From positions 1 to 64,000 of the forward strand of contig CADEDA010000007.1 of the NCBI GenBank assembly GCA_902825965.1: a DNA stretch of 64,000 nt, written 5' to 3'. This stretch comes from an uncultured Gemmatimonadota bacterium. GTDB taxonomy: Bacteria; Gemmatimonadota; Gemmatimonadetes; Gemmatimonadales; Gemmatimonadaceae. Shown piece by piece: positions 1-64,000 of the stretch. Below the pieces are notes generated by a model, which saw nothing but the letters and a program-made list of their open reading frames with translations, was not told the origin of the DNA and ran no database searches. How positions within the stretch are numbered: the first letter of the stretch is position 1; each line of letters opens with the position of its first letter. The translations under genes were made by a program, and so were the position numbers.

Positions 1-1
1 C

Positions 2-262
2 GCCATGCGCCAGCGGGGGTCGCGGGCCGCGCTCACGGCGCGCAGCGCGGGCGGGGCGTCGCTGTTCGGGACCATGCTGAGCGGTGCGGGCGGGCAGGTG
101 GGCGCGCGCAACGTGGCGGCGGCCAAGGCCGCACTCGCCGCGGCCGGCATCACGCTCGTGGGCGAGGACACCGGCGGCGTGGCCGGACGCAGCGTCACGC
201 TCGAGGTGAACACCGGCGCGCTGCACGTGCGGTCCGTGCGCGGCGGGGAACGTGTCCTCTAG
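2..262 (+). CDS. cheD: Chemoreceptor glutamine deamidase CheD (3' part only)
   Basis: This is the C-terminal part of CheD, the enzyme that deamidates specific glutamines on chemoreceptors and, in many species, interacts with CheC. The visible 86 codons carry the family's closing pattern: a G-x-x-L-F-G segment, then IGxRN-like 'VGARN', then 'GEDTGG' and 'GRSVTLEVNTGALHVR'. The N-terminus with the catalytic Cys and His lies outside the window, so activity cannot be judged. The stop codon at 260-262 overlaps the GTG start of cheB at 252, so the two are translationally coupled within one chemotaxis operon. Confidence 0.85.
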   Translation, partial: AMRQRGSRAALTARSAGGASLFGTMLSGAGGQVGARNVAAAKAALAAAGITLVGEDTGGVAGRSVTLEVNTGALHVRSVRGGERVL

Positions 263-1334
263 CCCCAGCGCGCTGCATCGCGTGCTGATCGTCGAGGACA
301 ACGCCCTCCTCGGCGCCGTGCTGCGCGACCTCGTCGAGAGCCTCGGCGACTTCGAGGTCGTGGCCATCGCGCGCGACGGCGAGGAGGGGCTGCGCCTCGT
401 GCACGAGCTCGATCCGGACATCGTGACGCTCGACATCGAGATGCCGGGCATGGACGGCATCGCCGTGCTCGGCTACCTCATGAGCGAGCTGCCGCGGCCC
501 GTGGTGATGATCAGCGCGGCGAGCACCAAGGGCTCGGTGGACCTCACCATCCGGGCGCTCGAGCTCGGGGCGGTGGACTTCGTGCGCAAGCCGCAGGGCC
601 ACAGCGCGGCCGACTGGGAGGGCAGCCGGCGGCAGATCGAGAACGCGCTGCGCGCCTCGGTGATGATGAACGTGCGCGGCATGGGCATGCTGGCGCGGCC
701 GCGGCTGCGGACGCCGGCGCCGCCGCGCCTCGCACCCAAGCGCGCGACCGCGGTGATCGCGATCGCCGCATCCACCGGCGGCCCGCGGGCGCTGGCCGAT
801 GTGGTGCCGGCGTTCCCGGCATCGCTGGATGCCGCGATCCTCATCGTGCAGCACATGCCGCCGGGCTTCACGTCGGGACTGGCGCGGCGCCTCGACCAGC
901 TCTCGCGCCTCTCGGTGAGCGAGGCGACACACGGGACAGCGATCCATCCGGGCCACGTGTACCTCGCGCCGGGCGGACAGCACATGACCGTCACGCGCAG
1001 CCCGGAGGGGCCGGCCATCGCCCTCGACGCGAGCGCGGCCCTGCATGGGGTGCGCCCGGCCGCGGATTACCTGTTCATGTCGGTGGCCAAGTGTTTCGGC
1101 GCGCGCAGCGTGGGAGTGGTGCTCACCGGCATGGGGCGCGACGGCAGTGCCGGACTGCGTGCCATGCGGGCGGTGGGGGCGGGTGCGGTGGTACAGGACC
1201 GCGCGACGTCGGTGATCTACGGCATGCCGCAGCAGGCTCTGGCCGAGGCCGGGGCGGACCATGAGGTGCCGGTGGGGCAGATCGCCCGCGTGGCGACAAT
1301 GTTGCTCGATGAACGATCAGGCTGGCGAGCATGA
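252..1334 (+). CDS. cheB: Chemotaxis response regulator / protein-glutamate methylesterase CheB
   Basis: CheB removes methyl groups from receptor glutamates (and can deamidate glutamines) when phosphorylated by CheA, giving adaptation. The 360-aa protein has the normal two-domain layout. The receiver domain (residues 9-125) has acidic pocket E15/D16, phospho-acceptor D61 in 'TLDIEMPGMDG' and K113. A Pro/Arg-rich linker follows. The methylesterase domain (about 165-355) has catalytic S174 ('AASTGG'), H201 ('VQHMPPGF') and D297 ('LTGMGRDG'). All catalytic residues are present. The start is a GTG overlapping the end of cheD, and the stop overlaps the ATG of the next gene (ATGA), so it sits in a tight cheD-cheB-cheW-cheW operon. 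Confidence 0.96.
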   Translation: MSSSPSALHRVLIVEDNALLGAVLRDLVESLGDFEVVAIARDGEEGLRLVHELDPDIVTLDIEMPGMDGIAVLGYLMSELPRPVVMISAASTKGSVDLTIRALELGAVDFVRKPQGHSAADWEGSRRQIENALRASVMMNVRGMGMLARPRLRTPAPPRLAPKRATAVIAIAASTGGPRALADVVPAFPASLDAAILIVQHMPPGFTSGLARRLDQLSRLSVSEATHGTAIHPGHVYLAPGGQHMTVTRSPEGPAIALDASAALHGVRPAADYLFMSVAKCFGARSVGVVLTGMGRDGSAGLRAMRAVGAGAVVQDRATSVIYGMPQQALAEAGADHEVPVGQIARVATMLLDERSGWRA

Positions 1335-1786
1335 TGGCGACTGACGGGACGGCCCTGCTGCTCGTCCGAATGGGGGAGGAACGGTTCGCCCTCCCCATCG
1401 CCGACGTGCTGGAAGTGCTCGATGCCCCGCTGATCACGCCGCTGCCGTTGCTGCCGGCGGGTGTGGTGGGGCAGTGCGCGCTCCGCGAACGTCTGCTCAC
1501 GGTGGTGGACGGCGCATCCCTCCTGGGGGTGCGCCGGCACGAGGGCCGGGGGACGCTGCTGGTGCTCGAGGCCGACGGGCTGCGCTTCGGGATGCTGGTG
1601 GACGACGTGCTGGACCTGGTGCGCGTGCAGCAGGAGCAGTGGCGCTCCGTGCCGGCGACCGGCGCGGCGACGACGGGACTCGCGGGCGTGCTCGACCTGG
1701 GCACGGGACTGGCGGGTGTGGTGGAGATGGCGGGATTGCGCGCGCAGGTGCTGGCGCGCTTGTTGACGGCGGAACAGACCCGATGA
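1331..1786 (+). CDS. cheW: CheW-like chemotaxis coupling protein (first copy)
   Basis: CheW scaffolds couple chemoreceptors to the CheA kinase. This 151-aa protein is a single CheW domain. It shows 'GEERFALPIADVLEVLD' near the N-terminus, the 'VVGQCALRERLLTVVDGASLLG' core and 'LRFGMLVDDVLDLVRV', which match the usual strands and turns of the fold. The ATG overlaps the cheB stop (ATGA at 1331), so it is translationally coupled. Identity with the second CheW downstream is limited, so the two copies probably serve different receptors or array positions rather than being recent duplicates; that is inference. Confidence 0.88.
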   Translation: MMATDGTALLLVRMGEERFALPIADVLEVLDAPLITPLPLLPAGVVGQCALRERLLTVVDGASLLGVRRHEGRGTLLVLEADGLRFGMLVDDVLDLVRVQQEQWRSVPATGAATTGLAGVLDLGTGLAGVVEMAGLRAQVLARLLTAEQTR

Positions 1787-2301
1787 CCCAGACGATGAAT
1801 CAGAGCGCAGCGCAGCCGGCGAGAGCGACGCAGAAGCGGCAGCTCGTGACCTTCGAGGTCGCGGGTGAGCTGTTCGCCGCCGACATCTTCGTGGTGGAGC
1901 GCGTGCTGCGGTACGCGGTGCCGCGGGCGGTGCCCTCGGCCGCCGGCTGGCTGCTCGGTGTGATCGACCATGGCGGCGGCGTGGTGCCGGTGATCGCCCT
2001 GCGGGAGCGCCTGGGGCTGCCCGTGGGCGACATCCCCGACACGGCCCGCACGCTGGTGATCGACGGGCCGGACGGGCGCGTGGGAGTGGTGGTGGACGCG
2101 GTGCATGCGGTGCGGGCGGTGGATGGCAGCGCCATCGAGCCGCCGCCGCCGATCTACCGCGGTCTGGCCAAGGACTATCTGGAGGGGATCGTGCGCGACG
2201 GGGAGTTGCTGCTGGTGGTGCTGGCGACGGGCAAGCTGCTCACGTCGACCGAGCGCCTGGCCATGACGCAGGCGGTCGCGGGGGGCCGCGCCGATGGCTG
2301 A
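1783..2301 (+). CDS. cheW: CheW-like chemotaxis coupling protein (second copy)
   Basis: A second single-domain CheW of 172 aa, reading from the ATG at 1783 that overlaps the previous stop (ATGA). Recognisable segments are 'LVTFEVAGELFAADIFVVERVLR', 'AAGWLLGVIDHGGGVVPVIALRERLGLP' and 'GRVGVVVDAVHAVRAV'. It has an N-terminal polar extension of about 20 residues. Upstream in-frame sequence is open but lies antisense-free inside the first cheW, so the overlapping ATG is the convincing start. Paired CheW genes next to CheB are seen in systems with alternative receptor arrays. Its end overlaps the following TPR gene by 8 nt, which ties that gene to the chemotaxis operon. Confidence 0.9.
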   Translation: MTQTMNQSAAQPARATQKRQLVTFEVAGELFAADIFVVERVLRYAVPRAVPSAAGWLLGVIDHGGGVVPVIALRERLGLPVGDIPDTARTLVIDGPDGRVGVVVDAVHAVRAVDGSAIEPPPPIYRGLAKDYLEGIVRDGELLLVVLATGKLLTSTERLAMTQAVAGGRADG

Positions 2302-3154
2302 CGAGACCCTCGCCGCCTACCGCGCGCAGTACGCGTCCATCGACGGGCGGCTCGACGCCGGACTCTCCGACGCCGACCGCCCCAAGGTGAAGACGGAGAT
2401 CGTCACGCTGTTCAAGTCGGTCGAGGCGCAGATCGCGGAGCTCAACACGCTGCGCGACGAGATCAAGCTGCTGGTGGAGAAGTGGAAGTCGCAGCAGGAG
2501 GCTCCGAGCGCGGCGCCGCAGTTCAACGCCGAGAAGCCGGTGGTGCACGCCGATCACATCGGCGCGTCCACGTTCATCGAGAAGGGCTGGTCGCGGCTCT
2601 CGCTGGGCGACCACGAGGGCGCCGAGCAGGCGCTGCTCAAGGCGATCGAACTCTCGCCCGGCGACCCGCAGAGCGAGGCGTTGCTGGGCTGGGCGCAGAT
2701 GCTGCAGGAGAAGTACGACGACGCGCTCATGAACTTCCAGAAGGTGCTGGTGCGCGAGCCGGCCAACTCGCTCGCGCGGATCAACGTGGGGTACATCTGC
2801 CTCAAGAAGCGGATCTTCGGCGAGGCCATCGAGCACCTGTCCAAGGCCATCCGTCTCGACAACGACCGCAAGGCCGTGCTCTACGCGCACTTCTACCTCG
2901 GGCTCGTGTACCTCGAGCGGGAGATGTACGAGGATGCGCAGACGTTCTTCCGCAAGACCCTCGGGTTGGGACCCAACCTGATCGAGGCCTACTACGAGCT
3001 GGGGCGCGCGCATTGGTTCAATGACGAGCGCGAGCAGGCCGTGCAGGCCTGGAAGGACGGATTCGCGGCCAACAAGTTCAATCCGTGGGGCAAACGCTGT
3101 GCGGCGATGCTGGCCTTGGTGGAGAGTGGCGGGGAGCCGCCACGTGACACGTAG
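2294..3154 (+). CDS. TPR-repeat protein in the chemotaxis operon
   Basis: A 286-aa protein without signal peptide. Residues 1-70 are predicted helical and charged (possible coiled coil, 'VEAQIAELNTLRDEIKLLVEKW'). From about 95 to 275 there are at least five tetratricopeptide repeats with the A/G-x-x-x-A-x-x-x-F pattern, for example 'YDDALMNFQKVLVREPANSLARINVGY' split over two helices. TPRs mediate protein-protein contacts. The gene overlaps cheW by 8 nt and the next gene by 11 nt, so it is co-translated with the chemotaxis genes and may be an assembly factor for the array or for the peptidase downstream. The specific partner cannot be told from sequence. Confidence 0.85.
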   Translation: MADETLAAYRAQYASIDGRLDAGLSDADRPKVKTEIVTLFKSVEAQIAELNTLRDEIKLLVEKWKSQQEAPSAAPQFNAEKPVVHADHIGASTFIEKGWSRLSLGDHEGAEQALLKAIELSPGDPQSEALLGWAQMLQEKYDDALMNFQKVLVREPANSLARINVGYICLKKRIFGEAIEHLSKAIRLDNDRKAVLYAHFYLGLVYLEREMYEDAQTFFRKTLGLGPNLIEAYYELGRAHWFNDEREQAVQAWKDGFAANKFNPWGKRCAAMLALVESGGEPPRDT

Positions 3155-4163
3155 CGGAGCCCTGCGGCTCCTGCTGGTGGCGTTGTGCGGCGCACTGGCC
3201 GGCGCCTGGCCCTGGAGGGTCGCGGGCGCCCAGACGTTCGGCCCGCTGGTGGACCTGCCGCCGGGCGGTCGGGTGCTCACCGAGGGACGCTTCCAGGTGC
3301 TGCACTATCCGGACGAGACCCGGCTCGCCGAGTCGATGCTCCGCGCGGCGGTCGCGAACGACAGCTTCGTGGGACTGCCGCGCCTCCGCGACACCGTGCG
3401 GATCGCCCTCGCGCCGGACGCGGCGCGGTTTGCCGCCTGGGTGGGCGGCGGTGCGCCGGAGTGGGGTGCTGCGTTCGCGTTCCCCGACGAGCGCCTGGTG
3501 GTGATGCAGGGCCGGGACGCCCCGGGTGCCGGCGACCCACTGCAGACGCTGCGGCACGAGCTCGCGCACATCGCGTTGGCCGAAGCGCTGGGGCGGGTGC
3601 CGCGGTGGTTCGACGAAGGCTACGCCTCGTACGTGGCCCGCGAGTGGAGCCGCGAGGAGGTGCTGACCACCAGTGTGGGGCTGGTCTGGCGCGGCGTGCC
3701 CACGCTGGCCGGATTGGACTCGGGGTTCCATGCCGGTGCGGACGCGGCGAGCCGTACCTACGCGCTGTCGCACCGGGCCGTGGCGGAGCTGGCCTCGCTC
3801 GACCCCGAGCGGCCGCTCGAGCTCCTGTTCGCCAACTGGCGAGAAACTGGTCGGTTCTCCACCGCGCTGCGCCAGGCGCACGGGATGAGCGAGAGCGACT
3901 TCGAGCGCCGGTTCAAGCGCAGTGTGCGCCGGCAGTACGGCGTACTCGCGATCGGGGCGGACCTGTCGCTCATCGCGGTGGTGCTGGTATTGCTGCTCGG
4001 GCCGCTCTGGTGGCGCAAACGGAGGGAACTGCAGGAGCGACTGCGACGGATGCGCGCCGCCGAGGCGGCGCAGGACGCGCGGGAACGCGAGAGCGCGCTG
4101 GCCGCGTTGCTCGGAGAGGGGCGTAGCGGACCGAACGCGGCCCCGCCACCTCGACAGGATTAA
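3144..4163 (+). CDS. Membrane-anchored gluzincin (peptidase MA-like) metallopeptidase
   Basis: A 339-aa protein from the GTG at 3144, which overlaps the TPR gene by 11 nt; earlier in-frame codons are hydrophilic and lie in the TPR gene. It has an N-terminal signal-like hydrophobic stretch (residues 7-30). The zinc motif HELAH is at 138-142, with the third ligand E158 in 'WFDEGYASY', the arrangement of M1/MA-clan gluzincins. A transmembrane helix lies at about 266-290, followed by a basic/charged cytoplasmic tail (WWRKRR then a helical segment). It would act on the outer face of the inner membrane. Substrate unknown. Coupling to the TPR protein suggests the pair works together. Confidence 0.82.
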   Translation: MTRSGALRLLLVALCGALAGAWPWRVAGAQTFGPLVDLPPGGRVLTEGRFQVLHYPDETRLAESMLRAAVANDSFVGLPRLRDTVRIALAPDAARFAAWVGGGAPEWGAAFAFPDERLVVMQGRDAPGAGDPLQTLRHELAHIALAEALGRVPRWFDEGYASYVAREWSREEVLTTSVGLVWRGVPTLAGLDSGFHAGADAASRTYALSHRAVAELASLDPERPLELLFANWRETGRFSTALRQAHGMSESDFERRFKRSVRRQYGVLAIGADLSLIAVVLVLLLGPLWWRKRRELQERLRRMRAAEAAQDARERESALAALLGEGRSGPNAAPPPRQD

Positions 4164-4190
4164 GGCTTCGTTAGGGAGCCGTGAGTTTGG

Positions 4191-4219
4191 TTGACACGCC
4201 TATAAGGTTGGTCTAGACT
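4191..4219 (+). promoter_or_regulatory. Strong sigma-70-type promoter (TTGACA-17 bp-TAGACT)
   Basis: A consensus -35 TTGACA (4191-4196) is separated by exactly 17 bp from TAGACT (4214-4219). The predicted transcription start, about 4226, is only three nucleotides before the ATG at 4229. The transcript of the small membrane protein would therefore be essentially leaderless and would continue into tRNA-Val. No Shine-Dalgarno sequence precedes the ATG, which agrees with this. Confidence 0.75.
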
Positions 4220-4228
4220 CCCCTCCCT

Positions 4229-4408
4229 ATGAGCAAGGCGACCCCGCAGGAGACCCCGTTGACGTCCCGTCCCGCGTTCTGGTGGGGGCTGGCGGCCGCG
4301 ACGCTGGTGTTGGGCTACGCGGATCTGTGGCGCGGTGGGATCACCGTGGCGCCGATCCTCCTGATCATCGGTTACTGCATCCTCGTCCCGATCGCGATCC
4401 TGAAGTGA
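4229..4408 (+). CDS. Small two-helix membrane protein (59 aa)
   Basis: A 59-aa ORF. After a polar N-terminus of about 14 residues come two hydrophobic segments: residues 15-31 ('FWWGLAAATLVLGYADLW' region) and 37-57 ('VAPILLIIGYCILVPIAIL'). They are separated by a short R-G-G turn and end with a Lys. The best promoter in the window sits directly upstream, with its start site at the ATG. That position strongly supports a real gene despite the length. Many bacteria encode a similar 55-60 aa two-helix protein of unknown function. tRNA-Val follows 30 nt downstream and may be co-transcribed. Function unknown. Confidence 0.72.
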   Translation: MSKATPQETPLTSRPAFWWGLAAATLVLGYADLWRGGITVAPILLIIGYCILVPIAILK

Positions 4409-4438
4409 AGACGAAGCCCGCGGGCGGGGACGCTCGTG

Positions 4439-4512
4439 GGGCGAATAGCTCAGCTGGTTAGAGCACCTGCCTTACACGCAGGGTGTCGGGGGTTCGAATC
4501 CCTCTTCGCCCA
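4439..4512 (+). tRNA. tRNA-Val (anticodon TAC)
   Basis: A complete 74-nt cloverleaf. The acceptor stem GGGCGAA (4439-4445) pairs with TTCGCCC (4505-4511), with discriminator A4512. The D-arm contains 'AGCTCAGCTGGTTAGAGC'. The anticodon stem CCTGC/GCAGG encloses the loop CTTACAC with anticodon TAC. The T-arm has the standard TTCGAAT loop. The 3' CCA is not encoded and must be added enzymatically. It reads GUA, GUG and possibly more Val codons. Confidence 0.97.
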
Positions 4513-4652
4513 TTAAGTACCGGCGCCGCAGCGAGTTCGCGGTGTCGTCGCAGGCCAAGCGGCACGCCGGCAGGACCCCGTAACAACCCCGCAGGACCCG
4601 AACTCCCCGGCCACCTCGGGGTACGAGAGATCAACACTTGGAGGAGATGAAA

Positions 4653-6368
4653 GTGAAGGCTCGGTTCAACGCCCGCTCCATCGCCACCCTTGTGGCCCTT
4701 CTGGCCACCACCGGGGTCGTGTCCGTCGCGGCGCAACCGGCGCGCACTCCGCCCCGTCCGGATACGCCGCGCCTCATGGTGCAGGTCTTCGGTTCCGAGG
4801 ACAAGAAGGCGGGTCCGGAAGCGTCGGACGAGCTGCGTGAGCGCCTCATCCGTGCCTTCCCGTCGCGCATCCTGTGGGTGATCGACCGCAAGGACGTCAT
4901 CTCCATGCTCGAGCAGTCGGGCTACGACACGACGGCGCAGCTCCAGCCCAGCGACGAGGCCGCGCTCGCCAAGCAGCAGCGCGCCGACGAGTACGTGCGC
5001 GGCCGGGTGGTGAAGGAAGGCGAGATGTTCAAGGCCGAGGCCTGGCTCGTGCTCACGCGCGACAACAGCCTCATGCAGCCGATCGCGTCGTTCAGCGCGA
5101 ACCGCGCGGACCGCGCGGCGGCCGGCCTGGTGAAGGGCGTGCAGGACGCGCGCAAGCAGATCGACAACGAGAAGGAATGCCGCACCGCCGCCCGCACGGA
5201 GAAGTACGACGAGGCGCTCAAGCTCGTGGATGCGGCCATCGCCGAGTACCCGAACGCGGTGCTGGTGCGCTACTGCAAGATGAACGTGCTCTCGGCCCGC
5301 AAGGCGCCGGACGCGGAGATGCTCGCCGCGGCGAAGGAGATCCTGAACATCGACCCCAACTCGCGCGCGGCGCTCGCCGTCGCGGCCGATGCGGAGTCGA
5401 AGCTCGGCAACGCGAAGGCGTCCAACGACTACCTGGTGCGCCTGCTGGCCGCCAACCCGTCGGACCGTGAGCTGCAGGTGAAGGTCATCGAGGCGCTCGC
5501 GGCGTCGAAGGATTTCGCGGCGGCCAAGGAGTACGTCTCGAAGGCCGTCGCCGACAACCCGGGCGATCCGGCGCTGCTCGAGCTGCAGTTCAAGATCCTC
5601 ACCGCGGCGGGTGATTTCCGCGCGGCCACCAAGGTGGGCGAGGAGATGGTCGCGATCGACACCTCGCTCGCGACGGCGGAGTACTTCACCCGCATGGTCG
5701 GCCTGTTCGACGCCGACAGCCAGCCGCAGAAGGCCGCCGAGCAGGCGGCGAAGGCCACGCAGAAGTTCTCCAACGACGCGGACCTCTGGCAGATGTACGC
5801 CGCGACGCTGAAGAAGGCCGGGCAGGGGCAGCAGTCCATCGCCGCCGTCCGCCGCGCGCTGCAGATCAACCCGAAGATCCCGAACGGCTGGTCGCAGGTG
5901 GCTGCTGCCTACAACGACCTGCAGCTGCCGGACTCGGCGCTCGCCGCGCTGCGCCTCGCCAAGGAAGCCGGTGACGACGCCAACACCGTCGCGGGCTTCG
6001 CCTTCACGCTCGGCAACCGCCTCTTCCAGGCGGCCAGCAAGGCCGAGCCCAAGACCATCGAAGGCTTCCAGGTGCCGATCCCGTACTTCCACTTCGCCGA
6101 CAGCACCAGCACGGATGCCACGGTGAAGCTCAACGCGAAGCTCTTGATCGGCGTGTCGAACTTCTACATGGCCTCCACCATCATCGGCGGCCTCGAAGGC
6201 AGCAAGAGCTGCGAGGACACCAAGCGCACGCAGAACTTCGCGACCGAAGCGCAGATCTGGGTGGGGCAGGGTGGCCGCGGCAACCCGGAGACCGCCAAGC
6301 AGGTGATGGACAACCTCATGCAGTGGTTGCCGTATCTCGAGGGCGCGGTCAAGCGGTTCTGCAAGTAG
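4653..6368 (+). CDS. Secreted TPR-repeat protein
   Basis: A protein of about 571 aa with an N-terminal signal peptide ('RSIATLVALLATTGVVSVAAQ', cleavage near AAQ). Residues about 30-160 form an N-terminal domain ('RLMVQVFGSEDKKAG...') resembling the domain that computes a 'functional score' in other secreted TPR proteins. TPR repeats follow from about 165 to 460, and two Cys flank the C-terminal region ('KSCEDTKR' and the terminal 'RFCK'). A GGAGGAG Shine-Dalgarno at 4640-4646 has ideal 6-nt spacing to GTG 4653. The ATG at 4647 abuts it and is the alternative start. The 140 nt between tRNA-Val and this gene hold only a near-repeat of GCAGGACCCG and this ribosome site. Function unknown, probably periplasmic scaffolding. 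Confidence 0.82.
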   Translation: MKARFNARSIATLVALLATTGVVSVAAQPARTPPRPDTPRLMVQVFGSEDKKAGPEASDELRERLIRAFPSRILWVIDRKDVISMLEQSGYDTTAQLQPSDEAALAKQQRADEYVRGRVVKEGEMFKAEAWLVLTRDNSLMQPIASFSANRADRAAAGLVKGVQDARKQIDNEKECRTAARTEKYDEALKLVDAAIAEYPNAVLVRYCKMNVLSARKAPDAEMLAAAKEILNIDPNSRAALAVAADAESKLGNAKASNDYLVRLLAANPSDRELQVKVIEALAASKDFAAAKEYVSKAVADNPGDPALLELQFKILTAAGDFRAATKVGEEMVAIDTSLATAEYFTRMVGLFDADSQPQKAAEQAAKATQKFSNDADLWQMYAATLKKAGQGQQSIAAVRRALQINPKIPNGWSQVAAAYNDLQLPDSALAALRLAKEAGDDANTVAGFAFTLGNRLFQAASKAEPKTIEGFQVPIPYFHFADSTSTDATVKLNAKLLIGVSNFYMASTIIGGLEGSKSCEDTKRTQNFATEAQIWVGQGGRGNPETAKQVMDNLMQWLPYLEGAVKRFCK

Positions 6369-6400
6369 CCGTCAGCAGCCGCCCCGCTGCAGGGATCGAA

Positions 6401-6429
6401 CCCCCGCCGTCGCGTCGCGACGGCGGGGG
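6401..6429 (+). terminator. Strong GC hairpin, probable terminator after the TPR gene
   Basis: A perfect 13-bp stem (6401-6413 with 6417-6429) closes a three-base GTC loop. The tail is only weakly T-rich (TTCTCGCTTC), so it may work with Rho or as a processing hairpin. It separates the TPR gene from the dcw cluster. Confidence 0.6.
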
Positions 6430-6471
6430 TTCTCGCTTCGTCCACCACGCTGCCCGTGGTATCCTTCCCCC

Positions 6472-7446
6472 GTGCGCACACGGTCCAGCCCCGAGTCCGA
6501 CCCAGCCCCTGACGAGCGCTTCGCGAGTGCGTGGCACGCGCCGGTGCTCGTGCACGAGGTCTGCCACGCCTTGGCGGGTTGCCCACGCGTCCTCGACGGC
6601 ACACTGGGCGGCGGCGGGCACAGTGCCGCGCTCCTTGAGCGCGGGCACCAGGTCGTCGGCGTCGACCGCGACGCAGGCGCCCGTGCGGTCGCCGGGGAGC
6701 GACTCCGCGCGTTCGTCGCCGACGGCCGGCTCCGGATCGTCGCCGGCAACCACGACGCGGTGGACGAGATCGAGGCGATCGCGGGGGAGACGTTCGACGG
6801 GATCCTGCTCGACCTCGGTGTCTCGTCGCAGCAGCTCGATGCCGATGCGCGCGGGTTCTCCTTCCGCCCCGGTGTCGCCCTCGACATGCGCATGGATCCC
6901 GGCCAGGAGCTGGACGCGGCCGGGTACCTGAACAGCGCCGACGAGGTCGAGCTCACGCGCATGTTCAAGGAGTTCGGCGACGAACCCAAGGCCCGACGGC
7001 TCGCGCGCGAGGTGGTGCATCGACGGGAGCGGAAGCCGTTCGCGACGGCCGACGACCTGGTGGGCGCGATCCGTGCCGTCCTCGGCAGTCGCAGCGGGCC
7101 CGGGGACTTCGCGCGGCTGTTCCAGGCGGTGCGCATCGCGGTGAACGACGAGCTCGACGGGCTCGCCCGGGGCCTGGTGAGCCTCCGCGACCGCCTCGCG
7201 GCCGGCGGGGTATTGGCGGTGATCGCCTACCACTCCGGCGAGGACCGCCTGGTGAAGCACTGCTTCCGCGACTGGAGCACGGCCTGCACCTGCCCGCCGC
7301 GCCAACCCATCTGCACCTGCGGTGGCGTGGCGCTGGGGCAGGTCGTGACCCGCAAGCCGATCACGGCGTCGGAAGCCGAGATCGCAATGAACCCACGGGC
7401 GCGGAGTGCTCACTTGCGGGTGTGGCAGAAGAACGGGGCGCGGTGA
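6472..7446 (+). CDS. rsmH: 16S rRNA m4C1402 methyltransferase RsmH (MraW)
   Basis: RsmH N4-methylates C1402 in the 16S rRNA decoding centre using SAM and usually heads the dcw cluster. The 324-aa protein has the SAM-binding 'VLDGTLGGGGHS' motif near residue 40. It also has 'GVDRDAGA', 'DGILLDLGVSSQQLD' and the C-terminal 'AYHSGEDRLVKHCFRD' followed by a Cys-rich stretch ('CTCPPRQPICTCGG'). The start is GTG 6472. A TATCCT hexamer at 6460-6465 lies 6 nt upstream, so the mRNA may be leaderless. No mraZ precedes it. It overlaps ftsL by 4 nt. Confidence 0.95.
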   Translation: MRTRSSPESDPAPDERFASAWHAPVLVHEVCHALAGCPRVLDGTLGGGGHSAALLERGHQVVGVDRDAGARAVAGERLRAFVADGRLRIVAGNHDAVDEIEAIAGETFDGILLDLGVSSQQLDADARGFSFRPGVALDMRMDPGQELDAAGYLNSADEVELTRMFKEFGDEPKARRLAREVVHRRERKPFATADDLVGAIRAVLGSRSGPGDFARLFQAVRIAVNDELDGLARGLVSLRDRLAAGGVLAVIAYHSGEDRLVKHCFRDWSTACTCPPRQPICTCGGVALGQVVTRKPITASEAEIAMNPRARSAHLRVWQKNGAR

Positions 7447-7739
7447 CCATGCGTCCGCGGTCGATCGTGCTGCTCGGATTGCTTGGTTTCGTCGTGGTGG
7501 CCACGGGCGTCATATGGAGGCGGAGCACCGGACTCGCGCAGGCGCGTGAACTCCGGGAGCTCTCGCAACGCCGGGCCGCACTCGATGCACAGCAGGCCGC
7601 CCTCGAAGGGGCGATCCGCGATGCCGCGAGCCGTGCTCGGCTCGCCCGTACGGCCGAGGAGAAGCTCGGCATGCGGGTGCCGCCCGAGTCCCTCGTCATC
7701 CGCCTGCCACGTCCCAATCGGGAACCTCCGAAGCAGTGA
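7443..7739 (+). CDS. ftsL: Cell division protein FtsL-like
   Basis: A 98-aa bitopic protein. A transmembrane helix at about residues 8-24 ('LLGLLGFVVVATGVIW') is followed by a heptad-like coiled coil (about 30-75) and the short 'EEKLGMRVPPESLVIRLP' tail that ends typical FtsL proteins. FtsL complexes with FtsB and FtsQ and activates FtsWI. The assignment rests on topology and position between rsmH and the class B PBP, because FtsL sequence conservation is low. The GTG at 7443 overlaps the rsmH stop (GTGA); ATG 7449 is an alternative two codons in. Its stop overlaps the next start. Confidence 0.82.
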   Translation: MTMRPRSIVLLGLLGFVVVATGVIWRRSTGLAQARELRELSQRRAALDAQQAALEGAIRDAASRARLARTAEEKLGMRVPPESLVIRLPRPNREPPKQ

Positions 7740-9727
7740 TCCGCGTCAGTCGCGTCGGGTTGGTCCACGGCGCCTTCATCACCTTCGCCGTTGCGTTGCT
7801 CGGTCGTGCCGCCTGGGTGCAGGTGGCGCAGGCCGAGCGCTGGCGCGCGCGGGCCACCGGCCAGCAGACCGTCGAGCGCGAGATCCCTGCCGCCCGCGGC
7901 GCGATCCTCGACGCTGCCGGCACGGTCCTCGTCGAGAGCCGCTCGCTGGTGCGCCTCGACATCGCGCCCACCGAAGTGAAGGACGCGCGTGCCTTGGCGG
8001 CGGCGCTGCGGCGGGTGGGTGTGGCCGGCGCGTTCGTGCAGCGCGCCACCGACCGCACGCGCAAATGGGTGGAGCTCCCCGGCCGGTTCCTCTCGACGGA
8101 CGTCGATGACATCCTGAAGATGCGCGGGGTGCACCCGCGCCCGGTGCTGGAGCGTGTGCCGCCGTCCACGGACGGCCTGCGTCGCCTGCTCGGCACGGTG
8201 GACCGCGACGGTCGCGCGGTGGGCGGGGTGGAGGTCGCACTCGACGCCGTGCTCCGGGGTACGCCCGGCAAGACGCGGCTCGCCAAGGCCGGGCGCCTCG
8301 GTGCGCTGACCTCCCCGGAGGAAGGCTACGAACCGCCCACGGCCGGCCAGACGGCCGTGCTCACGCTGCATCAGGGCCTGCAGGACATCGCCGAACGCGC
8401 GCTCGTGGACGCCATCGCGTCGCTCGACGCGCGGGGCGGCGACATCGTGGTACTCGATCCGCACAGCGGCGAGATCCGTGCGCTGGCCAGCCGCCGGGCG
8501 CGGGCCGACGCCTCTGGCGCGACGGCGCTCACCGAGCCCTACGAGCCGGGTTCGACGCTCAAGCCCTTCGTGGCCGCCGCGCTGCTCGACAAGGACCGCG
8601 TCGCGCTCGACGAGACCGTGAACACCTACAACGGCGAGTTCACGATCAACGGCCGCACCGTGCACGACACGCACAAGGCCAAGCAGATGACCTTCGCCGA
8701 GGTGATCCGCTACTCGTCGAACGTGGGCATCGTGCAGTTCGCGCAACGGCTCACGCCGGGCGAGCAGTACGAGGCGCTGCGCGACGCCGGGTTCGGCATG
8801 ACCACCGGCGCGCCGTATCCCTCGGAGTCCAACGGTCGCCTGCGCCCGCCCGCGACCTGGTCGCGGCAGTCGGCGGCCTCGCTCTCGATGGGCTACGAGA
8901 TCGCGGTCACACCGCTGCAGCTGGCGCTGGCCTACGGCGCGATCGCCAACGGGGGCGAGCTGCTCGAGCCGCGACTGGTGAAGGAACTCCGCGACGCCGA
9001 TGGCGACCGTACCTGGCGCGCCGAGCGCCGGGTGGTGCGCCGCATCATGTCCAAGGAGACCGCCAAGACGATGCGCGGCCTGCTGCGCGAGGTGGTGACG
9101 GACGGCACGGCGACCTCGGCCGACCTGGCCTCCTACGAACTCGCGGGCAAGTCGGGCACGGCGCGCCGGGTGCGCAGCGACGGCAAGGGCTACGAAGACG
9201 GCGCCTACACGGCGAGCTTCGTGGGCCTGTTCCCGGCCGACGACCCGCAGCTCGTGATCCTCGTGAAGCTCGACAACCCCAGCGGCGCGTACTACGGCGG
9301 CAAGATCGCGGCGCCGGTGACGAAGGCGGTGCTGCAGGCGGCGATCGCCGCCCGCGACGCCGCGCTGGATCCCGCCAAGCTCGCCGGTCCGCCGGTGCGC
9401 GTGGCGCAGGACGATCCCAAGGCGGAGGCGATCCGCGAGGAGACCACGCGTGCGGTGGCCGAGGCCGAGGAGAAGGCGCGCGAGGCGGATGCGCCGGCGG
9501 CAGCCTTTGTGGTGGAGCTCGGGGCCGACTCGCCGGTGGTGAAGCGCGTGGTGACCGCGCGCCCGGTGCCCGACGTGCGCGGTCTGAGCACGCGTGACGC
9601 CGTGCGGGAGCTGCACCGGGCGGGCTTCCGTGTGGCCCTCGTGCGCGGCGACCAGTCGGCCACGCTCCCGGCCGCCGGCACGGTACTGCCGGCCGGCACC
9701 ACCGTCCGCTTCGTGTCGCAGCGCTAA
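7736..9727 (+). CDS. ftsI: Septal class B penicillin-binding protein FtsI (PBP3/Spo-type) with PASTA domain
   Basis: A septal transpeptidase that cross-links peptidoglycan with FtsW. The 663-aa protein has an N-terminal TM (8-24) and a dimerisation domain ('REIPAARGAILDAAG', 48-62). The transpeptidase domain has S273xxK276 ('PGSTLKPF'), S327-S-N329 and K472-S-G-T475, so the active site is intact. A Glu/Ala-rich helical linker (about 545-590) precedes one C-terminal PASTA domain (about 605-663). A single PASTA repeat is characteristic of Spo-like FtsI relatives rather than E. coli FtsI. GTG start at 7736 overlaps the ftsL stop. Confidence 0.95.
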   Translation: MIRVSRVGLVHGAFITFAVALLGRAAWVQVAQAERWRARATGQQTVEREIPAARGAILDAAGTVLVESRSLVRLDIAPTEVKDARALAAALRRVGVAGAFVQRATDRTRKWVELPGRFLSTDVDDILKMRGVHPRPVLERVPPSTDGLRRLLGTVDRDGRAVGGVEVALDAVLRGTPGKTRLAKAGRLGALTSPEEGYEPPTAGQTAVLTLHQGLQDIAERALVDAIASLDARGGDIVVLDPHSGEIRALASRRARADASGATALTEPYEPGSTLKPFVAAALLDKDRVALDETVNTYNGEFTINGRTVHDTHKAKQMTFAEVIRYSSNVGIVQFAQRLTPGEQYEALRDAGFGMTTGAPYPSESNGRLRPPATWSRQSAASLSMGYEIAVTPLQLALAYGAIANGGELLEPRLVKELRDADGDRTWRAERRVVRRIMSKETAKTMRGLLREVVTDGTATSADLASYELAGKSGTARRVRSDGKGYEDGAYTASFVGLFPADDPQLVILVKLDNPSGAYYGGKIAAPVTKAVLQAAIAARDAALDPAKLAGPPVRVAQDDPKAEAIREETTRAVAEAEEKAREADAPAAAFVVELGADSPVVKRVVTARPVPDVRGLSTRDAVRELHRAGFRVALVRGDQSATLPAAGTVLPAGTTVRFVSQR

Positions 9728-9728
9728 C

Positions 9729-11237
9729 ATGCCGCGCCTGGTGCCCCTGGAGACGATCCGCGCCGCACTGGAGCGCGCGGGCCAACTGGTTGCCGTGCGT
9801 GGGGCCGTGCCGGACGCCGTACTCGCAATCACCGACGACAGCCGCAAGATCGGACCGCGCACCTGCTTCGTGGCGGTGCGGGGCAGCCAGCGCGACGGAC
9901 ACGACTTCCTGGGCGACGTCGAGCGGGCCGGCGCGGTCTGCGCGATCGTCGAGGATGCGTCCGCCACGACGCTGCCCGCCCTCGTCGTGCGCGAAAGCCG
10001 TGCGGCTTCCGCGATCGCCGCGGCCGCGTTCTACGGGGAACCGGCCGCGGGCATGCGTTTCGTGGGCGTCACCGGCACCAACGGCAAGACGACCACCGTC
10101 GGCATCGTGCGGCACCTGCTCGACTCCGTGGAGCGTCCGGCGGCCAGCATCGGCACGCTCGGCGTGCTCGTGGGCAGCGAGGGCGCGATGCTGCCCGGCG
10201 GGAGCGGGCTCACCACGCCGGGGCCGATCGAGCTGCAGCGGGTGCTCGCGGCGCTGCGCGATGCCGGGGTACGCACGGTCGCGATGGAAGTCTCCTCACA
10301 CGCGCTGCACCAGCAGCGCGTGCTGGGGGTGCGGTTCGATGCGGCCGTCTTCACCAACCTCACGCGCGACCACCTGGACTATCACGGGACCATGGAGGCG
10401 TACCTCGCCGCCAAGGCCCTGCTCATCCGGTTGCTGCGCGACGACGGCGCGGCCGTGGTCAACGCCGACGACCCGGCCTGGATGCAGCTGCCCGCGGCGC
10501 CGCGATCGCTGCGCTTCGGGATGGCCGCGGCCGGCGCGCGCGGCGACGCCCTGCCAGCCGACGTGACGGCGCACGACGTGCGCTTCACGCCACGGGGCAG
10601 CGAGTGGACGCTGCACGCGGGTGGTGAGCGCGCGGCGGTGCGCCTGCCGCTCATCGGCGACTTCAACGTGGCCAACGCCCTCGGTGCCGCGGCGGCGACG
10701 CTGGCACTCGGCGAGCCGCTGGGTGCCGTGGCCGCCAGGCTGGGCACACTGCCGCAGGTGCCCGGCCGGCTCGAACTGCTGCACGAGCACCCGACCGTGC
10801 TGCGCGACTACGCCCACACACCGGATGCCCTCGAGCGCGCCTGCATCGCACTGCGCCCGTTCACGCCGGGCAACCTGATCGTGCTGTTCGGCTGCGGGGG
10901 CGACCGCGACCGCGGCAAGCGCCCGTTGATGGCGCTGGCCGCGCAGAAGTACGGCGACCGTGTGGTGGTGACCAGCGACAATCCCCGCACCGAGGACCCC
11001 GAGCGGATCCTCGACGAGATCGTCGCACCGCTCAAGCACGGCAGCTACCTCCGCATCGAGGACCGCCGCGACGCCATCGCCCACGCGATCGCGATGGCGG
11101 ATCCGGACAGTGACGTGGTGCTGCTCGCCGGCAAGGGCCACGAGACGTACCAGATCCGCGGGACCACTTCGTACCCGTTCGACGAGAAAGCGATCGTGCA
11201 TGATCTCCTCAAGGCCGCACGTCCGGGGCAGCGATGA
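9729..11237 (+). CDS. murE: UDP-MurNAc-tripeptide synthetase MurE (meso-DAP type)
   Basis: MurE adds the third residue of the peptidoglycan stem peptide. The 502-aa ligase shows the Mur N-terminal domain ('ITDDSRKIGPRTCFVAV'), P-loop GTNGKTT at 116-122, 'AMEVSSHAL', 'FTNLTRDHLDYHG' and the C-terminal signature D417-N-P-R420. That signature marks meso-diaminopimelate specificity rather than lysine. The ATG at 9729 lies one base past the ftsI stop codon; sequence farther upstream in frame belongs to ftsI. The stop overlaps murF by 4 nt. The wall is thus predicted to be DAP-type. Confidence 0.96.
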   Translation: MPRLVPLETIRAALERAGQLVAVRGAVPDAVLAITDDSRKIGPRTCFVAVRGSQRDGHDFLGDVERAGAVCAIVEDASATTLPALVVRESRAASAIAAAAFYGEPAAGMRFVGVTGTNGKTTTVGIVRHLLDSVERPAASIGTLGVLVGSEGAMLPGGSGLTTPGPIELQRVLAALRDAGVRTVAMEVSSHALHQQRVLGVRFDAAVFTNLTRDHLDYHGTMEAYLAAKALLIRLLRDDGAAVVNADDPAWMQLPAAPRSLRFGMAAAGARGDALPADVTAHDVRFTPRGSEWTLHAGGERAAVRLPLIGDFNVANALGAAAATLALGEPLGAVAARLGTLPQVPGRLELLHEHPTVLRDYAHTPDALERACIALRPFTPGNLIVLFGCGGDRDRGKRPLMALAAQKYGDRVVVTSDNPRTEDPERILDEIVAPLKHGSYLRIEDRRDAIAHAIAMADPDSDVVLLAGKGHETYQIRGTTSYPFDEKAIVHDLLKAARPGQR

Positions 11238-12559
11238 GCTTCTGGACCCTCGAACGTGTGGCGCAGGCGCTGGGTGGTGGCCCGGCCGACCAGCGGCCGA
11301 TCAGCGGGATCACCACCGACACGCGACAGATCGCGCCGGGGCAGTGCTTCGTGGCGCTGGTGGGCGAACGCTTCGACGCGCATGACTTCCTCGCGGACGC
11401 GGTGCGCGCGGGGGCCGCGGCCCTCGTCGTGCAGGATGCGCGGCGCGCGGCCACGCTCGGGGTCCCGGTGTTCGAGGTGCCCGACACACTCGTGGCACTC
11501 GGCCAGCTCGCCCACTACAAGCGCCGCGCCTGGGCGCGGCCGGTGATCGCGGTGGGGGGCTCCAACGGCAAGACCAGCACCAAGGAGCTGCTGCGCGCCG
11601 TGCTCGGCAGCCGCTTCGTGGTGCACGCCACCACCGGCAACCTGAACAACCGCATCGGTGTGCCGCTCACGCTGCTCGCGCTGCCGGAGGGTGCGGATGT
11701 GGCGGTGATCGAAGCCGGCACCAACGAGCCCGGCGAGATCGCGCTGCTGCGCGAGATCATCGCGCCGGACCTGGTGGTGGTGACCACGGTGCAGGAGGAG
11801 CACCTCGAGGGTCTCGGGTCGCTCGACGGCGTGATGGCCGAGGAGATGTCGCTCTGCGACGGAGTGCCCGTGGCGGTGGTACCCGGGAGCGAGGCGGCGG
11901 TGGTGGAGGAAGCCACGCGCCGTGCGCAGCGCGCGGTCGCGGCGGTGCTGCCCGAGCGGCACGGGTTGCACCCCGATGGCCGCGGCTGGACCGACTGGGA
12001 TGGCGTGACCGTGGAGGTCCCGCTGCGCGGTGCCCACAACCTGCGGAACGCCGCGCTGGCGCTGGCGGTGGGGCGCGAGTTCGGCGTGTCCGCCGGCGAT
12101 GCCGCGACCGGGCTCGCCGCGATGCCGATGCCACCGATGCGCTCCAATGTGTCGGTGCTGGGCCGGGCGTTGCTGCTCAACGATGCCTACAACGCCAATC
12201 CCGGCTCGGCGCGCGCCGCGATCGCGCTGTTGCGTGATGTCGGGGGAGACCGTCAGCGGGTAGCGGTGCTCGGCACGATGCGCGAGCTGGGAGTCCATGC
12301 GGAGCGGGCCCATCGCGAGGTCGCCGAGGCGGCGGTCGCGGCCGGGCACGACCTGATCTGCGGCATCGGGGAGTTCGGCCCGGCGCTGCAGGCGGTGGCC
12401 CCCGGCGACCCGCGCGTGCTCGTGGCCGACGATGTCGACGATCTCTGGCCGCGGCTCAAGCCGCTGCTCGAACCGGACGCGGCGATCCTGCTCAAGGCCT
12501 CGCGTGGCGTGAAGCTCGAGCGGTTGCTGCCGCATCTCACCACCTGGGCGACGGGCTGA
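11234..12559 (+). CDS. murF: UDP-MurNAc-tripeptide:D-Ala-D-Ala ligase MurF
   Basis: MurF joins D-Ala-D-Ala to the UDP-MurNAc tripeptide, completing the cytoplasmic precursor. The 441-aa protein has the N-terminal 'ISGITTDTRQIAPGQCFVAL', P-loop G109-SNGKTS-T, 'NLNNRIGVPLTLL' and 'EAGTNEPGEI'. The C-terminal domain includes 'LLNDAYNANPGSARAAI', where Mur ligases position the substrate. Length and motif order are normal. It starts with an ATGA overlap after murE, and its stop shares one base with the mraY ATG (TGATG). Confidence 0.95.
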   Translation: MSFWTLERVAQALGGGPADQRPISGITTDTRQIAPGQCFVALVGERFDAHDFLADAVRAGAAALVVQDARRAATLGVPVFEVPDTLVALGQLAHYKRRAWARPVIAVGGSNGKTSTKELLRAVLGSRFVVHATTGNLNNRIGVPLTLLALPEGADVAVIEAGTNEPGEIALLREIIAPDLVVVTTVQEEHLEGLGSLDGVMAEEMSLCDGVPVAVVPGSEAAVVEEATRRAQRAVAAVLPERHGLHPDGRGWTDWDGVTVEVPLRGAHNLRNAALALAVGREFGVSAGDAATGLAAMPMPPMRSNVSVLGRALLLNDAYNANPGSARAAIALLRDVGGDRQRVAVLGTMRELGVHAERAHREVAEAAVAAGHDLICGIGEFGPALQAVAPGDPRVLVADDVDDLWPRLKPLLEPDAAILLKASRGVKLERLLPHLTTWATG

Positions 12560-13692
12560 TGCTCTACGAGTTCCTCCTCCCGCTGACGGACTTCGAGCCG
12601 TCGTTCCGCATCTTCCGGTACATCTCGTTCCGGTCGGCGGGAGCCGTCATCACGTCGCTGCTGATGAGCTTCATCCTCGGGCCCTGGATCCTGCGCCGGC
12701 TGCAGGCGATGCAGGTGCACCAGGTGGTCCGCGCCGGCACCCCCGACTCGCACGCGGGCAAGGGCACCACGCCGACGATGGGAGGCATCATCATCCTGGC
12801 CGCGGTGCTGGTGTCCACCCTCCTGTGGATGCGCTTCGACAACGCCTATGTGTGGCTCGCGCTCGGCGTGACGCTGCTCATGGGGGCGATCGGTTTCCTC
12901 GACGACTACCTCAAGCTCAAGCAGAAGCGCGAGGGCAAGCGCAACGACGGCCTGGTGGAGCGCTACAAGCTCGCCGGGCAGGTGACCATCGGCCTAGCAC
13001 TCAGCCTCTACCTGTGGCAGTTCCCGCTCAACGAACTGCCCGGGGCGTCCACCACGCTGCCGTTCTACAAGTACGTGCTCATCATCCCCACGTTCCCGGT
13101 GCTGTACCTGGGGTTCGTGACCTTCGTGATGACGGCCACGAGCAACGCCGTGAACCTCACCGACGGGCTCGACGGCCTGGCCGCCGGCCTCATGGCCATC
13201 GCCATGCTCGTGCTCGCGGTGTTCGCCTACGCGATGGGCCGCGAGGACGCGTCGGCGTACCTGCAGATCTTCTATCTCGCGGGCAGCGGCGAACTCACGG
13301 TCTTCTGCTCCGCGGTGTTCGGGGCGGCGATCGGCTTCCTCTGGTACAACGCGCACCCGGCGCAGGTCTTCATGGGCGACACCGGCTCGTTGGCGCTCGG
13401 AGGGGCACTGGGGGCAGTGGCCATCCTGCTCAAGAGCGAGTTCCTGGTGGTGATCGTGGGCGGCGTGTTCGTCGCCGAGACGCTGTCGGTGATCATCCAG
13501 CGCTCGGCGTTCAAGTGGCGCAAGCGCAAGTTCGGGCTCGACTACGCGAAGGCCAACCGCGTCTTCCTGCGGGCGCCCATCCACCATCACTTCGAGATGA
13601 AGGGCTGGCCGGAGACGCAGGTAGTGGTGCGCTTCTGGATCATCGGGATCCTCTGCGCCTTCGTCGCGCTCTCCACGCTGAAGATCCGGTGA
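12559..13692 (+). CDS. mraY: Phospho-MurNAc-pentapeptide transferase MraY
   Basis: MraY is the integral membrane enzyme that transfers phospho-MurNAc-pentapeptide to undecaprenyl phosphate, forming lipid I. The 377-aa protein has about ten hydrophobic helices and the hallmark loops: 'TPTMGG' (72-76), D115-D116 in 'GFLDDYLK', 'NAVNLTDGLDGLAAG' (197-210), 'FMGDTGSLALGG', and the 'APIHHHFEMKGWPE' loop near the C-terminus. All catalytic Asp/His positions are present. It begins within the murF stop and precedes murD by 7 nt, so expression is coupled. Confidence 0.97.
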   Translation: MLYEFLLPLTDFEPSFRIFRYISFRSAGAVITSLLMSFILGPWILRRLQAMQVHQVVRAGTPDSHAGKGTTPTMGGIIILAAVLVSTLLWMRFDNAYVWLALGVTLLMGAIGFLDDYLKLKQKREGKRNDGLVERYKLAGQVTIGLALSLYLWQFPLNELPGASTTLPFYKYVLIIPTFPVLYLGFVTFVMTATSNAVNLTDGLDGLAAGLMAIAMLVLAVFAYAMGREDASAYLQIFYLAGSGELTVFCSAVFGAAIGFLWYNAHPAQVFMGDTGSLALGGALGAVAILLKSEFLVVIVGGVFVAETLSVIIQRSAFKWRKRKFGLDYAKANRVFLRAPIHHHFEMKGWPETQVVVRFWIIGILCAFVALSTLKIR

Positions 13693-13699
13693 CCGCGGC

Positions 13700-15064
13700 G
13701 TGAGCGACGCGCTCCGCCTCGACCCGCGCGGCCTCGCCCGGTTGCGCGCGCTCGCTCCCGCGGGCGAGGTGGCGGTGGTCGGGCTCGGCGCCAGTGGCCG
13801 CGCCGCCACCACGCTGCTCGAGGCCGCCGGGGTGTCCGTCTACGCCTCCGACGCCAAGCACCCGCCCGGCCATGACTTGGCCCGCATCGCGCGCGCGGCG
13901 GTGGTGGTCGCCTCGCCCGGGGTGCCACCCGACGCGCCGCCGCTCGCCACGGCACGGGCCCACGGCGTGCCGATCATCTCGGAGATCGAGGTCGCGCTGC
14001 GGGCGATGCCGGACCTGCCGTACATCGGCATCACCGGCACCAACGGCAAGACCACGGTCACGGCGCTCATCGCGCACCTGCTGCGCGCGCTGGGCAAGCG
14101 CACCGTCGAGGCCGGGAACATCGGGACACCGCTGAGTGCGATCGCCGTGGCGCCGGAGAAGCCGGAGTGGGTGGTGATCGAACTCTCGAGCTTCCAGCTG
14201 CACGACACGCCCAGTGTCGCACCCCAGGTGGCGGTGCTCACTAACCTCGCGCCGGACCATCTCGACCGCTACGCGACGCTCGCGGAGTACTACGACGACA
14301 AGCAGCGGCTGTTCGCCAACGCGACCAGCGCCTCGCAACGCGTGGTGAACGCGGACGACGCCGAGGTGATGCGCCGCACCGCGGCAGTGGCGGGTGCGGC
14401 CCGCAAGTTCTCGCTGCACGACGCCCACGCCGAGGCGTGGTACGACGCGGCAAGGTCGCTGCTGATGCTGGCCGGGGCGCCGCTGCTCGAGCGGCCCCTG
14501 CTGCCGCTGCTGGGCGACCACAACGTGGCGAATGCCCTCGCCGCCGCCTTGGCCGTGTGGGTGGCCGATCCCGCGTTCCAGACGACCACCGGGCGGGCCA
14601 AGCTCGCCGCGGGCCTCATGAGCTTCCACGCGATCCCGCACCGGCTGGAGCCGGTGGGCGAGGTGGCTGGGGTGCTCTGGGTGAACGACTCCAAGGCGAC
14701 GAACATCGGCGCGGCGCGTACCGCGCTCGAGGGCATGACCCGACCCACCGTGCTGCTGCTCGGTGGCCGGCACAAGGGTGAGCCGTACACCGCGATGCTC
14801 GAGGCCGTGCGCGCACACGCCAAGGTGGTGCTGGCCTACGGCGAATCGGCGCCGATCATCGAGGCCGACCTCGCCGCGGCGCTCGGCGGCGCCGTGCCCG
14901 TGGAGCGGCTCGGATCGTCATTCGAGCAGGTCATCGCACGTGCCCGCGCCCTCGCAGCGCCCGGGGACGTGGTGCTTCTCGCCCCAGCCTGCTCGAGCTA
15001 CGACATGTTCAAGAACTACGAGGAGCGTGGCGCGACCTTCCGTCGCCTCGCGCTCGGCCAGTGA
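13700..15064 (+). CDS. murD: UDP-MurNAc-L-Ala:D-Glu ligase MurD
   Basis: MurD adds D-glutamate to UDP-MurNAc-L-alanine. The 454-aa protein has an N-terminal Rossmann-like 'VAVVGLGASGRAA', P-loop GTNGKTT at 113-119, 'ELSSFQLHDTPSVAPQVAVLTNL', 'PDHLDRY' and the C-terminal 'WVNDSKATNIGAARTAL', 'LLLGGRHKG' and 'LLAPACSSYDMFKNYEERG' motifs typical of MurD. It starts with GTG at 13700. Its stop overlaps the ftsW start (GTGA at 15061). Confidence 0.96.
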   Translation: MSDALRLDPRGLARLRALAPAGEVAVVGLGASGRAATTLLEAAGVSVYASDAKHPPGHDLARIARAAVVVASPGVPPDAPPLATARAHGVPIISEIEVALRAMPDLPYIGITGTNGKTTVTALIAHLLRALGKRTVEAGNIGTPLSAIAVAPEKPEWVVIELSSFQLHDTPSVAPQVAVLTNLAPDHLDRYATLAEYYDDKQRLFANATSASQRVVNADDAEVMRRTAAVAGAARKFSLHDAHAEAWYDAARSLLMLAGAPLLERPLLPLLGDHNVANALAAALAVWVADPAFQTTTGRAKLAAGLMSFHAIPHRLEPVGEVAGVLWVNDSKATNIGAARTALEGMTRPTVLLLGGRHKGEPYTAMLEAVRAHAKVVLAYGESAPIIEADLAAALGGAVPVERLGSSFEQVIARARALAAPGDVVLLAPACSSYDMFKNYEERGATFRRLALGQ

Positions 15065-16335
15065 GTTCCCCGGCGATCCCCGTCGGGGGCGTGGCGCGCC
15101 CGGGCGGGCTGCGCGGCCTGGTCACGCGGGTGTTCCGCCGCGAGACGCCCGCGCGCGCGCAGGGTGCCGTGCTCGTGCGCGACCGCTGGCGCATGTCCAC
15201 CGAGGCACGGTTCCTGGTGATCATCACCGCGGCGCTGCTCGCCTTCGGTGTCGCGACGCTCTACTCCGCCAGCGCCGGCGTGGCGATGGCCGCCGGCCGT
15301 CCCAGCTGGCACTTCCTGCTGCGCCAGCTCACCGGCGTCGCCGTCGGTTTCGTGGCGTTCGTGATCCTCGCCAAGTTCGACGCGGAGCGCTGGAAGCAGC
15401 TCGCCTGGCCGCTGATGGGACTCACCATCGTGCTGTTGCTCCTCACGGTGCTGCCGTTCACCCGGTCCATCGCCCCGCCCATCAACGGGTCGCGGCGGTT
15501 CCTGCTCGGCGGCTCGCTGCAGCCGTCGGAGCTCGGCAAGCTCGCGCTGGTGGTGTGGACCGCGATGCTCATCGTGAAGAAGGGCGGGGAGGAGGGCCTG
15601 CGCCGCCTCTCCAAGGGCATGCTGCCGTTCCTGGTCATCCTCGGCGTGCTCAACGTGCTGGTGGCGGCCGAGCCCGACCTGTCGGTGGCGCTGTTCTACA
15701 CCATCGTCATGGGCATCATGCTCTACTCGGCCGGTGCGCGCATCGGCCACTTCGTCGCCGTCGGCATCGCCGGGGTGCCGCTGCTGTGGCGCGAGATCAT
15801 GGAGAAGGAGTACGTGCTGCGCCGGCTGCTGGGCTTCGCGGCAGGTGCCGCCGATTCCGCGGACCGCGTGAACCACCAGCTGCAGCAGTCACTCATCGCC
15901 GTGGGCTCCGGCGGACTGTTCGGCGTGGGCTTCGGCCAGGGGCGCCAGCAGTTCGGCTTCCTCCCGCTGCCGTACAACGACTTCATCGGCAGCAACATCG
16001 GCGAGGAGTGGGGCTTCGTGGGCATGGCGGGGCTGATCCTCGCGTTCACCGCCTGGGGATACCTCGGGTTCCGCATGGCCAAGCTCGCACGCACGCCGTT
16101 CCAGCAGCTCGTCGCCATCGGGCTCACCGTGACCATGCTGATCACGGCGTTCCTGCACATCGGCGTGGTGATCGGCCTGCTGCCGACCACCGGCCTCACG
16201 CTGCCCTTCATCTCCTACGGCCGCTCCAACGTCGTGCTCTCGCTGGTGATGACCGGCATCCTGGTCAACATCGGGAGCACCAAGGAGCGCGTGATCGGCG
16301 ACGCGGCCACCGACCCGTTCGCCGCGTCGCGGTGA
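15061..16335 (+). CDS. ftsW: SEDS peptidoglycan glycosyltransferase FtsW
   Basis: FtsW polymerises lipid II at the septum together with the class B PBP. The 424-aa protein begins with an about 45-residue cytoplasmic extension, then about ten TM helices. Recognisable are 'INGSRRFLLGGSLQPSELGKL' (with a catalytic-region Asp in the following 'AAEPDLSVALF'), the long periplasmic loop ending 'YNDFIGSNIGEEWGFVG' and 'TTGLTLPFISYG'. The usual PFISYGGSS closing motif is PFISYGRSN here, an unusual substitution. Position between murD and murG supports FtsW rather than RodA. It overlaps both neighbours by 4 nt. Confidence 0.94.
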   Translation: MSSPAIPVGGVARPGGLRGLVTRVFRRETPARAQGAVLVRDRWRMSTEARFLVIITAALLAFGVATLYSASAGVAMAAGRPSWHFLLRQLTGVAVGFVAFVILAKFDAERWKQLAWPLMGLTIVLLLLTVLPFTRSIAPPINGSRRFLLGGSLQPSELGKLALVVWTAMLIVKKGGEEGLRRLSKGMLPFLVILGVLNVLVAAEPDLSVALFYTIVMGIMLYSAGARIGHFVAVGIAGVPLLWREIMEKEYVLRRLLGFAAGAADSADRVNHQLQQSLIAVGSGGLFGVGFGQGRQQFGFLPLPYNDFIGSNIGEEWGFVGMAGLILAFTAWGYLGFRMAKLARTPFQQLVAIGLTVTMLITAFLHIGVVIGLLPTTGLTLPFISYGRSNVVLSLVMTGILVNIGSTKERVIGDAATDPFAASR

Positions 16336-17414
16336 ACGTCCTCTTCACCGGCGGCGGCACCGGCGGGCACCTGTATCCCGGCCTCGCCATCGCACGGGCG
16401 TTGGTGCGCGCGCGGCCCGAGGTGCAGCCGTTCTTCGTGGGAGCGCAGCGCGGGATCGAACGCGACGTGCTGCCGACCACCGAGTTCCCGCACCTGCTGC
16501 TGGACCTGCATCCGCTGTACCGCCCGCAGGTGTGGAAGAACTGGCGCACGGTTCGTGGCGCGCTCACCGCCTGGCAGAAGCTCAACCGCCTGGGCCGCGA
16601 GCGCACGCCGCGGCTCATCGTCGGCACGGGCGGCTACGCGGCGGGACTGACGTCGTTCTGGGGATACCGGAAGGGCATCACGGTGGTGCAACACATCGGC
16701 GACGCGATCCCCGGCATCACCGCGCGCTGGAGTGCCCGCCTCTCGCGCGAGGCGTACCTCGGCTACCCGGAGGCGGAGCAGTACCTGCCGCATCGCGGCT
16801 GCGTGTTCCGCGACACCGGCAATCCCATCGAACCGCCGCCGGACATCCGACCCGCCCGTGCCGAGGCACGCGCGCGCTGGGGATTCCCCGCCGCGGCCAC
16901 GGTGCTGCTGGTGTTCGGCGGCTCGCAGGGCGCCCGCGCGATCAACCGTGCGGTCGCCGCGTGGGTGGAGCGCGGGCTGCCGAAAGGGGTCTGCGTGCTC
17001 TGGGCGACGGGCAAGGCGCACTTCGACGCGTACAAACATCTCGACCGCCCCGATGTGCGCGTGCTCGGGTACCTGAGTCCGATCGCCGAGGCGTACGCCA
17101 CCGCCGATCTCGCGCTGGTGCGCGGCGGCATGATGGGCACCAGCGAACTCTGCGCCTGGGGCGTGCCGATGGTGATCGTGCCGTTGCCGAGCGCGGCCAA
17201 CGACCACCAGACCGCGAACGCGCGGGTGATGGAAGCCGCCGGTGCGGCGAAGATGCTGGTGGAGGGTGAGATGAGCGTAGAGGCGCTGGACCGGGTGCTG
17301 GGCGGCCTGCTGGGGGATGCGACGCGGCTGCGTGCGATGAGTGAGGCGGCGCGGCGGCGCGGTCGACCCAGCGCGGCGGCGGCCATCGCCGCGCATCTCT
17401 CGGCTCTGTTGTAG
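16332..17414 (+). CDS. murG: Lipid II synthase MurG (N-acetylglucosaminyltransferase)
   Basis: MurG transfers GlcNAc to lipid I on the inner membrane face. From GTG 16332 the protein is 360 aa. The N-terminal G-loop 'FTGGGTGGHLYPGLA', second G-loop 'GTGGYAAG', C-domain 'LLVFGGSQGARAIN' and UDP-GlcNAc site 'VRGGMMGTSELCAWGVPMVIVPLP', then 'NDHQTANA', are all there. The HEQN-type loop that precedes PG in E. coli MurG reads V-Q-H-I-G-D-A-I-P-G here, so the acceptor-binding loop is divergent. It is the last gene of the overlapping block; 79 nt separate it from murC. Confidence 0.93.
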   Translation: MNVLFTGGGTGGHLYPGLAIARALVRARPEVQPFFVGAQRGIERDVLPTTEFPHLLLDLHPLYRPQVWKNWRTVRGALTAWQKLNRLGRERTPRLIVGTGGYAAGLTSFWGYRKGITVVQHIGDAIPGITARWSARLSREAYLGYPEAEQYLPHRGCVFRDTGNPIEPPPDIRPARAEARARWGFPAAATVLLVFGGSQGARAINRAVAAWVERGLPKGVCVLWATGKAHFDAYKHLDRPDVRVLGYLSPIAEAYATADLALVRGGMMGTSELCAWGVPMVIVPLPSAANDHQTANARVMEAAGAAKMLVEGEMSVEALDRVLGGLLGDATRLRAMSEAARRRGRPSAAAAIAAHLSALL

Positions 17415-17493
17415 TCGGGGATCGCCGAGGATCCTGCACAGAGGTCGCGGTGCGCTCCGTGGTGCCGGCCGTCGCTAGATTTCGAGACACTCC

Positions 17494-18870
17494 ATGCCCC
17501 TGCTCACCGAATCAGATCCGCGCCCCATACACTTCCAAGGCATCGCCGGTGCCGGCATGTCCGCGCTCGCGGAACTCATGCACCGTCGCGGCGCCAAGGT
17601 CACGGGCTGCGACCAGAATCCGGATGGTGCCGCGGACCTGGTGGCGCTCGGCATCCCCGTCACCAAGGGGCATGACCCGGCGCACCTCGCGGGCCACCGC
17701 GCACTCGTCGTCTCGAGCGCCATCCCCAAGGACCACCCCGAGATCCTCCGCGCACGCGAACTCGGCCTCGAGGTGATCCGCCGCGCCGAGGCGCTCGCCG
17801 AAGCGACGGCCGGTGGCACCCTCATCGGCGTGGCCGGCACTCACGGCAAGTCCACCACCACGGTGATGGTCACCGAGGCGCTGGCGGCCGCCGGCAAGGC
17901 ACCCACCGGTGTGGTCGGGGCGCGGGTGACGGCCTGGGGCGGCAATCTCTCCGCCGGTGGGCACGAGCTCTTTGTGGTCGAGGCCGACGAGTACGACCGC
18001 TCCTTCCTCGCGCTGCACCCGACCGTCGCGGTGGTCACCAACGTCGAGGCGGACCATCTCGACATCTACCGCGACCTGCAGGACATCCACGACACGTTCG
18101 CCGAGTACGTGCGCCGCGCACGCTTCGTGGTGCTCTGCGCCGACGACCCGGGCGCCAACCGGCTGCCGTCGCCGGCCACCGCCGAGGTGATCCGCTATGG
18201 CATCACCAGCCCCGACGCACGGCTGGTGGCCACGGACATCCGGCATCACGACGGCCGCACCAGCTTCCGCGTGGTCTACGATCACAAGCCGCTGGGTGAG
18301 GTGACGCTGGGCGTGCCGGGGCTGCACAACGTGCGCAACGCGCTCGCCGCGCTGGCCTGTGGCATCGGTCCCTGGGGACTCAAGGTGAGCGAGATGGCGC
18401 CGGGGCTCGCGGCGTTCGTCGGCGCCGAGCGGCGCTTCCAGCGCATCGGCGCGGCGAAGGGGGTGCAGGTGGTGGACGACTACGCACATCACCCCACCGA
18501 GCTCGAGGCCACGCTGGCCGCCGCGCGCGAGGCGTATCCGGGGCGACGGATCGTCGTCGCGTTCCAGCCGCACCTGTTCTCGCGCACGCGGGACTTCGCA
18601 CCGGAGTTCGGGGCGGCGCTGGCCCGGGCCGACGTGATCGCGCTCTGCGACATCTACCCGGCGCGCGAGCAGCCGATGCCCGGTGTGACCAGCGCGTTGA
18701 TCGCCGACGCGGCGGCGCGTGCGGGCCGGGCGCCGCAGTGGCAGGGGCCGCGGGCCGAGGCCGCCGCCGCGCTCGCGGGGCTCGTGCGCGACGGCGACGT
18801 GGTCTTCACCGTCGGGGCAGGCGACATCACGCGGACGGGACCGGAACTTCTCGCCCGACTCGGCGCGTAG
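17494..18870 (+). CDS. murC: UDP-MurNAc:L-alanine ligase MurC
   Basis: MurC adds the first stem-peptide residue, L-Ala. The 458-aa protein starts with the Rossmann 'IHFQGIAGAGMSALAEL' and has P-loop GTHGKSTT (115-122), 'FVVEADEYDRSFL', 'VTNVEADHLD', 'PGLHNVRNALAA' and the MurC-specific 'VVDDYAHHPTELEATL' and 'AFQPHLFSRT'. A TAGATT hexamer (17476-17481) lies 12 nt before the ATG in the 79-nt gap after murG. This may be a secondary promoter for murC-ftsQ-ftsA. The usual murB and ddl neighbours do not follow. Confidence 0.96.
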   Translation: MPLLTESDPRPIHFQGIAGAGMSALAELMHRRGAKVTGCDQNPDGAADLVALGIPVTKGHDPAHLAGHRALVVSSAIPKDHPEILRARELGLEVIRRAEALAEATAGGTLIGVAGTHGKSTTTVMVTEALAAAGKAPTGVVGARVTAWGGNLSAGGHELFVVEADEYDRSFLALHPTVAVVTNVEADHLDIYRDLQDIHDTFAEYVRRARFVVLCADDPGANRLPSPATAEVIRYGITSPDARLVATDIRHHDGRTSFRVVYDHKPLGEVTLGVPGLHNVRNALAALACGIGPWGLKVSEMAPGLAAFVGAERRFQRIGAAKGVQVVDDYAHHPTELEATLAAAREAYPGRRIVVAFQPHLFSRTRDFAPEFGAALARADVIALCDIYPAREQPMPGVTSALIADAAARAGRAPQWQGPRAEAAAALAGLVRDGDVVFTVGAGDITRTGPELLARLGA

Positions 18871-18878
18871 GACTCCGC

Positions 18879-19679
18879 ATGGCTCCCATCGGCGACAACG
18901 CACTCGGCGGCGACCGCAGCGGTGGCGACCGCAGCGACGGCGGGGATCGCTTGCGCCGTGCGTCCGGGGCGCCGCCAGCCGAGGAACCGCGCTGGAGGAA
19001 ACGCCTCCGCCGCGTGGGGCAGCTGCTCGCGGTGCTCGCGCTCCTCGCGTCGCCCTGGTGGGGCCGTGCGCTGCTGCGCGAGATGGACTTCTTCCGCGTC
19101 CGTCGCGTGGTGATCGAGGGCGCCCGTTACGCTGCCCCCGACGAAATCGTTTCGCGGTTGAGGGTCGACACGACCGCATCCATCTGGGATGACGTGGCGC
19201 CCCTCGTGGCGCGGGTGAAGGAGCATCCGCAGGTGCGCGAGGTGCGCATCGGGCGGCGGCTCCCCGGCACCCTGGTCGTGCGCGTGACGGAGAACCCCCC
19301 GGTGGCGCTCGTCAACTCACCGCGGGGACTCGTCGTCACCGACGCGTCCGGGGAGTCGCTCCCGGTGGATCCGACTCGCACGGACGTCGATCTCCCGGTG
19401 CTCGCGTCGCGGGACACGCTGCTTCTCCGGCTCCTCGGCGAGGTGCGCGCGTACTCCCCGGCGTTGTTCGCCCGCGTGAGCGAGGTGCGACGGGGGGCGC
19501 GGGGCGACATCATCTTCGTCCTTCCCGAACATCGGATCCTCGCACTCGCCGACGTGACGGCCGAACGCCTGACCGATGTGATCCCCGTCGAACTCGACCT
19601 CGCGCGACGCGCCCTCACGGTCGTGGAACTCGATCTCCGATTCCGCGACCAGGTGGTCGCCCGACTCCCTGAGCACTGA
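18879..19679 (+). CDS. ftsQ: Cell division protein FtsQ
   Basis: FtsQ is a bitopic divisome scaffold. From ATG 18879 the protein is 266 aa. A polar cytoplasmic tail contains a short G-G-D-R-S repeat (residues 10-24). A TM helix at about 45-63 is followed by a POTRA domain ('FFRVRRVVIEGARYAAPDEIVSRL', about 71-140) and the FtsQ beta domain with 'VREVRIGRRLPGTLVVRVTENPPVAL'. Upstream in-frame codons fall within murC. The gene lies 8 nt after murC and 7 nt before ftsA, the usual order. Confidence 0.9.
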   Translation: MAPIGDNALGGDRSGGDRSDGGDRLRRASGAPPAEEPRWRKRLRRVGQLLAVLALLASPWWGRALLREMDFFRVRRVVIEGARYAAPDEIVSRLRVDTTASIWDDVAPLVARVKEHPQVREVRIGRRLPGTLVVRVTENPPVALVNSPRGLVVTDASGESLPVDPTRTDVDLPVLASRDTLLLRLLGEVRAYSPALFARVSEVRRGARGDIIFVLPEHRILALADVTAERLTDVIPVELDLARRALTVVELDLRFRDQVVARLPEH

Positions 19680-19686
19680 AGTCGCC

Positions 19687-20955
19687 ATGAACATCGATCG
19701 TCTCGTCGCCGGCCTGGATATCGGATCCGCCAAGACCACCGCGGTGATCGCGGAGGTCGTGGGGGACCTCCCCAAACACCCCACGGTGAACATCCTCGGG
19801 GTGGGGCAGGCGCGCACGACCGGCCTGCGCAAGGGTGTGGTGGCCGACATCGAGGAGACGCAGCGCTCCATCACCAAGGCGATGCAGGACGCCGAGCGCA
19901 TGGCCGGCGCGCAGGTGGAGAGTGTGTACGCGGGCATCGCGGGCGAGCACGTGCAGGCGATGACCAGCACCGGCATCGCGTCGGTCACCGGCAGCGAGAT
20001 CACCAAGGCCGACGTGGAGCGCGCCAACGCCGTCGCCCGCGCCCAGGCCATCCCGCAGGACCGCGAGCTCATCCACGCGATCCCGCAGGAGTACACGGTC
20101 GACAAGAACATCGGCATCCGCGATCCCATCGGTATGATCGGCACGCGCCTCGAGACCGAGATGTACCTGGTCACGATCGGCTCCTCGCCGGCGATGAACC
20201 TGCGGAAGGCCGTGGAGCGTGCGGGCTACAAGGTGAACGAGCTCGTGCTCGAGCCGCTGGCCAGTGCCCTGAGCGTGCTGACCGACGACGAGAAGGAACT
20301 CGGCGTGGCGCTCGTGGAGATGGGCGCCGGCACCACCGACGTCGCCGTCTTCCACGAGGGCAAGATCCGGCACCTCGGCACCATCGGGTACGGTGGCCTG
20401 AACGTGACCAGCGACCTCGTGCACGGCCTGGGCGTGACGCAGGCCGACGCCGAGAAGCTCAAGGAGCAGTACGGCGCCGCATTCGAGCCGCTGGTGCCGC
20501 ACCACGAGAAGATCCGCCTGCCGAGCACCGGCGCGCAGGGGGACCGCGAGATCCCGCGCAGCCTGCTGGCGCACATCATCCATCAGCGCACGCAGGAGAT
20601 CTTCGAGATGGTGCTCCGCGACATCGAGCAGGCGGGGCTGATCAAGAAGCTCTCCGCCGGCGTCGTGGTCACCGGCGGCGCCGCCGCGCAGCCCGGCACG
20701 GCAGACCTCGCGAGCGAGATCTTCGGCACCGGCGCGCGCCTGGGGGTGCCGGGCGAGTTCCTCGGCGGATTGTCGGATTCCGTGCAGAGCCCGCGGTTCT
20801 CGACGGTGACCGGCCTGGTGCAGTACGGCGCGCATCGCGTCGCGATCGGGACGAGCGCCGGGAAGGGGAAACGGATCTCGCTGTCGCCGTCGGCGGGGCC
20901 GTCGATGGACAACCTGGCGGCGAGGTTCAAGACTTGGTTGCAGGACTTTTGGTAA
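19687..20955 (+). CDS. ftsA: Cell division protein FtsA
   Basis: FtsA is the actin-like ATPase that tethers FtsZ to the membrane. The 422-aa protein has phosphate-1 'VAGLDIGSAKTTAVIAEV', the 1C domain ('VESVYAGIAGEHV'), phosphate-2 'ALVEMGAGTTDVAVF' and adenosine motif 'AGVVVTGGAAAQPG'. It ends in an amphipathic helix ('NLAARFKTWLQDFW') that fits the membrane-targeting sequence. A terminator-like hairpin follows at 21004, and ftsZ is 780 nt downstream instead of adjacent, so ftsZ must have its own promoter. Confidence 0.95.
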   Translation: MNIDRLVAGLDIGSAKTTAVIAEVVGDLPKHPTVNILGVGQARTTGLRKGVVADIEETQRSITKAMQDAERMAGAQVESVYAGIAGEHVQAMTSTGIASVTGSEITKADVERANAVARAQAIPQDRELIHAIPQEYTVDKNIGIRDPIGMIGTRLETEMYLVTIGSSPAMNLRKAVERAGYKVNELVLEPLASALSVLTDDEKELGVALVEMGAGTTDVAVFHEGKIRHLGTIGYGGLNVTSDLVHGLGVTQADAEKLKEQYGAAFEPLVPHHEKIRLPSTGAQGDREIPRSLLAHIIHQRTQEIFEMVLRDIEQAGLIKKLSAGVVVTGGAAAQPGTADLASEIFGTGARLGVPGEFLGGLSDSVQSPRFSTVTGLVQYGAHRVAIGTSAGKGKRISLSPSAGPSMDNLAARFKTWLQDFW

Positions 20956-20963
20956 GCGGACTG

Positions 20964-20998
20964 CAGGTGTCAGGTGTGAGGTGGGAGGTGGGAGGTGT
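20964..20998 (+). repeat. Five tandem 7-bp repeats (SAGGTGK)
   Basis: Five contiguous heptamers, CAGGTGT, CAGGTGT, GAGGTGG, GAGGTGG and GAGGTGT, run from nine bases after the ftsA stop codon. A pyrimidine-rich counterpart with CCACC/CCATCC units occurs at 21059-21085. Simple-sequence origin is likely; a mirrored purine/pyrimidine arrangement could also fold. No function is established. Confidence 0.6.
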
Positions 20999-21003
20999 AA
21001 GGA

Positions 21004-21029
21004 GGGGCGATGCGGGTGGTCGCCCCTTT
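21004..21029 (+). terminator. Intrinsic terminator after ftsA
   Basis: GGGGCGA (21004-21010) pairs with TCGCCCC (21020-21026) around a 9-nt loop and is followed by TTTGGCGTTT. It ends the rsmH-to-ftsA transcript and makes read-through into ftsZ unlikely. Confidence 0.6.
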
Positions 21030-21084
21030 GGCGTTTCTGGGCCGTGGGAGGGGATTGTCCACCATCCACCCTCCACCATCCCCC

Positions 21085-21450
21085 TCACAGCCCCGCTTTC
21101 CACTCCCGCATGGCCGTCGTGAGCGCGGCGGACGCGCGGGCGTAGTCGCCCTGCAGGCCGATCAGCGCCACGGCCTCGGCCTTCTTGCCGCTCGTGGCCA
21201 GCTCGGCCACACGGCCGGCTTGCTGGTGGAACGCCGCGTGGAGGTCGCGGACCTTCTGGTACTGCGGCGTGCCCCGGAGGGCCGGGGTGATGCTCGCGCC
21301 GTAGAGCCAGGCGCCGAACTCGCACTTGTTGTCGGCGAGGATGGTGGGCAGGGGCGTGTCGAGCTTGCCGGAGTCGATGGCGAGCTTGAGGCGCGCCTTC
21401 CACATGCCGTGGGCGCCGATGGCCTTGTCGATGTGGGCGGCGATGCTCAT
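21085..21450 (-). CDS. Stand-alone CZB (chemoreceptor zinc-binding) domain protein
   Basis: A 121-aa protein consisting only of a CZB domain. The zinc ligands of the family are all visible: H14 ('GAHGMWKARL'), C43 ('NKCEFGAWLYG'), H71 and H75 ('DLHAAFHQQ'). CZB domains sense Zn2+ or HOCl, usually fused to chemoreceptors or to diguanylate cyclases such as DgcZ. Here no partner domain is attached. The ATG at 21450 is chosen because conservation begins there; longer in-frame starts add a basic, unconserved tail. It lies antisense between ftsA and ftsZ, an unusual position. A link to the chemotaxis operon of this window is possible but unproven. Confidence 0.85.
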   Translation of the reverse strand: MSIAAHIDKAIGAHGMWKARLKLAIDSGKLDTPLPTILADNKCEFGAWLYGASITPALRGTPQYQKVRDLHAAFHQQAGRVAELATSGKKAEAVALIGLQGDYARASAALTTAMREWKAGL

Positions 21451-21734
21451 GACGGGGTCCGGTGAAGGGGCTGCTCCCAGTATCGGGACGGGGCGGCGGT
21501 TGCTGAACTCGTGCATCGTCGCGATTGCAGCTGGTCGCCGGACCCCGACTACCCCCTTGATCCCCCGCGGCGCAGGCCCGCTTCGGGCTGCATCACAAAT
21601 GTTCGGAATGAGAGCGAATCCACGCCGCCGCCGAGCGTTTCCCTCGCCCCCCTGAATCGTCCACCCACTGTGATGCTTATATTCCCCGAGCATCCCGCAA
21701 GCACCCTTTTGCAGCCCGACGGAGCACGACCCCG

Positions 21735-22967
21735 ATGAGCATCTTCGAATTCGAGGACAACGCCTCCCAGAACGCCCGGATGAAGGTCGTGGGCGTCGGC
21801 GGTGGCGGCGGCAACGCCGTCAACCGCATGATCGAGGAGCACCTCGATGGCGTCGAGTTCATCTCCGTCAACACCGACGCTCAGGCGCTCCTCAACAGCA
21901 AGTCGGACGTCAAGATCCAGATCGGCAAGAAGCTCACGCGAGGCCTCGGTGCTGGCGCACGACCCGAGATCGGGCGGCAGGCCATCGAGGAGAATCGCGA
22001 TGAGGTCTCGCGCACCGTTCAGGGCGCCGACCTCGTCTTCGTGACCTGCGGCATGGGCGGCGGCACCGGCACCGGGGCGGCCCCCATCGTCTGCGAGCTC
22101 GCGCGCGAAGCCGGCGCGCTCACGGTGGGCATCGTCACCAAGCCGTTCCTCTTCGAAGGCCGCAAGCGCATGCGCCAGGCCGACGAGGGCATCGCCGAGA
22201 TGGCGAAGCACGTCGACACCATGATCGTCGTCCCCAACGAGCGCCTGCTCGCCGTCGTCGGCAAGGGCATCCCGTTCCAGGACGCGCTCAAGAAGGCCGA
22301 CGAGGTCCTGCTGCAGGCCACCGGCGGCATCTCGTCGATCATCACCAAGGCCGGCGTGGTCAACGTCGACTTCGCCGACGTGCGCACGGTCATGAAGGAC
22401 GGCGGCTCGGCCATCATGGGCACCGGCATCGGCCGCGGCGAGAACCGCGCCGTGGACGCCGCCAAGATGGCCATCGAGTCCCCGCTGCTCGACAACATCA
22501 CCATCGCCGGCGCGCGCGGCGTGCTCATCAACATCACCGGCGGCAACGAGATGACACTCGGCGACATCAACACCATCGCCGAGATCGTGAAGGAAGCCGT
22601 GGGCGAGGAGAGCGAGATCATCTTCGGCGCGGTCAACGAGCCGGCGATGCAGGGCGAGGTGCGGGTGACCGTCATCGCGACGGGCTTCGAGCGCAAGGCG
22701 CAGCAGGGCGCCGGCCTCATCCATCGTGTGGGGTCCACGCCCATCATCAACCTCGACCAGGCGCGGCAGCGTCCGGTCATCGGGTCGCAGGCGCCGGCCG
22801 GTGGCCATGCGCCGTCGCCGCTCACCGCGCCGGGCCATGGCAGCGCCAACCTGGGCAACACCGCCCACACCGGCAACGCCGTGCCGCGTGCCCGGCCGCA
22901 GCCCCGCCCGCTCGAGGATCTCTCCGACATGGAGATCCCGACGTTCATTCGCCGACAGATGGATTGA
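21735..22967 (+). CDS. ftsZ: Cell division tubulin FtsZ
   Basis: FtsZ is the GTPase that forms the Z-ring. The 410-aa protein has '[15 protein letters not shown]' (18-32), tubulin signature GGGTGTG at 108-114, '[17 protein letters not shown]', the T7-loop region '[11 protein letters not shown]' and the C-terminal peptide '[13 protein letters not shown]' used to bind FtsA. The '[12 protein letters not shown]' segment is shorter by a few residues than the common MGxGxAxGExRA. A TATATT hexamer at 21678-21683 may be its -10 element, with no good -35. The ATG of the next gene overlaps its stop (TGATG). Confidence 0.97.
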
Positions 22968-24265
22968 TGAAGGGCGTCGGGCGCTTCGTCACCGGTGCGG
23001 TGATCGTCGGTCTCGCGATCGCCGCACTTCGTTTACCGGCCCCCCGGCCCGGACGCCCGGGCGATCGCTTTGCGGCGAGCACCGGCCCGCAGCGCTGGTT
23101 CCTCAACGACACCCTCGGCTCGGGCCAGACGCTCACCGAGATCCTCATGCGCCGCGGCCTCTCGTCGGCCGAGGCCGCGAACGTGATCGCGGCCTCGCCG
23201 CTCGACCCGCGCCGCATCCCGGCCGGGCTGCGCGTGGAGGTCAGCGGCGACTCCACCACCCACGTGCCGAGCGAGGTGCGGTTCTACCTCGCGCTCGATC
23301 GCATCGTGAAGGTGTTCCGCCAGGATTCCGCCTGGCTCTCGGTGGACGAGCGTCTCGTCTGGAAGACCGACACGCTGCTCGTCCGCGGCGTCGTCACCAG
23401 CTCGCTCTACGAGGCGGTGGAGGCCGGCGCCAAGGACCTGCTCAGTGCCCGCGCACGGCAGGAACTGGCCTGGAACATCGCCGACATCTACGAATACCGC
23501 GTGGACATGTCGCGGGAGCTCCAGCAGGGCGACGAGGTGCGTGTGCTGTTCGAGCGGCAGTCGCTGGAAACCGGGGCCGAGCGCGTGGGCACGGTGATCG
23601 CCGCCGGACTGCAGCGCGCGGGCACCGAAGTGCAGGCCATCCGCATGGAGATCGACAACGGGCGCAGCAAGTACTACGACCAGCAGGGCCGCTCGCTGGC
23701 CGCGAGTTTCCTCCGCGCCCCGCTCTCGTTCCGCCGCATCTCCAGCAACTTCGGCCGCCGCAAGCACCCGGTGCTGGGCACCTTCCGCAACCACCAGGGC
23801 ATGGACTACGCCGCCGACGCCGGCACCCCGGTGCGCACCATCGGCGACGGCGTCGTGATCTTCGTGGGCCGCAAGGGCGGCTACGGCAACACCATCGAGG
23901 TGCGGCACCCCAACGGCTTCGTGACGCGCTACGGCCATCTGCGCGGCTACGCCACCGGCATGCGCTCCGGGGTGCGCGTGGAGATCGGCAAGACCATCGG
24001 CTACGTGGGCATGACGGGACTCGCCACGGGGCCGCACCTGCACTTCGAGGTGCTGGTGAACGGCGTCCAGCGCGATCCGCGGCGGGCGCTGCAGGCCAAC
24101 GCCGGGCCGCCGCTCACGGGCAACGACCTCGCGCTGTTCGAGCGCATCCGCTCGGCCGCCGTGTACGCCCTGGACCAGCCGGCCGGGCTGGTGCACGCGG
24201 AGCAGCCCACCGAGAACGCCACGCCTGCCGTGCCGGGCGCCAAGGCCGTGCCCACGCGCCAGTGA
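22967..24265 (+). CDS. M23 (LytM/MepM-like) peptidoglycan endopeptidase
   Basis: A 432-aa envelope protein with an N-terminal signal anchor (about 6-23). A LysM/OapA-like region follows ('LNDTLGSGQTLTEILMRRGLS', 46-66), then a MepM-type middle domain ('RVDMSRELQQGDEVRVLFERQ') and a C-terminal M23 domain. The zinc and catalytic residues H276xxxD280 ('NHQGMD'), H324 and H357-L-H359 are present, so it should be an active D,D-endopeptidase cleaving peptidoglycan cross-links. It starts inside the ftsZ stop, so its synthesis is coupled to ftsZ. This points to a role in septal splitting or in opening the wall for constriction. Confidence 0.9.
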   Translation: MKGVGRFVTGAVIVGLAIAALRLPAPRPGRPGDRFAASTGPQRWFLNDTLGSGQTLTEILMRRGLSSAEAANVIAASPLDPRRIPAGLRVEVSGDSTTHVPSEVRFYLALDRIVKVFRQDSAWLSVDERLVWKTDTLLVRGVVTSSLYEAVEAGAKDLLSARARQELAWNIADIYEYRVDMSRELQQGDEVRVLFERQSLETGAERVGTVIAAGLQRAGTEVQAIRMEIDNGRSKYYDQQGRSLAASFLRAPLSFRRISSNFGRRKHPVLGTFRNHQGMDYAADAGTPVRTIGDGVVIFVGRKGGYGNTIEVRHPNGFVTRYGHLRGYATGMRSGVRVEIGKTIGYVGMTGLATGPHLHFEVLVNGVQRDPRRALQANAGPPLTGNDLALFERIRSAAVYALDQPAGLVHAEQPTENATPAVPGAKAVPTRQ

Positions 24266-24299
24266 GCCGGCAGGGCTCCGCTCCCGTGAAGAAGGCCCG

Positions 24300-25988
24300 C
24301 TAGGGCGCCGCCACGTCGAACGAGAGGCGTGCGACCCAGATGGCGCGCCGATCGAAATCACTGACGAACAGACTCCGCATCAGACGCAGATCCGGCTTCA
24401 CGATCGCGTTGTGCCGCTCCTCGCCGTTGATGCGAACGACCACCGGCCGCGCGAGATCGACCATCTCCGGCGAGACCAGCACCGACAGGCGGGCCGCGCG
24501 CGAACTCCGCAGGTCGAACACGTTGTCGGCGAAGCGGCCCTCCACCAGAGCGGACATCGCGTCCTGCCGCACGCTCCCAGCCGGCGAGCCGCGTGCACCG
24601 TCGCCGGCGGTCGCCACGCTCGGCGTCGCGAGCGCGTGATGCCACTCGGCCCGCGCGCGACTGGTGTCCACGCGGTCGATGCCCAGCCAGTCGATCGTGG
24701 TGGCTCGCAGGTCGATCGACTGCACCACGCGTCGCGCCGCGAACGGGTCTCGCCGCAGTGCGCGCCACGCGCGCTCGACCGCCGGCCACTCGTCGGGAAT
24801 CCACCGACGGATCCCGTGGTCAGCTCGCGGGACCACGCGAAGTGTCCACGCGGCGCCGACGGACTGCGCCCAACCATGGAGCGCCGTCACGTCCGTCGAT
24901 GGGAACATTGCGTCGAGCTCGCCGGACCAGCTGTGCAGTGTGCGGTTGCTCCAGTTGCGCATGGCGATGCCGGGGTCGGGCCAGCCGTTCATCGTGATCG
25001 CACCGGCGAAGGGCGACGCCGACTCCGCCATCGCGCGGAACGCGGTGCTGCCGCCGTTGCTGTGCCCGGCGATGACGATGCGGTCGTCGTCGAGGTTGAG
25101 CAGTTGCTTGGTGTGCACCAGGATTTCGCGCAGCGCCTGTTGCCCGAGGGCCGTACTGCCGTCGAGCGTGCGCGACATCATCGGGACGATCTGTACCGCG
25201 TCGTGGGCCGACGCTTGCCACCAGAACGGGTTGTCGAAGATGTTCCGCTGCTTCGTCCACGCGGAGGGGGCGGGATTGTAGAACCATCCTTGATGGCTCC
25301 AGAGCACCGCGGGGTGCGGACGATCGCGCCGGTAACTCGCCGGGACCCAGATGAAGAACACGACGTCTTGCACGACGCTGCTCGCGCCGGGCACCCGCTG
25401 CGTCGTGAGCATCCACGCGCCACGGCGCGTCGGCGTGGCGTAGAGCTCCGGCGAGCGCAGCGCGCCGAACAGCTCGGGAATCGCACGGCGCGAGTCATCG
25501 AAGATGCGCCCGACCTCAAGGCGCATCCGTTGTGGATCGAGGCCGAATGACGCGGGAGACATCGTCGCGAGGAGCGCTCGTTGGCGCTCGACGACCCGGC
25601 GCTCCAGGGCCGGCCACCGCGCGTCCGCCATCATCTCGACGTTGTCGCTCGCGAAGTTGAAGGTGTTGTCGAGATCGAGCCACCCCTGCGCCAGCAGGGT
25701 GTCGACCTGGGCGAACGCGATGTCGAGAAGGCCGAGCTTCGCCGCGATGTAGCGGAGGTACTCACGTTGAAAGCCATCCTTGAAGTCGACGAGTCGGAGC
25801 GACTCCTGCAGGTCTCGGACCTGCCGCGGGCTTCTCTTGCCGTTGTCCTCGGCCAACCCGCGCGAGAAGAGGCTGTCGGCGCGAAAACGGACGTCGCGCG
25901 CCTGGGGCTGCGCGGACGCCGTCGCGGGCGAGAGGAGTGCTCCGAGGCTGAGGGCCAGCAACCGGGCGAGGAGGGCTGTGTGTGTCAT
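24300..25988 (-). CDS. Secreted alpha/beta-hydrolase (putative esterase/peptidase)
   Basis: A 562-aa exported protein with signal peptide 'LLALSLGALLSPATASAQ' (about residues 9-27). Residues 30-190 are an N-terminal helical region with TPR-like character. The hydrolase core at about 200-400 has nucleophile motif G308-H-S310-N-G-G, a candidate acid D359 and H391 in 'RADHGIRRW'. A C-terminal beta domain (about 470-560) has the feel of a carbohydrate- or substrate-binding module. Substrate unknown. The ATG at 25988 is chosen because the signal peptide starts there. It overlaps a perfect 12-bp palindrome GTGTCATGACAC (25982-25993). The gene converges on the M23 gene. Confidence 0.8.
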   Translation of the reverse strand: MTHTALLARLLALSLGALLSPATASAQPQARDVRFRADSLFSRGLAEDNGKRSPRQVRDLQESLRLVDFKDGFQREYLRYIAAKLGLLDIAFAQVDTLLAQGWLDLDNTFNFASDNVEMMADARWPALERRVVERQRALLATMSPASFGLDPQRMRLEVGRIFDDSRRAIPELFGALRSPELYATPTRRGAWMLTTQRVPGASSVVQDVVFFIWVPASYRRDRPHPAVLWSHQGWFYNPAPSAWTKQRNIFDNPFWWQASAHDAVQIVPMMSRTLDGSTALGQQALREILVHTKQLLNLDDDRIVIAGHSNGGSTAFRAMAESASPFAGAITMNGWPDPGIAMRNWSNRTLHSWSGELDAMFPSTDVTALHGWAQSVGAAWTLRVVPRADHGIRRWIPDEWPAVERAWRALRRDPFAARRVVQSIDLRATTIDWLGIDRVDTSRARAEWHHALATPSVATAGDGARGSPAGSVRQDAMSALVEGRFADNVFDLRSSRAARLSVLVSPEMVDLARPVVVRINGEERHNAIVKPDLRLMRSLFVSDFDRRAIWVARLSFDVAAP

Positions 25989-26101
25989 GACACGTTGGAC
26001 ACGGGCCGACGCGCGGAAGTCAATGCCATTCCGGAGGGTCGGCGGGCGCCATTCCACGGCCAACCAAGCAGCCCCCGACCGCGTATACTTCGCGGTCACG
26101 A

Positions 26102-27691
26102 ATGCTCCTCTGGATCCTCGCCCTCCTCGCCGGTGCCGGCCTCGCCTACCTGACGTATCGTCAGCAGCCGAGTGGCCCTGCCGCCCCCGTCATCGCGCTC
26201 CGGGCCGTCGCCGGGGTGGCCGTGGCGGCGCTTCTATTGAATGTGCCCCTCGGCCCCAGCCAGCCACTCGCACCCTGGGTGGGTGTGGACGTGTCGGCCA
26301 GTTGGGCCACGGTGGGTGGCGCCGAGGGCTGGGCCCGGGCGCGTGAGGTGGTGGACTCGCTGCGGGCCGAGGGTGCGGACTCGCTGTTCGTGTTCGGCGA
26401 CTCCGTGCGTGCCGATTCCTTGCCGACCGTACCCACCGACCGCAACTCGCGCGTCGGTGCACTGATCGACGCCGCCATCGCCGTCGGGCGCCCGCTGGTG
26501 CTGGTCACGGACGGTGCAGTGGACGACCCCGACCGCGTCGCGCGCCTCCCGCGCGGCTCCGCCCTGCGTGTGATCGCCGCCACCCCACGCCCCGACGCCG
26601 CGATCGCGCTGCTCGACGCCCCCGGTGGCGCCCTGGGCGGCGACACCATCTCGGTACGGCTGCTCACCAAGGCCGGCGCCGCCGGCGCGGCGGCCGGGTC
26701 CGTCACCCTGCGGCTCGACGACCGGGTGATCCAGACCGCTCCGCTCGCCGCGCTGGAGCCGTTCGAGGAGCGCGAGGTGCGCATCGAGGTGCCGGTGCCC
26801 GCCAACGATGCCACGCGACGCCTCTCCGCCGCCCTCGGCGGTGGCGACGCGGTGCAGGAGAACGACACCGCGAGCGCGGAGTTGGTGGTGTCGGGCGCGG
26901 CGGCGGCCACGTTCATCTCCAGCGCCCCGGACCAGGACGCCCGGTTTGCCCTTGCCGTCCTGCGCGGCACACGCCGAGGGCCGGTGCAGGGGTTCTGGCG
27001 CGTGGCGCCCGGCCAGTGGCGCGTGGACGGGTCGCTGCGCCCGGTGACCGAGCAGGCAGTGCGCAGTGCGGCGGCGTCGTCGCCGCTGCTCGTGCTGCAC
27101 GGCGACACCGCGATCTTCGGTGCCCCGCGCAGTCTCACCACCCGCGCCTTGGTACTGCTGGCCCCGCCGCCGGTGGCTGAGGACTACTATCCCGTGGGTA
27201 CGGGCGATTCCCCGCTGGCGGCGGTGCTGGCCGGTGTGCCCTGGGACTCGCTGCCGCCGCTCGACGTGGCCGCCACACCCGCGCGCGGCTACTCGGCCGT
27301 GGTGGCGCGTCGGGCGCGGCGATTCGACGAGCGCAGCGTGATCACACTCGAGGACGGACCGCGTCGCAGTGCCTTGATCGCGGCGTCCGGCCTGTGGCGC
27401 TGGAAGCTGCGCGGCGGCCGCGCCGCCGACGCCTACAACGCGGTGTGGGGCAGCATCTTCGACTGGGTGGGGGCGGACTTGAGCAACGCGGCGACGCGCG
27501 ACCGCGCCAACGGTGCCGCGGGCCGCAGCGAGTACGTGCCGCGCCGCGCGACGGTGCGCGAGGGTGCCGTGGGTGATGGGGTGCCGCTGGACCAGGCGCC
27601 GCGGGCGCTCGGGGCGTGGTGGCTGGCGGCGATCGCGATCGCGGCGTTGTGCGCGGAGTGGTTGCTGCGGAGGAAGATCGGGCTGCGCTGA
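26102..27691 (+). CDS. Large membrane-anchored protein with VWA-like fold
   Basis: A 529-aa protein with two N-terminal hydrophobic segments (residues 1-18 and about 30-48) and one C-terminal TM (about 503-522) ending in 'LLRRKIGLR'. Between them, 'PWVGVDVSASWATVG' resembles the DxSxS MIDAS segment of von Willebrand A domains, and 'LVLVTDGAVDDPD' resembles the second metal-site strand. A Bat-like or glutamine-amidotransferase-like membrane protein family is the closest impression, with low certainty. TATACT at 26084-26089 lies 12 nt before the ATG, so this divergent gene has its own promoter with almost no leader. Confidence 0.65.
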   Translation: MLLWILALLAGAGLAYLTYRQQPSGPAAPVIALRAVAGVAVAALLLNVPLGPSQPLAPWVGVDVSASWATVGGAEGWARAREVVDSLRAEGADSLFVFGDSVRADSLPTVPTDRNSRVGALIDAAIAVGRPLVLVTDGAVDDPDRVARLPRGSALRVIAATPRPDAAIALLDAPGGALGGDTISVRLLTKAGAAGAAAGSVTLRLDDRVIQTAPLAALEPFEEREVRIEVPVPANDATRRLSAALGGGDAVQENDTASAELVVSGAAAATFISSAPDQDARFALAVLRGTRRGPVQGFWRVAPGQWRVDGSLRPVTEQAVRSAAASSPLLVLHGDTAIFGAPRSLTTRALVLLAPPPVAEDYYPVGTGDSPLAAVLAGVPWDSLPPLDVAATPARGYSAVVARRARRFDERSVITLEDGPRRSALIAASGLWRWKLRGGRAADAYNAVWGSIFDWVGADLSNAATRDRANGAAGRSEYVPRRATVREGAVGDGVPLDQAPRALGAWWLAAIAIAALCAEWLLRRKIGLR

Positions 27692-27721
27692 CTGTGTGCG
27701 CGGCTGGGAGGCTCCCGCACG

Positions 27722-27751
27722 TTGATTCCGTAGGTGGCGGAGGGCTATCTT
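27722..27751 (+). promoter_or_regulatory. Promoter of ftsY-recG (TTGATT-18 bp-TATCTT)
   Basis: A -35-like TTGATT (27722-27727) is followed after 18 bp by TATCTT (27746-27751). The predicted start, about 27758, gives a short 5' leader of about 17 nt before the ftsY ATG at 27775. Confidence 0.5.
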
Positions 27752-27774
27752 GCGGTCTCTCCATCACTTAGGCA

Positions 27775-28707
27775 ATGGCCCTCCTCTTCCGCAAGAAAGA
27801 CGACGCCCCCCGCAAGTCGCTCTGGCAGCGCATCAAGGACATCGCGCTGACCGACGTCGCGGTGATCGCGCGCGGAGGGGTGGACCAGGGCTCGCTCGAA
27901 CAGCTCGAGCAGATGCTGCTCGAGTCCGACTTCGGCGTGCCGGTGACCATGCGGCTGGTGGACGCGGTGAAGCATCAGGCCACACGCGGCACGGTCAAGA
28001 CGCAGGACGAGTTCCTCGCTGCGCTGCGCGAGGGGATCGAGCAGGCGCTGCGTGCCGGCAAGTCCGACCCGGCGCTGCATCTGCCCGCGAGCCGACCGGC
28101 GGTGCTCATGGTGCTCGGCGTGAATGGGGCGGGGAAGACCACCTTCATCGGCAAGCTCGCGGCCAAGCTGCGCGCCGAGGGCAAGTCGGTGCTGCTCGGC
28201 GCGGGTGACACGTTCCGCGCGGGGGCCATCGACCAGCTGCGCGTGTGGGCTGAGCGTACGGGTGCGGAGTTCGTCGGTGGGGCGCCGGGTGGCGATCCGG
28301 GTGCGCTGGCCTGGCAGGCGATCGACGCGGGTGTGGCGCGCAACGTCGATGTGGTGATCATCGACACGGCCGGGCGCCTGCACACGAGCAGTGCACTCAT
28401 GGACGAACTCAAGAAGGTGCAGCGCGTGGTGGAGAAGCGACTCCCCGGCGCGCCGCACGAGGCGCTGCTCGTGCTCGATGGCACAGTGGGGCAGAACGCG
28501 GTGCAGCAGGCGAAGATCTTCTCGGCGGCGGTGCCGGTGACCGGGCTGGTGGTGACCAAGCTCGACGGCACGGCGCGGGGCGGGGTGGTGCTCGCGGTGC
28601 ACGAGGCGATCGACGTGCCGGTGAAGTTCATCGGCATGGGTGAGCAGGCGGCGGACCTGGTGGCGTTCGACGCGGCGACGTTCGCGCGCGAGTTGTTGGA
28701 GGGGTGA
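27775..28707 (+). CDS. ftsY: Signal recognition particle receptor FtsY
   Basis: FtsY docks SRP-ribosome complexes at the membrane for co-translational insertion. The 310-aa protein has a short N-terminal basic/amphipathic stretch (1-25) instead of the long acidic A domain of E. coli, an N domain (about 15-95) and the G domain. The G domain has P-loop GVNGAGKTT (115-123), 'DTFRAGAIDQLRVW', 'DVVIIDTAGR', 'VTKLDGTARGG' and 'GMGEQAADL' near the end. All G1-G5 elements are intact. The stop overlaps the recG GTG by 4 nt. Confidence 0.96.
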   Translation: MALLFRKKDDAPRKSLWQRIKDIALTDVAVIARGGVDQGSLEQLEQMLLESDFGVPVTMRLVDAVKHQATRGTVKTQDEFLAALREGIEQALRAGKSDPALHLPASRPAVLMVLGVNGAGKTTFIGKLAAKLRAEGKSVLLGAGDTFRAGAIDQLRVWAERTGAEFVGGAPGGDPGALAWQAIDAGVARNVDVVIIDTAGRLHTSSALMDELKKVQRVVEKRLPGAPHEALLVLDGTVGQNAVQQAKIFSAAVPVTGLVVTKLDGTARGGVVLAVHEAIDVPVKFIGMGEQAADLVAFDAATFARELLEG

Positions 28708-30797
28708 CGGCCACCGCGGGGCGGCTCACGCTCGAGACGCCGGTCACCTACCTCAAGGGGGTCGGCCCGCGCCGCGCGGAGTTGTTGAATCGGCTGAACA
28801 TCTTCACCGCCCGCGACCTGCTCTTCCACATCCCGCATCGCTACGAGGATGCGAGCACCGTGCAGCAGATCGCGCGGCTGCGCGTGGGCGACGACGCGAC
28901 GGTGATCGGCACGGTGATCAGCAAGGGCATCCTGCCCACGCGCAAAGGCCTGCGCGTGTTCCAGGCCGTGGTGCAGGACGCGACCGGGCTCATCGAGGTC
29001 AGTTGGCCGGGACAGCCCTGGCTCGACCGCTCCATCAACAAGGATGACGTGCTGCTGTTGAGCGGCCCCGTGCGCTTCTTCCACGGGCGTCAGCTCGCAC
29101 CGCGCGAGTTCGTCAACCTGGGTAAGGACGCCGACGGCACGAGCGGCGGCCGCGTGCTCGCGGTGTATCCGGCGACCGAGGGGTTGTCGTTCAAGCAGAT
29201 CCGCGGACTCATCGATGCGCATCTCGATCAACTGCTGCCGCAGGTGGAGGAGTATCTCCCGCCGTGGATGTTGCAGGAGGCCAAGGTGCCGTCGCTGCGC
29301 GAGGCGTTGGCGGCGGTGCACCGGCCGACGAGCCTGGCGAGTGCCCTCGCGGGGCGAGCGCGATTGGCGTTCGAGGAACTGCTGTTCGTTCACATCCTGC
29401 ATCGCCGTGCGCGGCAGATCGCGCAGCAGGCGCGCGACGGCATCACGTTCGTGAACAAGAAGGACCTCACGAGCAAGTTCCGCGAGGCGCTGCCGTTCCA
29501 GCTCACCAAGGCGCAGGTGCGCTCGGTGCGCGAGATCGTCGCCGACATGTGTGCGCCGCATAAGATGCATCGCCTGCTGCAGGGCGATGTGGGCGCGGGC
29601 AAGACCGTGGTGGCCGTGTTCGCGGCGCTCTTGGCAATGGAGAACGGCTATCAGGTGGCGTTCATGGCGCCGACCGAATTGTTGGCCGAGCAGCATGCGC
29701 GCACGCTGGACCGGTTGCTCGCGCCGCTGGGGATCGTGCCGGTGTTGATCACCGGCTCACGCTCGGCGAAAGAGCGCAAGCTGGCGGCGACGCGCCTGGA
29801 GAGTGGTGAGCCGTTGATCGCCGTGGGTACACACGCCTTGGTGGCCGATGGCACCACGTTCGCGAAGCTGGGCTTGGCGATCATCGATGAGCAGCATCGG
29901 TTCGGCGTGGACCAGCGGCGTGTGCTCATCGAAGCGCGCGGCGCCAAGGTGAAGCCCGATGTGCTGCTGATGTCGGCCACGCCCATCCCGCGCTCACTGG
30001 CGCTGACGATGTACGGCGACCTGGGCGTGTCGGTGCTCGACGAGCGCCCGCCGGGCCGCGAGCCGGTCACGACGGCGCTGAGGCCGGAATCGGCGCGCGA
30101 GAAGGTGTTCGCGTTCGTGAACCGGCAGATCGACGCGGGCCGGCAGGCCTACGTGGTGTATCCGCTGGTGGAGGACTCGGAGAAGGTCGCGCTCAAGGCG
30201 GCGACGTCGGCGTTCGAGGAGCTCACGGCGGGCGCGCTGCATGGGCGGCGCGTGGCGCTGTTGCACGGGAAGATGGGCGCGGACGAGAAGGATGCGGTGA
30301 TGCGCGCGTTCCGTGATGGTTCTTTGGACGTGCTTGTTGCAACGACGGTGATCGAGGTGGGGATCGACGTGCCGAATGCGACGGTGATGTTGATCGAGCA
30401 TCCGGAGCGGTTCGGGCTGTCGCAGCTGCATCAGATGCGCGGGCGGGTGGGGCGCGGGGCGGGGTTGGAGTCGTTCTGTGTGCTGCTGGGGGATGTGGGG
30501 GAGGAGGCGATGGGGCGGTTGCAGGTGTTCTTGGATTCTGAGGACGGATTCGAGATCGCTCGAGAGGACCTGCGGCTGCGGGGGATGGGGGATTTGTTTG
30601 GGGAGCGGCAGTCGGGGGTGCCGACTTTTCGAGTCGCAGACCCGCTGAAGGATGAAGCACTGTCGGAGGTGGCTCGGGGGGTGGCGGAGCGGGTGCTGGT
30701 GGAGGATCCGGAGTTGAAGAAGCCGGCGTATAAGGCGATGCAGGGGATACTTAGGCGGGGGTATGGGCGGGCGTTGGAGTTGTTTCGGGTGGGGTAA
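28704..30797 (+). CDS. recG: ATP-dependent DNA helicase RecG
   Basis: RecG remodels stalled forks and branched DNA. The 697-aa protein has the wedge OB domain (about 55-150), Walker A 'GDVGAGKT' near residue 295, the DExH-type box 'IIDEQHRFG' near 395, 'LLMSATPIPRSLALTMYGDL' (motif III), and motifs V-VI 'VATTVIEVGIDVPNATVMLIEHPERFGLSQLHQMRGRVGRG'. A C-terminal TRG/RecG domain follows. Length is normal. GTG start at 28704 overlaps ftsY. Its final 300 nt grow richer in poly-G codons. The next 128 nt hold no gene and lead into the accessory segment. Confidence 0.96.
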   Translation: MTATAGRLTLETPVTYLKGVGPRRAELLNRLNIFTARDLLFHIPHRYEDASTVQQIARLRVGDDATVIGTVISKGILPTRKGLRVFQAVVQDATGLIEVSWPGQPWLDRSINKDDVLLLSGPVRFFHGRQLAPREFVNLGKDADGTSGGRVLAVYPATEGLSFKQIRGLIDAHLDQLLPQVEEYLPPWMLQEAKVPSLREALAAVHRPTSLASALAGRARLAFEELLFVHILHRRARQIAQQARDGITFVNKKDLTSKFREALPFQLTKAQVRSVREIVADMCAPHKMHRLLQGDVGAGKTVVAVFAALLAMENGYQVAFMAPTELLAEQHARTLDRLLAPLGIVPVLITGSRSAKERKLAATRLESGEPLIAVGTHALVADGTTFAKLGLAIIDEQHRFGVDQRRVLIEARGAKVKPDVLLMSATPIPRSLALTMYGDLGVSVLDERPPGREPVTTALRPESAREKVFAFVNRQIDAGRQAYVVYPLVEDSEKVALKAATSAFEELTAGALHGRRVALLHGKMGADEKDAVMRAFRDGSLDVLVATTVIEVGIDVPNATVMLIEHPERFGLSQLHQMRGRVGRGAGLESFCVLLGDVGEEAMGRLQVFLDSEDGFEIAREDLRLRGMGDLFGERQSGVPTFRVADPLKDEALSEVARGVAERVLVEDPELKKPAYKAMQGILRRGYGRALELFRVG

Positions 30798-30925
30798 GTG
30801 CACGCGCCGAGGAAGTATGCTCGGCCCGCAGTTGGTCGCGCTCTTGCGGGCTGGTGGTCCCCGCTGGAAGTTGCCCCTCCGTGACTGGTGCACACGCGAA
30901 TCGACTCATCCGGCGGAGACGATGA

Positions 30926-33520
30926 ATGAGTTCCACAATCGAAGAGATTCTGTCCTGGGCCGTCGAACTTCCTTACTGGGAGCGAGCAGGGCTCAATCTC
31001 CTTCTAACGGGCAGGGTCCCGACCGCTGCTGATGAAGAAGGATTGCTCGAGCAACTCCTCGCTGACCACGGATTGGCCGCAATGCCGCTGCGCGAAGTAC
31101 TCGCGGGGCCCCCAGCAGCTACCAGCGAAGAAGCTCCGATCGCAAGGCCCACACTTCTGAGAGCACACGGCTTCAAGCGCGTTAACGCCTTGGTGGATGA
31201 TCAAGAGCTTCGCTTCGCGCCGGCGCTGACTGTGTTCTTCGGCGGCAACGGGTCCGGGAAGTCAGGGTACGCGCGCGTCTTGGGTTCTCTAGGATATTCA
31301 CGTGGTGACATCTCGGTCCTCCCCGACGTTACGAAGCCCTGGGAGGAATCCGACGTCATCGAAGTATCAATCGACTACGACGACGGTGGGTCGAAGACCA
31401 TTTGTCATGTTGTTGGCAAGCCCGCGCCAGAGTTGAGATTCATGTACGCCTTCGATACGACGAGCGTCGAGGCGCATTTGTCCGAGCCTCACATCCTTAG
31501 TTTTGCGCCAGCCGGACTCGGGTTGCTCACCAGGCTCGCAGAGTTAACCGATCGAGTGCGCGCACGACTGGCCGAGCGAATTAACTTGATTCCGCACGCC
31601 TTCGCCGTGCCTCCAGCGTTCGCGGTGGACAGCGTTGTGTCACGCGCGCTTCGTTCAGTCGCAGTAGCCTCGGACGTCGCGCAACTTGAAAGTCTCGCGC
31701 TCATGACACCGGCAGACGCTGAGCGGCTCGTGCAATCCGAGCTTGAGATCGCACAGATAAAGGCGAATGATCCACGCGAGCAGGTCGCACTTCTTGAGCG
31801 GCGGGTTCAAAGGATTGAGATGCTGTCTAAGGTCGTTCAGTCTCTCAGTGCCTACGTGTCGTCGCGATCGTCTCAAGACTTTCGTAGTCTGTTCGATGAG
31901 ATATCTGCGAGAAGGCAAGCTATGGAGTCTATCGGTGCGATGCAGTTCGCGAATCCGGGACTGCCACAGGTGGGAACAGAGGCTTGGAGCAGGTTCGTGA
32001 CTGCGGCCAGGGTTCTGGCCGACGGAGTGGATTCGCGACAACTCATCTATCCAGCGGCGGGGGATGTGTGTCTGCTTTGCCAACAGCCTCTGTCCGATGA
32101 AGCTAGGGCGATGTTAGGCCGTCTTTGGGTGTTCCTTAAGGGCGAAGCTAGGAGCGCTCACACTAAGGCCCTCGGGCAGCGAGAGATCTACCAGCGAGAC
32201 CTTGAGACGAGCGCAAAACGTCTGGCGCAGGCGCGAGAGATGATCGCGTTGATGGAGAGTCCGCTGCCGACTGATGTCGGCGAAGCTGTCGAGTCGTTTC
32301 TCGGTAGCGTGGAGCCAACGCTTGCATCTTGGCGGGCGCTGCTCGATTCAGGCGGGCCAATTCCCGTGCTAGGGTCAGCGAAATCGCCCGAGCCCGGTTT
32401 GAACGAACTGGCGACGACACTTCGCGCAGAGGCGGCTAAGCTTCAAAGCACCGATCGAAGCGCGCAAATGCGCGATTTGCAACGTGAGCATCTTGAGCTG
32501 GGTCACCGAAACGCGCTGGCGGGGGTCCTTCCGTCGGTTCGAAAGTTCGTTGAAGAGCGCGAGTGGGCAGCAAAGGCAGCACGAGTCGGGGGGTCGACTC
32601 GCCACATCACGAACCAGTACAATTCAATGTTTTCGTCGCGGGTTACTAAGCGATACGTCGAATTGTTCAAGGCGCATCTTACGGAGCTCGGCTGTCCCGC
32701 CGTTGTCGAGATCGAGACTCGCGGCAAGAAGGGAGAGACAGTTAAACGGCTCTCGGTGCGCTCTGATTCATCCGTGCCAGAAGAGATGTCAACGCCCGGT
32801 CTTGTCCTCAGCGAGGGGGAGCGACGCGCTATCGCGCTCGCCGACTTCTTGACAGAGGTTGCTCTCGATAGGAGAAGCGGTGCGATTGTCCTGGATGATC
32901 CTGTCACGTCATTGGACTTCGACTGGAAGGGAGCGGTAGCACCTCGCCTTGTGCGGGAAGCGAAGGCGAGGCAGGTCATCGTGTTTACGCACGATCTCCA
33001 CTTCCTCTGGTTGTTGTCAGAGAGTGCAGAGTTCGAGAGCGTTCAGATGTCAACTCACTGGGTTAAGCGCGGCGACGATGAGCGCCCCGGGTATGTATTC
33101 TCGGACAACGCACCCTCGCTCGAGCGCGAGTACAAGTCCTCTCAAAAGGCGCGAAAGCTCTACTCTGCTGCACAAGCTGAGAAGCAGCCTGCCAAACGCG
33201 AGCGTCTGCTTAAGGAGGGCTGCGGTGCGCTCAGGACAAGCTACGAGGCCTTCGTGGTGTTTGAGATGCTGAACGAAGTCGTCATGCGCTTCAGTGAAAG
33301 GATCAGCATTGGAAGGCTAGCAGATGTCGTGGTAGACAAGTCTATCTGTCGGAAGGTCGATGAAGCGACTGCGAGATTGTCGCGGTATATCGAAGGGCAT
33401 CTGCACTCGGATGCGACGGCGCTGCGACCTCTCGAGCCGGAGGTCCTGTTGCGCGAAATCGAAGCATTTGATCTGCTTCGAAAGCAGCAGAAGGAACTGC
33501 GAGCGGCGGCAGGCGAATAG
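30926..33520 (+). CDS. PrrC/RloC-like AAA (AAA_13-type) ATPase, candidate defence anticodon nuclease
   Basis: An 864-aa SMC/Rad50-like ABC ATPase. Walker A is at 106-113 (G-G-N-G-S-G-K-S), ABC signature 'LSEGERRA' at 628-635, Walker B 'AIVLDDPVTSLD' at 653-664 and H-loop H689 ('FTHDLHFL'). The middle is helical and contains C382-L-L-C385, reminiscent of the zinc hook of RloC. The C-terminal about 110 residues have R770xxxE774 and R820xxxxH825, a possible HEPN-type RNase site as in the PrrC/RloC anticodon nucleases. A GGCGGAGA ribosome site precedes the ATG by 7 nt. Base composition is visibly lower in GC, with TTA and AGA codons, indicating transfer. The nuclease activity is inferred. Confidence 0.75.
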   Translation: MSSTIEEILSWAVELPYWERAGLNLLLTGRVPTAADEEGLLEQLLADHGLAAMPLREVLAGPPAATSEEAPIARPTLLRAHGFKRVNALVDDQELRFAPALTVFFGGNGSGKSGYARVLGSLGYSRGDISVLPDVTKPWEESDVIEVSIDYDDGGSKTICHVVGKPAPELRFMYAFDTTSVEAHLSEPHILSFAPAGLGLLTRLAELTDRVRARLAERINLIPHAFAVPPAFAVDSVVSRALRSVAVASDVAQLESLALMTPADAERLVQSELEIAQIKANDPREQVALLERRVQRIEMLSKVVQSLSAYVSSRSSQDFRSLFDEISARRQAMESIGAMQFANPGLPQVGTEAWSRFVTAARVLADGVDSRQLIYPAAGDVCLLCQQPLSDEARAMLGRLWVFLKGEARSAHTKALGQREIYQRDLETSAKRLAQAREMIALMESPLPTDVGEAVESFLGSVEPTLASWRALLDSGGPIPVLGSAKSPEPGLNELATTLRAEAAKLQSTDRSAQMRDLQREHLELGHRNALAGVLPSVRKFVEEREWAAKAARVGGSTRHITNQYNSMFSSRVTKRYVELFKAHLTELGCPAVVEIETRGKKGETVKRLSVRSDSSVPEEMSTPGLVLSEGERRAIALADFLTEVALDRRSGAIVLDDPVTSLDFDWKGAVAPRLVREAKARQVIVFTHDLHFLWLLSESAEFESVQMSTHWVKRGDDERPGYVFSDNAPSLEREYKSSQKARKLYSAAQAEKQPAKRERLLKEGCGALRTSYEAFVVFEMLNEVVMRFSERISIGRLADVVVDKSICRKVDEATARLSRYIEGHLHSDATALRPLEPEVLLREIEAFDLLRKQQKELRAAAGE

Positions 33521-33783
33521 CTGGGTAGGCTCATCTTCATCAATGTGGCGGTCTCTGGGAGTGTTCGCGGCCGCTCGAAATCTGTCCGCAGTCGGGCCCG
33601 AGAGTTGCAGTTGAGATTGACTATGGATTCATCTGCTGACTCCGTACGTGAAGTGGTTCGCGGCAGTATCTGGAGCCGCGCAGCCGCATCGGCTGCGTTC
33701 ACTCTCGCTTCGCCCTGAGGTACGGTTGACACTTGGGCATCACCTCAGGTCTATCGGCTCTGTCCCTCAGAAGCTGGAGTGAA
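33521..33783 (+). other. Convergent intergenic region with two hairpins
   Basis: No gene seen. Two inverted repeats could terminate the converging defence genes. GCAGCC (33680-33685) pairs with GGCTGC (33691-33696) around a 5-nt loop. CTGAGGT (33715-33721) pairs with ACCTCAG (33742-33748) around 20 nt. Neither has a good T-tail. Confidence 0.4.
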
Positions 33784-36700
33784 CTAGTAGCGCAGTCTGA
33801 TTCCGCTACTCGACTCTCCAATCTGCCCCTGCGACAGTAGGACATCGATCGCCCGCCCAATCAACTCATCAAGCGCCGGCCCCGTCCGACTGAATCCGAA
33901 CATCGACCTCACCTCAGTAGTCAGCTGGGTCCGCGAGAAACCATGCCCCGACTCTAGAATCGCAAGCACCGCCATCCGATACTCTTCCGGAGCAATCCGC
34001 TCAGCCGAGATCTTGGTACCCGCGCGCGCCCGAACTCGGCACTCGGCGCCCTGATACCAGTAGAACTCGCCGCGTCGCTCGACCACGCCAGATCGCACTG
34101 CGGCCGAGCAAGCTTCCTGGACGCGAGTCTGGATCCTGCTGCCAGCCCGCGACCCCCACATTCCGGCGACGCGCGTGAATAGGTCTGACAGATGGAGCGG
34201 TCCTTCATGCTTGATCACCTCCAACACGGCCTGCGTGACCTGACTGATGGGCGAGGCAAGAATGTCCTGCCCGTCAAAGCGCCCCGTCCCCGGCGCGAAC
34301 TGGTACGCAGCTGCTTTCGGACGGGAATAGGGTTCGAGCGTGCTGCCGCGTTCCAGTAGCGTGCTTGCCTCCGTGCGTGCACGCTCGGTCGCGGCGGATT
34401 CCTCGGCGGCTCTGATCGCAGCCTCGCGCAATCGCGCCTCACGCTCTGCGGCCTGATCACGAGAAGCTCGCGCGCGAGCATCCGCGATGAAGCGCAGTAG
34501 GCGCTCGATCTGCCCCTGGCGGTCCTTGAACCAGTCCGTTGACCAGACGCGGATGATCGTCCACCCTCTAGCTTCTAGGACCTGTTGCCTCAGCCGATCG
34601 CGGTCGCGCGCCGTCTCGGAGGAGTGGTAAGCAACGCCGTCGCACTCGATGCCACAAAGGAATCGTCCAGGAAGATTGTCGTCGAGCACGCCGAGGTCTA
34701 TACGATAGCCGGCAACACCGACCTGCGGTACGACGCTGACACTGCGCGCCGTTAGCTCGTTGAGCACGTCGCGTTCGAAAGGTGATTCGGTGCCGGCAGC
34801 GAGACTCGCGGACGTGCTTTCAAGAACGCCGTGCTCCGCAAAGCGAAGGAACTCCCTGAGCAAGGTAGCTCCTCGCGATGTCGTTCCTGCGGCGCTGATC
34901 TCGTCAGCCTTCATCGACGAGAAGACACGCATCCGCTGTCGGGCGCGGGTCGTCAGCACGTTCAGACGGCGCCAGCCGTTTTCACCGTTGAGCGGTCCGA
35001 AGTTGTAGCGCAGCTTGCCATCCGATGCGCGTGCGTACGTAACGCTGATGAAGATTACATCGCGCTCGTCGCCCTGGATGTTCTCGAGATTCTTCACGAA
35101 GAAGGGCTCGTGCACGCCGCGGTCGAAGAACGGTTCCAAAGAGGGATCGTCGCGCCGTCGTTGTTCGAGCTCGTCCTGTATTGCCAACTGCTGCCGCAGG
35201 TTGAAAGTCCCGACGCCGAGTGATTGGGTCGGAAGTCCCGTCGCGCGGCGCTCGAACTGCTCCTTGGCGAACCGCACGACCTCGTCCACCACTCGTCTCG
35301 CCTCCGCGCTATTGAGGCCCTTCCCTTCGTATACGCCGTTCGGCACGAACTCGAACTGCAACCCGGTTGTCTCGGAGCCGGTCTCGACACTCGGGAACGT
35401 GTAGAGGTCGGACTCGTAGAACTGCACGTTCGAGAAGCTAATCAGCGACTCGTGGGCCGAGCGGTAATGCCACTTGAGCCGGCTCATCGGAACACCCGCA
35501 CCCATGTACTCTTCAAGGATGCTCTCCGAGTCCTCAACGAGCGGGAGGCCGTCTTCGTCGAGCTCCGCGTTGGTGATGCCGCTGGAGGTCGCGAAGAAGT
35601 TGGTGGGTGGCAACTGCTTCGGATCGCCGACCACGATCAGCTGCTTCCCGCGGTGGATGGCTCCGACCGCATCCTCGGGCGGGAGTTGCGAAGCCTCGTC
35701 GAAGATGACGAGATCGAAGCTCGAGTCAGCGCCCGGCAGTAGCTGTGCGACCGTTTGTGGACTCATCATCAAGCAGGGCTTTATCGCTCGGACTGCTGCG
35801 CCGGCCTGACGCATCGTGCGTCGGAGCGGGCTTATGCCGCGTTGTCGCGCAAGTTCCTTCCGCAGGTAGGCCATCTGTTCGCCGGGCACCTGTGCGCGCA
35901 AAGCATTCTGAACGCGATCGCGGAGGCGCCCCACAAGGGCCGCACGATTCTCCTTGAGGACGCGCTGGTCGAGCTCCTGGAACTCCTTCACGCGTTCGTC
36001 GTGCGCGACCGTCTGAAAACGCTCGAGTTCGGGGCGCTCGCGAACGACTCCCTCGAGCCACTTCATGTAGAATGCGCGCAGGAAGGTTGGGGCCAGCGCG
36101 TCAAGTGCGACTTCGCCCGAAAGCGCGCGCGCGACGAACGGTCCGGCGAGGGTGTCGGCGGCGGCTCGCCGAGCGCTCTCGAAGGCGGCCCATGAGGGCG
36201 CTTGACCGCGGGAAGACGAGATCGCGGCTGCACGAGTAGCGATCACGTCCAGTCGTTCATTTGCGAGATAGTCGGAGGGCCATCCGAGCGCGGTTCGTAG
36301 AGCCACAAGCGTGGCCGCGACGCGGTCGGCCGCCGCGCGCATCTGATCGACTGATGACATTCGCGGGGCGGGGGACTGCGCAGTTTCAAGTGCCCGGCCC
36401 TGCAGTCCGTGCTTGACGCAGAGCCCCCGGAACTCGACGACCCACTGGACATAGTTGTCCAGCGCAGGCGCCGAGCTCTCTTCGCCGTTCCAGAGAGTTC
36501 CGAACAGCTCGATTCCCAGATGAGCTGACTGGGCGAGCGCGCGGCGATCCTTGGTCAAGCGGTTCACTTGCCGCATGGCCGCAGCCTGTTCGAGCAAACT
36601 GGGCTTGTACGTCGGCTGCCGGTACGACAGCCAGCGCCGCTTTACCGAGCGGAATCGACCGTCAAGGATGGCGAGGAAGCCAAAGAACCCTGAGAGCTTG

Positions 36701-38679
36701 GATTCGACGTATGCGATGTCTTGCGCGTGGTCGTGCCCCAGTACCTCAGGAAGGAACAGCTTGTTCACGCGTGCCGCGAGCTGCTGGATGTCCTTGAGTC
36801 TAGCCATCAGTTCGGTGGCGGGTGCAGGAGGCTGGTTCCATGCGTCGCTGCCGAGGACCGCCGCTGGTGCGCCGGGTGACCGACGCATTACCGTAGATAT
36901 GGTGGCTGCTGTGTCGACATCGCTGATCAGAGCGATCGGAGGAAGCTGGTACTCATCGGAAACCGCGACCGCGGTGGCGATCAGGCCGCTTGTCGCTGCG
37001 TGCAGTCGATTTGCAAGGTCGGCGATCTCCTCGATCAATTCTTCCGTGAAGAACGTCTTCGTGCTGTCCCTCCACGGATTCTCGCTGAGCGGTGCAACCA
37101 CAGCCGCCGCCGCTACCAGATCCTGAACGCCGCGGACGGCGTCGGATAGCTGTTGCGTAGTGGTGCCATCGACGGGCGCGTTGTATTTCATCCTGTGCGC
37201 GCTATGCACGCGGCCGAGCTCCCCGTACACGCGGTAGGGAGAGAGGCCCAGCGTTCCGTGGGGGGTGTGCGCGGCCTTGGTGTACGCGGTGAGGGTCGCG
37301 CGGACCTGAGGCAGCCGCTGCGTCGAAACTGTGGGTGCGGCGACGGACTGAAGTGATGCGTCTAGGGCCAAGCCGAGTTCGCGCATCACCGAACGCTTAT
37401 TCGCCTTGGTGGAATGCAGTTCGAGGCAGAACTCGCCGAGATTCGCTTGAACGAGACGATCGTGAACGACAGAGAGCGCTGCCATCTTTTCGGCGACGAA
37501 AAGCACCGACTTGCCAGCGGAGAGGGCCTGCGCGATCAGGTTCGTGATTGTCTGAGACTTGCCGGTACCGGGGGGACCTTCGACCACGAGATCGTGCCCG
37601 CGAGCCGATGCCGCAATAGCGCGCAACTGGCTCGAGTCCGCGTCGACGACTTGGAAGGTCGACTCAGGTGGGTAGTCGACGTCAAGGTTCATCGACCCGA
37701 TGTCGTGCGGGAGTCCAACGCCGATTCCGCCACCCGGTGCGTTGCGTGTCACGAGTTGACGGATGAGCCGATGCTCTAGCAGCGCATCGCGGGAGGCCTC
37801 AAGATCCTTGTACATTACGAACTTCTGGAAAGACAAGAGTGCTAAGTAGATATCGTTCTTGACTGACCAACCTGGCTTTCCGGCGACCAGCGTTGCGGTG
37901 GCGCCGAGGAGTGCCTGCAGGTCGTAATTGTCGGGGAGCGTGCTGAGATCGGGCAGTTCCGGCAGAGTGATCGCGTGGTCACGCTTCAGGTACTCCGCGA
38001 GCGCGGGATTGACCATCGGCTCGTCCTCGGCCGCGCGAACCTGATAGCCCGAGCGTGCGGACTTACGTGTCAGCGCGACGGGCAAGAGCACGAGAGGGGC
38101 TCTCAGCGTGATGTTGGAATCGCGCGACTCCGTATAGTAGAGCATGCCGAGCGCGAGAAAGAGTGTGTTGACGCCCTGTTCCTCGATCGAGAGGCGCGCC
38201 TGCTCGTCGAGGCGTCGCAGAGACTTGTCGAGTGCGTCCGCAGTCGAGGAAGTCTGAAGGCCGTCGTCCCGGTGCTTCTCCTCCAGAGAACTTGGGTCGT
38301 ACGGGACGAATTCCATCGACGGGATCGGCTCGTCATCCTCGTCAGCGTCATCGAGTGCGAGACTCGGATCGGGAGGGGTCACTCCTCCCGCTGCTATGGG
38401 GGACGGCGTCTTCGCGTCCTCGTCCGGAGCCGCGAGGAACTTCATGGCGCCTTCGCGAACGTAGAGCGTTCGGAACACTTCCGCAGGCTGTTCGTCGACG
38501 ACGGTGACCGTCGAGACCTTGTTGACGCGAAAGCTCAGAGCTCGGTTGCGCTTCGTAAGGTCCAAGAGCTTGCGCTGCCAGCTGTCGACCGACGCGACGA
38601 GTTTGCCGTTCCGCGCGGGAGCCGGACTGGTCTCGCGTGGCGGAACGGCGTCTGCGTTTGGAGTGTGCGGTTCTGTCAT
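33784..38679 (-). CDS. DUF4011-SF1 helicase-Vsr/MTES_1575-like nuclease-DUF3320 protein (candidate anti-phage protein)
   Basis: A giant 1631-aa multidomain protein. Order: DUF4011-like N-terminal region (about 25-310, including 'SWQRKLLDLTKRNRALSFR'); SF1 helicase with Walker A GPPGTGKS (368-375); a long inserted helical domain; 'DLVIFDEASQLPPEDAVGAI' near 990 and 'VVGDPKQLPP'; helicase C-terminal motifs ('ENIQGDERDVIF', 'NVLTTRARQRM'). A PD-(D/E)xK-type endonuclease fold follows near 1290-1390 ('RIDLGVLDDN...', 'GIECDGVAYHSS', 'WTIIRVWSTDWF'), then a DUF3320-like and winged-helix tail. Proteins of this DUF4011-helicase-Vsr design have been described as phage-defence genes. ATG 38679 is preceded by AGGAAG. 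It converges with the AAA gene. Confidence 0.85.
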   Translation of the reverse strand: MTEPHTPNADAVPPRETSPAPARNGKLVASVDSWQRKLLDLTKRNRALSFRVNKVSTVTVVDEQPAEVFRTLYVREGAMKFLAAPDEDAKTPSPIAAGGVTPPDPSLALDDADEDDEPIPSMEFVPYDPSSLEEKHRDDGLQTSSTADALDKSLRRLDEQARLSIEEQGVNTLFLALGMLYYTESRDSNITLRAPLVLLPVALTRKSARSGYQVRAAEDEPMVNPALAEYLKRDHAITLPELPDLSTLPDNYDLQALLGATATLVAGKPGWSVKNDIYLALLSFQKFVMYKDLEASRDALLEHRLIRQLVTRNAPGGGIGVGLPHDIGSMNLDVDYPPESTFQVVDADSSQLRAIAASARGHDLVVEGPPGTGKSQTITNLIAQALSAGKSVLFVAEKMAALSVVHDRLVQANLGEFCLELHSTKANKRSVMRELGLALDASLQSVAAPTVSTQRLPQVRATLTAYTKAAHTPHGTLGLSPYRVYGELGRVHSAHRMKYNAPVDGTTTQQLSDAVRGVQDLVAAAAVVAPLSENPWRDSTKTFFTEELIEEIADLANRLHAATSGLIATAVAVSDEYQLPPIALISDVDTAATISTVMRRSPGAPAAVLGSDAWNQPPAPATELMARLKDIQQLAARVNKLFLPEVLGHDHAQDIAYVESKLSGFFGFLAILDGRFRSVKRRWLSYRQPTYKPSLLEQAAAMRQVNRLTKDRRALAQSAHLGIELFGTLWNGEESSAPALDNYVQWVVEFRGLCVKHGLQGRALETAQSPAPRMSSVDQMRAAADRVAATLVALRTALGWPSDYLANERLDVIATRAAAISSSRGQAPSWAAFESARRAAADTLAGPFVARALSGEVALDALAPTFLRAFYMKWLEGVVRERPELERFQTVAHDERVKEFQELDQRVLKENRAALVGRLRDRVQNALRAQVPGEQMAYLRKELARQRGISPLRRTMRQAGAAVRAIKPCLMMSPQTVAQLLPGADSSFDLVIFDEASQLPPEDAVGAIHRGKQLIVVGDPKQLPPTNFFATSSGITNAELDEDGLPLVEDSESILEEYMGAGVPMSRLKWHYRSAHESLISFSNVQFYESDLYTFPSVETGSETTGLQFEFVPNGVYEGKGLNSAEARRVVDEVVRFAKEQFERRATGLPTQSLGVGTFNLRQQLAIQDELEQRRRDDPSLEPFFDRGVHEPFFVKNLENIQGDERDVIFISVTYARASDGKLRYNFGPLNGENGWRRLNVLTTRARQRMRVFSSMKADEISAAGTTSRGATLLREFLRFAEHGVLESTSASLAAGTESPFERDVLNELTARSVSVVPQVGVAGYRIDLGVLDDNLPGRFLCGIECDGVAYHSSETARDRDRLRQQVLEARGWTIIRVWSTDWFKDRQGQIERLLRFIADARARASRDQAAEREARLREAAIRAAEESAATERARTEASTLLERGSTLEPYSRPKAAAYQFAPGTGRFDGQDILASPISQVTQAVLEVIKHEGPLHLSDLFTRVAGMWGSRAGSRIQTRVQEACSAAVRSGVVERRGEFYWYQGAECRVRARAGTKISAERIAPEEYRMAVLAILESGHGFSRTQLTTEVRSMFGFSRTGPALDELIGRAIDVLLSQGQIGESSSGIRLRY

Positions 38680-38967
38680 GCTTCCTACTGCTTCGAGGTG
38701 GCATCTTGGCGTGCGTGCGCTTGGGACACTAAAGCGAGGTACGGTAGGCGGCAACTTTTCCCACGTCACCGCCTTGCGCGCGACCAAAGGTTCGGGCGCA
38801 CAAAAGACGCTGGAGCCATTGCGACCCCTGGCACCGTATTCGACTCGACCACCGTGCCCGACTCCCCCCCTCACCCCCCACTGCCGCGTCGGGCGCCAGC
38901 TCGATGAGGGCGGCACGCCCACCGTCAACCTTGCCGGGGACCTCAAGTACGGCCGCCATGTCGTCCT

Positions 38968-39174
38968 CTAGGTCTTCTTACCCGAGCTAGCCGTAGTTTT
39001 GGCGGCGACTCTTCGGAGTGCCCTCGGGTAAGCGCCGCATTCGGCCTCTTCTGCGCAGAGTTTCATCGTACGGATCGTCTCACGCATCGCGCGTCGGGTC
39101 ACGCAGTCGCGACGTGAAATGCCGGCACAGGTCGCGGCGATGGTGGGGAAGTCCCCAGAGAAGCTGCCGCACAA
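38968..39174 (-). CDS. Possible small Cys-containing protein or gene remnant
   Basis: A 68-codon frame starting with TTG, containing 'FPTIAATCAGISRRDCVTRR' and 'LCAEEAECGAYPRALRRVAA' with five Cys in all. The same frame stays open upstream to beyond 39290 without another usual start codon. That suggests either an atypical start or the 3' remnant of a longer gene truncated at the boundary. The composition is protein-like, but I recognise no family. Low confidence. Confidence 0.3.
   Translation of the reverse strand: MCGSFSGDFPTIAATCAGISRRDCVTRRAMRETIRTMKLCAEEAECGAYPRALRRVAAKTTASSGKKT
38977..39032. repeat. 10-bp perfect inverted repeat, 36-nt spacer
   Basis: CTTACCCGAG (38977-38986) is repeated inverted as CTCGGGTAAG (39023-39032). 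It sits at the edge of the less GC-rich segment. It could be a regulatory hairpin or a boundary mark; there is no transposase nearby and no visible target-site duplication. Confidence 0.5.
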
Positions 39175-39299
39175 TAGACCATGCTCTGCGCGTTCGATGG
39201 ATTCACCTTCTGGGAGGCGGAGCGGCGTGAGAGGGTGTTCTCCCCACGAGCGGAGTTTACCGCTGTCGCCGCCGGCCGCACCTTGGAGTAACTTCGCGC

Positions 39300-40970
39300 A
39301 TGCGCACTCTCCGCCTGCCGGTCCTCTTCGCGGCCCTCGCCCTCGCCGCCCCGCTGCAGTCCCAAACGTTCCACCTCTCCTTCGACCGCACCACCCACGC
39401 CGAGCCCATCACCGGCCGCGCGTACTTGTTCATCGCCCGCACCGACCGCACCGAACCCCGCCTCCAATCCGGCGCCCGCCGCACCAGCGAGCCCTTCTTC
39501 GGCGTCGACATCGCCGCCCTCCGCCCCGGCGAGCGCGTCACGTTCGACAGGTCCGTCCTCGGCTTCCCGCTCAGCTCACTCGCCGAACTCCCCAAGGGCG
39601 ACTACTTCATCCAGGGACTCATCGTCCCCTACACGCAGTTCAAACGCGCCGACGGCCGCACCATCTGGGCGCACATGGATGCGGGGGAAGGGCAGCGCTT
39701 CAATGCCGCGCCCGGCTCGCTCGTGAGCGAGGTCGTGAAAGTGCGCATCGATCCCGCCGCGCGCACGCCCATCGCGCTGCGACTCAGCAAGGTCATCCCG
39801 CCCATCCCCACGCCGCCCGAGACCGAGTGGGTGAAGCGCTTCCGCATCCGCTCCGAGCTCGCGAGCAGCTTCTGGGGCCATGACATGCACTTGGGTGCCG
39901 TGGTGCTGCTGCCCAAGGGCTACCAGGAGAATCCCGCGCGGCGGTACCCGGTGGTCTATACCATCGGGCACTACAGCGATCGCGCGCCGTTCGGGTTCAC
40001 GTTCGAGGGCTGCGATCGCCCGGAGACGGCCGAGGCGCGTGCGGCGCGGCTGGCGCGGACCAATCGCGAGCCGGGCTGCGAGTTCCAGAAGGCCTGGACC
40101 GCCGGCGAGGTGCCGCCCTTCATCGCGGTGTTCATCCAGCACACCACGCCCTTCTACGACGACAGCTACGCACTCAACTCGGCCAACAACGGGCCCTACG
40201 GCGATGCGATCACGCGCGAGCTGATCCCGGAGATCGATCGGCGCTTCCGCACCGTGGGTGCGCCGTACGCGCGGGTGCTCACCGGGGGCTCCACGGGCGG
40301 ATGGGACGTGCTCGCGCTGCAGGTGCACTATCCTGACGTGTTCGGCGGCGCGTGGTCGCTGTATCCCGACCAGCTCGACTTCCGGAACTACCAGTTCGGC
40401 GACGTCTACGCCGACAGCAACGCCTTCGTGCGCGCCGATGGCTCGTGGATGCCGCGCGAGATCCCCTCGAGCCGCTCACCGGAGGGCATCACGGACCTGA
40501 CGGTGCGCGAGGAGAACCAGGCGGAGCTGGTGATCGCCACCAAGGGGCGCTCGGGCGGCCAGTGGGACGGCTGGCAGGCGGCCTGGGCACCGGTGGGTCC
40601 CGATGGCTACCCCGCGCAGCTCTGGGACAAACGCACGGGTCGGATCGACACCAAGGTGGCCGAGCAGATGCGCGAGCGCGGGTACGACCTGCGCGCGTTC
40701 CTCGAGAGGCACTGGAGCACGGTTGGTCCCAAGCTCGTCGGCCAGCTGCACATCGCCGTGGGCGACATGGACAACTACTTCCTCAACCTCGGCGTGTACC
40801 GCATGGAGACCTTCCTCGAGAGCACGAAGGAGCCGGGGAAGGGACCGTACTACGCCGGGACCATCGAGTACGGTAGGCCCCTCAAGCCGCACGGCTGGCA
40901 ACCCTGGACCAACCAGGATCTGCTGCGGCTCATGCAGCGGCACATCGACCGCAACGCGACTCGGCCGTAG
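39300..40970 (+). CDS. Secreted esterase-like alpha/beta-hydrolase (esterase D/Fes-type)
   Basis: A 556-aa exported protein. Signal peptide is at residues 1-22 ('FAALALAAPLQSQ'). An N-terminal beta domain (about 25-165) precedes the hydrolase core. 'AVVLLPKGYQENPARRYPVVYTIGHY' starts the core and 'VLTGGSTGGWDVLALQ' holds the nucleophile S331 (GxSxG). A likely histidine lies toward the C-terminus, for example in 'GQLHIAVGDMDNYFLN'. C238 and C260 could form a disulfide. The substrate is unknown. TAACTT (39289-39294) five nt before the ATG may be the -10 of a leaderless mRNA. High GC resumes here, outside the accessory segment. Confidence 0.8.
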   Translation: MRTLRLPVLFAALALAAPLQSQTFHLSFDRTTHAEPITGRAYLFIARTDRTEPRLQSGARRTSEPFFGVDIAALRPGERVTFDRSVLGFPLSSLAELPKGDYFIQGLIVPYTQFKRADGRTIWAHMDAGEGQRFNAAPGSLVSEVVKVRIDPAARTPIALRLSKVIPPIPTPPETEWVKRFRIRSELASSFWGHDMHLGAVVLLPKGYQENPARRYPVVYTIGHYSDRAPFGFTFEGCDRPETAEARAARLARTNREPGCEFQKAWTAGEVPPFIAVFIQHTTPFYDDSYALNSANNGPYGDAITRELIPEIDRRFRTVGAPYARVLTGGSTGGWDVLALQVHYPDVFGGAWSLYPDQLDFRNYQFGDVYADSNAFVRADGSWMPREIPSSRSPEGITDLTVREENQAELVIATKGRSGGQWDGWQAAWAPVGPDGYPAQLWDKRTGRIDTKVAEQMRERGYDLRAFLERHWSTVGPKLVGQLHIAVGDMDNYFLNLGVYRMETFLESTKEPGKGPYYAGTIEYGRPLKPHGWQPWTNQDLLRLMQRHIDRNATRP

Positions 40971-40987
40971 CGGGGCCTCACGGCGAT

Positions 40988-41007
40988 CGCCGAGCGGCCG
41001 CTCGGCG
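40988..41007. repeat. 20-bp perfect palindrome after the esterase gene
   Basis: A fully self-complementary 20-bp sequence centred on GCGGCCGC, adjoining CGGCGATCGCCG (40981-40992), another palindrome. The two overlap and could form alternative hairpins at the 3' end of the esterase transcript. There is no T-tail, so it is a stabilising or Rho-linked element at best. Confidence 0.5.
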
Positions 41008-41105
41008 GGCGCGCGTCGGGCGAGCGACGGGCGCGCTGGCTGGTTGACGCACCGGGGCGTAGGTTAGGCGGTCCGTTCCGCCTCGCCTACGCCCCGAGCC
41101 ACTCC

Positions 41106-41870
41106 ATGCCGAAAGTCACGTCGCACCCCACTGGCCAACCGATCTGGTTCGACCTGCAGACCAAGGACGCCGCCGCCGCGCGGGCCTTCTACGCCGCCGT
41201 GCTCGGCTGGACGTACGAGGAGCAGGCGCCGGAGTACGGTGGGTACGCGGTGGCGTTCACCGATGGTGCGGTGGCCGCCGGCATCGGGCAGCAGGAGGCC
41301 GGTGCCACGTATCCCTCGGCCTGGTCGGTGTACTTCGGCGTGACCGATGCTGCGGCGGCCTGCGAACGGATCAAGGCGGCCGGCGGCACACCGATGTTCC
41401 CGCCGATGCTGATCGGCCAGGAGGGCCGCATGGCGATGTGCACCGACCCCACCGGCGCGGTGTTCGGCGTCTGGGAGCCGATCAAGCACACGGGCGCCGA
41501 GGCGGTGAACCAGCCTGGTGCCATGGTGTGGTGCGAGGTGAACACGCGCGACGCGGCGAAGGCGTCGAAGTTCTACGCGGACGTGTTCGGGCTCACGATC
41601 GAGACGATGGAGATGCAGGGCGCGCCGTACCACATGCTCAAGAACCACGGTGAGCCGGTGGCCGGCGTGCTGCAGATGACGCCCGAGTGGGGCGACATGC
41701 CGCCGCACTGGATGGCCTACTTCGGCGTGCACGACGCCGAGGTGGCGAAGGCCAAGGTGGAGGCCGCCGGCGGCAAGGTGCACCACGGGCCCTTCGACAC
41801 ACCCTACGGCCGCATGATCGTGGTGGGGGATCCGCAGGGTGCGGCGGTGTCGTTCATCACGGCGGGCTGA
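41106..41870 (+). CDS. Two-domain VOC (glyoxalase/bleomycin-resistance superfamily) protein
   Basis: A 254-aa tandem VOC protein. Domain 1 (about 10-125) begins 'GQPIWFDLQTKDAAAARAFYAAVLGW'. Domain 2 (about 138-254) begins 'GAMVWCEVNTRDAAKASKFYADVFGL'. Both show the beta-alpha-beta-beta-beta order, and 'DPTGAVFGVWEP' and 'DPQGAAVSFITAG' close each domain. Such two-domain proteins resemble the 27-kDa antigen CFP30B group. The metal ligands of true glyoxalases are not clearly kept, so the substrate is unknown. The 135-nt gap upstream has TTGACG at 41044 but no well-spaced -10. Confidence 0.88.
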   Translation: MPKVTSHPTGQPIWFDLQTKDAAAARAFYAAVLGWTYEEQAPEYGGYAVAFTDGAVAAGIGQQEAGATYPSAWSVYFGVTDAAAACERIKAAGGTPMFPPMLIGQEGRMAMCTDPTGAVFGVWEPIKHTGAEAVNQPGAMVWCEVNTRDAAKASKFYADVFGLTIETMEMQGAPYHMLKNHGEPVAGVLQMTPEWGDMPPHWMAYFGVHDAEVAKAKVEAAGGKVHHGPFDTPYGRMIVVGDPQGAAVSFITAG

Positions 41871-41915
41871 GGCGCGCCTTGCCTAGGCGCGCCCTACGGA
41901 GGCGCGCCTTACCGA
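41871..41915. repeat. 15-bp tandem repeat (GGCGCGCCTTRCCKA), three full units
   Basis: GGCGCGCC recurs at exactly 15-bp intervals (41871, 41886, 41901, and a degenerate fourth copy at 41916). It fills the gap between the convergent VOC and serine-hydrolase genes and runs into the end of the latter. TGAGGCGCGCCTT at 41868 is repeated within the MocR gene near 50653. Confidence 0.65.
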
Positions 41916-43552
41916 GGCGCGCTGCGACACACCGCCCCGGGCGCGAGTGACGCCTCGCGCCCCAGCGGCCCCACACTCAGGAACTGCACCTGCGCCGGCT
42001 CCGTCGGCGCGAGCGTGATGCGCACCGCCAGGTCGCCGCGCGCACAGCGCATGCGCCAAACGCCGCGCAGCGCGTTCTCCACGATGAACGGACCCTCGTT
42101 GCGGCACTCGCCGCCGGCCATGTCGCGCAGTGTGGCCAGCTGCGCCTGCCGCCGCTCGGCCGATTCGTCGCGGAACAGGTTCATCGCCGCGAGGGAGTCG
42201 GCGAGGGGACCCGACCAGGCCTGCACCAGGCGTGACACCTGTGCCCGGCGCGTCTCGAGCACGGGGGCGGGCTGCGGTTCGCGCGGCTCGAGGGCGCCGG
42301 TGCGCTTGAGGATCTCGAACGCCTGATCCACCGTGGGCGTCCAGGGCGTGTAGGTGAGGCTACCCAGCGCGATGATGCCCACGCCGTGCTCGGGCAGCCA
42401 CTTCATGATGGAGCCGTAGCCGGGCAGGCCGCCGGTGTGCGACACGGCCGCGCGGAAGTCGCAGTTCTGGTTCACGCGCAGGCCGTAGCCGTAGCCGCCG
42501 GCGTTGAGCGCCAGGGCGTTGGCGCCGGCGAAGGCCGAGGCACCGCTGAAGCGCTGGATCTGCTGCATCTCGCGACGCGAGCTCCGCGAGAGCACCGCAC
42601 CCTCGGCGCCGTCGCGGGCCGGCCAGGCGTCGAGCATGAACGCCACCCAACGGGAGAGGTCGGCCGGGGTGGTGAGCATGCCGCCCATCACGCCGAACGC
42701 GCCGTCCGGGAGCGGCGGCTCGAGCAGCCATTGGCCGTCCTGCAGACGGTAGCCGTACGCGAGCCGGGTGGGGTCCACGTCCCGGGTCTCGAGCGTGGTG
42801 TTGCGCATGGCGAGCGGGTCGAGGATGCGCTCGCGCAGGTAGCGGGCGTACGGGATGCCCGAGACGTTGCTGACGATGCGCCCGAGGATCGCGAAGCCGT
42901 AGTTGGAGTACTCGTAATTGGTGCCCGGCGCGGTGGAGAAGGGGATCCCTCCGCGCATCATGGCGCTGAAGGCCTCCTCGGTGGCATCGAGTTGCTGGTC
43001 GCCCCAGGGGTTGTCCTCGGGGAAGCCGGCCGAGTGGGTCATGAGGTGCCGCACGGTGATGCGCGGGGCGTCGGCGCTGGCGTAGCGCAGCGACTTGAGC
43101 TCCGGCACGTACCGCTCGGCCGGGTCATCGAGCGAGAACTTGCCCGCGTCGCGCAGCTGGAGGACGGCGACGGCCGCGAAGCTCTTGCTCATGGACGCGA
43201 TGCGGAACACGGTCGCCGTGTCCGCGCGCGTGTTGCTGCGGGTCTCGCGGATGCCACCGGCCACCACGTGGGCGAGGCGTCCGTCGATGATGATGCCGTA
43301 GGCGTAGCCCGGCACGCGGCGCTGCGCGGCGAAGGCGGCCATCAAGGAATCGATGGCCGGGAAGGCGGCGCGGAGCTTGGTGCCGCGGTCGGGGTCGGCG
43401 AAGCGGGGCGCTGGGGCGACGGAGCTCAGGGCAGGGGTCTGCGCCGGGAGATCCGAAGGCCGAGGAATGAGCAGGACGACCGGGAGGACGGCGCCGAGCA
43501 TTGCGGCGCGAGGGCGGGCGACGAGGAGTGGCATGGCCAGATAATGTGGCAT
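41909..43552 (-). CDS. Secreted serine hydrolase of the beta-lactamase/DD-peptidase fold
   Basis: A 547-aa class-C beta-lactamase-like protein (Beta-lactamase superfamily, PF00144 type). It has an N-terminal signal segment (about 14-38, 'AMLGAVLPVVLLIPR...PAQ'), S120-M-S-K123 (SxxK), Y215-S-N217 (YxN) and H372-T-G-G375 in place of KTG, so the active site is complete. A C-terminal extension of about 120 residues follows the core. Natural substrates of such enzymes are usually D-amino-acid peptides or esters rather than antibiotics. Start at ATG 43552, with ATG 43534 as alternative. It shares its upstream region with the divergent antitoxin operator. Confidence 0.87.
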   Translation of the reverse strand: MPHYLAMPLLVARPRAAMLGAVLPVVLLIPRPSDLPAQTPALSSVAPAPRFADPDRGTKLRAAFPAIDSLMAAFAAQRRVPGYAYGIIIDGRLAHVVAGGIRETRSNTRADTATVFRIASMSKSFAAVAVLQLRDAGKFSLDDPAERYVPELKSLRYASADAPRITVRHLMTHSAGFPEDNPWGDQQLDATEEAFSAMMRGGIPFSTAPGTNYEYSNYGFAILGRIVSNVSGIPYARYLRERILDPLAMRNTTLETRDVDPTRLAYGYRLQDGQWLLEPPLPDGAFGVMGGMLTTPADLSRWVAFMLDAWPARDGAEGAVLSRSSRREMQQIQRFSGASAFAGANALALNAGGYGYGLRVNQNCDFRAAVSHTGGLPGYGSIMKWLPEHGVGIIALGSLTYTPWTPTVDQAFEILKRTGALEPREPQPAPVLETRRAQVSRLVQAWSGPLADSLAAMNLFRDESAERRQAQLATLRDMAGGECRNEGPFIVENALRGVWRMRCARGDLAVRITLAPTEPAQVQFLSVGPLGREASLAPGAVCRSAPR

Positions 43553-43581
43553 CGGGGCGAATAGCGCGAATCAGGCAAAAG

Positions 43582-43601
43582 TATTACGGTATACCGCAAT
43601 A
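43582..43601. promoter_or_regulatory. Operator palindrome of the AbrB/PemK operon
   Basis: A 20-bp near-perfect palindrome (one mismatched pair) centred on GGTATACC lies 19 nt before the antitoxin start. A TAATCT -10 candidate (43600-43605) overlaps its right edge, the usual place for antitoxin autorepression. It may also affect the divergent serine hydrolase gene. Confidence 0.65.
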
Positions 43602-43620
43602 ATCTGAGAGGAGCGGCCGC

Positions 43621-43851
43621 GTGTACATCTCCAAACTCACCTCCAAGCACCAGGCCTCGATCCCCCGCGCCGTCCGGGAAGCACTCGGCCTCGAAGCCGG
43701 CGACCGGGTGCAGTTCCTGTTCTCCGAGGACGACGGCCGCATCTATATAGAAAAGGGACCGGACGCCGACCCAGACGTCGCGGCGCTCGAAGCCACCTTG
43801 TCTGCCGAGTGGGAGTCGGAGGAGGACGACCATGCGTTCGGCGGCCTTTAA
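43621..43851 (+). CDS. AbrB/MazE-type antitoxin
   Basis: A 76-aa protein with an N-terminal swapped-hairpin AbrB DNA-binding fold ('SKLTSKHQASIPRAVREALGLEAGDRVQFLF', about 4-35, written here as its recognisable pattern) and an acidic C-terminal tail ('AEWESEEDDHAFGGL') that would neutralise the toxin. It starts at GTG 43621 after a GAGAGGAG ribosome site. It overlaps the toxin gene by 20 nt, so the pair is translationally coupled. It should bind the palindrome just upstream and repress the operon. Confidence 0.9.
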   Translation: MYISKLTSKHQASIPRAVREALGLEAGDRVQFLFSEDDGRIYIEKGPDADPDVAALEATLSAEWESEEDDHAFGGL

Positions 43852-44194
43852 GCCCGGCGATGTGGTGGTGATCCCGTTCCCGCTCGCCGGTGCCCGCGTG
43901 AAGAAGCACCGGCCTGCGCTGGTCTGCTCCCGCCAGGAGTTCAACTCCAGCGCCGGCCACGTGGTGCTCGCCATGATCACGACGGCCACCACCCACGGCT
44001 GGCCGAGTGATGTCCGGGTACTCGACCTCGCTTCGGCCGGCCTGCCGCAGGGGTCGGTGGTGCGCTGGAAGCTCTTCACGCTCCCCGCCAAGACCATCAT
44101 CCGGAAGATCGGCGCACTCAGCGCCCCCGACCGCTCCGCCTGCGGACTGGAGCAACCGGTGCGGATCGGGGCGGCGGCGGAGCCGCGGGCCTAG
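43832..44194 (+). CDS. PemK/MazF-type endoribonuclease toxin
   Basis: A 120-aa PemK/MazF-family protein. It opens with 'KPGDVVVIPFPLAGARVKKHRPALVCS', the typical beta-barrel N-terminus, followed by 'EFNSSAGHVVLAMITT' and ends with 'LPAKTIIRKIGALS'. These mRNA interferases cut mRNA or tRNA when the labile antitoxin is lost. The catalytic Arg/Ser/Thr positions appear kept, so the toxin is probably active. Its stop codon forms a CTAG overlap with the stop of the convergent hypothetical gene. Confidence 0.9.
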   Translation: MRSAAFKPGDVVVIPFPLAGARVKKHRPALVCSRQEFNSSAGHVVLAMITTATTHGWPSDVRVLDLASAGLPQGSVVRWKLFTLPAKTIIRKIGALSAPDRSACGLEQPVRIGAAAEPRA

Positions 44195-44568
44195 GGCGTG
44201 GCCGGACGGAGCCGCGTGTACGGGTAGCCGTTGCAGCCGGTTCGCGGCGTTTCCGGTTTGGCCGTGGTCACCGCCTCGGCCGACGCCGCATCAGGCTTGT
44301 CGTACGCGATGATGCAGTAAGCCCAGGTGTACGGCGGGCTGTCGAGCGGGATCCAGTCGATCCGCACCCAGCCGGCGGTCTGCGTGGAGTCCTCGGGGAT
44401 GCTGCGCCCGATGAGATACCGCGACGCGGCGTTCCAGCGGACGATCTGTGTGCGGGTGTAGGCGTCCTGCCGCCATTCACCGGGGCCGATCACGTGGCGG
44501 CTGCCGTAGTCATCGGTGAACTCGCCCGTGGGAAACGGGGGCGACGGCAGCGGCGCCCGGGTGAACAA
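44191..44568 (-). CDS. Conserved-type hypothetical protein ending in GCNGYPYTRL
   Basis: A 125-aa frame with a distinctive, protein-like pattern: 'GEFTDDYGSRHVIGPGEW', 'IVRWNAASRYLIGR', 'GWVRIDWIPLDSPPYTWAYC' and 'RTGCNGYPYTRL'. I associate this pattern with small exported proteins of unknown function. Here the frame starts at TTG 44568 right after an in-frame TGA, and no signal peptide is present. The N-terminus may therefore be truncated or the protein may have become cytosolic. Two Cys could pair. It is divergent from the asn leader region. Function unknown. Confidence 0.6.
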   Translation of the reverse strand: MFTRAPLPSPPFPTGEFTDDYGSRHVIGPGEWRQDAYTRTQIVRWNAASRYLIGRSIPEDSTQTAGWVRIDWIPLDSPPYTWAYCIIAYDKPDAASAEAVTTAKPETPRTGCNGYPYTRLRPATP

Positions 44569-44583
44569 TACTCAGCTTCGCGC

Positions 44584-44613
44584 TTGCCCCGCCGATACTG
44601 CTGGCATTAGCCT
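44584..44613 (+). promoter_or_regulatory. Candidate promoter of the asn leader-asnB operon
   Basis: TTGCCC (44584-44589) and TAGCCT (44608-44613) are separated by 18 bp. The predicted start, near 44620, lies three nt before the leader-peptide ATG, the same geometry as the strong promoter at 4191. The hexamers are only partial matches. Confidence 0.4.
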
Positions 44614-44622
44614 CCACTCATC

Positions 44623-44727
44623 ATGACCAGCGTCCGCCGCCGCAATCGCCTGCCGAACGTCGTTGCCGCCCGCAATCCGCGGAACGGCAACAACAATCGC
44701 GTGCACTCGTCGCGGACCGGCAACTAG
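44623..44727 (+). CDS. Putative asparagine-rich attenuation leader peptide of asnB
   Basis: A 34-aa ORF with 8 Asn and 8 Arg residues. The Asn codons are 8, 12, 18, 21, 23, 24, 25 and 34, so the centre reads Asn-Gly-Asn-Asn-Asn. It lies upstream of the asparagine synthetase gene and immediately before a strong intrinsic terminator, the classical layout of amino-acid leader peptides such as trpL and hisL. Low charged tRNA-Asn would stall ribosomes in the Asn cluster (44683-44697). No function for the peptide itself is expected. It also resembles no known RiPP precursor, although AsnB homologues exist as lasso cyclases; the downstream enzyme is clearly ordinary AsnB. Confidence 0.6.
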   Translation: MTSVRRRNRLPNVVAARNPRNGNNNRVHSSRTGN

Positions 44728-44806
44728 GCAACTCGCTCCAACGCCCTGTTCCCCACACCCGCGCCGAGTGCGCGGGTGTTCTGTTTTCGCCCCGCTCACT
44801 CGGCGC
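44700..44806 (+). promoter_or_regulatory. Putative asn transcription attenuator (alternative helices)
   Basis: Three helices compete. The terminator is 44755-44764 with 44770-44779. An antiterminator can form between 44700-44709, inside the leader ORF just after the Asn cluster, and 44765-44774 (ten pairs, one G-U). A further ten-pair perfect helix joins 44761-44770 to 44797-44806. Translation of the leader to its stop at 44727 would cover 44700-44709 and allow termination; stalling at Asn codons 21-23 would leave it free. Confidence 0.55.
44755..44789 (+). terminator. Intrinsic terminator between leader ORF and asnB
   Basis: A perfect 10-bp stem (ACACCCGCGC with GCGCGGGTGT), a 5-nt loop and a TCTGTTTTCG tail. 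It is the most convincing Rho-independent terminator in the window, and it sits inside the operon rather than after it. Confidence 0.85.
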
Positions 44807-44832
44807 TCCCCGTTCTCCCCAGGAGTCGTCCG

Positions 44833-46548
44833 ATGTGCTCAGTTCTCGGGATCTTCGATGCCAGGCCCGACGCCGACCTGCGCCCCCTGCGCGCGCAGGC
44901 ACTCTCGCGGTCGGCCATGCAGCGTCACCGCGGCCCCGATTGGTCCGGTGTACATGCCGACCGGCACGCGGTGCTGGTGCACGAGCGGCTGGCGATCGTG
45001 GACCCGGCGGGCGGGGCCCAGCCGCTGCGCTCGGCCGACGGGAGCCTCGTGCTCGCGGTGAACGGCGAGATCTACAATCATGGGATGTTGGAACGTGGAC
45101 TTGAGCAGGTGTACGCGTTTCAGACCAAGTCGGACTGTGAGGTGATCAACGCGTTGTACCGCGAATCGGCGCTGGACACACGCGCGTTCACGGCTGCGCT
45201 GCAGCGAGTGAACGGCATCTTCGCGTTCGCGCTCTGGGACGCGGCCCAGGACCGGTACGTGATCGCCCGCGATCCCATCGGTGTGTGCCCGCTCTACTGG
45301 GGCCACGACGCCGAGGGGCGCCTGTGGGTGAGTTCGGAGATGAAGCCGCTGGTGGGAACCTGCGCGGACGTCGCGCAGTTCTCGCCCGGGTGCTGGTACG
45401 ACGGCGCGACGGGCCAACTGCACCGCTACTACGAGCGCCCCTGGCGCGACTACGCGGCCACCGAGGGAGTGCCCGCCGATCCCGCCGCGATCCGTGCGGC
45501 GTTCGAGGCCGCCGTGCATCGGCAACTCATGAGTGACGTGCCCTACGGGGTGCTGCTCTCGGGCGGCCTCGACTCGTCGATCGTCGCGGCGGTGGCGGCG
45601 CGGTTCGCGCGGCGGCGCATCGAGGACGGCGACCGCACCGAGGCCTGGTGGCCGCGCCTGCATTCGTTCGCGATCGGCCTGCCGGGCTCGCCGGACCTCG
45701 CAGCGGCCGAGGTGGCGGCGCAGGCGATCGGGACGGTGCACCACGGGTACACGTACACGTTCGAGGAGGGGCTCGACGCGATCCCCGACGTGATCCGGCA
45801 CGTGGAGACCTATGACGTGACCACCATCCGCGCCTCCACCCCCATGTACCTGCTGGCGCGCCGCATCAAGGCGATGGGCGTGAAGATGGTGCTGTCGGGT
45901 GAGGGCAGTGACGAGGTGTTCGGCGGCTACCTGTACTTCCACAAGGCGCCGAACGCCCGCGAGTTCCACGAGGAGACGGTGCGCAAACTCGACGCGCTGC
46001 ACACGTACGACTGCCTGCGCGCGAACAAGTCGATGATGGCCTGGGGCGTGGAGCCGCGGGTGCCGTTCCTCGACACGGAGTTCCTCGATGTGGCGATGCG
46101 GGTGGACGCGCGTGCCAAGATGGTCGGCGCGTCAGGCGAAGGTGCGCGGCGGATCGAGAAGGCGCTGCTGCGCGAGGCCTTCGTCGGCTACCTGCCGGAC
46201 GAGATCCTGTGGCGGCAGAAGGAGCAGTTCAGCGACGGCGTGGGCTACGGCTGGATCGACGGGCTCAAGGCCCACGCCGCGCGCGAGGTGAGCGATGCCC
46301 AGCTCGCCGCGGCGGCGGAGCGGTTCGCGGTCAATCCGCCGCAGACCAAGGAGGCCTACCTCTACCGCGCGATCTTCGACGGCCTGTTCCCCGGGCGGGC
46401 CTGTGCGGAGACGGTGCCCGGCGGGAAGTCGATCGCCTGCTCGTCGCCGGCGGCGATCGCGTGGGATGCGGCGTTCGCCGCGGCCGCGGATCCCTCGGGG
46501 CGGGCGGTGGCGGGTGTGCACCACGCGCCCACGGCGCGTCAGCGTTAG
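44833..46548 (+). CDS. asnB: Asparagine synthetase B, glutamine-hydrolysing
   Basis: AsnB makes asparagine from aspartate, ATP and glutamine. The 571-aa protein begins Met-Cys: C2 is the glutaminase nucleophile. The N-terminal amidotransferase domain has 'RHRGPDWSGV', 'HERLAIVDPAGGAQPL' and 'NGEIYNH'. The synthetase domain has PP-loop SGGLDSS (243-249), 'ETYDVTTIRASTPMYLLAR', 'VLSGEGSDEVFGGYLYFHKAPN' and 'EPRVPFLDTEFLDVAMR'. Its C-terminus, 'DPSGRAVAGVHH', is very close in pattern to E. coli AsnB. AGGAG (44821-44825) lies 7 nt before ATG 44833. Likely regulated by the upstream leader and terminator. Confidence 0.97.
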   Translation: MCSVLGIFDARPDADLRPLRAQALSRSAMQRHRGPDWSGVHADRHAVLVHERLAIVDPAGGAQPLRSADGSLVLAVNGEIYNHGMLERGLEQVYAFQTKSDCEVINALYRESALDTRAFTAALQRVNGIFAFALWDAAQDRYVIARDPIGVCPLYWGHDAEGRLWVSSEMKPLVGTCADVAQFSPGCWYDGATGQLHRYYERPWRDYAATEGVPADPAAIRAAFEAAVHRQLMSDVPYGVLLSGGLDSSIVAAVAARFARRRIEDGDRTEAWWPRLHSFAIGLPGSPDLAAAEVAAQAIGTVHHGYTYTFEEGLDAIPDVIRHVETYDVTTIRASTPMYLLARRIKAMGVKMVLSGEGSDEVFGGYLYFHKAPNAREFHEETVRKLDALHTYDCLRANKSMMAWGVEPRVPFLDTEFLDVAMRVDARAKMVGASGEGARRIEKALLREAFVGYLPDEILWRQKEQFSDGVGYGWIDGLKAHAAREVSDAQLAAAAERFAVNPPQTKEAYLYRAIFDGLFPGRACAETVPGGKSIACSSPAAIAWDAAFAAAADPSGRAVAGVHHAPTARQR

Positions 46549-46650
46549 GTCAGCGTTCGCGGGAACGCGGGTGATCCGGCGCCTTGGGCGTGACCGGCGG
46601 AGTGGCTGACGAGGTACGCATCACGTTCGACTCCCCCCACCCGTGTGCGC

Positions 46651-47136
46651 ATGCCTCCCAGGTTCACGACCCGAGTCTTCCGCGCCGCGTTGCTCTGCGG
46701 CATCGCCGACGCCGTGTGGGCGATGGCGCTCACCGTGGAGGCGGGACGGCCGCCCTTGGGCGTGTGGCGCAACGTCGCCAGCGTCGCACTGGGCGCGGAG
46801 TCTACACCGGCGGGGGGCGCGGGCATCGCGATCGGCCTGCTGCTGCACTTCGCCGTCGCCACCGCGTGGGCGACGGTGTTCGCGAGCGTGGAGTCGGGCT
46901 GGCCGCGGCTGCGCCGGTTCATCGCCCGGCCGAGCGGCGTGGCCGTGGTCGCGGCGATCTACGGACCGCTGGTCTGGGTGCTGATGTCGGCTGTGGTGAT
47001 CCCGGCGATGACCGGCAACATGCTGGTGGTGAGTCCCCGCTGGTTCCTGCAGCTGGCCGGGCACGCGATCTTCGTGGGGCTCCCCATCGTGCTCGGCGCG
47101 CGTGGGTTTTCGGGGGGTCCGGTGTCAAAGGAGTAA
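46651..47136 (+). CDS. Four-helix membrane protein of unknown function
   Basis: A 161-aa integral membrane protein with about four TM segments: 'ALLCGIADAVWAMALTVEAG', 'AGGAGIAIGLLLHFAVATAWATVF', 'GVAVVAAIYGPLVWVLMSAVVIP' and 'FLQLAGHAIFVGLPIVLG'. The 'PPLGVWRNVASVALGAES' loop is a pattern shared by small bacterial membrane proteins of the DUF1440-like type, without known role. Start at ATG 46651; GTG 46645 is possible. No ribosome site is evident. Its last codons overlap no gene, and the ECF sigma gene begins 17 nt later, so they may be co-transcribed. Confidence 0.7.
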   Translation: MPPRFTTRVFRAALLCGIADAVWAMALTVEAGRPPLGVWRNVASVALGAESTPAGGAGIAIGLLLHFAVATAWATVFASVESGWPRLRRFIARPSGVAVVAAIYGPLVWVLMSAVVIPAMTGNMLVVSPRWFLQLAGHAIFVGLPIVLGARGFSGGPVSKE

Positions 47137-47153
47137 CCCCTCCTCGGTCGGCG

Positions 47154-47687
47154 ATGACACAAGCTCCCAGCGAAGCGCAACTCACGGCGGTCTACCACGA
47201 AACCGTGGTGGCCCTGTACGGGTTCGTGTCGCGGCGCTGCGGTGGCGAGCGGCAACTGGCCGAGGACATCACGCAGGAGACCTGGCTGCGCGCGGTGCGC
47301 GAGTGGCATCGCACGGGACTGCCCGAGTCCCCGATCGCCTGGCTGACGACGGTGAGCCGGAACCTGCTGCTGAACCAGCTCCGGGTGCGGCCGACGCTGG
47401 CACTCGACGACGTGCCGCCCGAGCGGATCGTCGCGGCGCTGGAGCAGGAATCCTCCGACGAGACCGCCGAGATCGCCGGTGCCGTGACGACGGCACTGAT
47501 GCGACTGCCGCGCGAGGAGGCGCAGCTGCTCGAGGCGTTCCACTTCGAGCGCACGCGGGTCGCGCGCCTCGCGGAGCTGCTGGGGACCACCGAACGCGCG
47601 GTCGAGGGCCGCCTGCGCCGTGCGCGCGAACGCCTGCGCCGCGAACTCCAGACCATTCTGCCATCCATCGAAGGAGGACTGCCATGA
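47154..47687 (+). CDS. ECF-type RNA polymerase sigma factor
   Basis: A 177-aa sigma-70-family factor of the ECF group. Region 2 lies at about 14-80 ('LYGFVSRRCGGERQLAEDITQETWLRAVREW', 'WLTTVSRNLLLNQLR'). Region 4 lies at about 115-170 ('LMRLPREEAQLLEAFHFERTRVARLAELLGTTERAVEGRLRRARERLRREL'), with the helix-turn-helix. It directs transcription of a stress or envelope regulon. It starts at ATG 47154; the frame is open upstream, but conservation begins here. It is coupled to the next gene by ATGATG overlap, the position normally held by an anti-sigma factor. Confidence 0.88.
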   Translation: MTQAPSEAQLTAVYHETVVALYGFVSRRCGGERQLAEDITQETWLRAVREWHRTGLPESPIAWLTTVSRNLLLNQLRVRPTLALDDVPPERIVAALEQESSDETAEIAGAVTTALMRLPREEAQLLEAFHFERTRVARLAELLGTTERAVEGRLRRARERLRRELQTILPSIEGGLP

Positions 47688-48655
47688 TGTCGTCCGAGGA
47701 CCGTCACACCCCGCGCGCGGAGTTCATCGCGGCGCTGGAGCAGGACCTGTTGCGCGCCCACCGGGCCTTGGCGCCGCAGGCGCTCTCGCTCACGCGGTCC
47801 GCGGCGCGGGAACCCGCGGCGCTGCGGCACCCGAGGGCCTGGGGACGGCGCGCCCGCGGTGCGGCGCTGCTGGCCATTGGACTAGTGCTGGGGGTGGGCA
47901 CGCAGATCGCCTCCGCCCAGGTGCAGGGGGCCAAGGAGCGCAGCGAGTACGAGCGCGAACGCCGGACGGAGCGTGAGTTGGCGGCGATGCGGCTCAAGCT
48001 CGCGCGGGAGGCCGCGACGAAGGCGCAGCAGGACTACGCAGCGGGCGCGATCAGCCGCCAGGCGCTGCTCACGGCCGAGACGGAGGTGAAGGTGAGCGAG
48101 TTGGCCATCCTGAAGCTCGAGCTCGAGCTGGAGGAGATCCGCAGCACGTCCAAGGCACCGCGCGATGAGCTCTGGGCGCCGAAGGTGCAGGGGCGGGACT
48201 TCGTGCGGGAGCGGTTGCAGGTGGAGGCCGCCGCCGCGCAGGAGCGGATGAAGTCGGCGGAGGACCGCGCGAAGGTGGCGGAGGAACGCCGCGCGGTGGG
48301 GGCGGAGGTGGAGACGGAGCTGGTGCAGACGCAGCGCGACCTGCTGGAGGCGCGGCGGGAGTTCGAGCTGCAGGCGATGAAGATGCGGCTGCGCGAGGAA
48401 GCCGTCGCCAAGGAGCTGCCGTCCGAGGAGGTGGTGAAGCGCTCGCGCCGGATCGAGGCCGAGGCGGCGGTGCGCCGGGCGCGCCAGCGGCTGGAGATGG
48501 CGAGCCGGCGGCTCGAGACGGTGAAGCAGCGGGTGAAGGGTGGCATGGCGGTGCTGCTGGACGAGAAGCGGGCCGAACTCGAGGTGTTGGAGAGCCAGGC
48601 AGAGCTCGAAGCGGCCTCGCGCACGCTGGCGGCACTGCCGCGCCCGGAGGAGTGA
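47684..48655 (+). CDS. Single-pass membrane coiled-coil protein, putative anti-sigma partner
   Basis: A 323-aa protein overlapping the sigma gene by 4 nt, with a strong AAGGAGG ribosome site. Residues 1-55 are cytoplasmic and could hold the sigma-binding segment. One TM helix at about 58-77 ('ARGAALLAIGLVLGVGTQIASAQ') is followed by an almost entirely helical, Glu/Arg/Ala-rich domain (about 85-320), best described as coiled coil. The 'LLTAETEVKVSELAILKLELELEEI' segment recalls TolC-family coiled coils. No zinc (HxxxCxxC) anti-sigma motif is present. Role as anti-sigma factor is inferred from position only. Confidence 0.72.
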   Translation: MMSSEDRHTPRAEFIAALEQDLLRAHRALAPQALSLTRSAAREPAALRHPRAWGRRARGAALLAIGLVLGVGTQIASAQVQGAKERSEYERERRTERELAAMRLKLAREAATKAQQDYAAGAISRQALLTAETEVKVSELAILKLELELEEIRSTSKAPRDELWAPKVQGRDFVRERLQVEAAAAQERMKSAEDRAKVAEERRAVGAEVETELVQTQRDLLEARREFELQAMKMRLREEAVAKELPSEEVVKRSRRIEAEAAVRRARQRLEMASRRLETVKQRVKGGMAVLLDEKRAELEVLESQAELEAASRTLAALPRPEE

Positions 48656-48766
48656 GTCACCAGCCCTGCGCACGCCCGACGGCGTCCGCGCGCGGTTGCC
48701 GTCGGCGTGCGTACGGCTCGCACCGGTGCCGAATCCCGCGTGTTCGGGGAGCCGTCATGTTCACGC

Positions 48767-50239
48767 ATGATGACTTCCCGCTGGTCCCTGAGCTCTGCGC
48801 TGCTCCTGGCGGCGACCGCGGCGCTGGCCGCACCCACTGACGCCCGCGGCCAGGCGGCCGCGACCTGCGCGCTGACGCTCGATTCACTCGATGCCAAGCT
48901 CCGGCAGCACTACGCCGGGTTCCTGCTCGAGGTGCGCGGTGCGAGGCGCAGCAGCTATGACTCGCTGCGCGCCGCCGCGGCGGCCGATGCGGCCGCACAG
49001 CCGCTCGAGCGCTGTTTCCCGACACTGCAGCGATTCGTGCAGTGGTTCGACGATCCGCATCTGTTCGTCTTCCAGAGCCAGGCGTTCGACTCGCTCGGCG
49101 CGTCCGCCCGGCGCGCGAGCATGCGTCGGTTGCCGATCGACGAGGCCGCCGCACGCCGCGCACTCGATGCACGTGCGGCCGCGCGCGATCCCATCGAAGG
49201 CATCTGGTACGACGGCGCCTCGCGGTACGCCGTGTTGCCCGACCCGGAGGCCAGCGGCCCGGCGGCGGCGCGACGCTTCGTGGCCGTGCTGCTCGCTGCG
49301 GACACGGCGGGCTGGAGCGCGGGCGATGTGCGCGCGCGCTTCGCGCGCCGTGCGGATGGCGGGTACGACGCGCTGGTGTTGACGCGCAACCACACCGAGC
49401 TGCAGTTGCAGGCGAGCATCCACCGCGGCGTATTGCTGCGACTCTCGCCGGGCATGTGGGGCAAGGCGTATCCCGTCACCGCAGCAGAGGCGGGCAGCAT
49501 CGACCCGGTCGACGTACGTCGGCCGCGCGTGGTGCTGCGCGAGCGTTCGGTGGTCGTGGCGCTGCCGTCGCACGACCCGCGGCACATGCGCCTGCTCGAC
49601 AGTCTGGTGCTCGCGGCCGACAGCGCGATCCGTGCGCGGGGCCTGCTGGTGATCGACCTGCGTGGCAACGAGGGCGGCGGGTCGCTGATGTCGCGGGCCC
49701 TGCATCCGTACGTGAGCACGCGCGAGCGCCGGAGCACCCCGTACGATTCGGGCGCGGCGGTGATGCTCGCGTCGTCGGCCCAGATCGCCTACGCCAAACG
49801 CGCCTTCGGGCCCGACACGAGCCGCTTCGTGCGCGCTTTGGTCGCGCGGATGGAAGCGAACCCCGGTGCGCTGGTGCCGCTCGAGGACCCGCCGTCGACA
49901 CCTGCACCCGATGCCTCGTACGACGGCAACTGGCGTGTGGCGGTGCTCACGGACCGCGGCACGGTGAGTGCCGCCGAGGTGCTGGTGCTGCGGGCGCTGC
50001 GCAGCACGCGCGCCGTGGTGATCGGTGAGCCCACGGCCGGTGCGCTGGACTACCAGAGCACACAGATCGTCGGGCTGGGCACGGGCGATCGGCGCTGGGC
50101 GCTGGGCTACCCGACCATCGCCGCACACGCCGATCTGCCGGCGCGCGGGATGCGCGGCAAGGGGATCGCGCCGAGCATCCGGCTCGACTGGAGCGCGGTG
50201 ACGGACGCGTACGCCGAGGTCGAGCGATTGATGCGCTGA
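48767..50239 (+). CDS. Secreted S41-family (C-terminal processing-like) peptidase
   Basis: A 490-aa exported protein with signal peptide 'SSALLLAATAALAAPTDARGQ'. The C-terminal half carries the S41 core: 'GLLVIDLRGNEGGGSLMS', 'VAVLTDRGTVSAAEVLVLRALRS' with catalytic S401, and 'VIGEPTAGALDY'. The usual Lys of CtpA-type enzymes is not obvious, so it may belong to the tricorn-like subgroup using another base. No PDZ domain is recognisable. Start at ATG 48767 (ATGATG); codons upstream are not signal-like. Substrate unknown. Confidence 0.82.
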   Translation: MMTSRWSLSSALLLAATAALAAPTDARGQAAATCALTLDSLDAKLRQHYAGFLLEVRGARRSSYDSLRAAAAADAAAQPLERCFPTLQRFVQWFDDPHLFVFQSQAFDSLGASARRASMRRLPIDEAAARRALDARAAARDPIEGIWYDGASRYAVLPDPEASGPAAARRFVAVLLAADTAGWSAGDVRARFARRADGGYDALVLTRNHTELQLQASIHRGVLLRLSPGMWGKAYPVTAAEAGSIDPVDVRRPRVVLRERSVVVALPSHDPRHMRLLDSLVLAADSAIRARGLLVIDLRGNEGGGSLMSRALHPYVSTRERRSTPYDSGAAVMLASSAQIAYAKRAFGPDTSRFVRALVARMEANPGALVPLEDPPSTPAPDASYDGNWRVAVLTDRGTVSAAEVLVLRALRSTRAVVIGEPTAGALDYQSTQIVGLGTGDRRWALGYPTIAAHADLPARGMRGKGIAPSIRLDWSAVTDAYAEVERLMR

Positions 50240-50241
50240 GC

Positions 50242-50294
50242 GGAATGGCCCCCAGCGGGCGAAGCCAATGGCCCTATTGGCCGAGGGGCCATTG
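50242..50294. promoter_or_regulatory. Cluster of inverted AATGGCC repeats, putative MocR operator
   Basis: AATGGCC occurs at 50244-50250 and 50267-50273, and CAATGGCCC (50266-50274) is inverted as GGGCCATTG (50286-50294). CCAAT...ATTGG (50265-50280) forms a second dyad. MocR-type regulators bind such spaced repeats at their own promoters. TACGCT (50298-50303), five nt before the ATG, may be the -10. Confidence 0.5.
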
Positions 50295-50308
50295 TCGTAC
50301 GCTTGGGT

Positions 50309-51808
50309 ATGCCTCGTACCCGTCGCGCCGCCACCGCGCCACCGATCGCGCTCCCGCTCGCACCTGAGCGGGCGGACCTGCCGCTCTACGTGCAGCTGTA
50401 CCAGCAGCTGCGTGAGCACATCCTGAGCGGTGTGCTGCCCGAGGGTGCGACGCTGCCCTCGGCCCGCACCATGGCCGCTGACCTGCGGTTGTCGCGGAAC
50501 ACCATCGACACGGCGGTTGGGCTGCTGGCGGCCGATGGCTTCGTGCAGCGGCGGGTCGGTGCCGGCACCATCGTCGCGGATACGGAGCGTCTCTCGCCGC
50601 GGAGCACACGTCCGGGCCGCAACGAGCCTGGTGTGGCGACGACCGTCTCGCCTGAGGCGCGCCTTTCGAGGCGGGGCCTCCGGCTCGCGGCCTGCGGCGA
50701 CGCCGAGCGCGAGGCCGATCGGCGTGGCCTGCCGACGACGGTGGACGTGTTGGGATTCCCCACGATGGAGTGGAATCGCGTACTCGCGCGGGCGCTGCGC
50801 GAGCGCGGGCCCCGCGTGCTGCAGTCGGCGGATCCGCAGGGTGACCGGGCGCTCCGCCGGGCCATCAGCGAACACGTGCGGCTCGCGCGCGGCGTGCGCT
50901 GCACGCCGGAGCAGGTGTTGATCGTGAACAGCACGCAGCAGGCGCTGGACCTCATCGGGCGATTGCTGCTCGACTCGGGTGACCGCGTGCTGTTGGAGGA
51001 TCCCGGGTACCCGAGTGCGCGCATGGCGTTCGAGGCGGCCGGCGCGACGCTGGGCTTCCTCCCGGTGGACCGGTTCGGTGCGGTCACGGACCGGCTGGCC
51101 GAACACGAGGACGCGCGCCTCCTGTACGTCACGCCCTCGCACCAGTTCCCGCTGGGCGTGACACTCTCGCTCAAGCGCCGCGCCGCGGCACTCGAGTGGG
51201 CACGTGCGCGCGAGGCGTGGATCGTGGAGGATGACTACGACAGCGAGTTCCGCTACGACGGCCAGTCGATCGCGGCGTTGCAGGGCATCGACCGCGACGG
51301 CCGTGTGCTGTACATCGGGACGTTCAACAAGGTGCTGTTCCCGGGCATGCGCCTCGCGTACCTGATCCTGCCGCCCGCGCTGGTGGAGCCGTTCGTGAGT
51401 GCTCGCCGCCTGAGTGACGGCGGCTCGTCGTCCGTGCCGCAGGCGGCGCTGGCGGCGTTCATCCGCTCGGGGCAGTTCGCGGCGTACCTGCGGCGCACGC
51501 GCGCGCTCTACTCCGAGCGCCGTGATGCACTCGTGGCGCGGCTCGAGGCGCTGGCGCCCGCGGTACGGGTGGGCGCCAGCGACACGGGCTTGCATCTGGT
51601 GGCCCTGCTCGACGCCGACGTGGACGACACGGCGTTGGCCGCCGCCGCCGCCGGATCGGGCGTGGGCGTCGCGGCGCTGTCCACCTACTACGCCGGCGGA
51701 GCAGGCCAGCGCGGGCTCCTGCTCACGTTCGGCGCAGCGACACCGGCGGCGATCGAGGCGAGCATGGATGCCCTGGAGCCCTTGCTCAGGCGCGCGTCCA
51801 GTCCATGA
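50309..51808 (+). CDS. MocR/GntR-family transcription regulator with aminotransferase-like domain
   Basis: A 499-aa fusion of a GntR winged helix (about 23-95, 'LPLYVQLYQQLREHILSGVLPEGATLPSARTMAADLRLSRNTIDTAVGLL') and a fold-type I PLP domain. The PLP lysine is K341 in 'GTFNKVLFPGMRL'; D308-D309-Y follows the pyridine-binding strand and 'EDPGYPSARMA' is typical. Family members such as PdxR and GabR sense PLP or amino-acid adducts and control adjacent genes. No divergent target gene is next to it, so it may regulate itself and distant genes. Its 3' end overlaps the convergent DUF1579-like gene by 23 nt. Confidence 0.92.
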   Translation: MPRTRRAATAPPIALPLAPERADLPLYVQLYQQLREHILSGVLPEGATLPSARTMAADLRLSRNTIDTAVGLLAADGFVQRRVGAGTIVADTERLSPRSTRPGRNEPGVATTVSPEARLSRRGLRLAACGDAEREADRRGLPTTVDVLGFPTMEWNRVLARALRERGPRVLQSADPQGDRALRRAISEHVRLARGVRCTPEQVLIVNSTQQALDLIGRLLLDSGDRVLLEDPGYPSARMAFEAAGATLGFLPVDRFGAVTDRLAEHEDARLLYVTPSHQFPLGVTLSLKRRAAALEWARAREAWIVEDDYDSEFRYDGQSIAALQGIDRDGRVLYIGTFNKVLFPGMRLAYLILPPALVEPFVSARRLSDGGSSSVPQAALAAFIRSGQFAAYLRRTRALYSERRDALVARLEALAPAVRVGASDTGLHLVALLDADVDDTALAAAAAGSGVGVAALSTYYAGGAGQRGLLLTFGAATPAAIEASMDALEPLLRRASSP

Positions 51809-52427
51809 TCCAGCCGTCGCGCCACGTCTTGCCGTCGTCGCGCGACACGGACTGCGTCCAGCGGCAGGTGGTCTTGCTGATGTTGTCCCACATGCCGCGC
51901 ACCTTGATGGGCGTCTCGCCGTCCTTCTCGTCGGAGATGAAGATGCCGGCGCCGTCGACGAAGCTGCCCGTGGTGCCGGGCGACGTGAGCACGCCGCTCT
52001 TGGCGTTCACGAAGAAGTCGGACCAGAGCTTCTGTTCGATGTCGAGGAGGCGGATGCCGAGTCCGCTGAAGTTGCGCTCGGGGATGCGGAGCTCCTCGAT
52101 GCTGCCCACACCGGCGAGGATGGTCCAGCAGGTAGCCTCGCCCTTGAAGCGGTCCCACTCGTCCTTGTCGGCGAACTTGCGGAAGCGGTGACTGATGTTC
52201 CAGTTGCCGGCGAGGAAGTCGAACTCGCCGGGCTTGCCGGTGCCGCGCGGCAGCGTGCCCCGTCGCGACGGCAGGCCGAGCGACGCGGCCGGCAGCGGCG
52301 TGGCGCTGAGCGCCTCCACGGGGAGCGCGAGTGCGAGATGCCCGAGCGCGAGGCCGGCGGCGGCGCCGAGCAGGCTGCGACGGTCGAGTGACGGGGAGGA
52401 ATCAACCGGGGTGAGACGGGGAGGCAT
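51786..52427 (-). CDS. Tat-exported DUF1579-like protein
   Basis: A 213-aa protein with a twin-arginine-like leader ('SLDRRSLLGAAAGLALGHLALALPVEA', residues about 13-39) that suggests Tat export. The mature part starts 'GEFDFLAGNWNISHRF', the hallmark of DUF1579/lipocalin-like bacterial proteins, and ends 'DDGKTWRDGWIMDWTRA'. Such proteins are beta-barrels thought to bind small ligands; function unknown. The ATG at 52427 is chosen because the leader begins there. Confidence 0.8.
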   Translation of the reverse strand: MPPRLTPVDSSPSLDRRSLLGAAAGLALGHLALALPVEALSATPLPAASLGLPSRRGTLPRGTGKPGEFDFLAGNWNISHRFRKFADKDEWDRFKGEATCWTILAGVGSIEELRIPERNFSGLGIRLLDIEQKLWSDFFVNAKSGVLTSPGTTGSFVDGAGIFISDEKDGETPIKVRGMWDNISKTTCRWTQSVSRDDGKTWRDGWIMDWTRA

Positions 52428-52669
52428 GCAGGCTCCGAGAGGGGTTCGGCCGAACCATCGGCCGTCCGGGCATCGGCGTGAAGAGCCATTCGCCCCCGCG
52501 AGGAGATGCCACTGCGCCGGAGGGCGCGCGTCGGCGCGTGTGCTGCAGGTGCGGCTCTTGTGCGCGTGCCGGAATGGCTCTGCAGGTCGCGCGGGGGGTG
52601 CGGCTACTCTCTCGCGCAGGCGCCGACCGCGGCGCGCGGGGCAGCACTCCACTCAACAGAGAGCGCTTC

Positions 52670-54244
52670 ATGGTTCGAACGCGTGGCATCCACAGGTCGC
52701 TCGGCGTGGTCCTTCTCGTCGGTCTCGCATTGGTGTCGGTGTCGCTGTCAGTGTCGGCGCAAGTGCCGGCCCTGAGTGATCGCGAACAGATCGAGCGCAC
52801 GATCCAGTCGTACTTCGACGGCTGGGCCACGGGGGATTCGGCGCTGATCGGCCGCGCCATGCACGCGTCCGCGCATCTCAAGCGCTCCCAGGACGGCAAG
52901 TTCGTGGACATGACGCGGCAGGAGTACCTCAACCTGCAGCAGCCGCGCACGCGGCCGCCGTCGCTCGCGACGACCATCGTGTCGATCGACATCGTGGGTC
53001 CCACGGCGAGCGCCCGCACCGAGATCAGCGTCAACGACCTGACGTTCGTCGACTTCTTCAATCTGCTGCGATTCGACGAAGGGTGGCGCATCGTCGACAA
53101 GATCGCGACGCCCGTGCCGCGCGGCTCGGCGCCTGGCCCGATGCCGCGGCCGATCAAGGAGACCGTGCTCGAGGGACTGCGACGGCCCTGGGGCATGGTG
53201 TTCCTCTCGCCGCACGAGGTGCTGATCTCGGAGAAGGAGGGCGCGCTGCTGCGTGTGGACCTGCGCAGCAAGGCGCGCAGGGTCATCGCCGGCTCCCCCA
53301 CCGACCTCGCCGACAGCATCGGGCACTTCGGTGCGGGCGACAACACCGGGCGGTTCGATGTCGTGCTCGATCCCGATTTCGTGAACACGGGCTGGGTGTA
53401 CCTCTCGTACGCCGCCGGCGACGCGCGGAACCGCGTGCTCAAGGTGGTGCGCGCGCGGCTGCGCGGCGATTCGCTGCACGACGTGCAGCCGGTGTTCGTT
53501 GCGGCGCCGCCGTCGCCCGAACGGGTGCACTACGGCGGCGGCCTGGTGTTCGGCCGCGACGGCAAGCTCTACGTGACCGTGGGCGAGCGGCTGTTCACCG
53601 AGCGCAGCGAGCCGGCGTGGCCGCTGGCCCAGGATCGCCGCGACCCGCGCGGGAAGATCTACCGCCTCAATCCCGACGGCTCCATCCCACGCGACAACCC
53701 GGACTTCGGTGCGGGCGCCGTGCCCGGGCTCTACGCGTTGGGCATCCGGGCCAGCCAGGCGCTCACGGTCGAGCCCCGCAGCGGCGCCATCTGGTTCTCG
53801 GAGCACGGCACGCACCGTGGCGACGAGCTCAACGTGCTCCGCGCCGGCGCCAACTACGGCTGGCCGCTGCGCACCACGGGAGCGTACCGCGACACCGCCT
53901 TCGTGCCACCCGCCGCGCGCGACAGCCTCACGGCGCCGGTGTGGAGTTGGGTGCAGACGGTGGCCCCCACGGCCTTGCATTTCTACGTCGGTGATGAGTT
54001 CCCCTCATGGCGGCACTCGTTGCTCGTCGGCGGGCTCTCGGCGGGCAGCCTCTGGCGCCTGCGCGTGGAAGGGGAACAGGTGCTGAGTGCGGAGGAACTG
54101 TTCGTCGAGTCGCGCGAGCGTATCCGCGAGGTCCTGCAGTCCCCGACCGGTGAGCTGTACATCCTCACCGACCAGCTCGACGGCAAGTTGATCCGCATCC
54201 GCAACGCGCCGTCGTCGCCCGCGCGCGTACCCACCCCTCCCTGA
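52670..54244 (+). CDS. Exported fusion: NTF2-like (lumazine-binding-like) domain + glucose/sorbosone dehydrogenase-like beta-propeller
   Basis: A 524-aa protein with signal peptide (about 9-31, 'LGVVLLVGLALVSVSLSVSAQ'). Residues 35-150 form an NTF2-like domain of the kind annotated as putative lumazine-binding ('QIERTIQSYFDGWATGDSALIGRAMHAS', 'FFNLLRFDEGWRIVDKI'). Residues about 170-515 are a PQQ-dependent soluble-glucose/sorbosone-dehydrogenase-type propeller: 'LRRPWGMVFLSPHEVLISEKEGALLRVD', 'GLVFGRDGKLYVTVGER', 'DPRGKIYRLNPDGSIP' and 'GTHRGDELNVLRAGANYGWP'. PQQ-type oxidation of a sugar or aldose is inferred. The fusion order is unusual. Start at ATG 52670. Confidence 0.85.
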   Translation: MVRTRGIHRSLGVVLLVGLALVSVSLSVSAQVPALSDREQIERTIQSYFDGWATGDSALIGRAMHASAHLKRSQDGKFVDMTRQEYLNLQQPRTRPPSLATTIVSIDIVGPTASARTEISVNDLTFVDFFNLLRFDEGWRIVDKIATPVPRGSAPGPMPRPIKETVLEGLRRPWGMVFLSPHEVLISEKEGALLRVDLRSKARRVIAGSPTDLADSIGHFGAGDNTGRFDVVLDPDFVNTGWVYLSYAAGDARNRVLKVVRARLRGDSLHDVQPVFVAAPPSPERVHYGGGLVFGRDGKLYVTVGERLFTERSEPAWPLAQDRRDPRGKIYRLNPDGSIPRDNPDFGAGAVPGLYALGIRASQALTVEPRSGAIWFSEHGTHRGDELNVLRAGANYGWPLRTTGAYRDTAFVPPAARDSLTAPVWSWVQTVAPTALHFYVGDEFPSWRHSLLVGGLSAGSLWRLRVEGEQVLSAEELFVESRERIREVLQSPTGELYILTDQLDGKLIRIRNAPSSPARVPTPP

Positions 54245-54406
54245 GCGGGGCCCGCCACTCGGCGTCGCGCGGCCGGTCCGGGCGCACCGCAGACCGAACT
54301 TCGTCCACCCGAACGGGTACTGTCACAACGTGCGCCCGCCGTTGCCGCGCGCATGACGGGGCCGGCAGCTTCGCCGTCGTGTATGGGAACCACGCAGGGA
54401 GGCGTG

Positions 54407-55015
54407 TTGAACCGCGGATCGACCCCGTTCACCGCTGTGCGGCGGCTGCTGCCGCTGGCCGTGCTGCTGGCTGTGCTGCTGGCCGTCCCCTCCGCGGGGG
54501 CGGCCGCGCAGTCCGCGCGCGCCGGTGTCGCGACGCGCTCCCCGCTGTGGTACGAGGTGACGGTGGGCGGCTCCGGCATGCGGCTCACCTGCGATTTCTG
54601 CCAACCGGCGCGGGACGTGGGCCCGTCGTTCACTGCGGCGGTGGGCGCATACGCCGGCGACCGGCTGCGGATCGGCCTCGAAGGTGGCCTCTGGACCTAC
54701 GGCAACGAGGAAGTGCGCGAGCACCTGCAGCAGCTGGGCCTCGTGGCGCACCTCACGCCGACGCCGGGCAAGCCGATCTTCCTCATCGGCGGATTCGGCT
54801 GGTCGGGGTATCGGGCGGGCGAGTTCAAGTACGATGCGCCGCGGGTCACGGTGGGCGCGGGCTGGCAGATCCCGGCGTTCGGGAAGTTCGTGGTGGGGAA
54901 CACGGTGACGTTGGATGCGGCGGCGTTCGCGACGCTGCGGTCGGATGAAGTGGCGGTGCTCAACAATGTGGGGCTGAGCGTGGTGCGGGCGGCGGTGCGC
55001 GTGGCCCGGCGCTAG
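54407..55015 (+). CDS. Small outer-membrane beta-barrel-like protein with CDFC motif
   Basis: A 202-aa exported protein. From TTG 54407, preceded by AGGGAGG at 5-nt spacing, the signal peptide 'LLPLAVLLAVLLAVPSAGAAAQ' follows directly. ATG 54353 and ATG 54383 are alternatives with a longer, polar N-terminus. The mature part has alternating strands ('WYEVTVGGSGMRLTCDFCQPARDVGPSFTAAVGAYAGDRLRIGLEGGLW') consistent with an eight-stranded barrel and ends in basic residues. A Cys-x-x-Cys in the first strand region is characteristic of a family I associate with Gemmatimonadota. Function unknown. Confidence 0.7.
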   Translation: MNRGSTPFTAVRRLLPLAVLLAVLLAVPSAGAAAQSARAGVATRSPLWYEVTVGGSGMRLTCDFCQPARDVGPSFTAAVGAYAGDRLRIGLEGGLWTYGNEEVREHLQQLGLVAHLTPTPGKPIFLIGGFGWSGYRAGEFKYDAPRVTVGAGWQIPAFGKFVVGNTVTLDAAAFATLRSDEVAVLNNVGLSVVRAAVRVARR

Positions 55016-55148
55016 CGCAGCACGAAGCACGAGGGGGCGGGGGAGGGATCGGCCTCGTCCACCCCAGTAGTTCACGGAGCGTGTCAGGCCCTCTCCGGGG
55101 TCACCGGCTCCCGAATCAGTCACGCCAGCGTGACGGAGGAGGATCGGT

Positions 55149-56381
55149 ATGCCCGGACGGATGAAGTCGGTCACCTACGGCTTCGTGCTGCTCGCCGCCG
55201 CGACGGCGGCCTGCGACGACAGCCCCATGCAGCTGTCGCGCTTCCCGCAAGTGGCCGAGGTGGGCACCTCGCTGGCGTACGGGATCTGGAATCCCTCCGG
55301 CACCGACACCTGCAGCAAGGAGCTGCACGACTCCTACTCCATCGTCGGGCCGGACGGCCTGCGTTACCCCACCTGGCATCCGCCGGTGGATCCCGCGAGC
55401 GGCTGCACGTTCGGGCACGAACACGGCCGCGATCCGCGCGGGTCGAACCTCTATCGCAAGGTCGGGCCGATCCCGTTCGGCTACGCGAACCAGCACCTGC
55501 AGGCGAGCGGGTTCGGGGCCCATCGGCAGGAGGACCACGTCGGCCACAAGGTCGAGTGGGAGAACAACATGCTGATGCGCGTGGGGAACACCGGCACGGC
55601 CACGCTCGCGATCTCCTGTGACGTGCTCACCAAGCTGCACCAGGGCACCCACTCGCCGGACGCGTTCACCAACAACCTGCACGAGGTCGTCTACCACATC
55701 GAGTGCAGCGACGGCACGGAGTTCAGCGCCACGCTGCTCACGCCGATCGGGCCGGCGGGCGACTTCTCCGTCTCCTGCGACCGCGACATCCAGGTGGCCG
55801 CGGGGACGCCGACGCCGGCCAACTCCCCGGACGGCGGCGGCCAGCGCGCGGTGCCGGAGGTGGCCTGCATCAGCCAGCACGTGCTGCGCACGGACGGCCA
55901 GAACCCGCACTTCGACTCCGCGCTGCGCGAGAGCTGGGAGGTGAGCGGCTCGCTGCGCCGGGCCGACGGGCACACGCTCGCGGCGTTCAATCCCTACTAC
56001 CAGGTGATGGACCCGAGCCGCTACTACGCGCCCGGAGCCGACCGCTCCATGGCGCGCCCGATCGATCTCTGCCGCAACGACCTCGCGCGCAACCGCGACC
56101 GCTGCCGCGGCGTGACCGACTCGGTCACCTGGGACGATCCGCGCTCCCCGTTCAAGGGGGTGCGCCGCTTCGTGGACGTGAACGGCAACTTCATCCGCAA
56201 CGCGAACGGGCCGAACATCTGGTACACGGACCCGCTCGGCCGCCGCGGCAGTCCGACGCCGTTCCCGGGGTCGATCATGCAGTGGGTCGCCAACCGCGAC
56301 AACTCCGGGCTCGACCTGCACGGCGACCTCATGGGTCACAACCGCAGTTACAACGCGCCGGGCGTGAGGGCCCCCAACTGA
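55149..56381 (+). CDS. Lipoprotein of unknown function (410 aa)
   Basis: A 410-aa protein with a lipoprotein signal: 'YGFVLLAAATAAC' ends in a lipobox-like A-A-C with C22. GGAGGAGGA lies 6 nt before ATG 55149, and a GTCACG/CGTGAC hairpin (55119-55134) sits just before that ribosome site. The mature part is rich in His, Asn, Cys and aromatic residues, with at least eight further Cys ('ASGCTFGHEHGRD', 'ISCDVL', 'IECSDG', 'VSCDRD', 'VACISQH', 'LCRND', 'DRCRG'), hinting at disulfides in a periplasmic or surface protein. No family recognised. It is translationally coupled to the next gene (TGATG). Confidence 0.7.
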   Translation: MPGRMKSVTYGFVLLAAATAACDDSPMQLSRFPQVAEVGTSLAYGIWNPSGTDTCSKELHDSYSIVGPDGLRYPTWHPPVDPASGCTFGHEHGRDPRGSNLYRKVGPIPFGYANQHLQASGFGAHRQEDHVGHKVEWENNMLMRVGNTGTATLAISCDVLTKLHQGTHSPDAFTNNLHEVVYHIECSDGTEFSATLLTPIGPAGDFSVSCDRDIQVAAGTPTPANSPDGGGQRAVPEVACISQHVLRTDGQNPHFDSALRESWEVSGSLRRADGHTLAAFNPYYQVMDPSRYYAPGADRSMARPIDLCRNDLARNRDRCRGVTDSVTWDDPRSPFKGVRRFVDVNGNFIRNANGPNIWYTDPLGRRGSPTPFPGSIMQWVANRDNSGLDLHGDLMGHNRSYNAPGVRAPN

Positions 56382-57085
56382 TGCCGCGCCGACGATCGAT
56401 CACCCCGCGGGAGACGGTGGGCATCTCCACCGCCGTCGAGCTCTTCCTCACCGTTGCGCTGGCATTCGTGTTCGCGGTGCTCGTGGTGTTCGCGCCGCGC
56501 CGCGCCCAGGCGCAGATCGCGCCGGACTCGCCGCGACTCATCTCGCCGCATGGGTCGGGCGGACTCGGCTTCCACTGGGTGCGCGCCGAGACGCTGCCGG
56601 GCGACGGCGGCGTGTTGCTCGCCACCTGGGCGATGCCGGGCCTGCCCGACGGCCTCCGCTTCCGCGGCGGACTGGGCAAGGGGGTGGCCAACGAGGAAGC
56701 GTTCTTCGGCGGTCTCGACTACCAGGCGCCGGTGATCCGCGGCAGCACGCCCAAGCCCTTCGACCTCGATTGGCAGAGCGGACTCGGCGTGAGCGTGGGG
56801 GAGTACGTGCTCGTCACGCTGCCGGTGGGGCTGACCGGCGGGGTGTCGATGACGTCCGAGTCCGTCTGGCTCTCGCCGTACATCACCGCCGGGGTCGCAG
56901 CCGACCTCCGCATGGGCGTCGACGCCCCCGAGCGCGAGTTCGAGGTGCAACCGGCACTCGACGTGGGCCTCGACCTCGGATTCGATCGCGACCGGAAGGT
57001 GGTGTTCCGCGCCTCGGCGTCGCTGGGTGACCGGCAGTCGGTGTCGCTGGGGCTCGCGTTCGGGCTGGGGCGACTAACGCGATAG
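56381..57085 (+). CDS. Exported beta-barrel-like protein coupled to the lipoprotein gene
   Basis: A 234-aa protein from the ATG shared with the upstream stop. A signal anchor (about 19-45, 'VELFLTVALAFVFAVLVVFAPRRAQAQ') is followed by repeated amphipathic strands with Gly/Asp turns ('LDVGLDLGFDRDRKVVFRASASLGDRQSVSLGLAFGLGRL'). The terminal residues resemble an outer-membrane barrel. It is probably exported along with its coupled lipoprotein partner. No family recognised. Its end overlaps the convergent esterase by 12 nt. Confidence 0.68.
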   Translation: MPRRRSITPRETVGISTAVELFLTVALAFVFAVLVVFAPRRAQAQIAPDSPRLISPHGSGGLGFHWVRAETLPGDGGVLLATWAMPGLPDGLRFRGGLGKGVANEEAFFGGLDYQAPVIRGSTPKPFDLDWQSGLGVSVGEYVLVTLPVGLTGGVSMTSESVWLSPYITAGVAADLRMGVDAPEREFEVQPALDVGLDLGFDRDRKVVFRASASLGDRQSVSLGLAFGLGRLTR

Positions 57086-58018
57086 CGGCTTGAAGAAGGC
57101 CCAGATCACCTCGGTCGCGTCGATCGCGGTGCTGGGGGTGTCGCCACGCCGCGAGCCCGAGGCTCCACCGGGCCAGGCGTGGCCGTTGTCCTTGAGCTGA
57201 TACAGCTCCACGGCGCGCCCCGCCGGACAGCGATACGTGAGATGCACGACGGCCCCGCGCTCGCTGCGCTGCGGAGTGGGGTCGCAGCGATTCATGCGCG
57301 CCCAGTACGTGGCCTGGTCGATGTTGGGACGCGGATGCATGCCGTCCCAGGCGTCCTTGCCGCGACCGCCGGGCGGGCCTCCCTCGGCCGGCACCGACTT
57401 GTCGAGCAGTCCGTTGATCATGAGCGCCGAGACCGCGCCGCCCGACGGGGGCTCATCACCGAACACGGCGCCGACCACCGGCGCCACGGCCGTGATCCGC
57501 GACGAGAGTTCACGCCCGAGGCGGTGGCTCATCATCGCGCCGTTGCTGATGCCGGTGGCGTAGACGCGGTTGCGGTCGATCGGGTACTGGGCGGCGAGCG
57601 TGTCGATGAGGGCCGAGATGAAGCCGACGTCGTCCACGCGCTGCTCCATGGCCGAGCCGCAGCAGTGCTGTGCGTTCCAGGTGAGCAGCATCGTCCGGAA
57701 GCGCCCGGTGCCTTCGGGATACACCACGATGATGCGCTCGCGTTCGACCAGTGTGCTGAACCCCGACATGGCCTCGGCGTTCACGGCGTTCCCACCGCCG
57801 CCGTGCAGGACGAGCACCACCGGCAGCCCCGGAGACGTGCCCGGCCGGCCGATGCCGGCGGGTGTCCGGACGATGTAACTGCGTGTCAGGCCGTTGAACG
57901 CGAACGAGCGACGGTCGTCGGAGATGCCGCGCGCCGCGCGGGTGGCGCTGCGGCCGGCACAAGCGGCGACGGCGAGGAGACTGAGCGCGAGCAGCGCGCG
58001 GCGGGTGAAGGGTGTCAT
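57074..58018 (-). CDS. PHB-depolymerase-like (LpqC-type) esterase lipoprotein
   Basis: A 314-aa alpha/beta-hydrolase with a lipoprotein signal ('ALLALSLLAVAAC', C20). It shows '[15 protein letters not shown]' (oxyanion region), 'ERERIIVVYPEGTG', 'NAQHCCGSAMEQRVDDVGFISALIDTLAA' with adjacent Cys, 'VYATGISNGAMMSHRLG' containing nucleophile S158, and 'LKDNGHAWPGG' with the catalytic His. The pattern is that of the feruloyl-esterase/PHB-depolymerase (LpqC) group, which cleaves short-chain or aromatic esters. True polymer degradation cannot be claimed. It overlaps the barrel-protein gene at its 3' end. Confidence 0.88.
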   Translation of the reverse strand: MTPFTRRALLALSLLAVAACAGRSATRAARGISDDRRSFAFNGLTRSYIVRTPAGIGRPGTSPGLPVVLVLHGGGGNAVNAEAMSGFSTLVERERIIVVYPEGTGRFRTMLLTWNAQHCCGSAMEQRVDDVGFISALIDTLAAQYPIDRNRVYATGISNGAMMSHRLGRELSSRITAVAPVVGAVFGDEPPSGGAVSALMINGLLDKSVPAEGGPPGGRGKDAWDGMHPRPNIDQATYWARMNRCDPTPQRSERGAVVHLTYRCPAGRAVELYQLKDNGHAWPGGASGSRRGDTPSTAIDATEVIWAFFKPLSR

Positions 58019-58155
58019 GTCGGTTCGACGTCCGGATTCCGTCGGGGTTAGCGCGGTGGCCTGCGGAACGTGCAGGCGGTGTGGCGTGCCGGATGTGTGA
58101 ACCTGCGCCGCAATGTCGCTTGCGCGGCGCGCGATGGCGAGTGAGGTTCCGCGCC

Positions 58156-59340
58156 ATGCGATTCCCCCCGTTCCGCTCCATGCTCGTGGCCCTCAGCGGC
58201 CTCTCCCTCGTCGGCTGTCTCGCGTCGGCGCAGACCTCCTCGCCCACGCCGGCGGCAGCACAGGCTCCGCGACCCAAGGTGCTGGTGATCGCCACCGGCG
58301 GGACCATCGCCGGTGTGCAGGACGCGCCGGGCACGCTGGGCGGCTACCGGGCGGGCACCCTCACGGCCGAGCAGGTGCTGGCATCGGTGCCCGAACTCGG
58401 CCGGTTCGCACAGGTGGAGGCGGAGCAGTTCTCCAACGTGGCGAGTCCGTTGATCACGCCCGAGCAGTGGGTGGCGCTGAGCAAGCGCATCAACACCGTG
58501 CTGCGCGAGCGCGAGGACCTCGCCGGTGTGGTGGTGACGCACGGCACGGACCGGATGGAGGAGACGGCGTTCTTCCTCTACCTCACAGTGCGCTCGGACA
58601 AGCCGGTGGTGGTGGTCGGGGCGCAGCGCCCGGCGACCGGCATCAGCCCTGACGGGCCGATCAACCTGCTCGCGGCGGTGCGGGTGGCCGCGACCCCCAA
58701 GGCGGTGGGCAAGGGCGTGATGGTGGTGATGGACGACCGCATCCTCTCCGCACGCGAGGTGCGGAAGGTGTACCAGCGGACGGGCGGGTTCACCACCGGC
58801 GAGATGGGCATGCTGGGTGTGGTCTCGAGTGGCGGCGCGGAGTTCCTGTTTGCGCCGGTCCGGCGTCATGGTTCGAGCAGTGAGTTCGACCTCACGGGGA
58901 TCGACTCGTTGCCGCGCGTTGAGCTCGTCTACTCGTATCCCGGCGGCACGGGGCCGACGTTCGCGACCCGGCCACCGGGCGTGGTCGTGGCCACCACGGG
59001 CATGACCCGCGCGGAGGGCGTGGCGTTCCGCGCGCTGCGCGACTCGGGCGTGGTGGTGGTGAGTGCGTTCCCGTCGGGCGACAACCTGGTGGCGATCCCT
59101 GAGCGGGCCGCCGCACCGGCGGCGAACGCGACGCCGGCACCGACCGCGGCCTCGACGGCGAACCCCGGCGCAAGTCCCAACGCAAGCCAAAGCTCAAACC
59201 CTACCGCGAACGTGCCGGACACGCCGCCGATGGTCTCGGCGCAGCACTTGCTGCCGCAGAAGGCGCGGATCCTCTTGATGCTGGCGCTGACGCGGACGCG
59301 GGACCCGCGCGAGGTGCAGCGTTACTTCGCCGAATACTGA
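58156..59340 (+). CDS. Type II (periplasmic) L-asparaginase with Ala/Pro-rich insert
   Basis: Hydrolyses asparagine to aspartate and ammonia. The 394-aa protein has a lipobox-like signal ('LSGLSLVGC', C21) and the two asparaginase signatures, 'VLVIATGGTIAG' with T50 and 'GVVVTHGTDRMEETAFFL' with T131-D132. The domain continues through 'RPATGISPDGPINLLAAVRVA'. An unusual low-complexity Ala/Pro/Asn/Ser/Thr segment (about residues 318-358) interrupts the C-terminal domain before 'AQHLLPQKARILLMLAL'. ATG 58156 is chosen because the signal begins there. Together with AsnB this window encodes both synthesis and degradation of asparagine. Confidence 0.9.
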   Translation: MRFPPFRSMLVALSGLSLVGCLASAQTSSPTPAAAQAPRPKVLVIATGGTIAGVQDAPGTLGGYRAGTLTAEQVLASVPELGRFAQVEAEQFSNVASPLITPEQWVALSKRINTVLREREDLAGVVVTHGTDRMEETAFFLYLTVRSDKPVVVVGAQRPATGISPDGPINLLAAVRVAATPKAVGKGVMVVMDDRILSAREVRKVYQRTGGFTTGEMGMLGVVSSGGAEFLFAPVRRHGSSSEFDLTGIDSLPRVELVYSYPGGTGPTFATRPPGVVVATTGMTRAEGVAFRALRDSGVVVVSAFPSGDNLVAIPERAAAPAANATPAPTAASTANPGASPNASQSSNPTANVPDTPPMVSAQHLLPQKARILLMLALTRTRDPREVQRYFAEY

Positions 59341-59368
59341 TGCCTGCACGCGGCGCGCAGCGCCGGCC

Positions 59369-59887
59369 CTACGCGAGGTAGTCGCGCTTGATGAGCGCCA
59401 CGTGGTACGTCACGTGGCCGGGCAGGATATGGTAGAGCGCGCGCACGGTCGCCGGATGCCCTGAGACCACGCCGCTGCGCTCCGCCGCGGCGCTCGGCGT
59501 GCCCTCGAGCGCCGCCAGGTTGGCCCGGCGCGCGGTGACCCACTGCTCGAGCACCTGTGCGAACGGCAGCGCATGGAACCGGCCCTGCGGCAACCACGCG
59601 TCCTGGTCGAAACTCGGCAGCGGGCTCTGGTCGCCGCGCGAGATGTGCAGGGCGCGGAAGCCGAACACACGCTCGGTGTCGGCCAGGTGCCCGACCACTT
59701 CCTTGAGTGTCCACTTGCCCGGGGCGTACGAGTAATCGGCCTGCGTGGGCGTGACGCCGGCCAGCAGCGTCGTCACCTCGCCGATCTGTGCGTGCATGAG
59801 CTGCGCGAGGTCACCGGGCGGGACGAGCGCGATGTACTTGTGGTAGTACTCGAAGTATTCCGAGGGCTGCGGTGCGTGCATGGTCAT
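59369..59887 (-). CDS. DinB-family protein
   Basis: A 172-aa DinB four-helix protein with the metal triad H67 ('VVGHLADTERVF'), H158 and H162 ('PGHVTYHVALIKRDYL'). 'YAPGKWTLKEVVGHLADTERVFGFRAL' is the family's best-known stretch. DinB proteins are probably metal-dependent thiol transferases, but substrates are mostly unknown. ATG 59887 was taken; ATG 59881 is almost equivalent. It converges on the asparaginase gene across 28 nt containing a small GGCGC/GCGCC hairpin. Confidence 0.9.
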   Translation of the reverse strand: MTMHAPQPSEYFEYYHKYIALVPPGDLAQLMHAQIGEVTTLLAGVTPTQADYSYAPGKWTLKEVVGHLADTERVFGFRALHISRGDQSPLPSFDQDAWLPQGRFHALPFAQVLEQWVTARRANLAALEGTPSAAAERSGVVSGHPATVRALYHILPGHVTYHVALIKRDYLA

Positions 59888-59952
59888 CCGCGCAGCCTAG
59901 CGTCGCGCGGCCCGGGAGGGCAGGGCCATTCCCGGGCGCGCGACGGGGCCGG

Positions 59953-60477
59953 TCAGCGCAGGTACTCCGCCAGGTCCGTACCGAGTCGGGCGCGGTCCTC
60001 GGGCGAGAGATGCTTGGCCCCGCGGATCACGCCGACACACACCGCACTGCCGCAGGCGCACTCGAACGGCGACGCCATGTCGTACTCCGTGGTGTTGTAG
60101 TCGAACGAGATGCTCTCGCCGGGTGCGATGTCGCGGCGCGCGAACACCTCGCGGTTCCGGATCACCGTGGTCGGGTCGCAGGAGTGGTTCATGTAGCGCC
60201 AGAAGCGGCGGCGCACGCGATCGACCGGATCATGGGCATCGCTCTGGTCGAGGTGCACGGCCGGTCCCACCTGCAGGGAGTAGCGTGTGGGCACGGCGGT
60301 CTCGTGCCCTTCGAGCTTGAAGAGCCGCGTGCCGTCGGCGATGGCCAGCACGGCGATGAGCCGGCGTTCGTGCTGGTCCACAAGCACGCCGACCAGCGGG
60401 GAATCGGTGGTGAGCACGCTGCCCGGGAGGTAGTTGTCACTCGCGACGGGCGTGACCCGCTGACTGTTGAGATGCAT
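59953..60477 (-). CDS. SET-domain protein (putative protein-lysine methyltransferase)
   Basis: A 174-aa bacterial SET protein. Core features are 'RYMNHSCDPTT' (NHSC at 97-100), 'ARRDIAPGESISFDYNTTEYDM' (Y127 in the catalytic Tyr position) and a post-SET C140-x-C142-x4-C147 followed by 'GVIRG'. These form the SAM and lysine channel of SET enzymes. The N-terminal half is unusual, with little of the pre-SET. It would methylate a protein lysine, but no target is suggested by the neighbours. Such genes are scattered in bacteria and may be of eukaryotic origin. Start ATG 60477. Confidence 0.85.
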   Translation of the reverse strand: MHLNSQRVTPVASDNYLPGSVLTTDSPLVGVLVDQHERRLIAVLAIADGTRLFKLEGHETAVPTRYSLQVGPAVHLDQSDAHDPVDRVRRRFWRYMNHSCDPTTVIRNREVFARRDIAPGESISFDYNTTEYDMASPFECACGSAVCVGVIRGAKHLSPEDRARLGTDLAEYLR

Positions 60478-60621
60478 ATGGGCATTAACGATGTGTCAAC
60501 CGTGGGCAATGCGCCACTCGTCCATGGCGACGATGACGGGCGCGATGTCGGGCGGCGTGATGGGTCCTCGCAATACCTGGCGACCCGAGACGACCATCAC
60601 CCTCCCGCGAGGATCCTCCGC

Positions 60622-61440
60622 ATGACCGCTCCGACACTCGACTACTCCGCGATCAAGTCGCGCCAGAAGATCGCTTGGTCCACCGGCGACTACGCCGTGG
60701 TGGGCACCACCCTGCAGCTTGTGGGCGAGAGCCTCTGCGAAGCGCTCGACCTGCGCGCCGGCAGCAAGGTGCTCGACGTCGCGGCGGGCAACGGCAACGC
60801 CTCGCTCGCCGCCGCCCGTCGCTGGGCGGACGTCACCTCGACGGACTATGTGCCGTCCTTGCTCGAGGCAGGACGGCGTCGCGCCGCCGCCGACGGGCTC
60901 CCGATGGAGTTCCAAGTGGCGGACGCCGAGGACTTGCCGTTCGCGGACGGCGAGTACGACGTGGTGCTCTCGACCTTCGGCGTGATGTTCTCGCCCGATC
61001 AGGACCAGGCGGCTCGCGAACTCGGCCGCGTGGTGCGCGTCGGCGGCAAGATCGGGCTCGCGAACTGGACGCCGGAGGGTTTCGTCGGTCAGGTGTTCAA
61101 GACCATCGGCAAGTACCTGCCGCCGGCCGCCGGCATGCGCGCACCCTCGGCCTGGGGCAGTCTCGCACGCCTCAACGAACTCTTCCCGCCCGATCGGTTC
61201 GCGGTGATGGCGAGCAACAAGCACTTCGTGATGCGCTACCTGTCGATCGATCACTGGCTCGAGGTCTTCCGAACCTACTACGGCCCGATCAACAAGACCT
61301 ACGGCGCGCTCACGCCGGCGCAGCAGGATGCCTTCACCGCCGACCTCGTGGCGCTCATGGCACAGCGTAACCGCGCGACCGACGGCACGCTCGCGGTGCC
61401 GAGCGAGTACCTCGAGGTGGTGATCGAACGCGTCGCCTGA
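60622..61440 (+). CDS. Class I SAM-dependent methyltransferase
   Basis: A 272-aa methyltransferase of the UbiE/Methyltransf_11 kind. Motif I is 'VLDVAAGNGNASLAAAR', motif post-I 'VTSTDYVPSLLEAGRRRA', motif II 'FQVADAEDLPFADGEYDVVLSTFGVMF', and 'ARELGRVVRVGGKIGLANWTPEGF' is the usual beta-5 region. The substrate is unknown. ATG 60622 is preceded by GAGGATC; upstream in-frame sequence lies over the antisense SET gene. It is divergent from that gene across 144 nt without other features. Confidence 0.88.
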   Translation: MTAPTLDYSAIKSRQKIAWSTGDYAVVGTTLQLVGESLCEALDLRAGSKVLDVAAGNGNASLAAARRWADVTSTDYVPSLLEAGRRRAAADGLPMEFQVADAEDLPFADGEYDVVLSTFGVMFSPDQDQAARELGRVVRVGGKIGLANWTPEGFVGQVFKTIGKYLPPAAGMRAPSAWGSLARLNELFPPDRFAVMASNKHFVMRYLSIDHWLEVFRTYYGPINKTYGALTPAQQDAFTADLVALMAQRNRATDGTLAVPSEYLEVVIERVA

Positions 61441-61470
61441 TCCTCGGCTGCCCGCAGCGTCCGCGTTCGC

Positions 61471-61500
61471 TTGACGGCGTGCGCGGACGCTCGGCAGCTT
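61471..61500 (+). promoter_or_regulatory. Candidate promoter of the ParB-like gene
   Basis: TTGACG (61471-61476) and CAGCTT (61495-61500) are 18 bp apart, with the ATG five nt after the second hexamer. The start site would fall at or next to the ATG, so the mRNA would be leaderless. The -35 is good, the -10 weak. Confidence 0.4.
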
Positions 61501-61505
61501 AGGGC

Positions 61506-62474
61506 ATGGCCACTGCGAAGAAGGCTCCGAAGAAGCGCGCCGCGAAGAAGTCCAAGAAGGCGGCTGCGGCACACACCCGTGGGCTCGAGGCCGGTCGCCT
61601 CGCCAGCGGCGCCCCCCCAGCCATGGTCACCGCCCTCGCGACGCAGGTGGAACGCGACGGGGGCACGGTGCTGGCGACCTATCGCGATCCCTTGGGCAGC
61701 CGCTGGCAACTGCTCGCCTCGCTGCCGATCGACAAGGTGCAGCCGACGCCGTACCAGCGCGACCTGAGCGACACCCACGTCGCCCGCCTCGCGGACGCGA
61801 TCGACAAGCTGGACCGTTTCCTCGATCCCATCGTCGCGGTCCCGGCCGACGACGGGTACTGGTCCCCCAACGGCTATCACCGCCTGGGTGCGATGAAGCA
61901 GCTCGGCGCCAAGGCCATCGTGGCGCTGGTAGTGCCGGACCCGGCGGTGGCCCACCGGATCCTGGCGCTCAACACGGAGAAGGCGCACAACCTGCGCGAA
62001 CGGGCGCTCGAGGTGTCGCGACTCGCCATCGCGCTGGCCGAGCTCGACGACCGGGCCGAGAAGGCCTACAGCGAGGAGTTCGAGGAAGCGGCGCTGATCA
62101 CGCTGGGCCTCTGCTACCAGGAGAACGGACGGTTCTCCGGCGGGGCGTACCACCCCATCCTCAAGCGGATCGACCAGTTCCTCGGCAGCAAGCTCTCGGT
62201 GGCGCTGGAGGAACGGCGTGCGCGGGCGGCGCGTCTGCTCGAGCTGAACGAGTACGTGAACGAGGCGGTGAAGGGCCTCAAGGCGAAGGGGCTCGAGAGC
62301 CCGTACCTCAAGGCCTTCGTGGTGGCGCGGATCAACCACCTGCGCTTCGTGAAGGAGAAGCACCCCGACTTCGACTCGACGCTGGACAAGATCCTCGGCG
62401 CCGCCAAACGGTTCAATCCGGCGAACGTGAAGGCCGACCAGGTGGCTCGGAGCGGGGGCGTCGCGGAGGAGTGA
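61506..62474 (+). CDS. ParB/Srx-fold protein with histone-H1-like basic N-terminus
   Basis: A 322-aa protein. The first 22 residues are Lys/Ala-rich in the style of bacterial histone-H1-like tails. A ParB N-terminal (ParB/Srx) fold follows (about 70-190): box I-like 'TPYQRDLSDTHVARLADAI' and box II-like 'NGYHRLGAMKQLG' (122-134), where canonical ParB has GERRxRA. Later there is a helical C-terminal region ('ITLGLCYQENGRFSGGAYHPILKRIDQFLGS') and no clear helix-turn-helix of the Spo0J type. It is not the chromosomal ParB, because no parA is adjacent. It is probably a nucleotide-binding DNA-associated protein. Function unknown. Confidence 0.8.
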   Translation: MATAKKAPKKRAAKKSKKAAAAHTRGLEAGRLASGAPPAMVTALATQVERDGGTVLATYRDPLGSRWQLLASLPIDKVQPTPYQRDLSDTHVARLADAIDKLDRFLDPIVAVPADDGYWSPNGYHRLGAMKQLGAKAIVALVVPDPAVAHRILALNTEKAHNLRERALEVSRLAIALAELDDRAEKAYSEEFEEAALITLGLCYQENGRFSGGAYHPILKRIDQFLGSKLSVALEERRARAARLLELNEYVNEAVKGLKAKGLESPYLKAFVVARINHLRFVKEKHPDFDSTLDKILGAAKRFNPANVKADQVARSGGVAEE

Positions 62475-62687
62475 GGCTACTTCCGGAGCCAGATCACCAC
62501 GGTCGGGGGTGAGGTCCGGTACGGCGGGGTGCAGCTGCAGCCCGAACCGTAGGTGAAGGGCCCGGGGAGCGGGCGACGATCGTTCCGTGAATCGCGAACG
62601 CTCGGACCGGATACCGCGTACATACAGCAGTCACTCCCCCATCCCGGCGGCGGCCATCGGCTGCGCCATCTCTCAGGCTGGTCGATC

Positions 62688-63890
62688 ATGTCTTCGTGGT
62701 TGTCTTTGCGGTCATACCGCGGCGCCCCGCACACGCCGCGTCGCGTCTGCGCCCGGGTATTGTCCCATGCGGCGATCGTCGGGCTCGCCCTCGCGGCGGC
62801 CTGTGGCGACGGCGCAGAGGCGGCGTCCAATGCGGGTGGCGCGCGCCCCGGCAACGGCCGACCCGGCGGCGGCGGTCCGGGGGGTGGAGGCCAGCCCAAT
62901 CCGGTCGAGGTCGTCACGGTCGCCCGCACCGCACTGGCGCGCAACAGCACCGTCACCGGGCAACTGTCCGCCGTCCGTGCGATCGGCGTGAACTCGCAGA
63001 TCGGCGGTGCGCTGCTCTCCGTGCTGGTGGAGGAAGGGACGAAGGTCAGCAAGGGCGAGCTGCTCGCGGAGATCGACCCGCGCGAACTCACGGCGCAGGT
63101 GCGCGCGGCCGAGGCCGCGCTGGCCTTCGCCAAGAGCACGGCCGATCGCTCGGCGACGCTGTTCGAGCAGAAAGTGATCACCGTGGCGGAGTTCGAGCGT
63201 GACCGCACCGCGCTCACCGCGGCCGAGGCCTCGCTCGCGCAGTTGCGCACGCGCCTGGACTTCACGCGGGTGCTCTCGCCGCTCGACGGCGTGGTGACCC
63301 AACGCTTCGTGCGCGATGGGGACATCGTGGGCGCGCAGGCGCCGTTGTTCACGGTGGCCGACGTCTCCACGCTGGTGACGCTGCTGCCGGTCTCCGAGCT
63401 CGAGGTGCCGATGCTCCGCACCGGGGCGACGGTGCCGGTGCACATCGACGCGCTCCGGCAGGACGTGACCGGGCGCATCCGCCGGATCTTCCCCGCGGCC
63501 GACAGCGTGAACCGCCTGGTGCCGGTGGAGGTGGCGATCCCCGGCAACGCGATCGCCGGGCTGCGTCCGGGTTACACCGTGCGCGCGACGCTGCGGCTCG
63601 ACGAGCGCCAGGGGGTGCTGATGATCCCGTCGCGCGCGGTGGTGGGGGCGCAGGGGTCGCAGAGTGTCTACGTGGTGAACAACGGGCGCGCCGAGCGGCG
63701 GCGGGTACGCGTCGGCGAGGATCTCGACGGCCGCACCGAGGTGATCGAGGGACTGGCGTTCGGTGACTCGGTGATCACGACCGGCAATGCGTTGTTGCGC
63801 GACGGGGCGGCGGTGCGCGTGGTGCCGCCGCTGTCCGCCGAGGCGCCCCAGGCACCGCAGGCGGTGCCGGCCACCAAGAAGGTCCCATGA
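62688..63890 (+). CDS. RND efflux periplasmic adaptor (membrane fusion) protein
   Basis: A 400-aa HlyD/AcrA-type adaptor. Its signal resembles a lipoprotein leader ('AIVGLALAAAC'), then comes a Gly/Pro-rich linker (about 45-70, G-G-G-P-G repeats). 'NPVEVVTVARTALARNSTVTGQLSAVRAIGVNSQIGG' opens the beta-barrel/lipoyl region and 'LLSVLVEEGTKVSKGELLAEIDP' is the lipoyl half-motif. A short coiled coil follows ('RAAEAALAFAKSTADRSATLFEQ...LRTRLDFTRVLSPLDGVV') and then membrane-proximal domains. It links the inner-membrane pump to an outer-membrane channel. ATG 62688; 213 nt upstream hold no supported gene. Coupled to the pump gene by ATGA. Confidence 0.9.
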   Translation: MSSWLSLRSYRGAPHTPRRVCARVLSHAAIVGLALAAACGDGAEAASNAGGARPGNGRPGGGGPGGGGQPNPVEVVTVARTALARNSTVTGQLSAVRAIGVNSQIGGALLSVLVEEGTKVSKGELLAEIDPRELTAQVRAAEAALAFAKSTADRSATLFEQKVITVAEFERDRTALTAAEASLAQLRTRLDFTRVLSPLDGVVTQRFVRDGDIVGAQAPLFTVADVSTLVTLLPVSELEVPMLRTGATVPVHIDALRQDVTGRIRRIFPAADSVNRLVPVEVAIPGNAIAGLRPGYTVRATLRLDERQGVLMIPSRAVVGAQGSQSVYVVNNGRAERRRVRVGEDLDGRTEVIEGLAFGDSVITTGNALLRDGAAVRVVPPLSAEAPQAPQAVPATKKVP

Positions 63891-64000
63891 GCTACGACTC
63901 GGAGAAGGCGACGCACCACCGGCACGTCGAGCCGGCGCCGGAGCGGAAGGGGATCGCGAGCTGGGCGATCTCGCGGCCCGTGGGCACGGTGATGCTCACG
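63887..64000 (+). CDS. RND-family efflux transporter (5' end only)
   Basis: The first 38 codons of an AcrB-like inner-membrane pump. After a polar start it reads 'GIASWAISRPVGTVMLT', the beginning of the first TM helix of RND transporters (the common form is '...IRRPVATTMLF'). It overlaps the adaptor gene by 4 nt (ATGA), so the pair is one operon. The substrate cannot be told from this fragment, which runs off the window. Confidence 0.85.
   Translation, partial: MSYDSEKATHHRHVEPAPERKGIASWAISRPVGTVMLT

Follow-up and report, generated by a model that had tools for sequence, protein, structure and literature searches.

The window analysed here, 64,000 nucleotides of a contig from an uncultured Gemmatimonadota bacterium, contains between the end of recG at 30797 and the start of an esterase-domain gene at 39300 an interval occupied by two large convergent genes. 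One encodes a long-form RloC-like ABC ATPase that is a predicted anticodon nuclease (hereafter the AAA gene) and the other a protein combining DUF4011, an SF1 helicase, a Vsr-like nuclease and DUF3320 (hereafter the helicase gene; Table 1). A previous reading of the DNA made from the sequence alone (the sequence-only reading) had described a convergent pair flanked by recG and an esterase gene, and the open reading frames and the PF00756 domain of the right-hand neighbour agree with that description.

Table 1. Features of the recG-esterase interval and its borders (positions in the window)
Feature	Position	Strand	Basis or remark
recG	28704..30797	+	ORF; left anchor of the variable interval; RecG 97% identical in G016
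Long-form RloC-like ABC ATPase / predicted anticodon nuclease, 864 aa	30926..33520	+	PADLOC PDC-S06
Walker A GGNGSGKS, residues 106-113	31241..31264	+	G106, N108, G111 and K112 invariant in 81 sequences
Zinc-hook CxxC (C382-L-L-C385)	32069..32080	+	both cysteines in 81/81
ABC signature SEGE, residues 629-632	32810..32821	+	S629 and E632 in 81/81
Walker B / D-loop DDPVTSLD, residues 657-664	32894..32917	+	D657, D658, P659 and D664 in 81/81
Predicted catalytic triad R770-x3-E774-x50-H825, C-terminal helical domain	33233..33400	+	conservation and RloC definition
DUF4011-SF1 helicase-Vsr-like nuclease-DUF3320 protein, 1631 aa	33784..38679	-	PADLOC PDC-S37; ProA/Hhe-like
DUF3320 winged-helix domain	34129..34257	-	PF11784, E 9.3e-12
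Vsr-like nuclease domain REase_MTES_1575	34486..34779	-	PF18741, E 8.6e-35; conserved D..IECDG..YH...ARDRDR
Helicase Walker A GPPGTGKS	37555..37578	-	motif and its conservation
DUF4011 domain	37987..38571	-	Pfam PF13195, E 1.6e-41
Esterase-domain gene	39300..40970	+	PF00756; right flank of the interval

The interval is set apart by its composition, per-kilobase GC over 31-39 kb being 0.575-0.646 versus about 0.71 in the rest of the window. Taking the 37 other genes of the window longer than 200 codons as a baseline (GC3 mean 0.891, standard deviation 0.056, minimum 0.744; 0.24 TTA per 1000 codons), the GC3 of the AAA gene (0.637, with GC 0.584 and 2 TTA, 5 AGA and 14 AGG codons) falls 4.5 standard deviations below that of its neighbours. 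The low GC and the TTA and AGA codons that had been remarked on in this gene are thus present in the GC and codon profiles, and the helicase gene is atypical as well, since its GC3 is 0.737 and it contains 1 TTA, 7 AGA and 10 AGG codons (GC 0.631). Searches of the recG-esterase interval for a tRNA, integrase, transposase or flanking repeat were negative, and the island ends showed no direct repeats, inverted repeats or tRNA. This low-GC pair of probable anti-phage genes is probably a recent acquisition.

Two further observations concern the DNA to the right of the esterase gene. An ORF of 224 aa at 43426-44100 on the minus strand has unusual codons (2 TTA, 3 AGA, GC3 0.79) and no Pfam match; it overlaps the gene next to it and could be spurious. 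The gene at 41909-43552, on the same strand, encodes a hydrolase of the serine beta-lactamase fold (PF00144) that scores under all listed resistance-gene cut-offs and is probably an ordinary peptidase or esterase.

Along its entire length the product of the AAA gene aligns with PADLOC PDC-S06 (E 2e-119), and it exceeds the cut-off of Pfam AAA_13. RloC was defined (PMC2610378) as a protein of 658-897 aa in which an ABC ATPase, split by a coiled coil with a CX2C zinc hook, is followed by the residues Arg-X3-Glu-X36-52-His. Each of these elements is found in the AAA protein, whose length falls in this range: the Walker A, signature and Walker B/D-loop motifs together with the linchpin histidine H689, the zinc hook in an insert that splits the ATPase and is modelled with long helices on both sides, and the R-E-H triad. 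An alignment with homologues drawn from 80 GTDB-collection loci and with four more of its own phylum gave 81 usable sequences, 23-44% identical to the AAA protein, among which H689 is invariant or nearly so, R770 is kept in 79, E774 and H825 in 80 each, and the spacing from Glu to His is 48-51 across the family. By every sequence mark that could be tested the AAA gene is that of a predicted RloC-type anticodon nuclease, and PDC-S06, the ATPase motifs, the zinc hook and the triad all bear out the RloC-like identity proposed earlier.

Short forms of PDC-S06, picked by PADLOC model and motif geometry and not from a named RloC sequence, have their CxxC and R-x3-E at positions similar to those of the published G. 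kaustophilus RloC. When the profile of the AAA gene was aligned by HHalign with that of the short forms (probability 99.7%, E 2e-25, over 375-781), the zinc hook and R-x3-E were in register; compared with the short forms, the AAA protein has about 65-80 additional N-terminal residues that form conserved helices. The AF2 model of the protein (pLDDT 85.7) has Rad50 and SMC heads as its best folds. The C-terminal domain modelled alone reached pLDDT 90.3 and its first Foldseek match was the HEPN structure 2hsb, a suggestive but non-significant one (E 0.27, prob 0.82), and its comparison with HEPN by VIA gave a Z of 7.8, a level at which unrelated helical bundles score equally. The assignment of RloC to HEPN is that of the literature (PMC3710099). 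A sequence search for a solved RloC structure returned none, the matches being only to the ATPase parts of Rad50, SMC and AriA.

As hsdM-like matches lie near the RloC-like gene in 6 of the 80 GTDB-collection loci, linkage of such genes to restriction-modification (R-M) is occasional. In one well flanked case the gene for a near homologue, 42% identical to the AAA protein, lies immediately after hsdM-hsdS and overlaps by 4 bp. In this stretch (L091:2922-9218) an RloC is built into a type I R-M locus, and a PD-Lambda-2_B-like HTH/peptidase gene comes after the RloC-like gene.

The product of the helicase gene covers the full PDC-S37 profile (1479 bits) with DUF4011, SF1 helicase, MTES_1575 and DUF3320 all present, and Pfam detects the helicase domains AAA_11/AAA_12, in keeping with the DUF4011-helicase-Vsr-DUF3320 architecture first read from the letters. 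Walker A, the DEAS box and the nuclease motif are kept in an alignment of 22 sequences. Its score of 1381.9 bits against NCBIfam ProA (NF058533, profile 341-1903 of 1903) lies below the threshold of 1500, and that of 930.1 bits against Hhe (NF042953, parts only) below the threshold of 2000. Since the ProA cut-off is not reached we file the protein as PDC-S37 and ProA-like, and as it is below both cut-offs it does not inherit a tested anti-phage function by name. The most likely translation start is the ATG at 38679, in place of the TTG at 38946 of the mechanical ORF; the purine-rich GTAGGAAGC stands immediately 5' of this ATG and similarity to relatives begins near the same position. Relatives with 55-63% identity are present elsewhere in the phylum. 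The architecture of an MTES_1575 Vsr-like nuclease with a wHTH was described in 2013 (PMC3710099); a search of the open literature on DUF4011/DUF3320, PDC-S37 and recG hotspots found almost nothing.

When the recG-esterase interval was compared among relatives, the same genes were not found at the same place. Searches of the 16 other genomes of the genus, which scored only a few first-look candidates per genome so that absences are not absolute, detected neither subfamily. A distant helicase, 33% identical, is present at another position in one of them (G001). The sequence-only reading would have lost ground had the pair been a fixture of this locus throughout its relatives, and since neither subfamily turned up in the rest of the genus this was not the pattern observed.

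The genes 3' of recG differ among relatives, so that within this clade recG anchors a hotspot on its left. In G016 the genes that follow recG encode a dGTPase, a nucleotidyltransferase-like protein, an HNH protein and a DUF2326 ATPase (PDC-M68), each gene having low GC3. The cargo after recG in G014 (RecG 89% identical) is likewise low in GC and comprises an OLD-like ATPase and, together with an unassigned small partner, a Hachiman-like helicase. At one site, three sister species carry three differing candidate defence sets. The assemblies of G016 and G014 are drafts that place recG and the esterase gene on separate contigs, and the right border of the cargo is not on the recG contig. In G005 the space from recG to the esterase gene is taken up by an ordinary GC-rich Vps10/BNR gene, with no defence cargo. 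In more distant members the genes 3' of recG are of native composition and in many genomes lead to a 435-aa gene, in G004 a class II (Asp/Lys/Asn-type) tRNA synthetase. The Hachiman-like helicase of G014 (L058:6812-10452, 944 aa) is related to HamB/PDC-M23B and lies 3' of a 269-aa protein that has no PADLOC or Pfam match and is possibly a divergent HamA.

The least expected detail is that remnants of recG lie inside two of the sister islands. In G016 a decayed piece of 251 bp (L056:8548-8797), 73% identical to the middle of recG (E 1e-37), is located between the nucleotidyltransferase-like and HNH genes, the intact recG lying about 2.2 kb away, and in G014 a decayed recG 3' end of 46 bp (L058:6745-6790, 83%, E 4e-8, peptide RGYGRAMELFR) is located between the OLD-like and Hachiman-like genes. 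The window's own cargo yielded only short chance-size matches to recG. Compared with G016, the recG of the window has 11 mismatches in its last 30 nt and 145 in the other 2064, and these last 30 nt are closer to G014 than to G016; as one other 30-nt window has 9 mismatches, the divergence of the recG end is suggestive only. Taken together with the recG pieces in the two sister islands, it suggests recombination within recG itself. We tentatively propose, as a possibility that falls somewhat short of being probable, that the 3' side of recG serves this clade as an exchange site for defence genes, where incoming cargo recombines inside the gene or beside it and supplies the recG end that it carries itself, decayed pieces of recG staying behind between successive modules. 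If this is true, islands would grow and swap without an integrase.

It is likely that the interval is lineage-specific defence cargo at the recG 3' hotspot, made up of two complete and probably independent defence genes and acquired, as we envisage it, by recombination anchored in recG. PADLOC lists PDC-S06 and PDC-S37 each as a single-gene candidate system, each gene is normally found without the other, and their convergent orientation requires separate promoters; each is most likely a complete defence unit. In the studied RloCs, DNA breaks are sensed via the ATPase and zinc hook and tRNA is cut (PMC2610378, PMC3874168). By analogy, the Rad50-like ATPase with its zinc-hook coiled coil would sense broken or foreign DNA and release the C-terminal R-E-H nuclease, which would cut tRNA anticodon loops, so that translation halts and phage growth fails. 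Shutdown of translation by the AAA protein itself we infer from its motifs and from this published work on other RloCs. The PDC-S37 helicase with its Vsr-like nuclease probably moves along invading nucleic acid and cuts it.

The sequence-only reading had offered either a defence island or a two-layer system in which a translation-shutdown nuclease stands behind a helicase-nuclease directed at DNA. In a fuller version of the latter, as one dedicated system, phage DNA would be attacked by the helicase-nuclease, and the RloC-like protein, on sensing the resulting breaks or a failure of this first layer, would arrest translation. The island at recG stands, and the coupling of the two genes appears improbable. 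Coupling would agree with their adjacency here and with the response of published RloC to DNA breaks (PMC3874168), and the pair does recur: in the phylum of locus L109 (398 genomes, 18 with the RloC-like gene and 44 with the PDC-S37 helicase) both are found in 5 genomes versus 2.0 expected (Fisher p 0.038, relatedness ignored) and are adjacent in two of them, in tandem 106 bp apart with an integrase gene near in G403 (L109) and convergent about 3 kb apart in G661. This excess is small and can be explained by clustering in defence islands, as defence genes often co-localise without functional coupling. In the 395 genomes of the window's own phylum the RloC-like gene was detected in 5 and the PDC-S37 helicase in 17, a patchy distribution, and the two were found together only here. 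A PDC-S37 gene is beside the RloC-like gene in only 3 of the 23 RloC-carrying genomes of the two phylum samples and near it in only 1 of the 80 GTDB-collection loci, which is not the recurrent adjacency with conserved order of a two-gene system; order and orientation vary, and therefore there is no shared operon, and in G661 the helicase is in two ORFs. A two-layer coupling is not needed to explain the data. The split helicase-nuclease of G661 (L182:8922-15538) consists of overlapping ORFs of 959 and 1247 aa and may be a frameshift, a sequencing error or a true two-gene form.

That the AAA gene encodes a Rad50/SbcC-like housekeeping or repair ATPase without nuclease activity, its low GC being an ordinary local fluctuation, is very unlikely: the model does have Rad50 and SMC heads as its best folds and the neighbouring recG is a repair gene, but the C-terminal domain with the R-E-H triad, almost invariant here, is absent in Rad50/SbcC (PMC2610378), the gene was not found in the 16 genus relatives, and its GC3 lies 4.5 standard deviations below that of the neighbours. 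Still harder to credit is that both genes are decaying, non-working remnants of a larger mobile element, an idea that would suit the atypical composition and the lack of any mobility gene, since neither reading frame is shortened and the catalytic motifs of both are intact.

Both kinds of gene are already known, and the locus adds further members to them. One of them, from a phylum in which such genes are rare, is an RloC-like nuclease of the long form whose N-terminal helices are conserved; we know of no studied representative of this form. As PDC-S06 of PADLOC carries the complete RloC signature, its mechanism is predictable, and the signature would help to fix the annotation of this candidate. 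The recG-anchored site is a place to look for new defence genes of the clade.

Compared with the RloCs of G. kaustophilus and A. baylyi (PMC2610378, PMC3874168), the AAA protein has the same ABC motifs and CxxC hook and a Glu-to-His spacing and length within the published ranges, and the type I R-M linkage is seen in the near homologue described above (L091). It differs in that Walker A begins at residue 106 versus about 31-40 in the short forms, in the Gly before H825 where RloC frequently has Ser, and in the absence of R-M genes at the window locus. Within PADLOC its full-length match is to the long-form models PDLC04891 and PDLC04893 of PDC-S06, an entry for a candidate system without stated mechanism. 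The helicase resembles PDC-S37, ProA and Hhe in DUF4011, the SF1 helicase motifs, the MTES_1575 Vsr-like nuclease and DUF3320, and is unlike ProA in having no counterpart of the N-terminal ~340 residues of that model. The site itself is anchored by recG, belongs to another phylum and has remnants of its anchor gene inside two islands, unlike the core defence hotspots of P. aeruginosa (PMC10250203), and yet it shares with them a variable defence cargo carried beside conserved core genes with no obvious mobile element.
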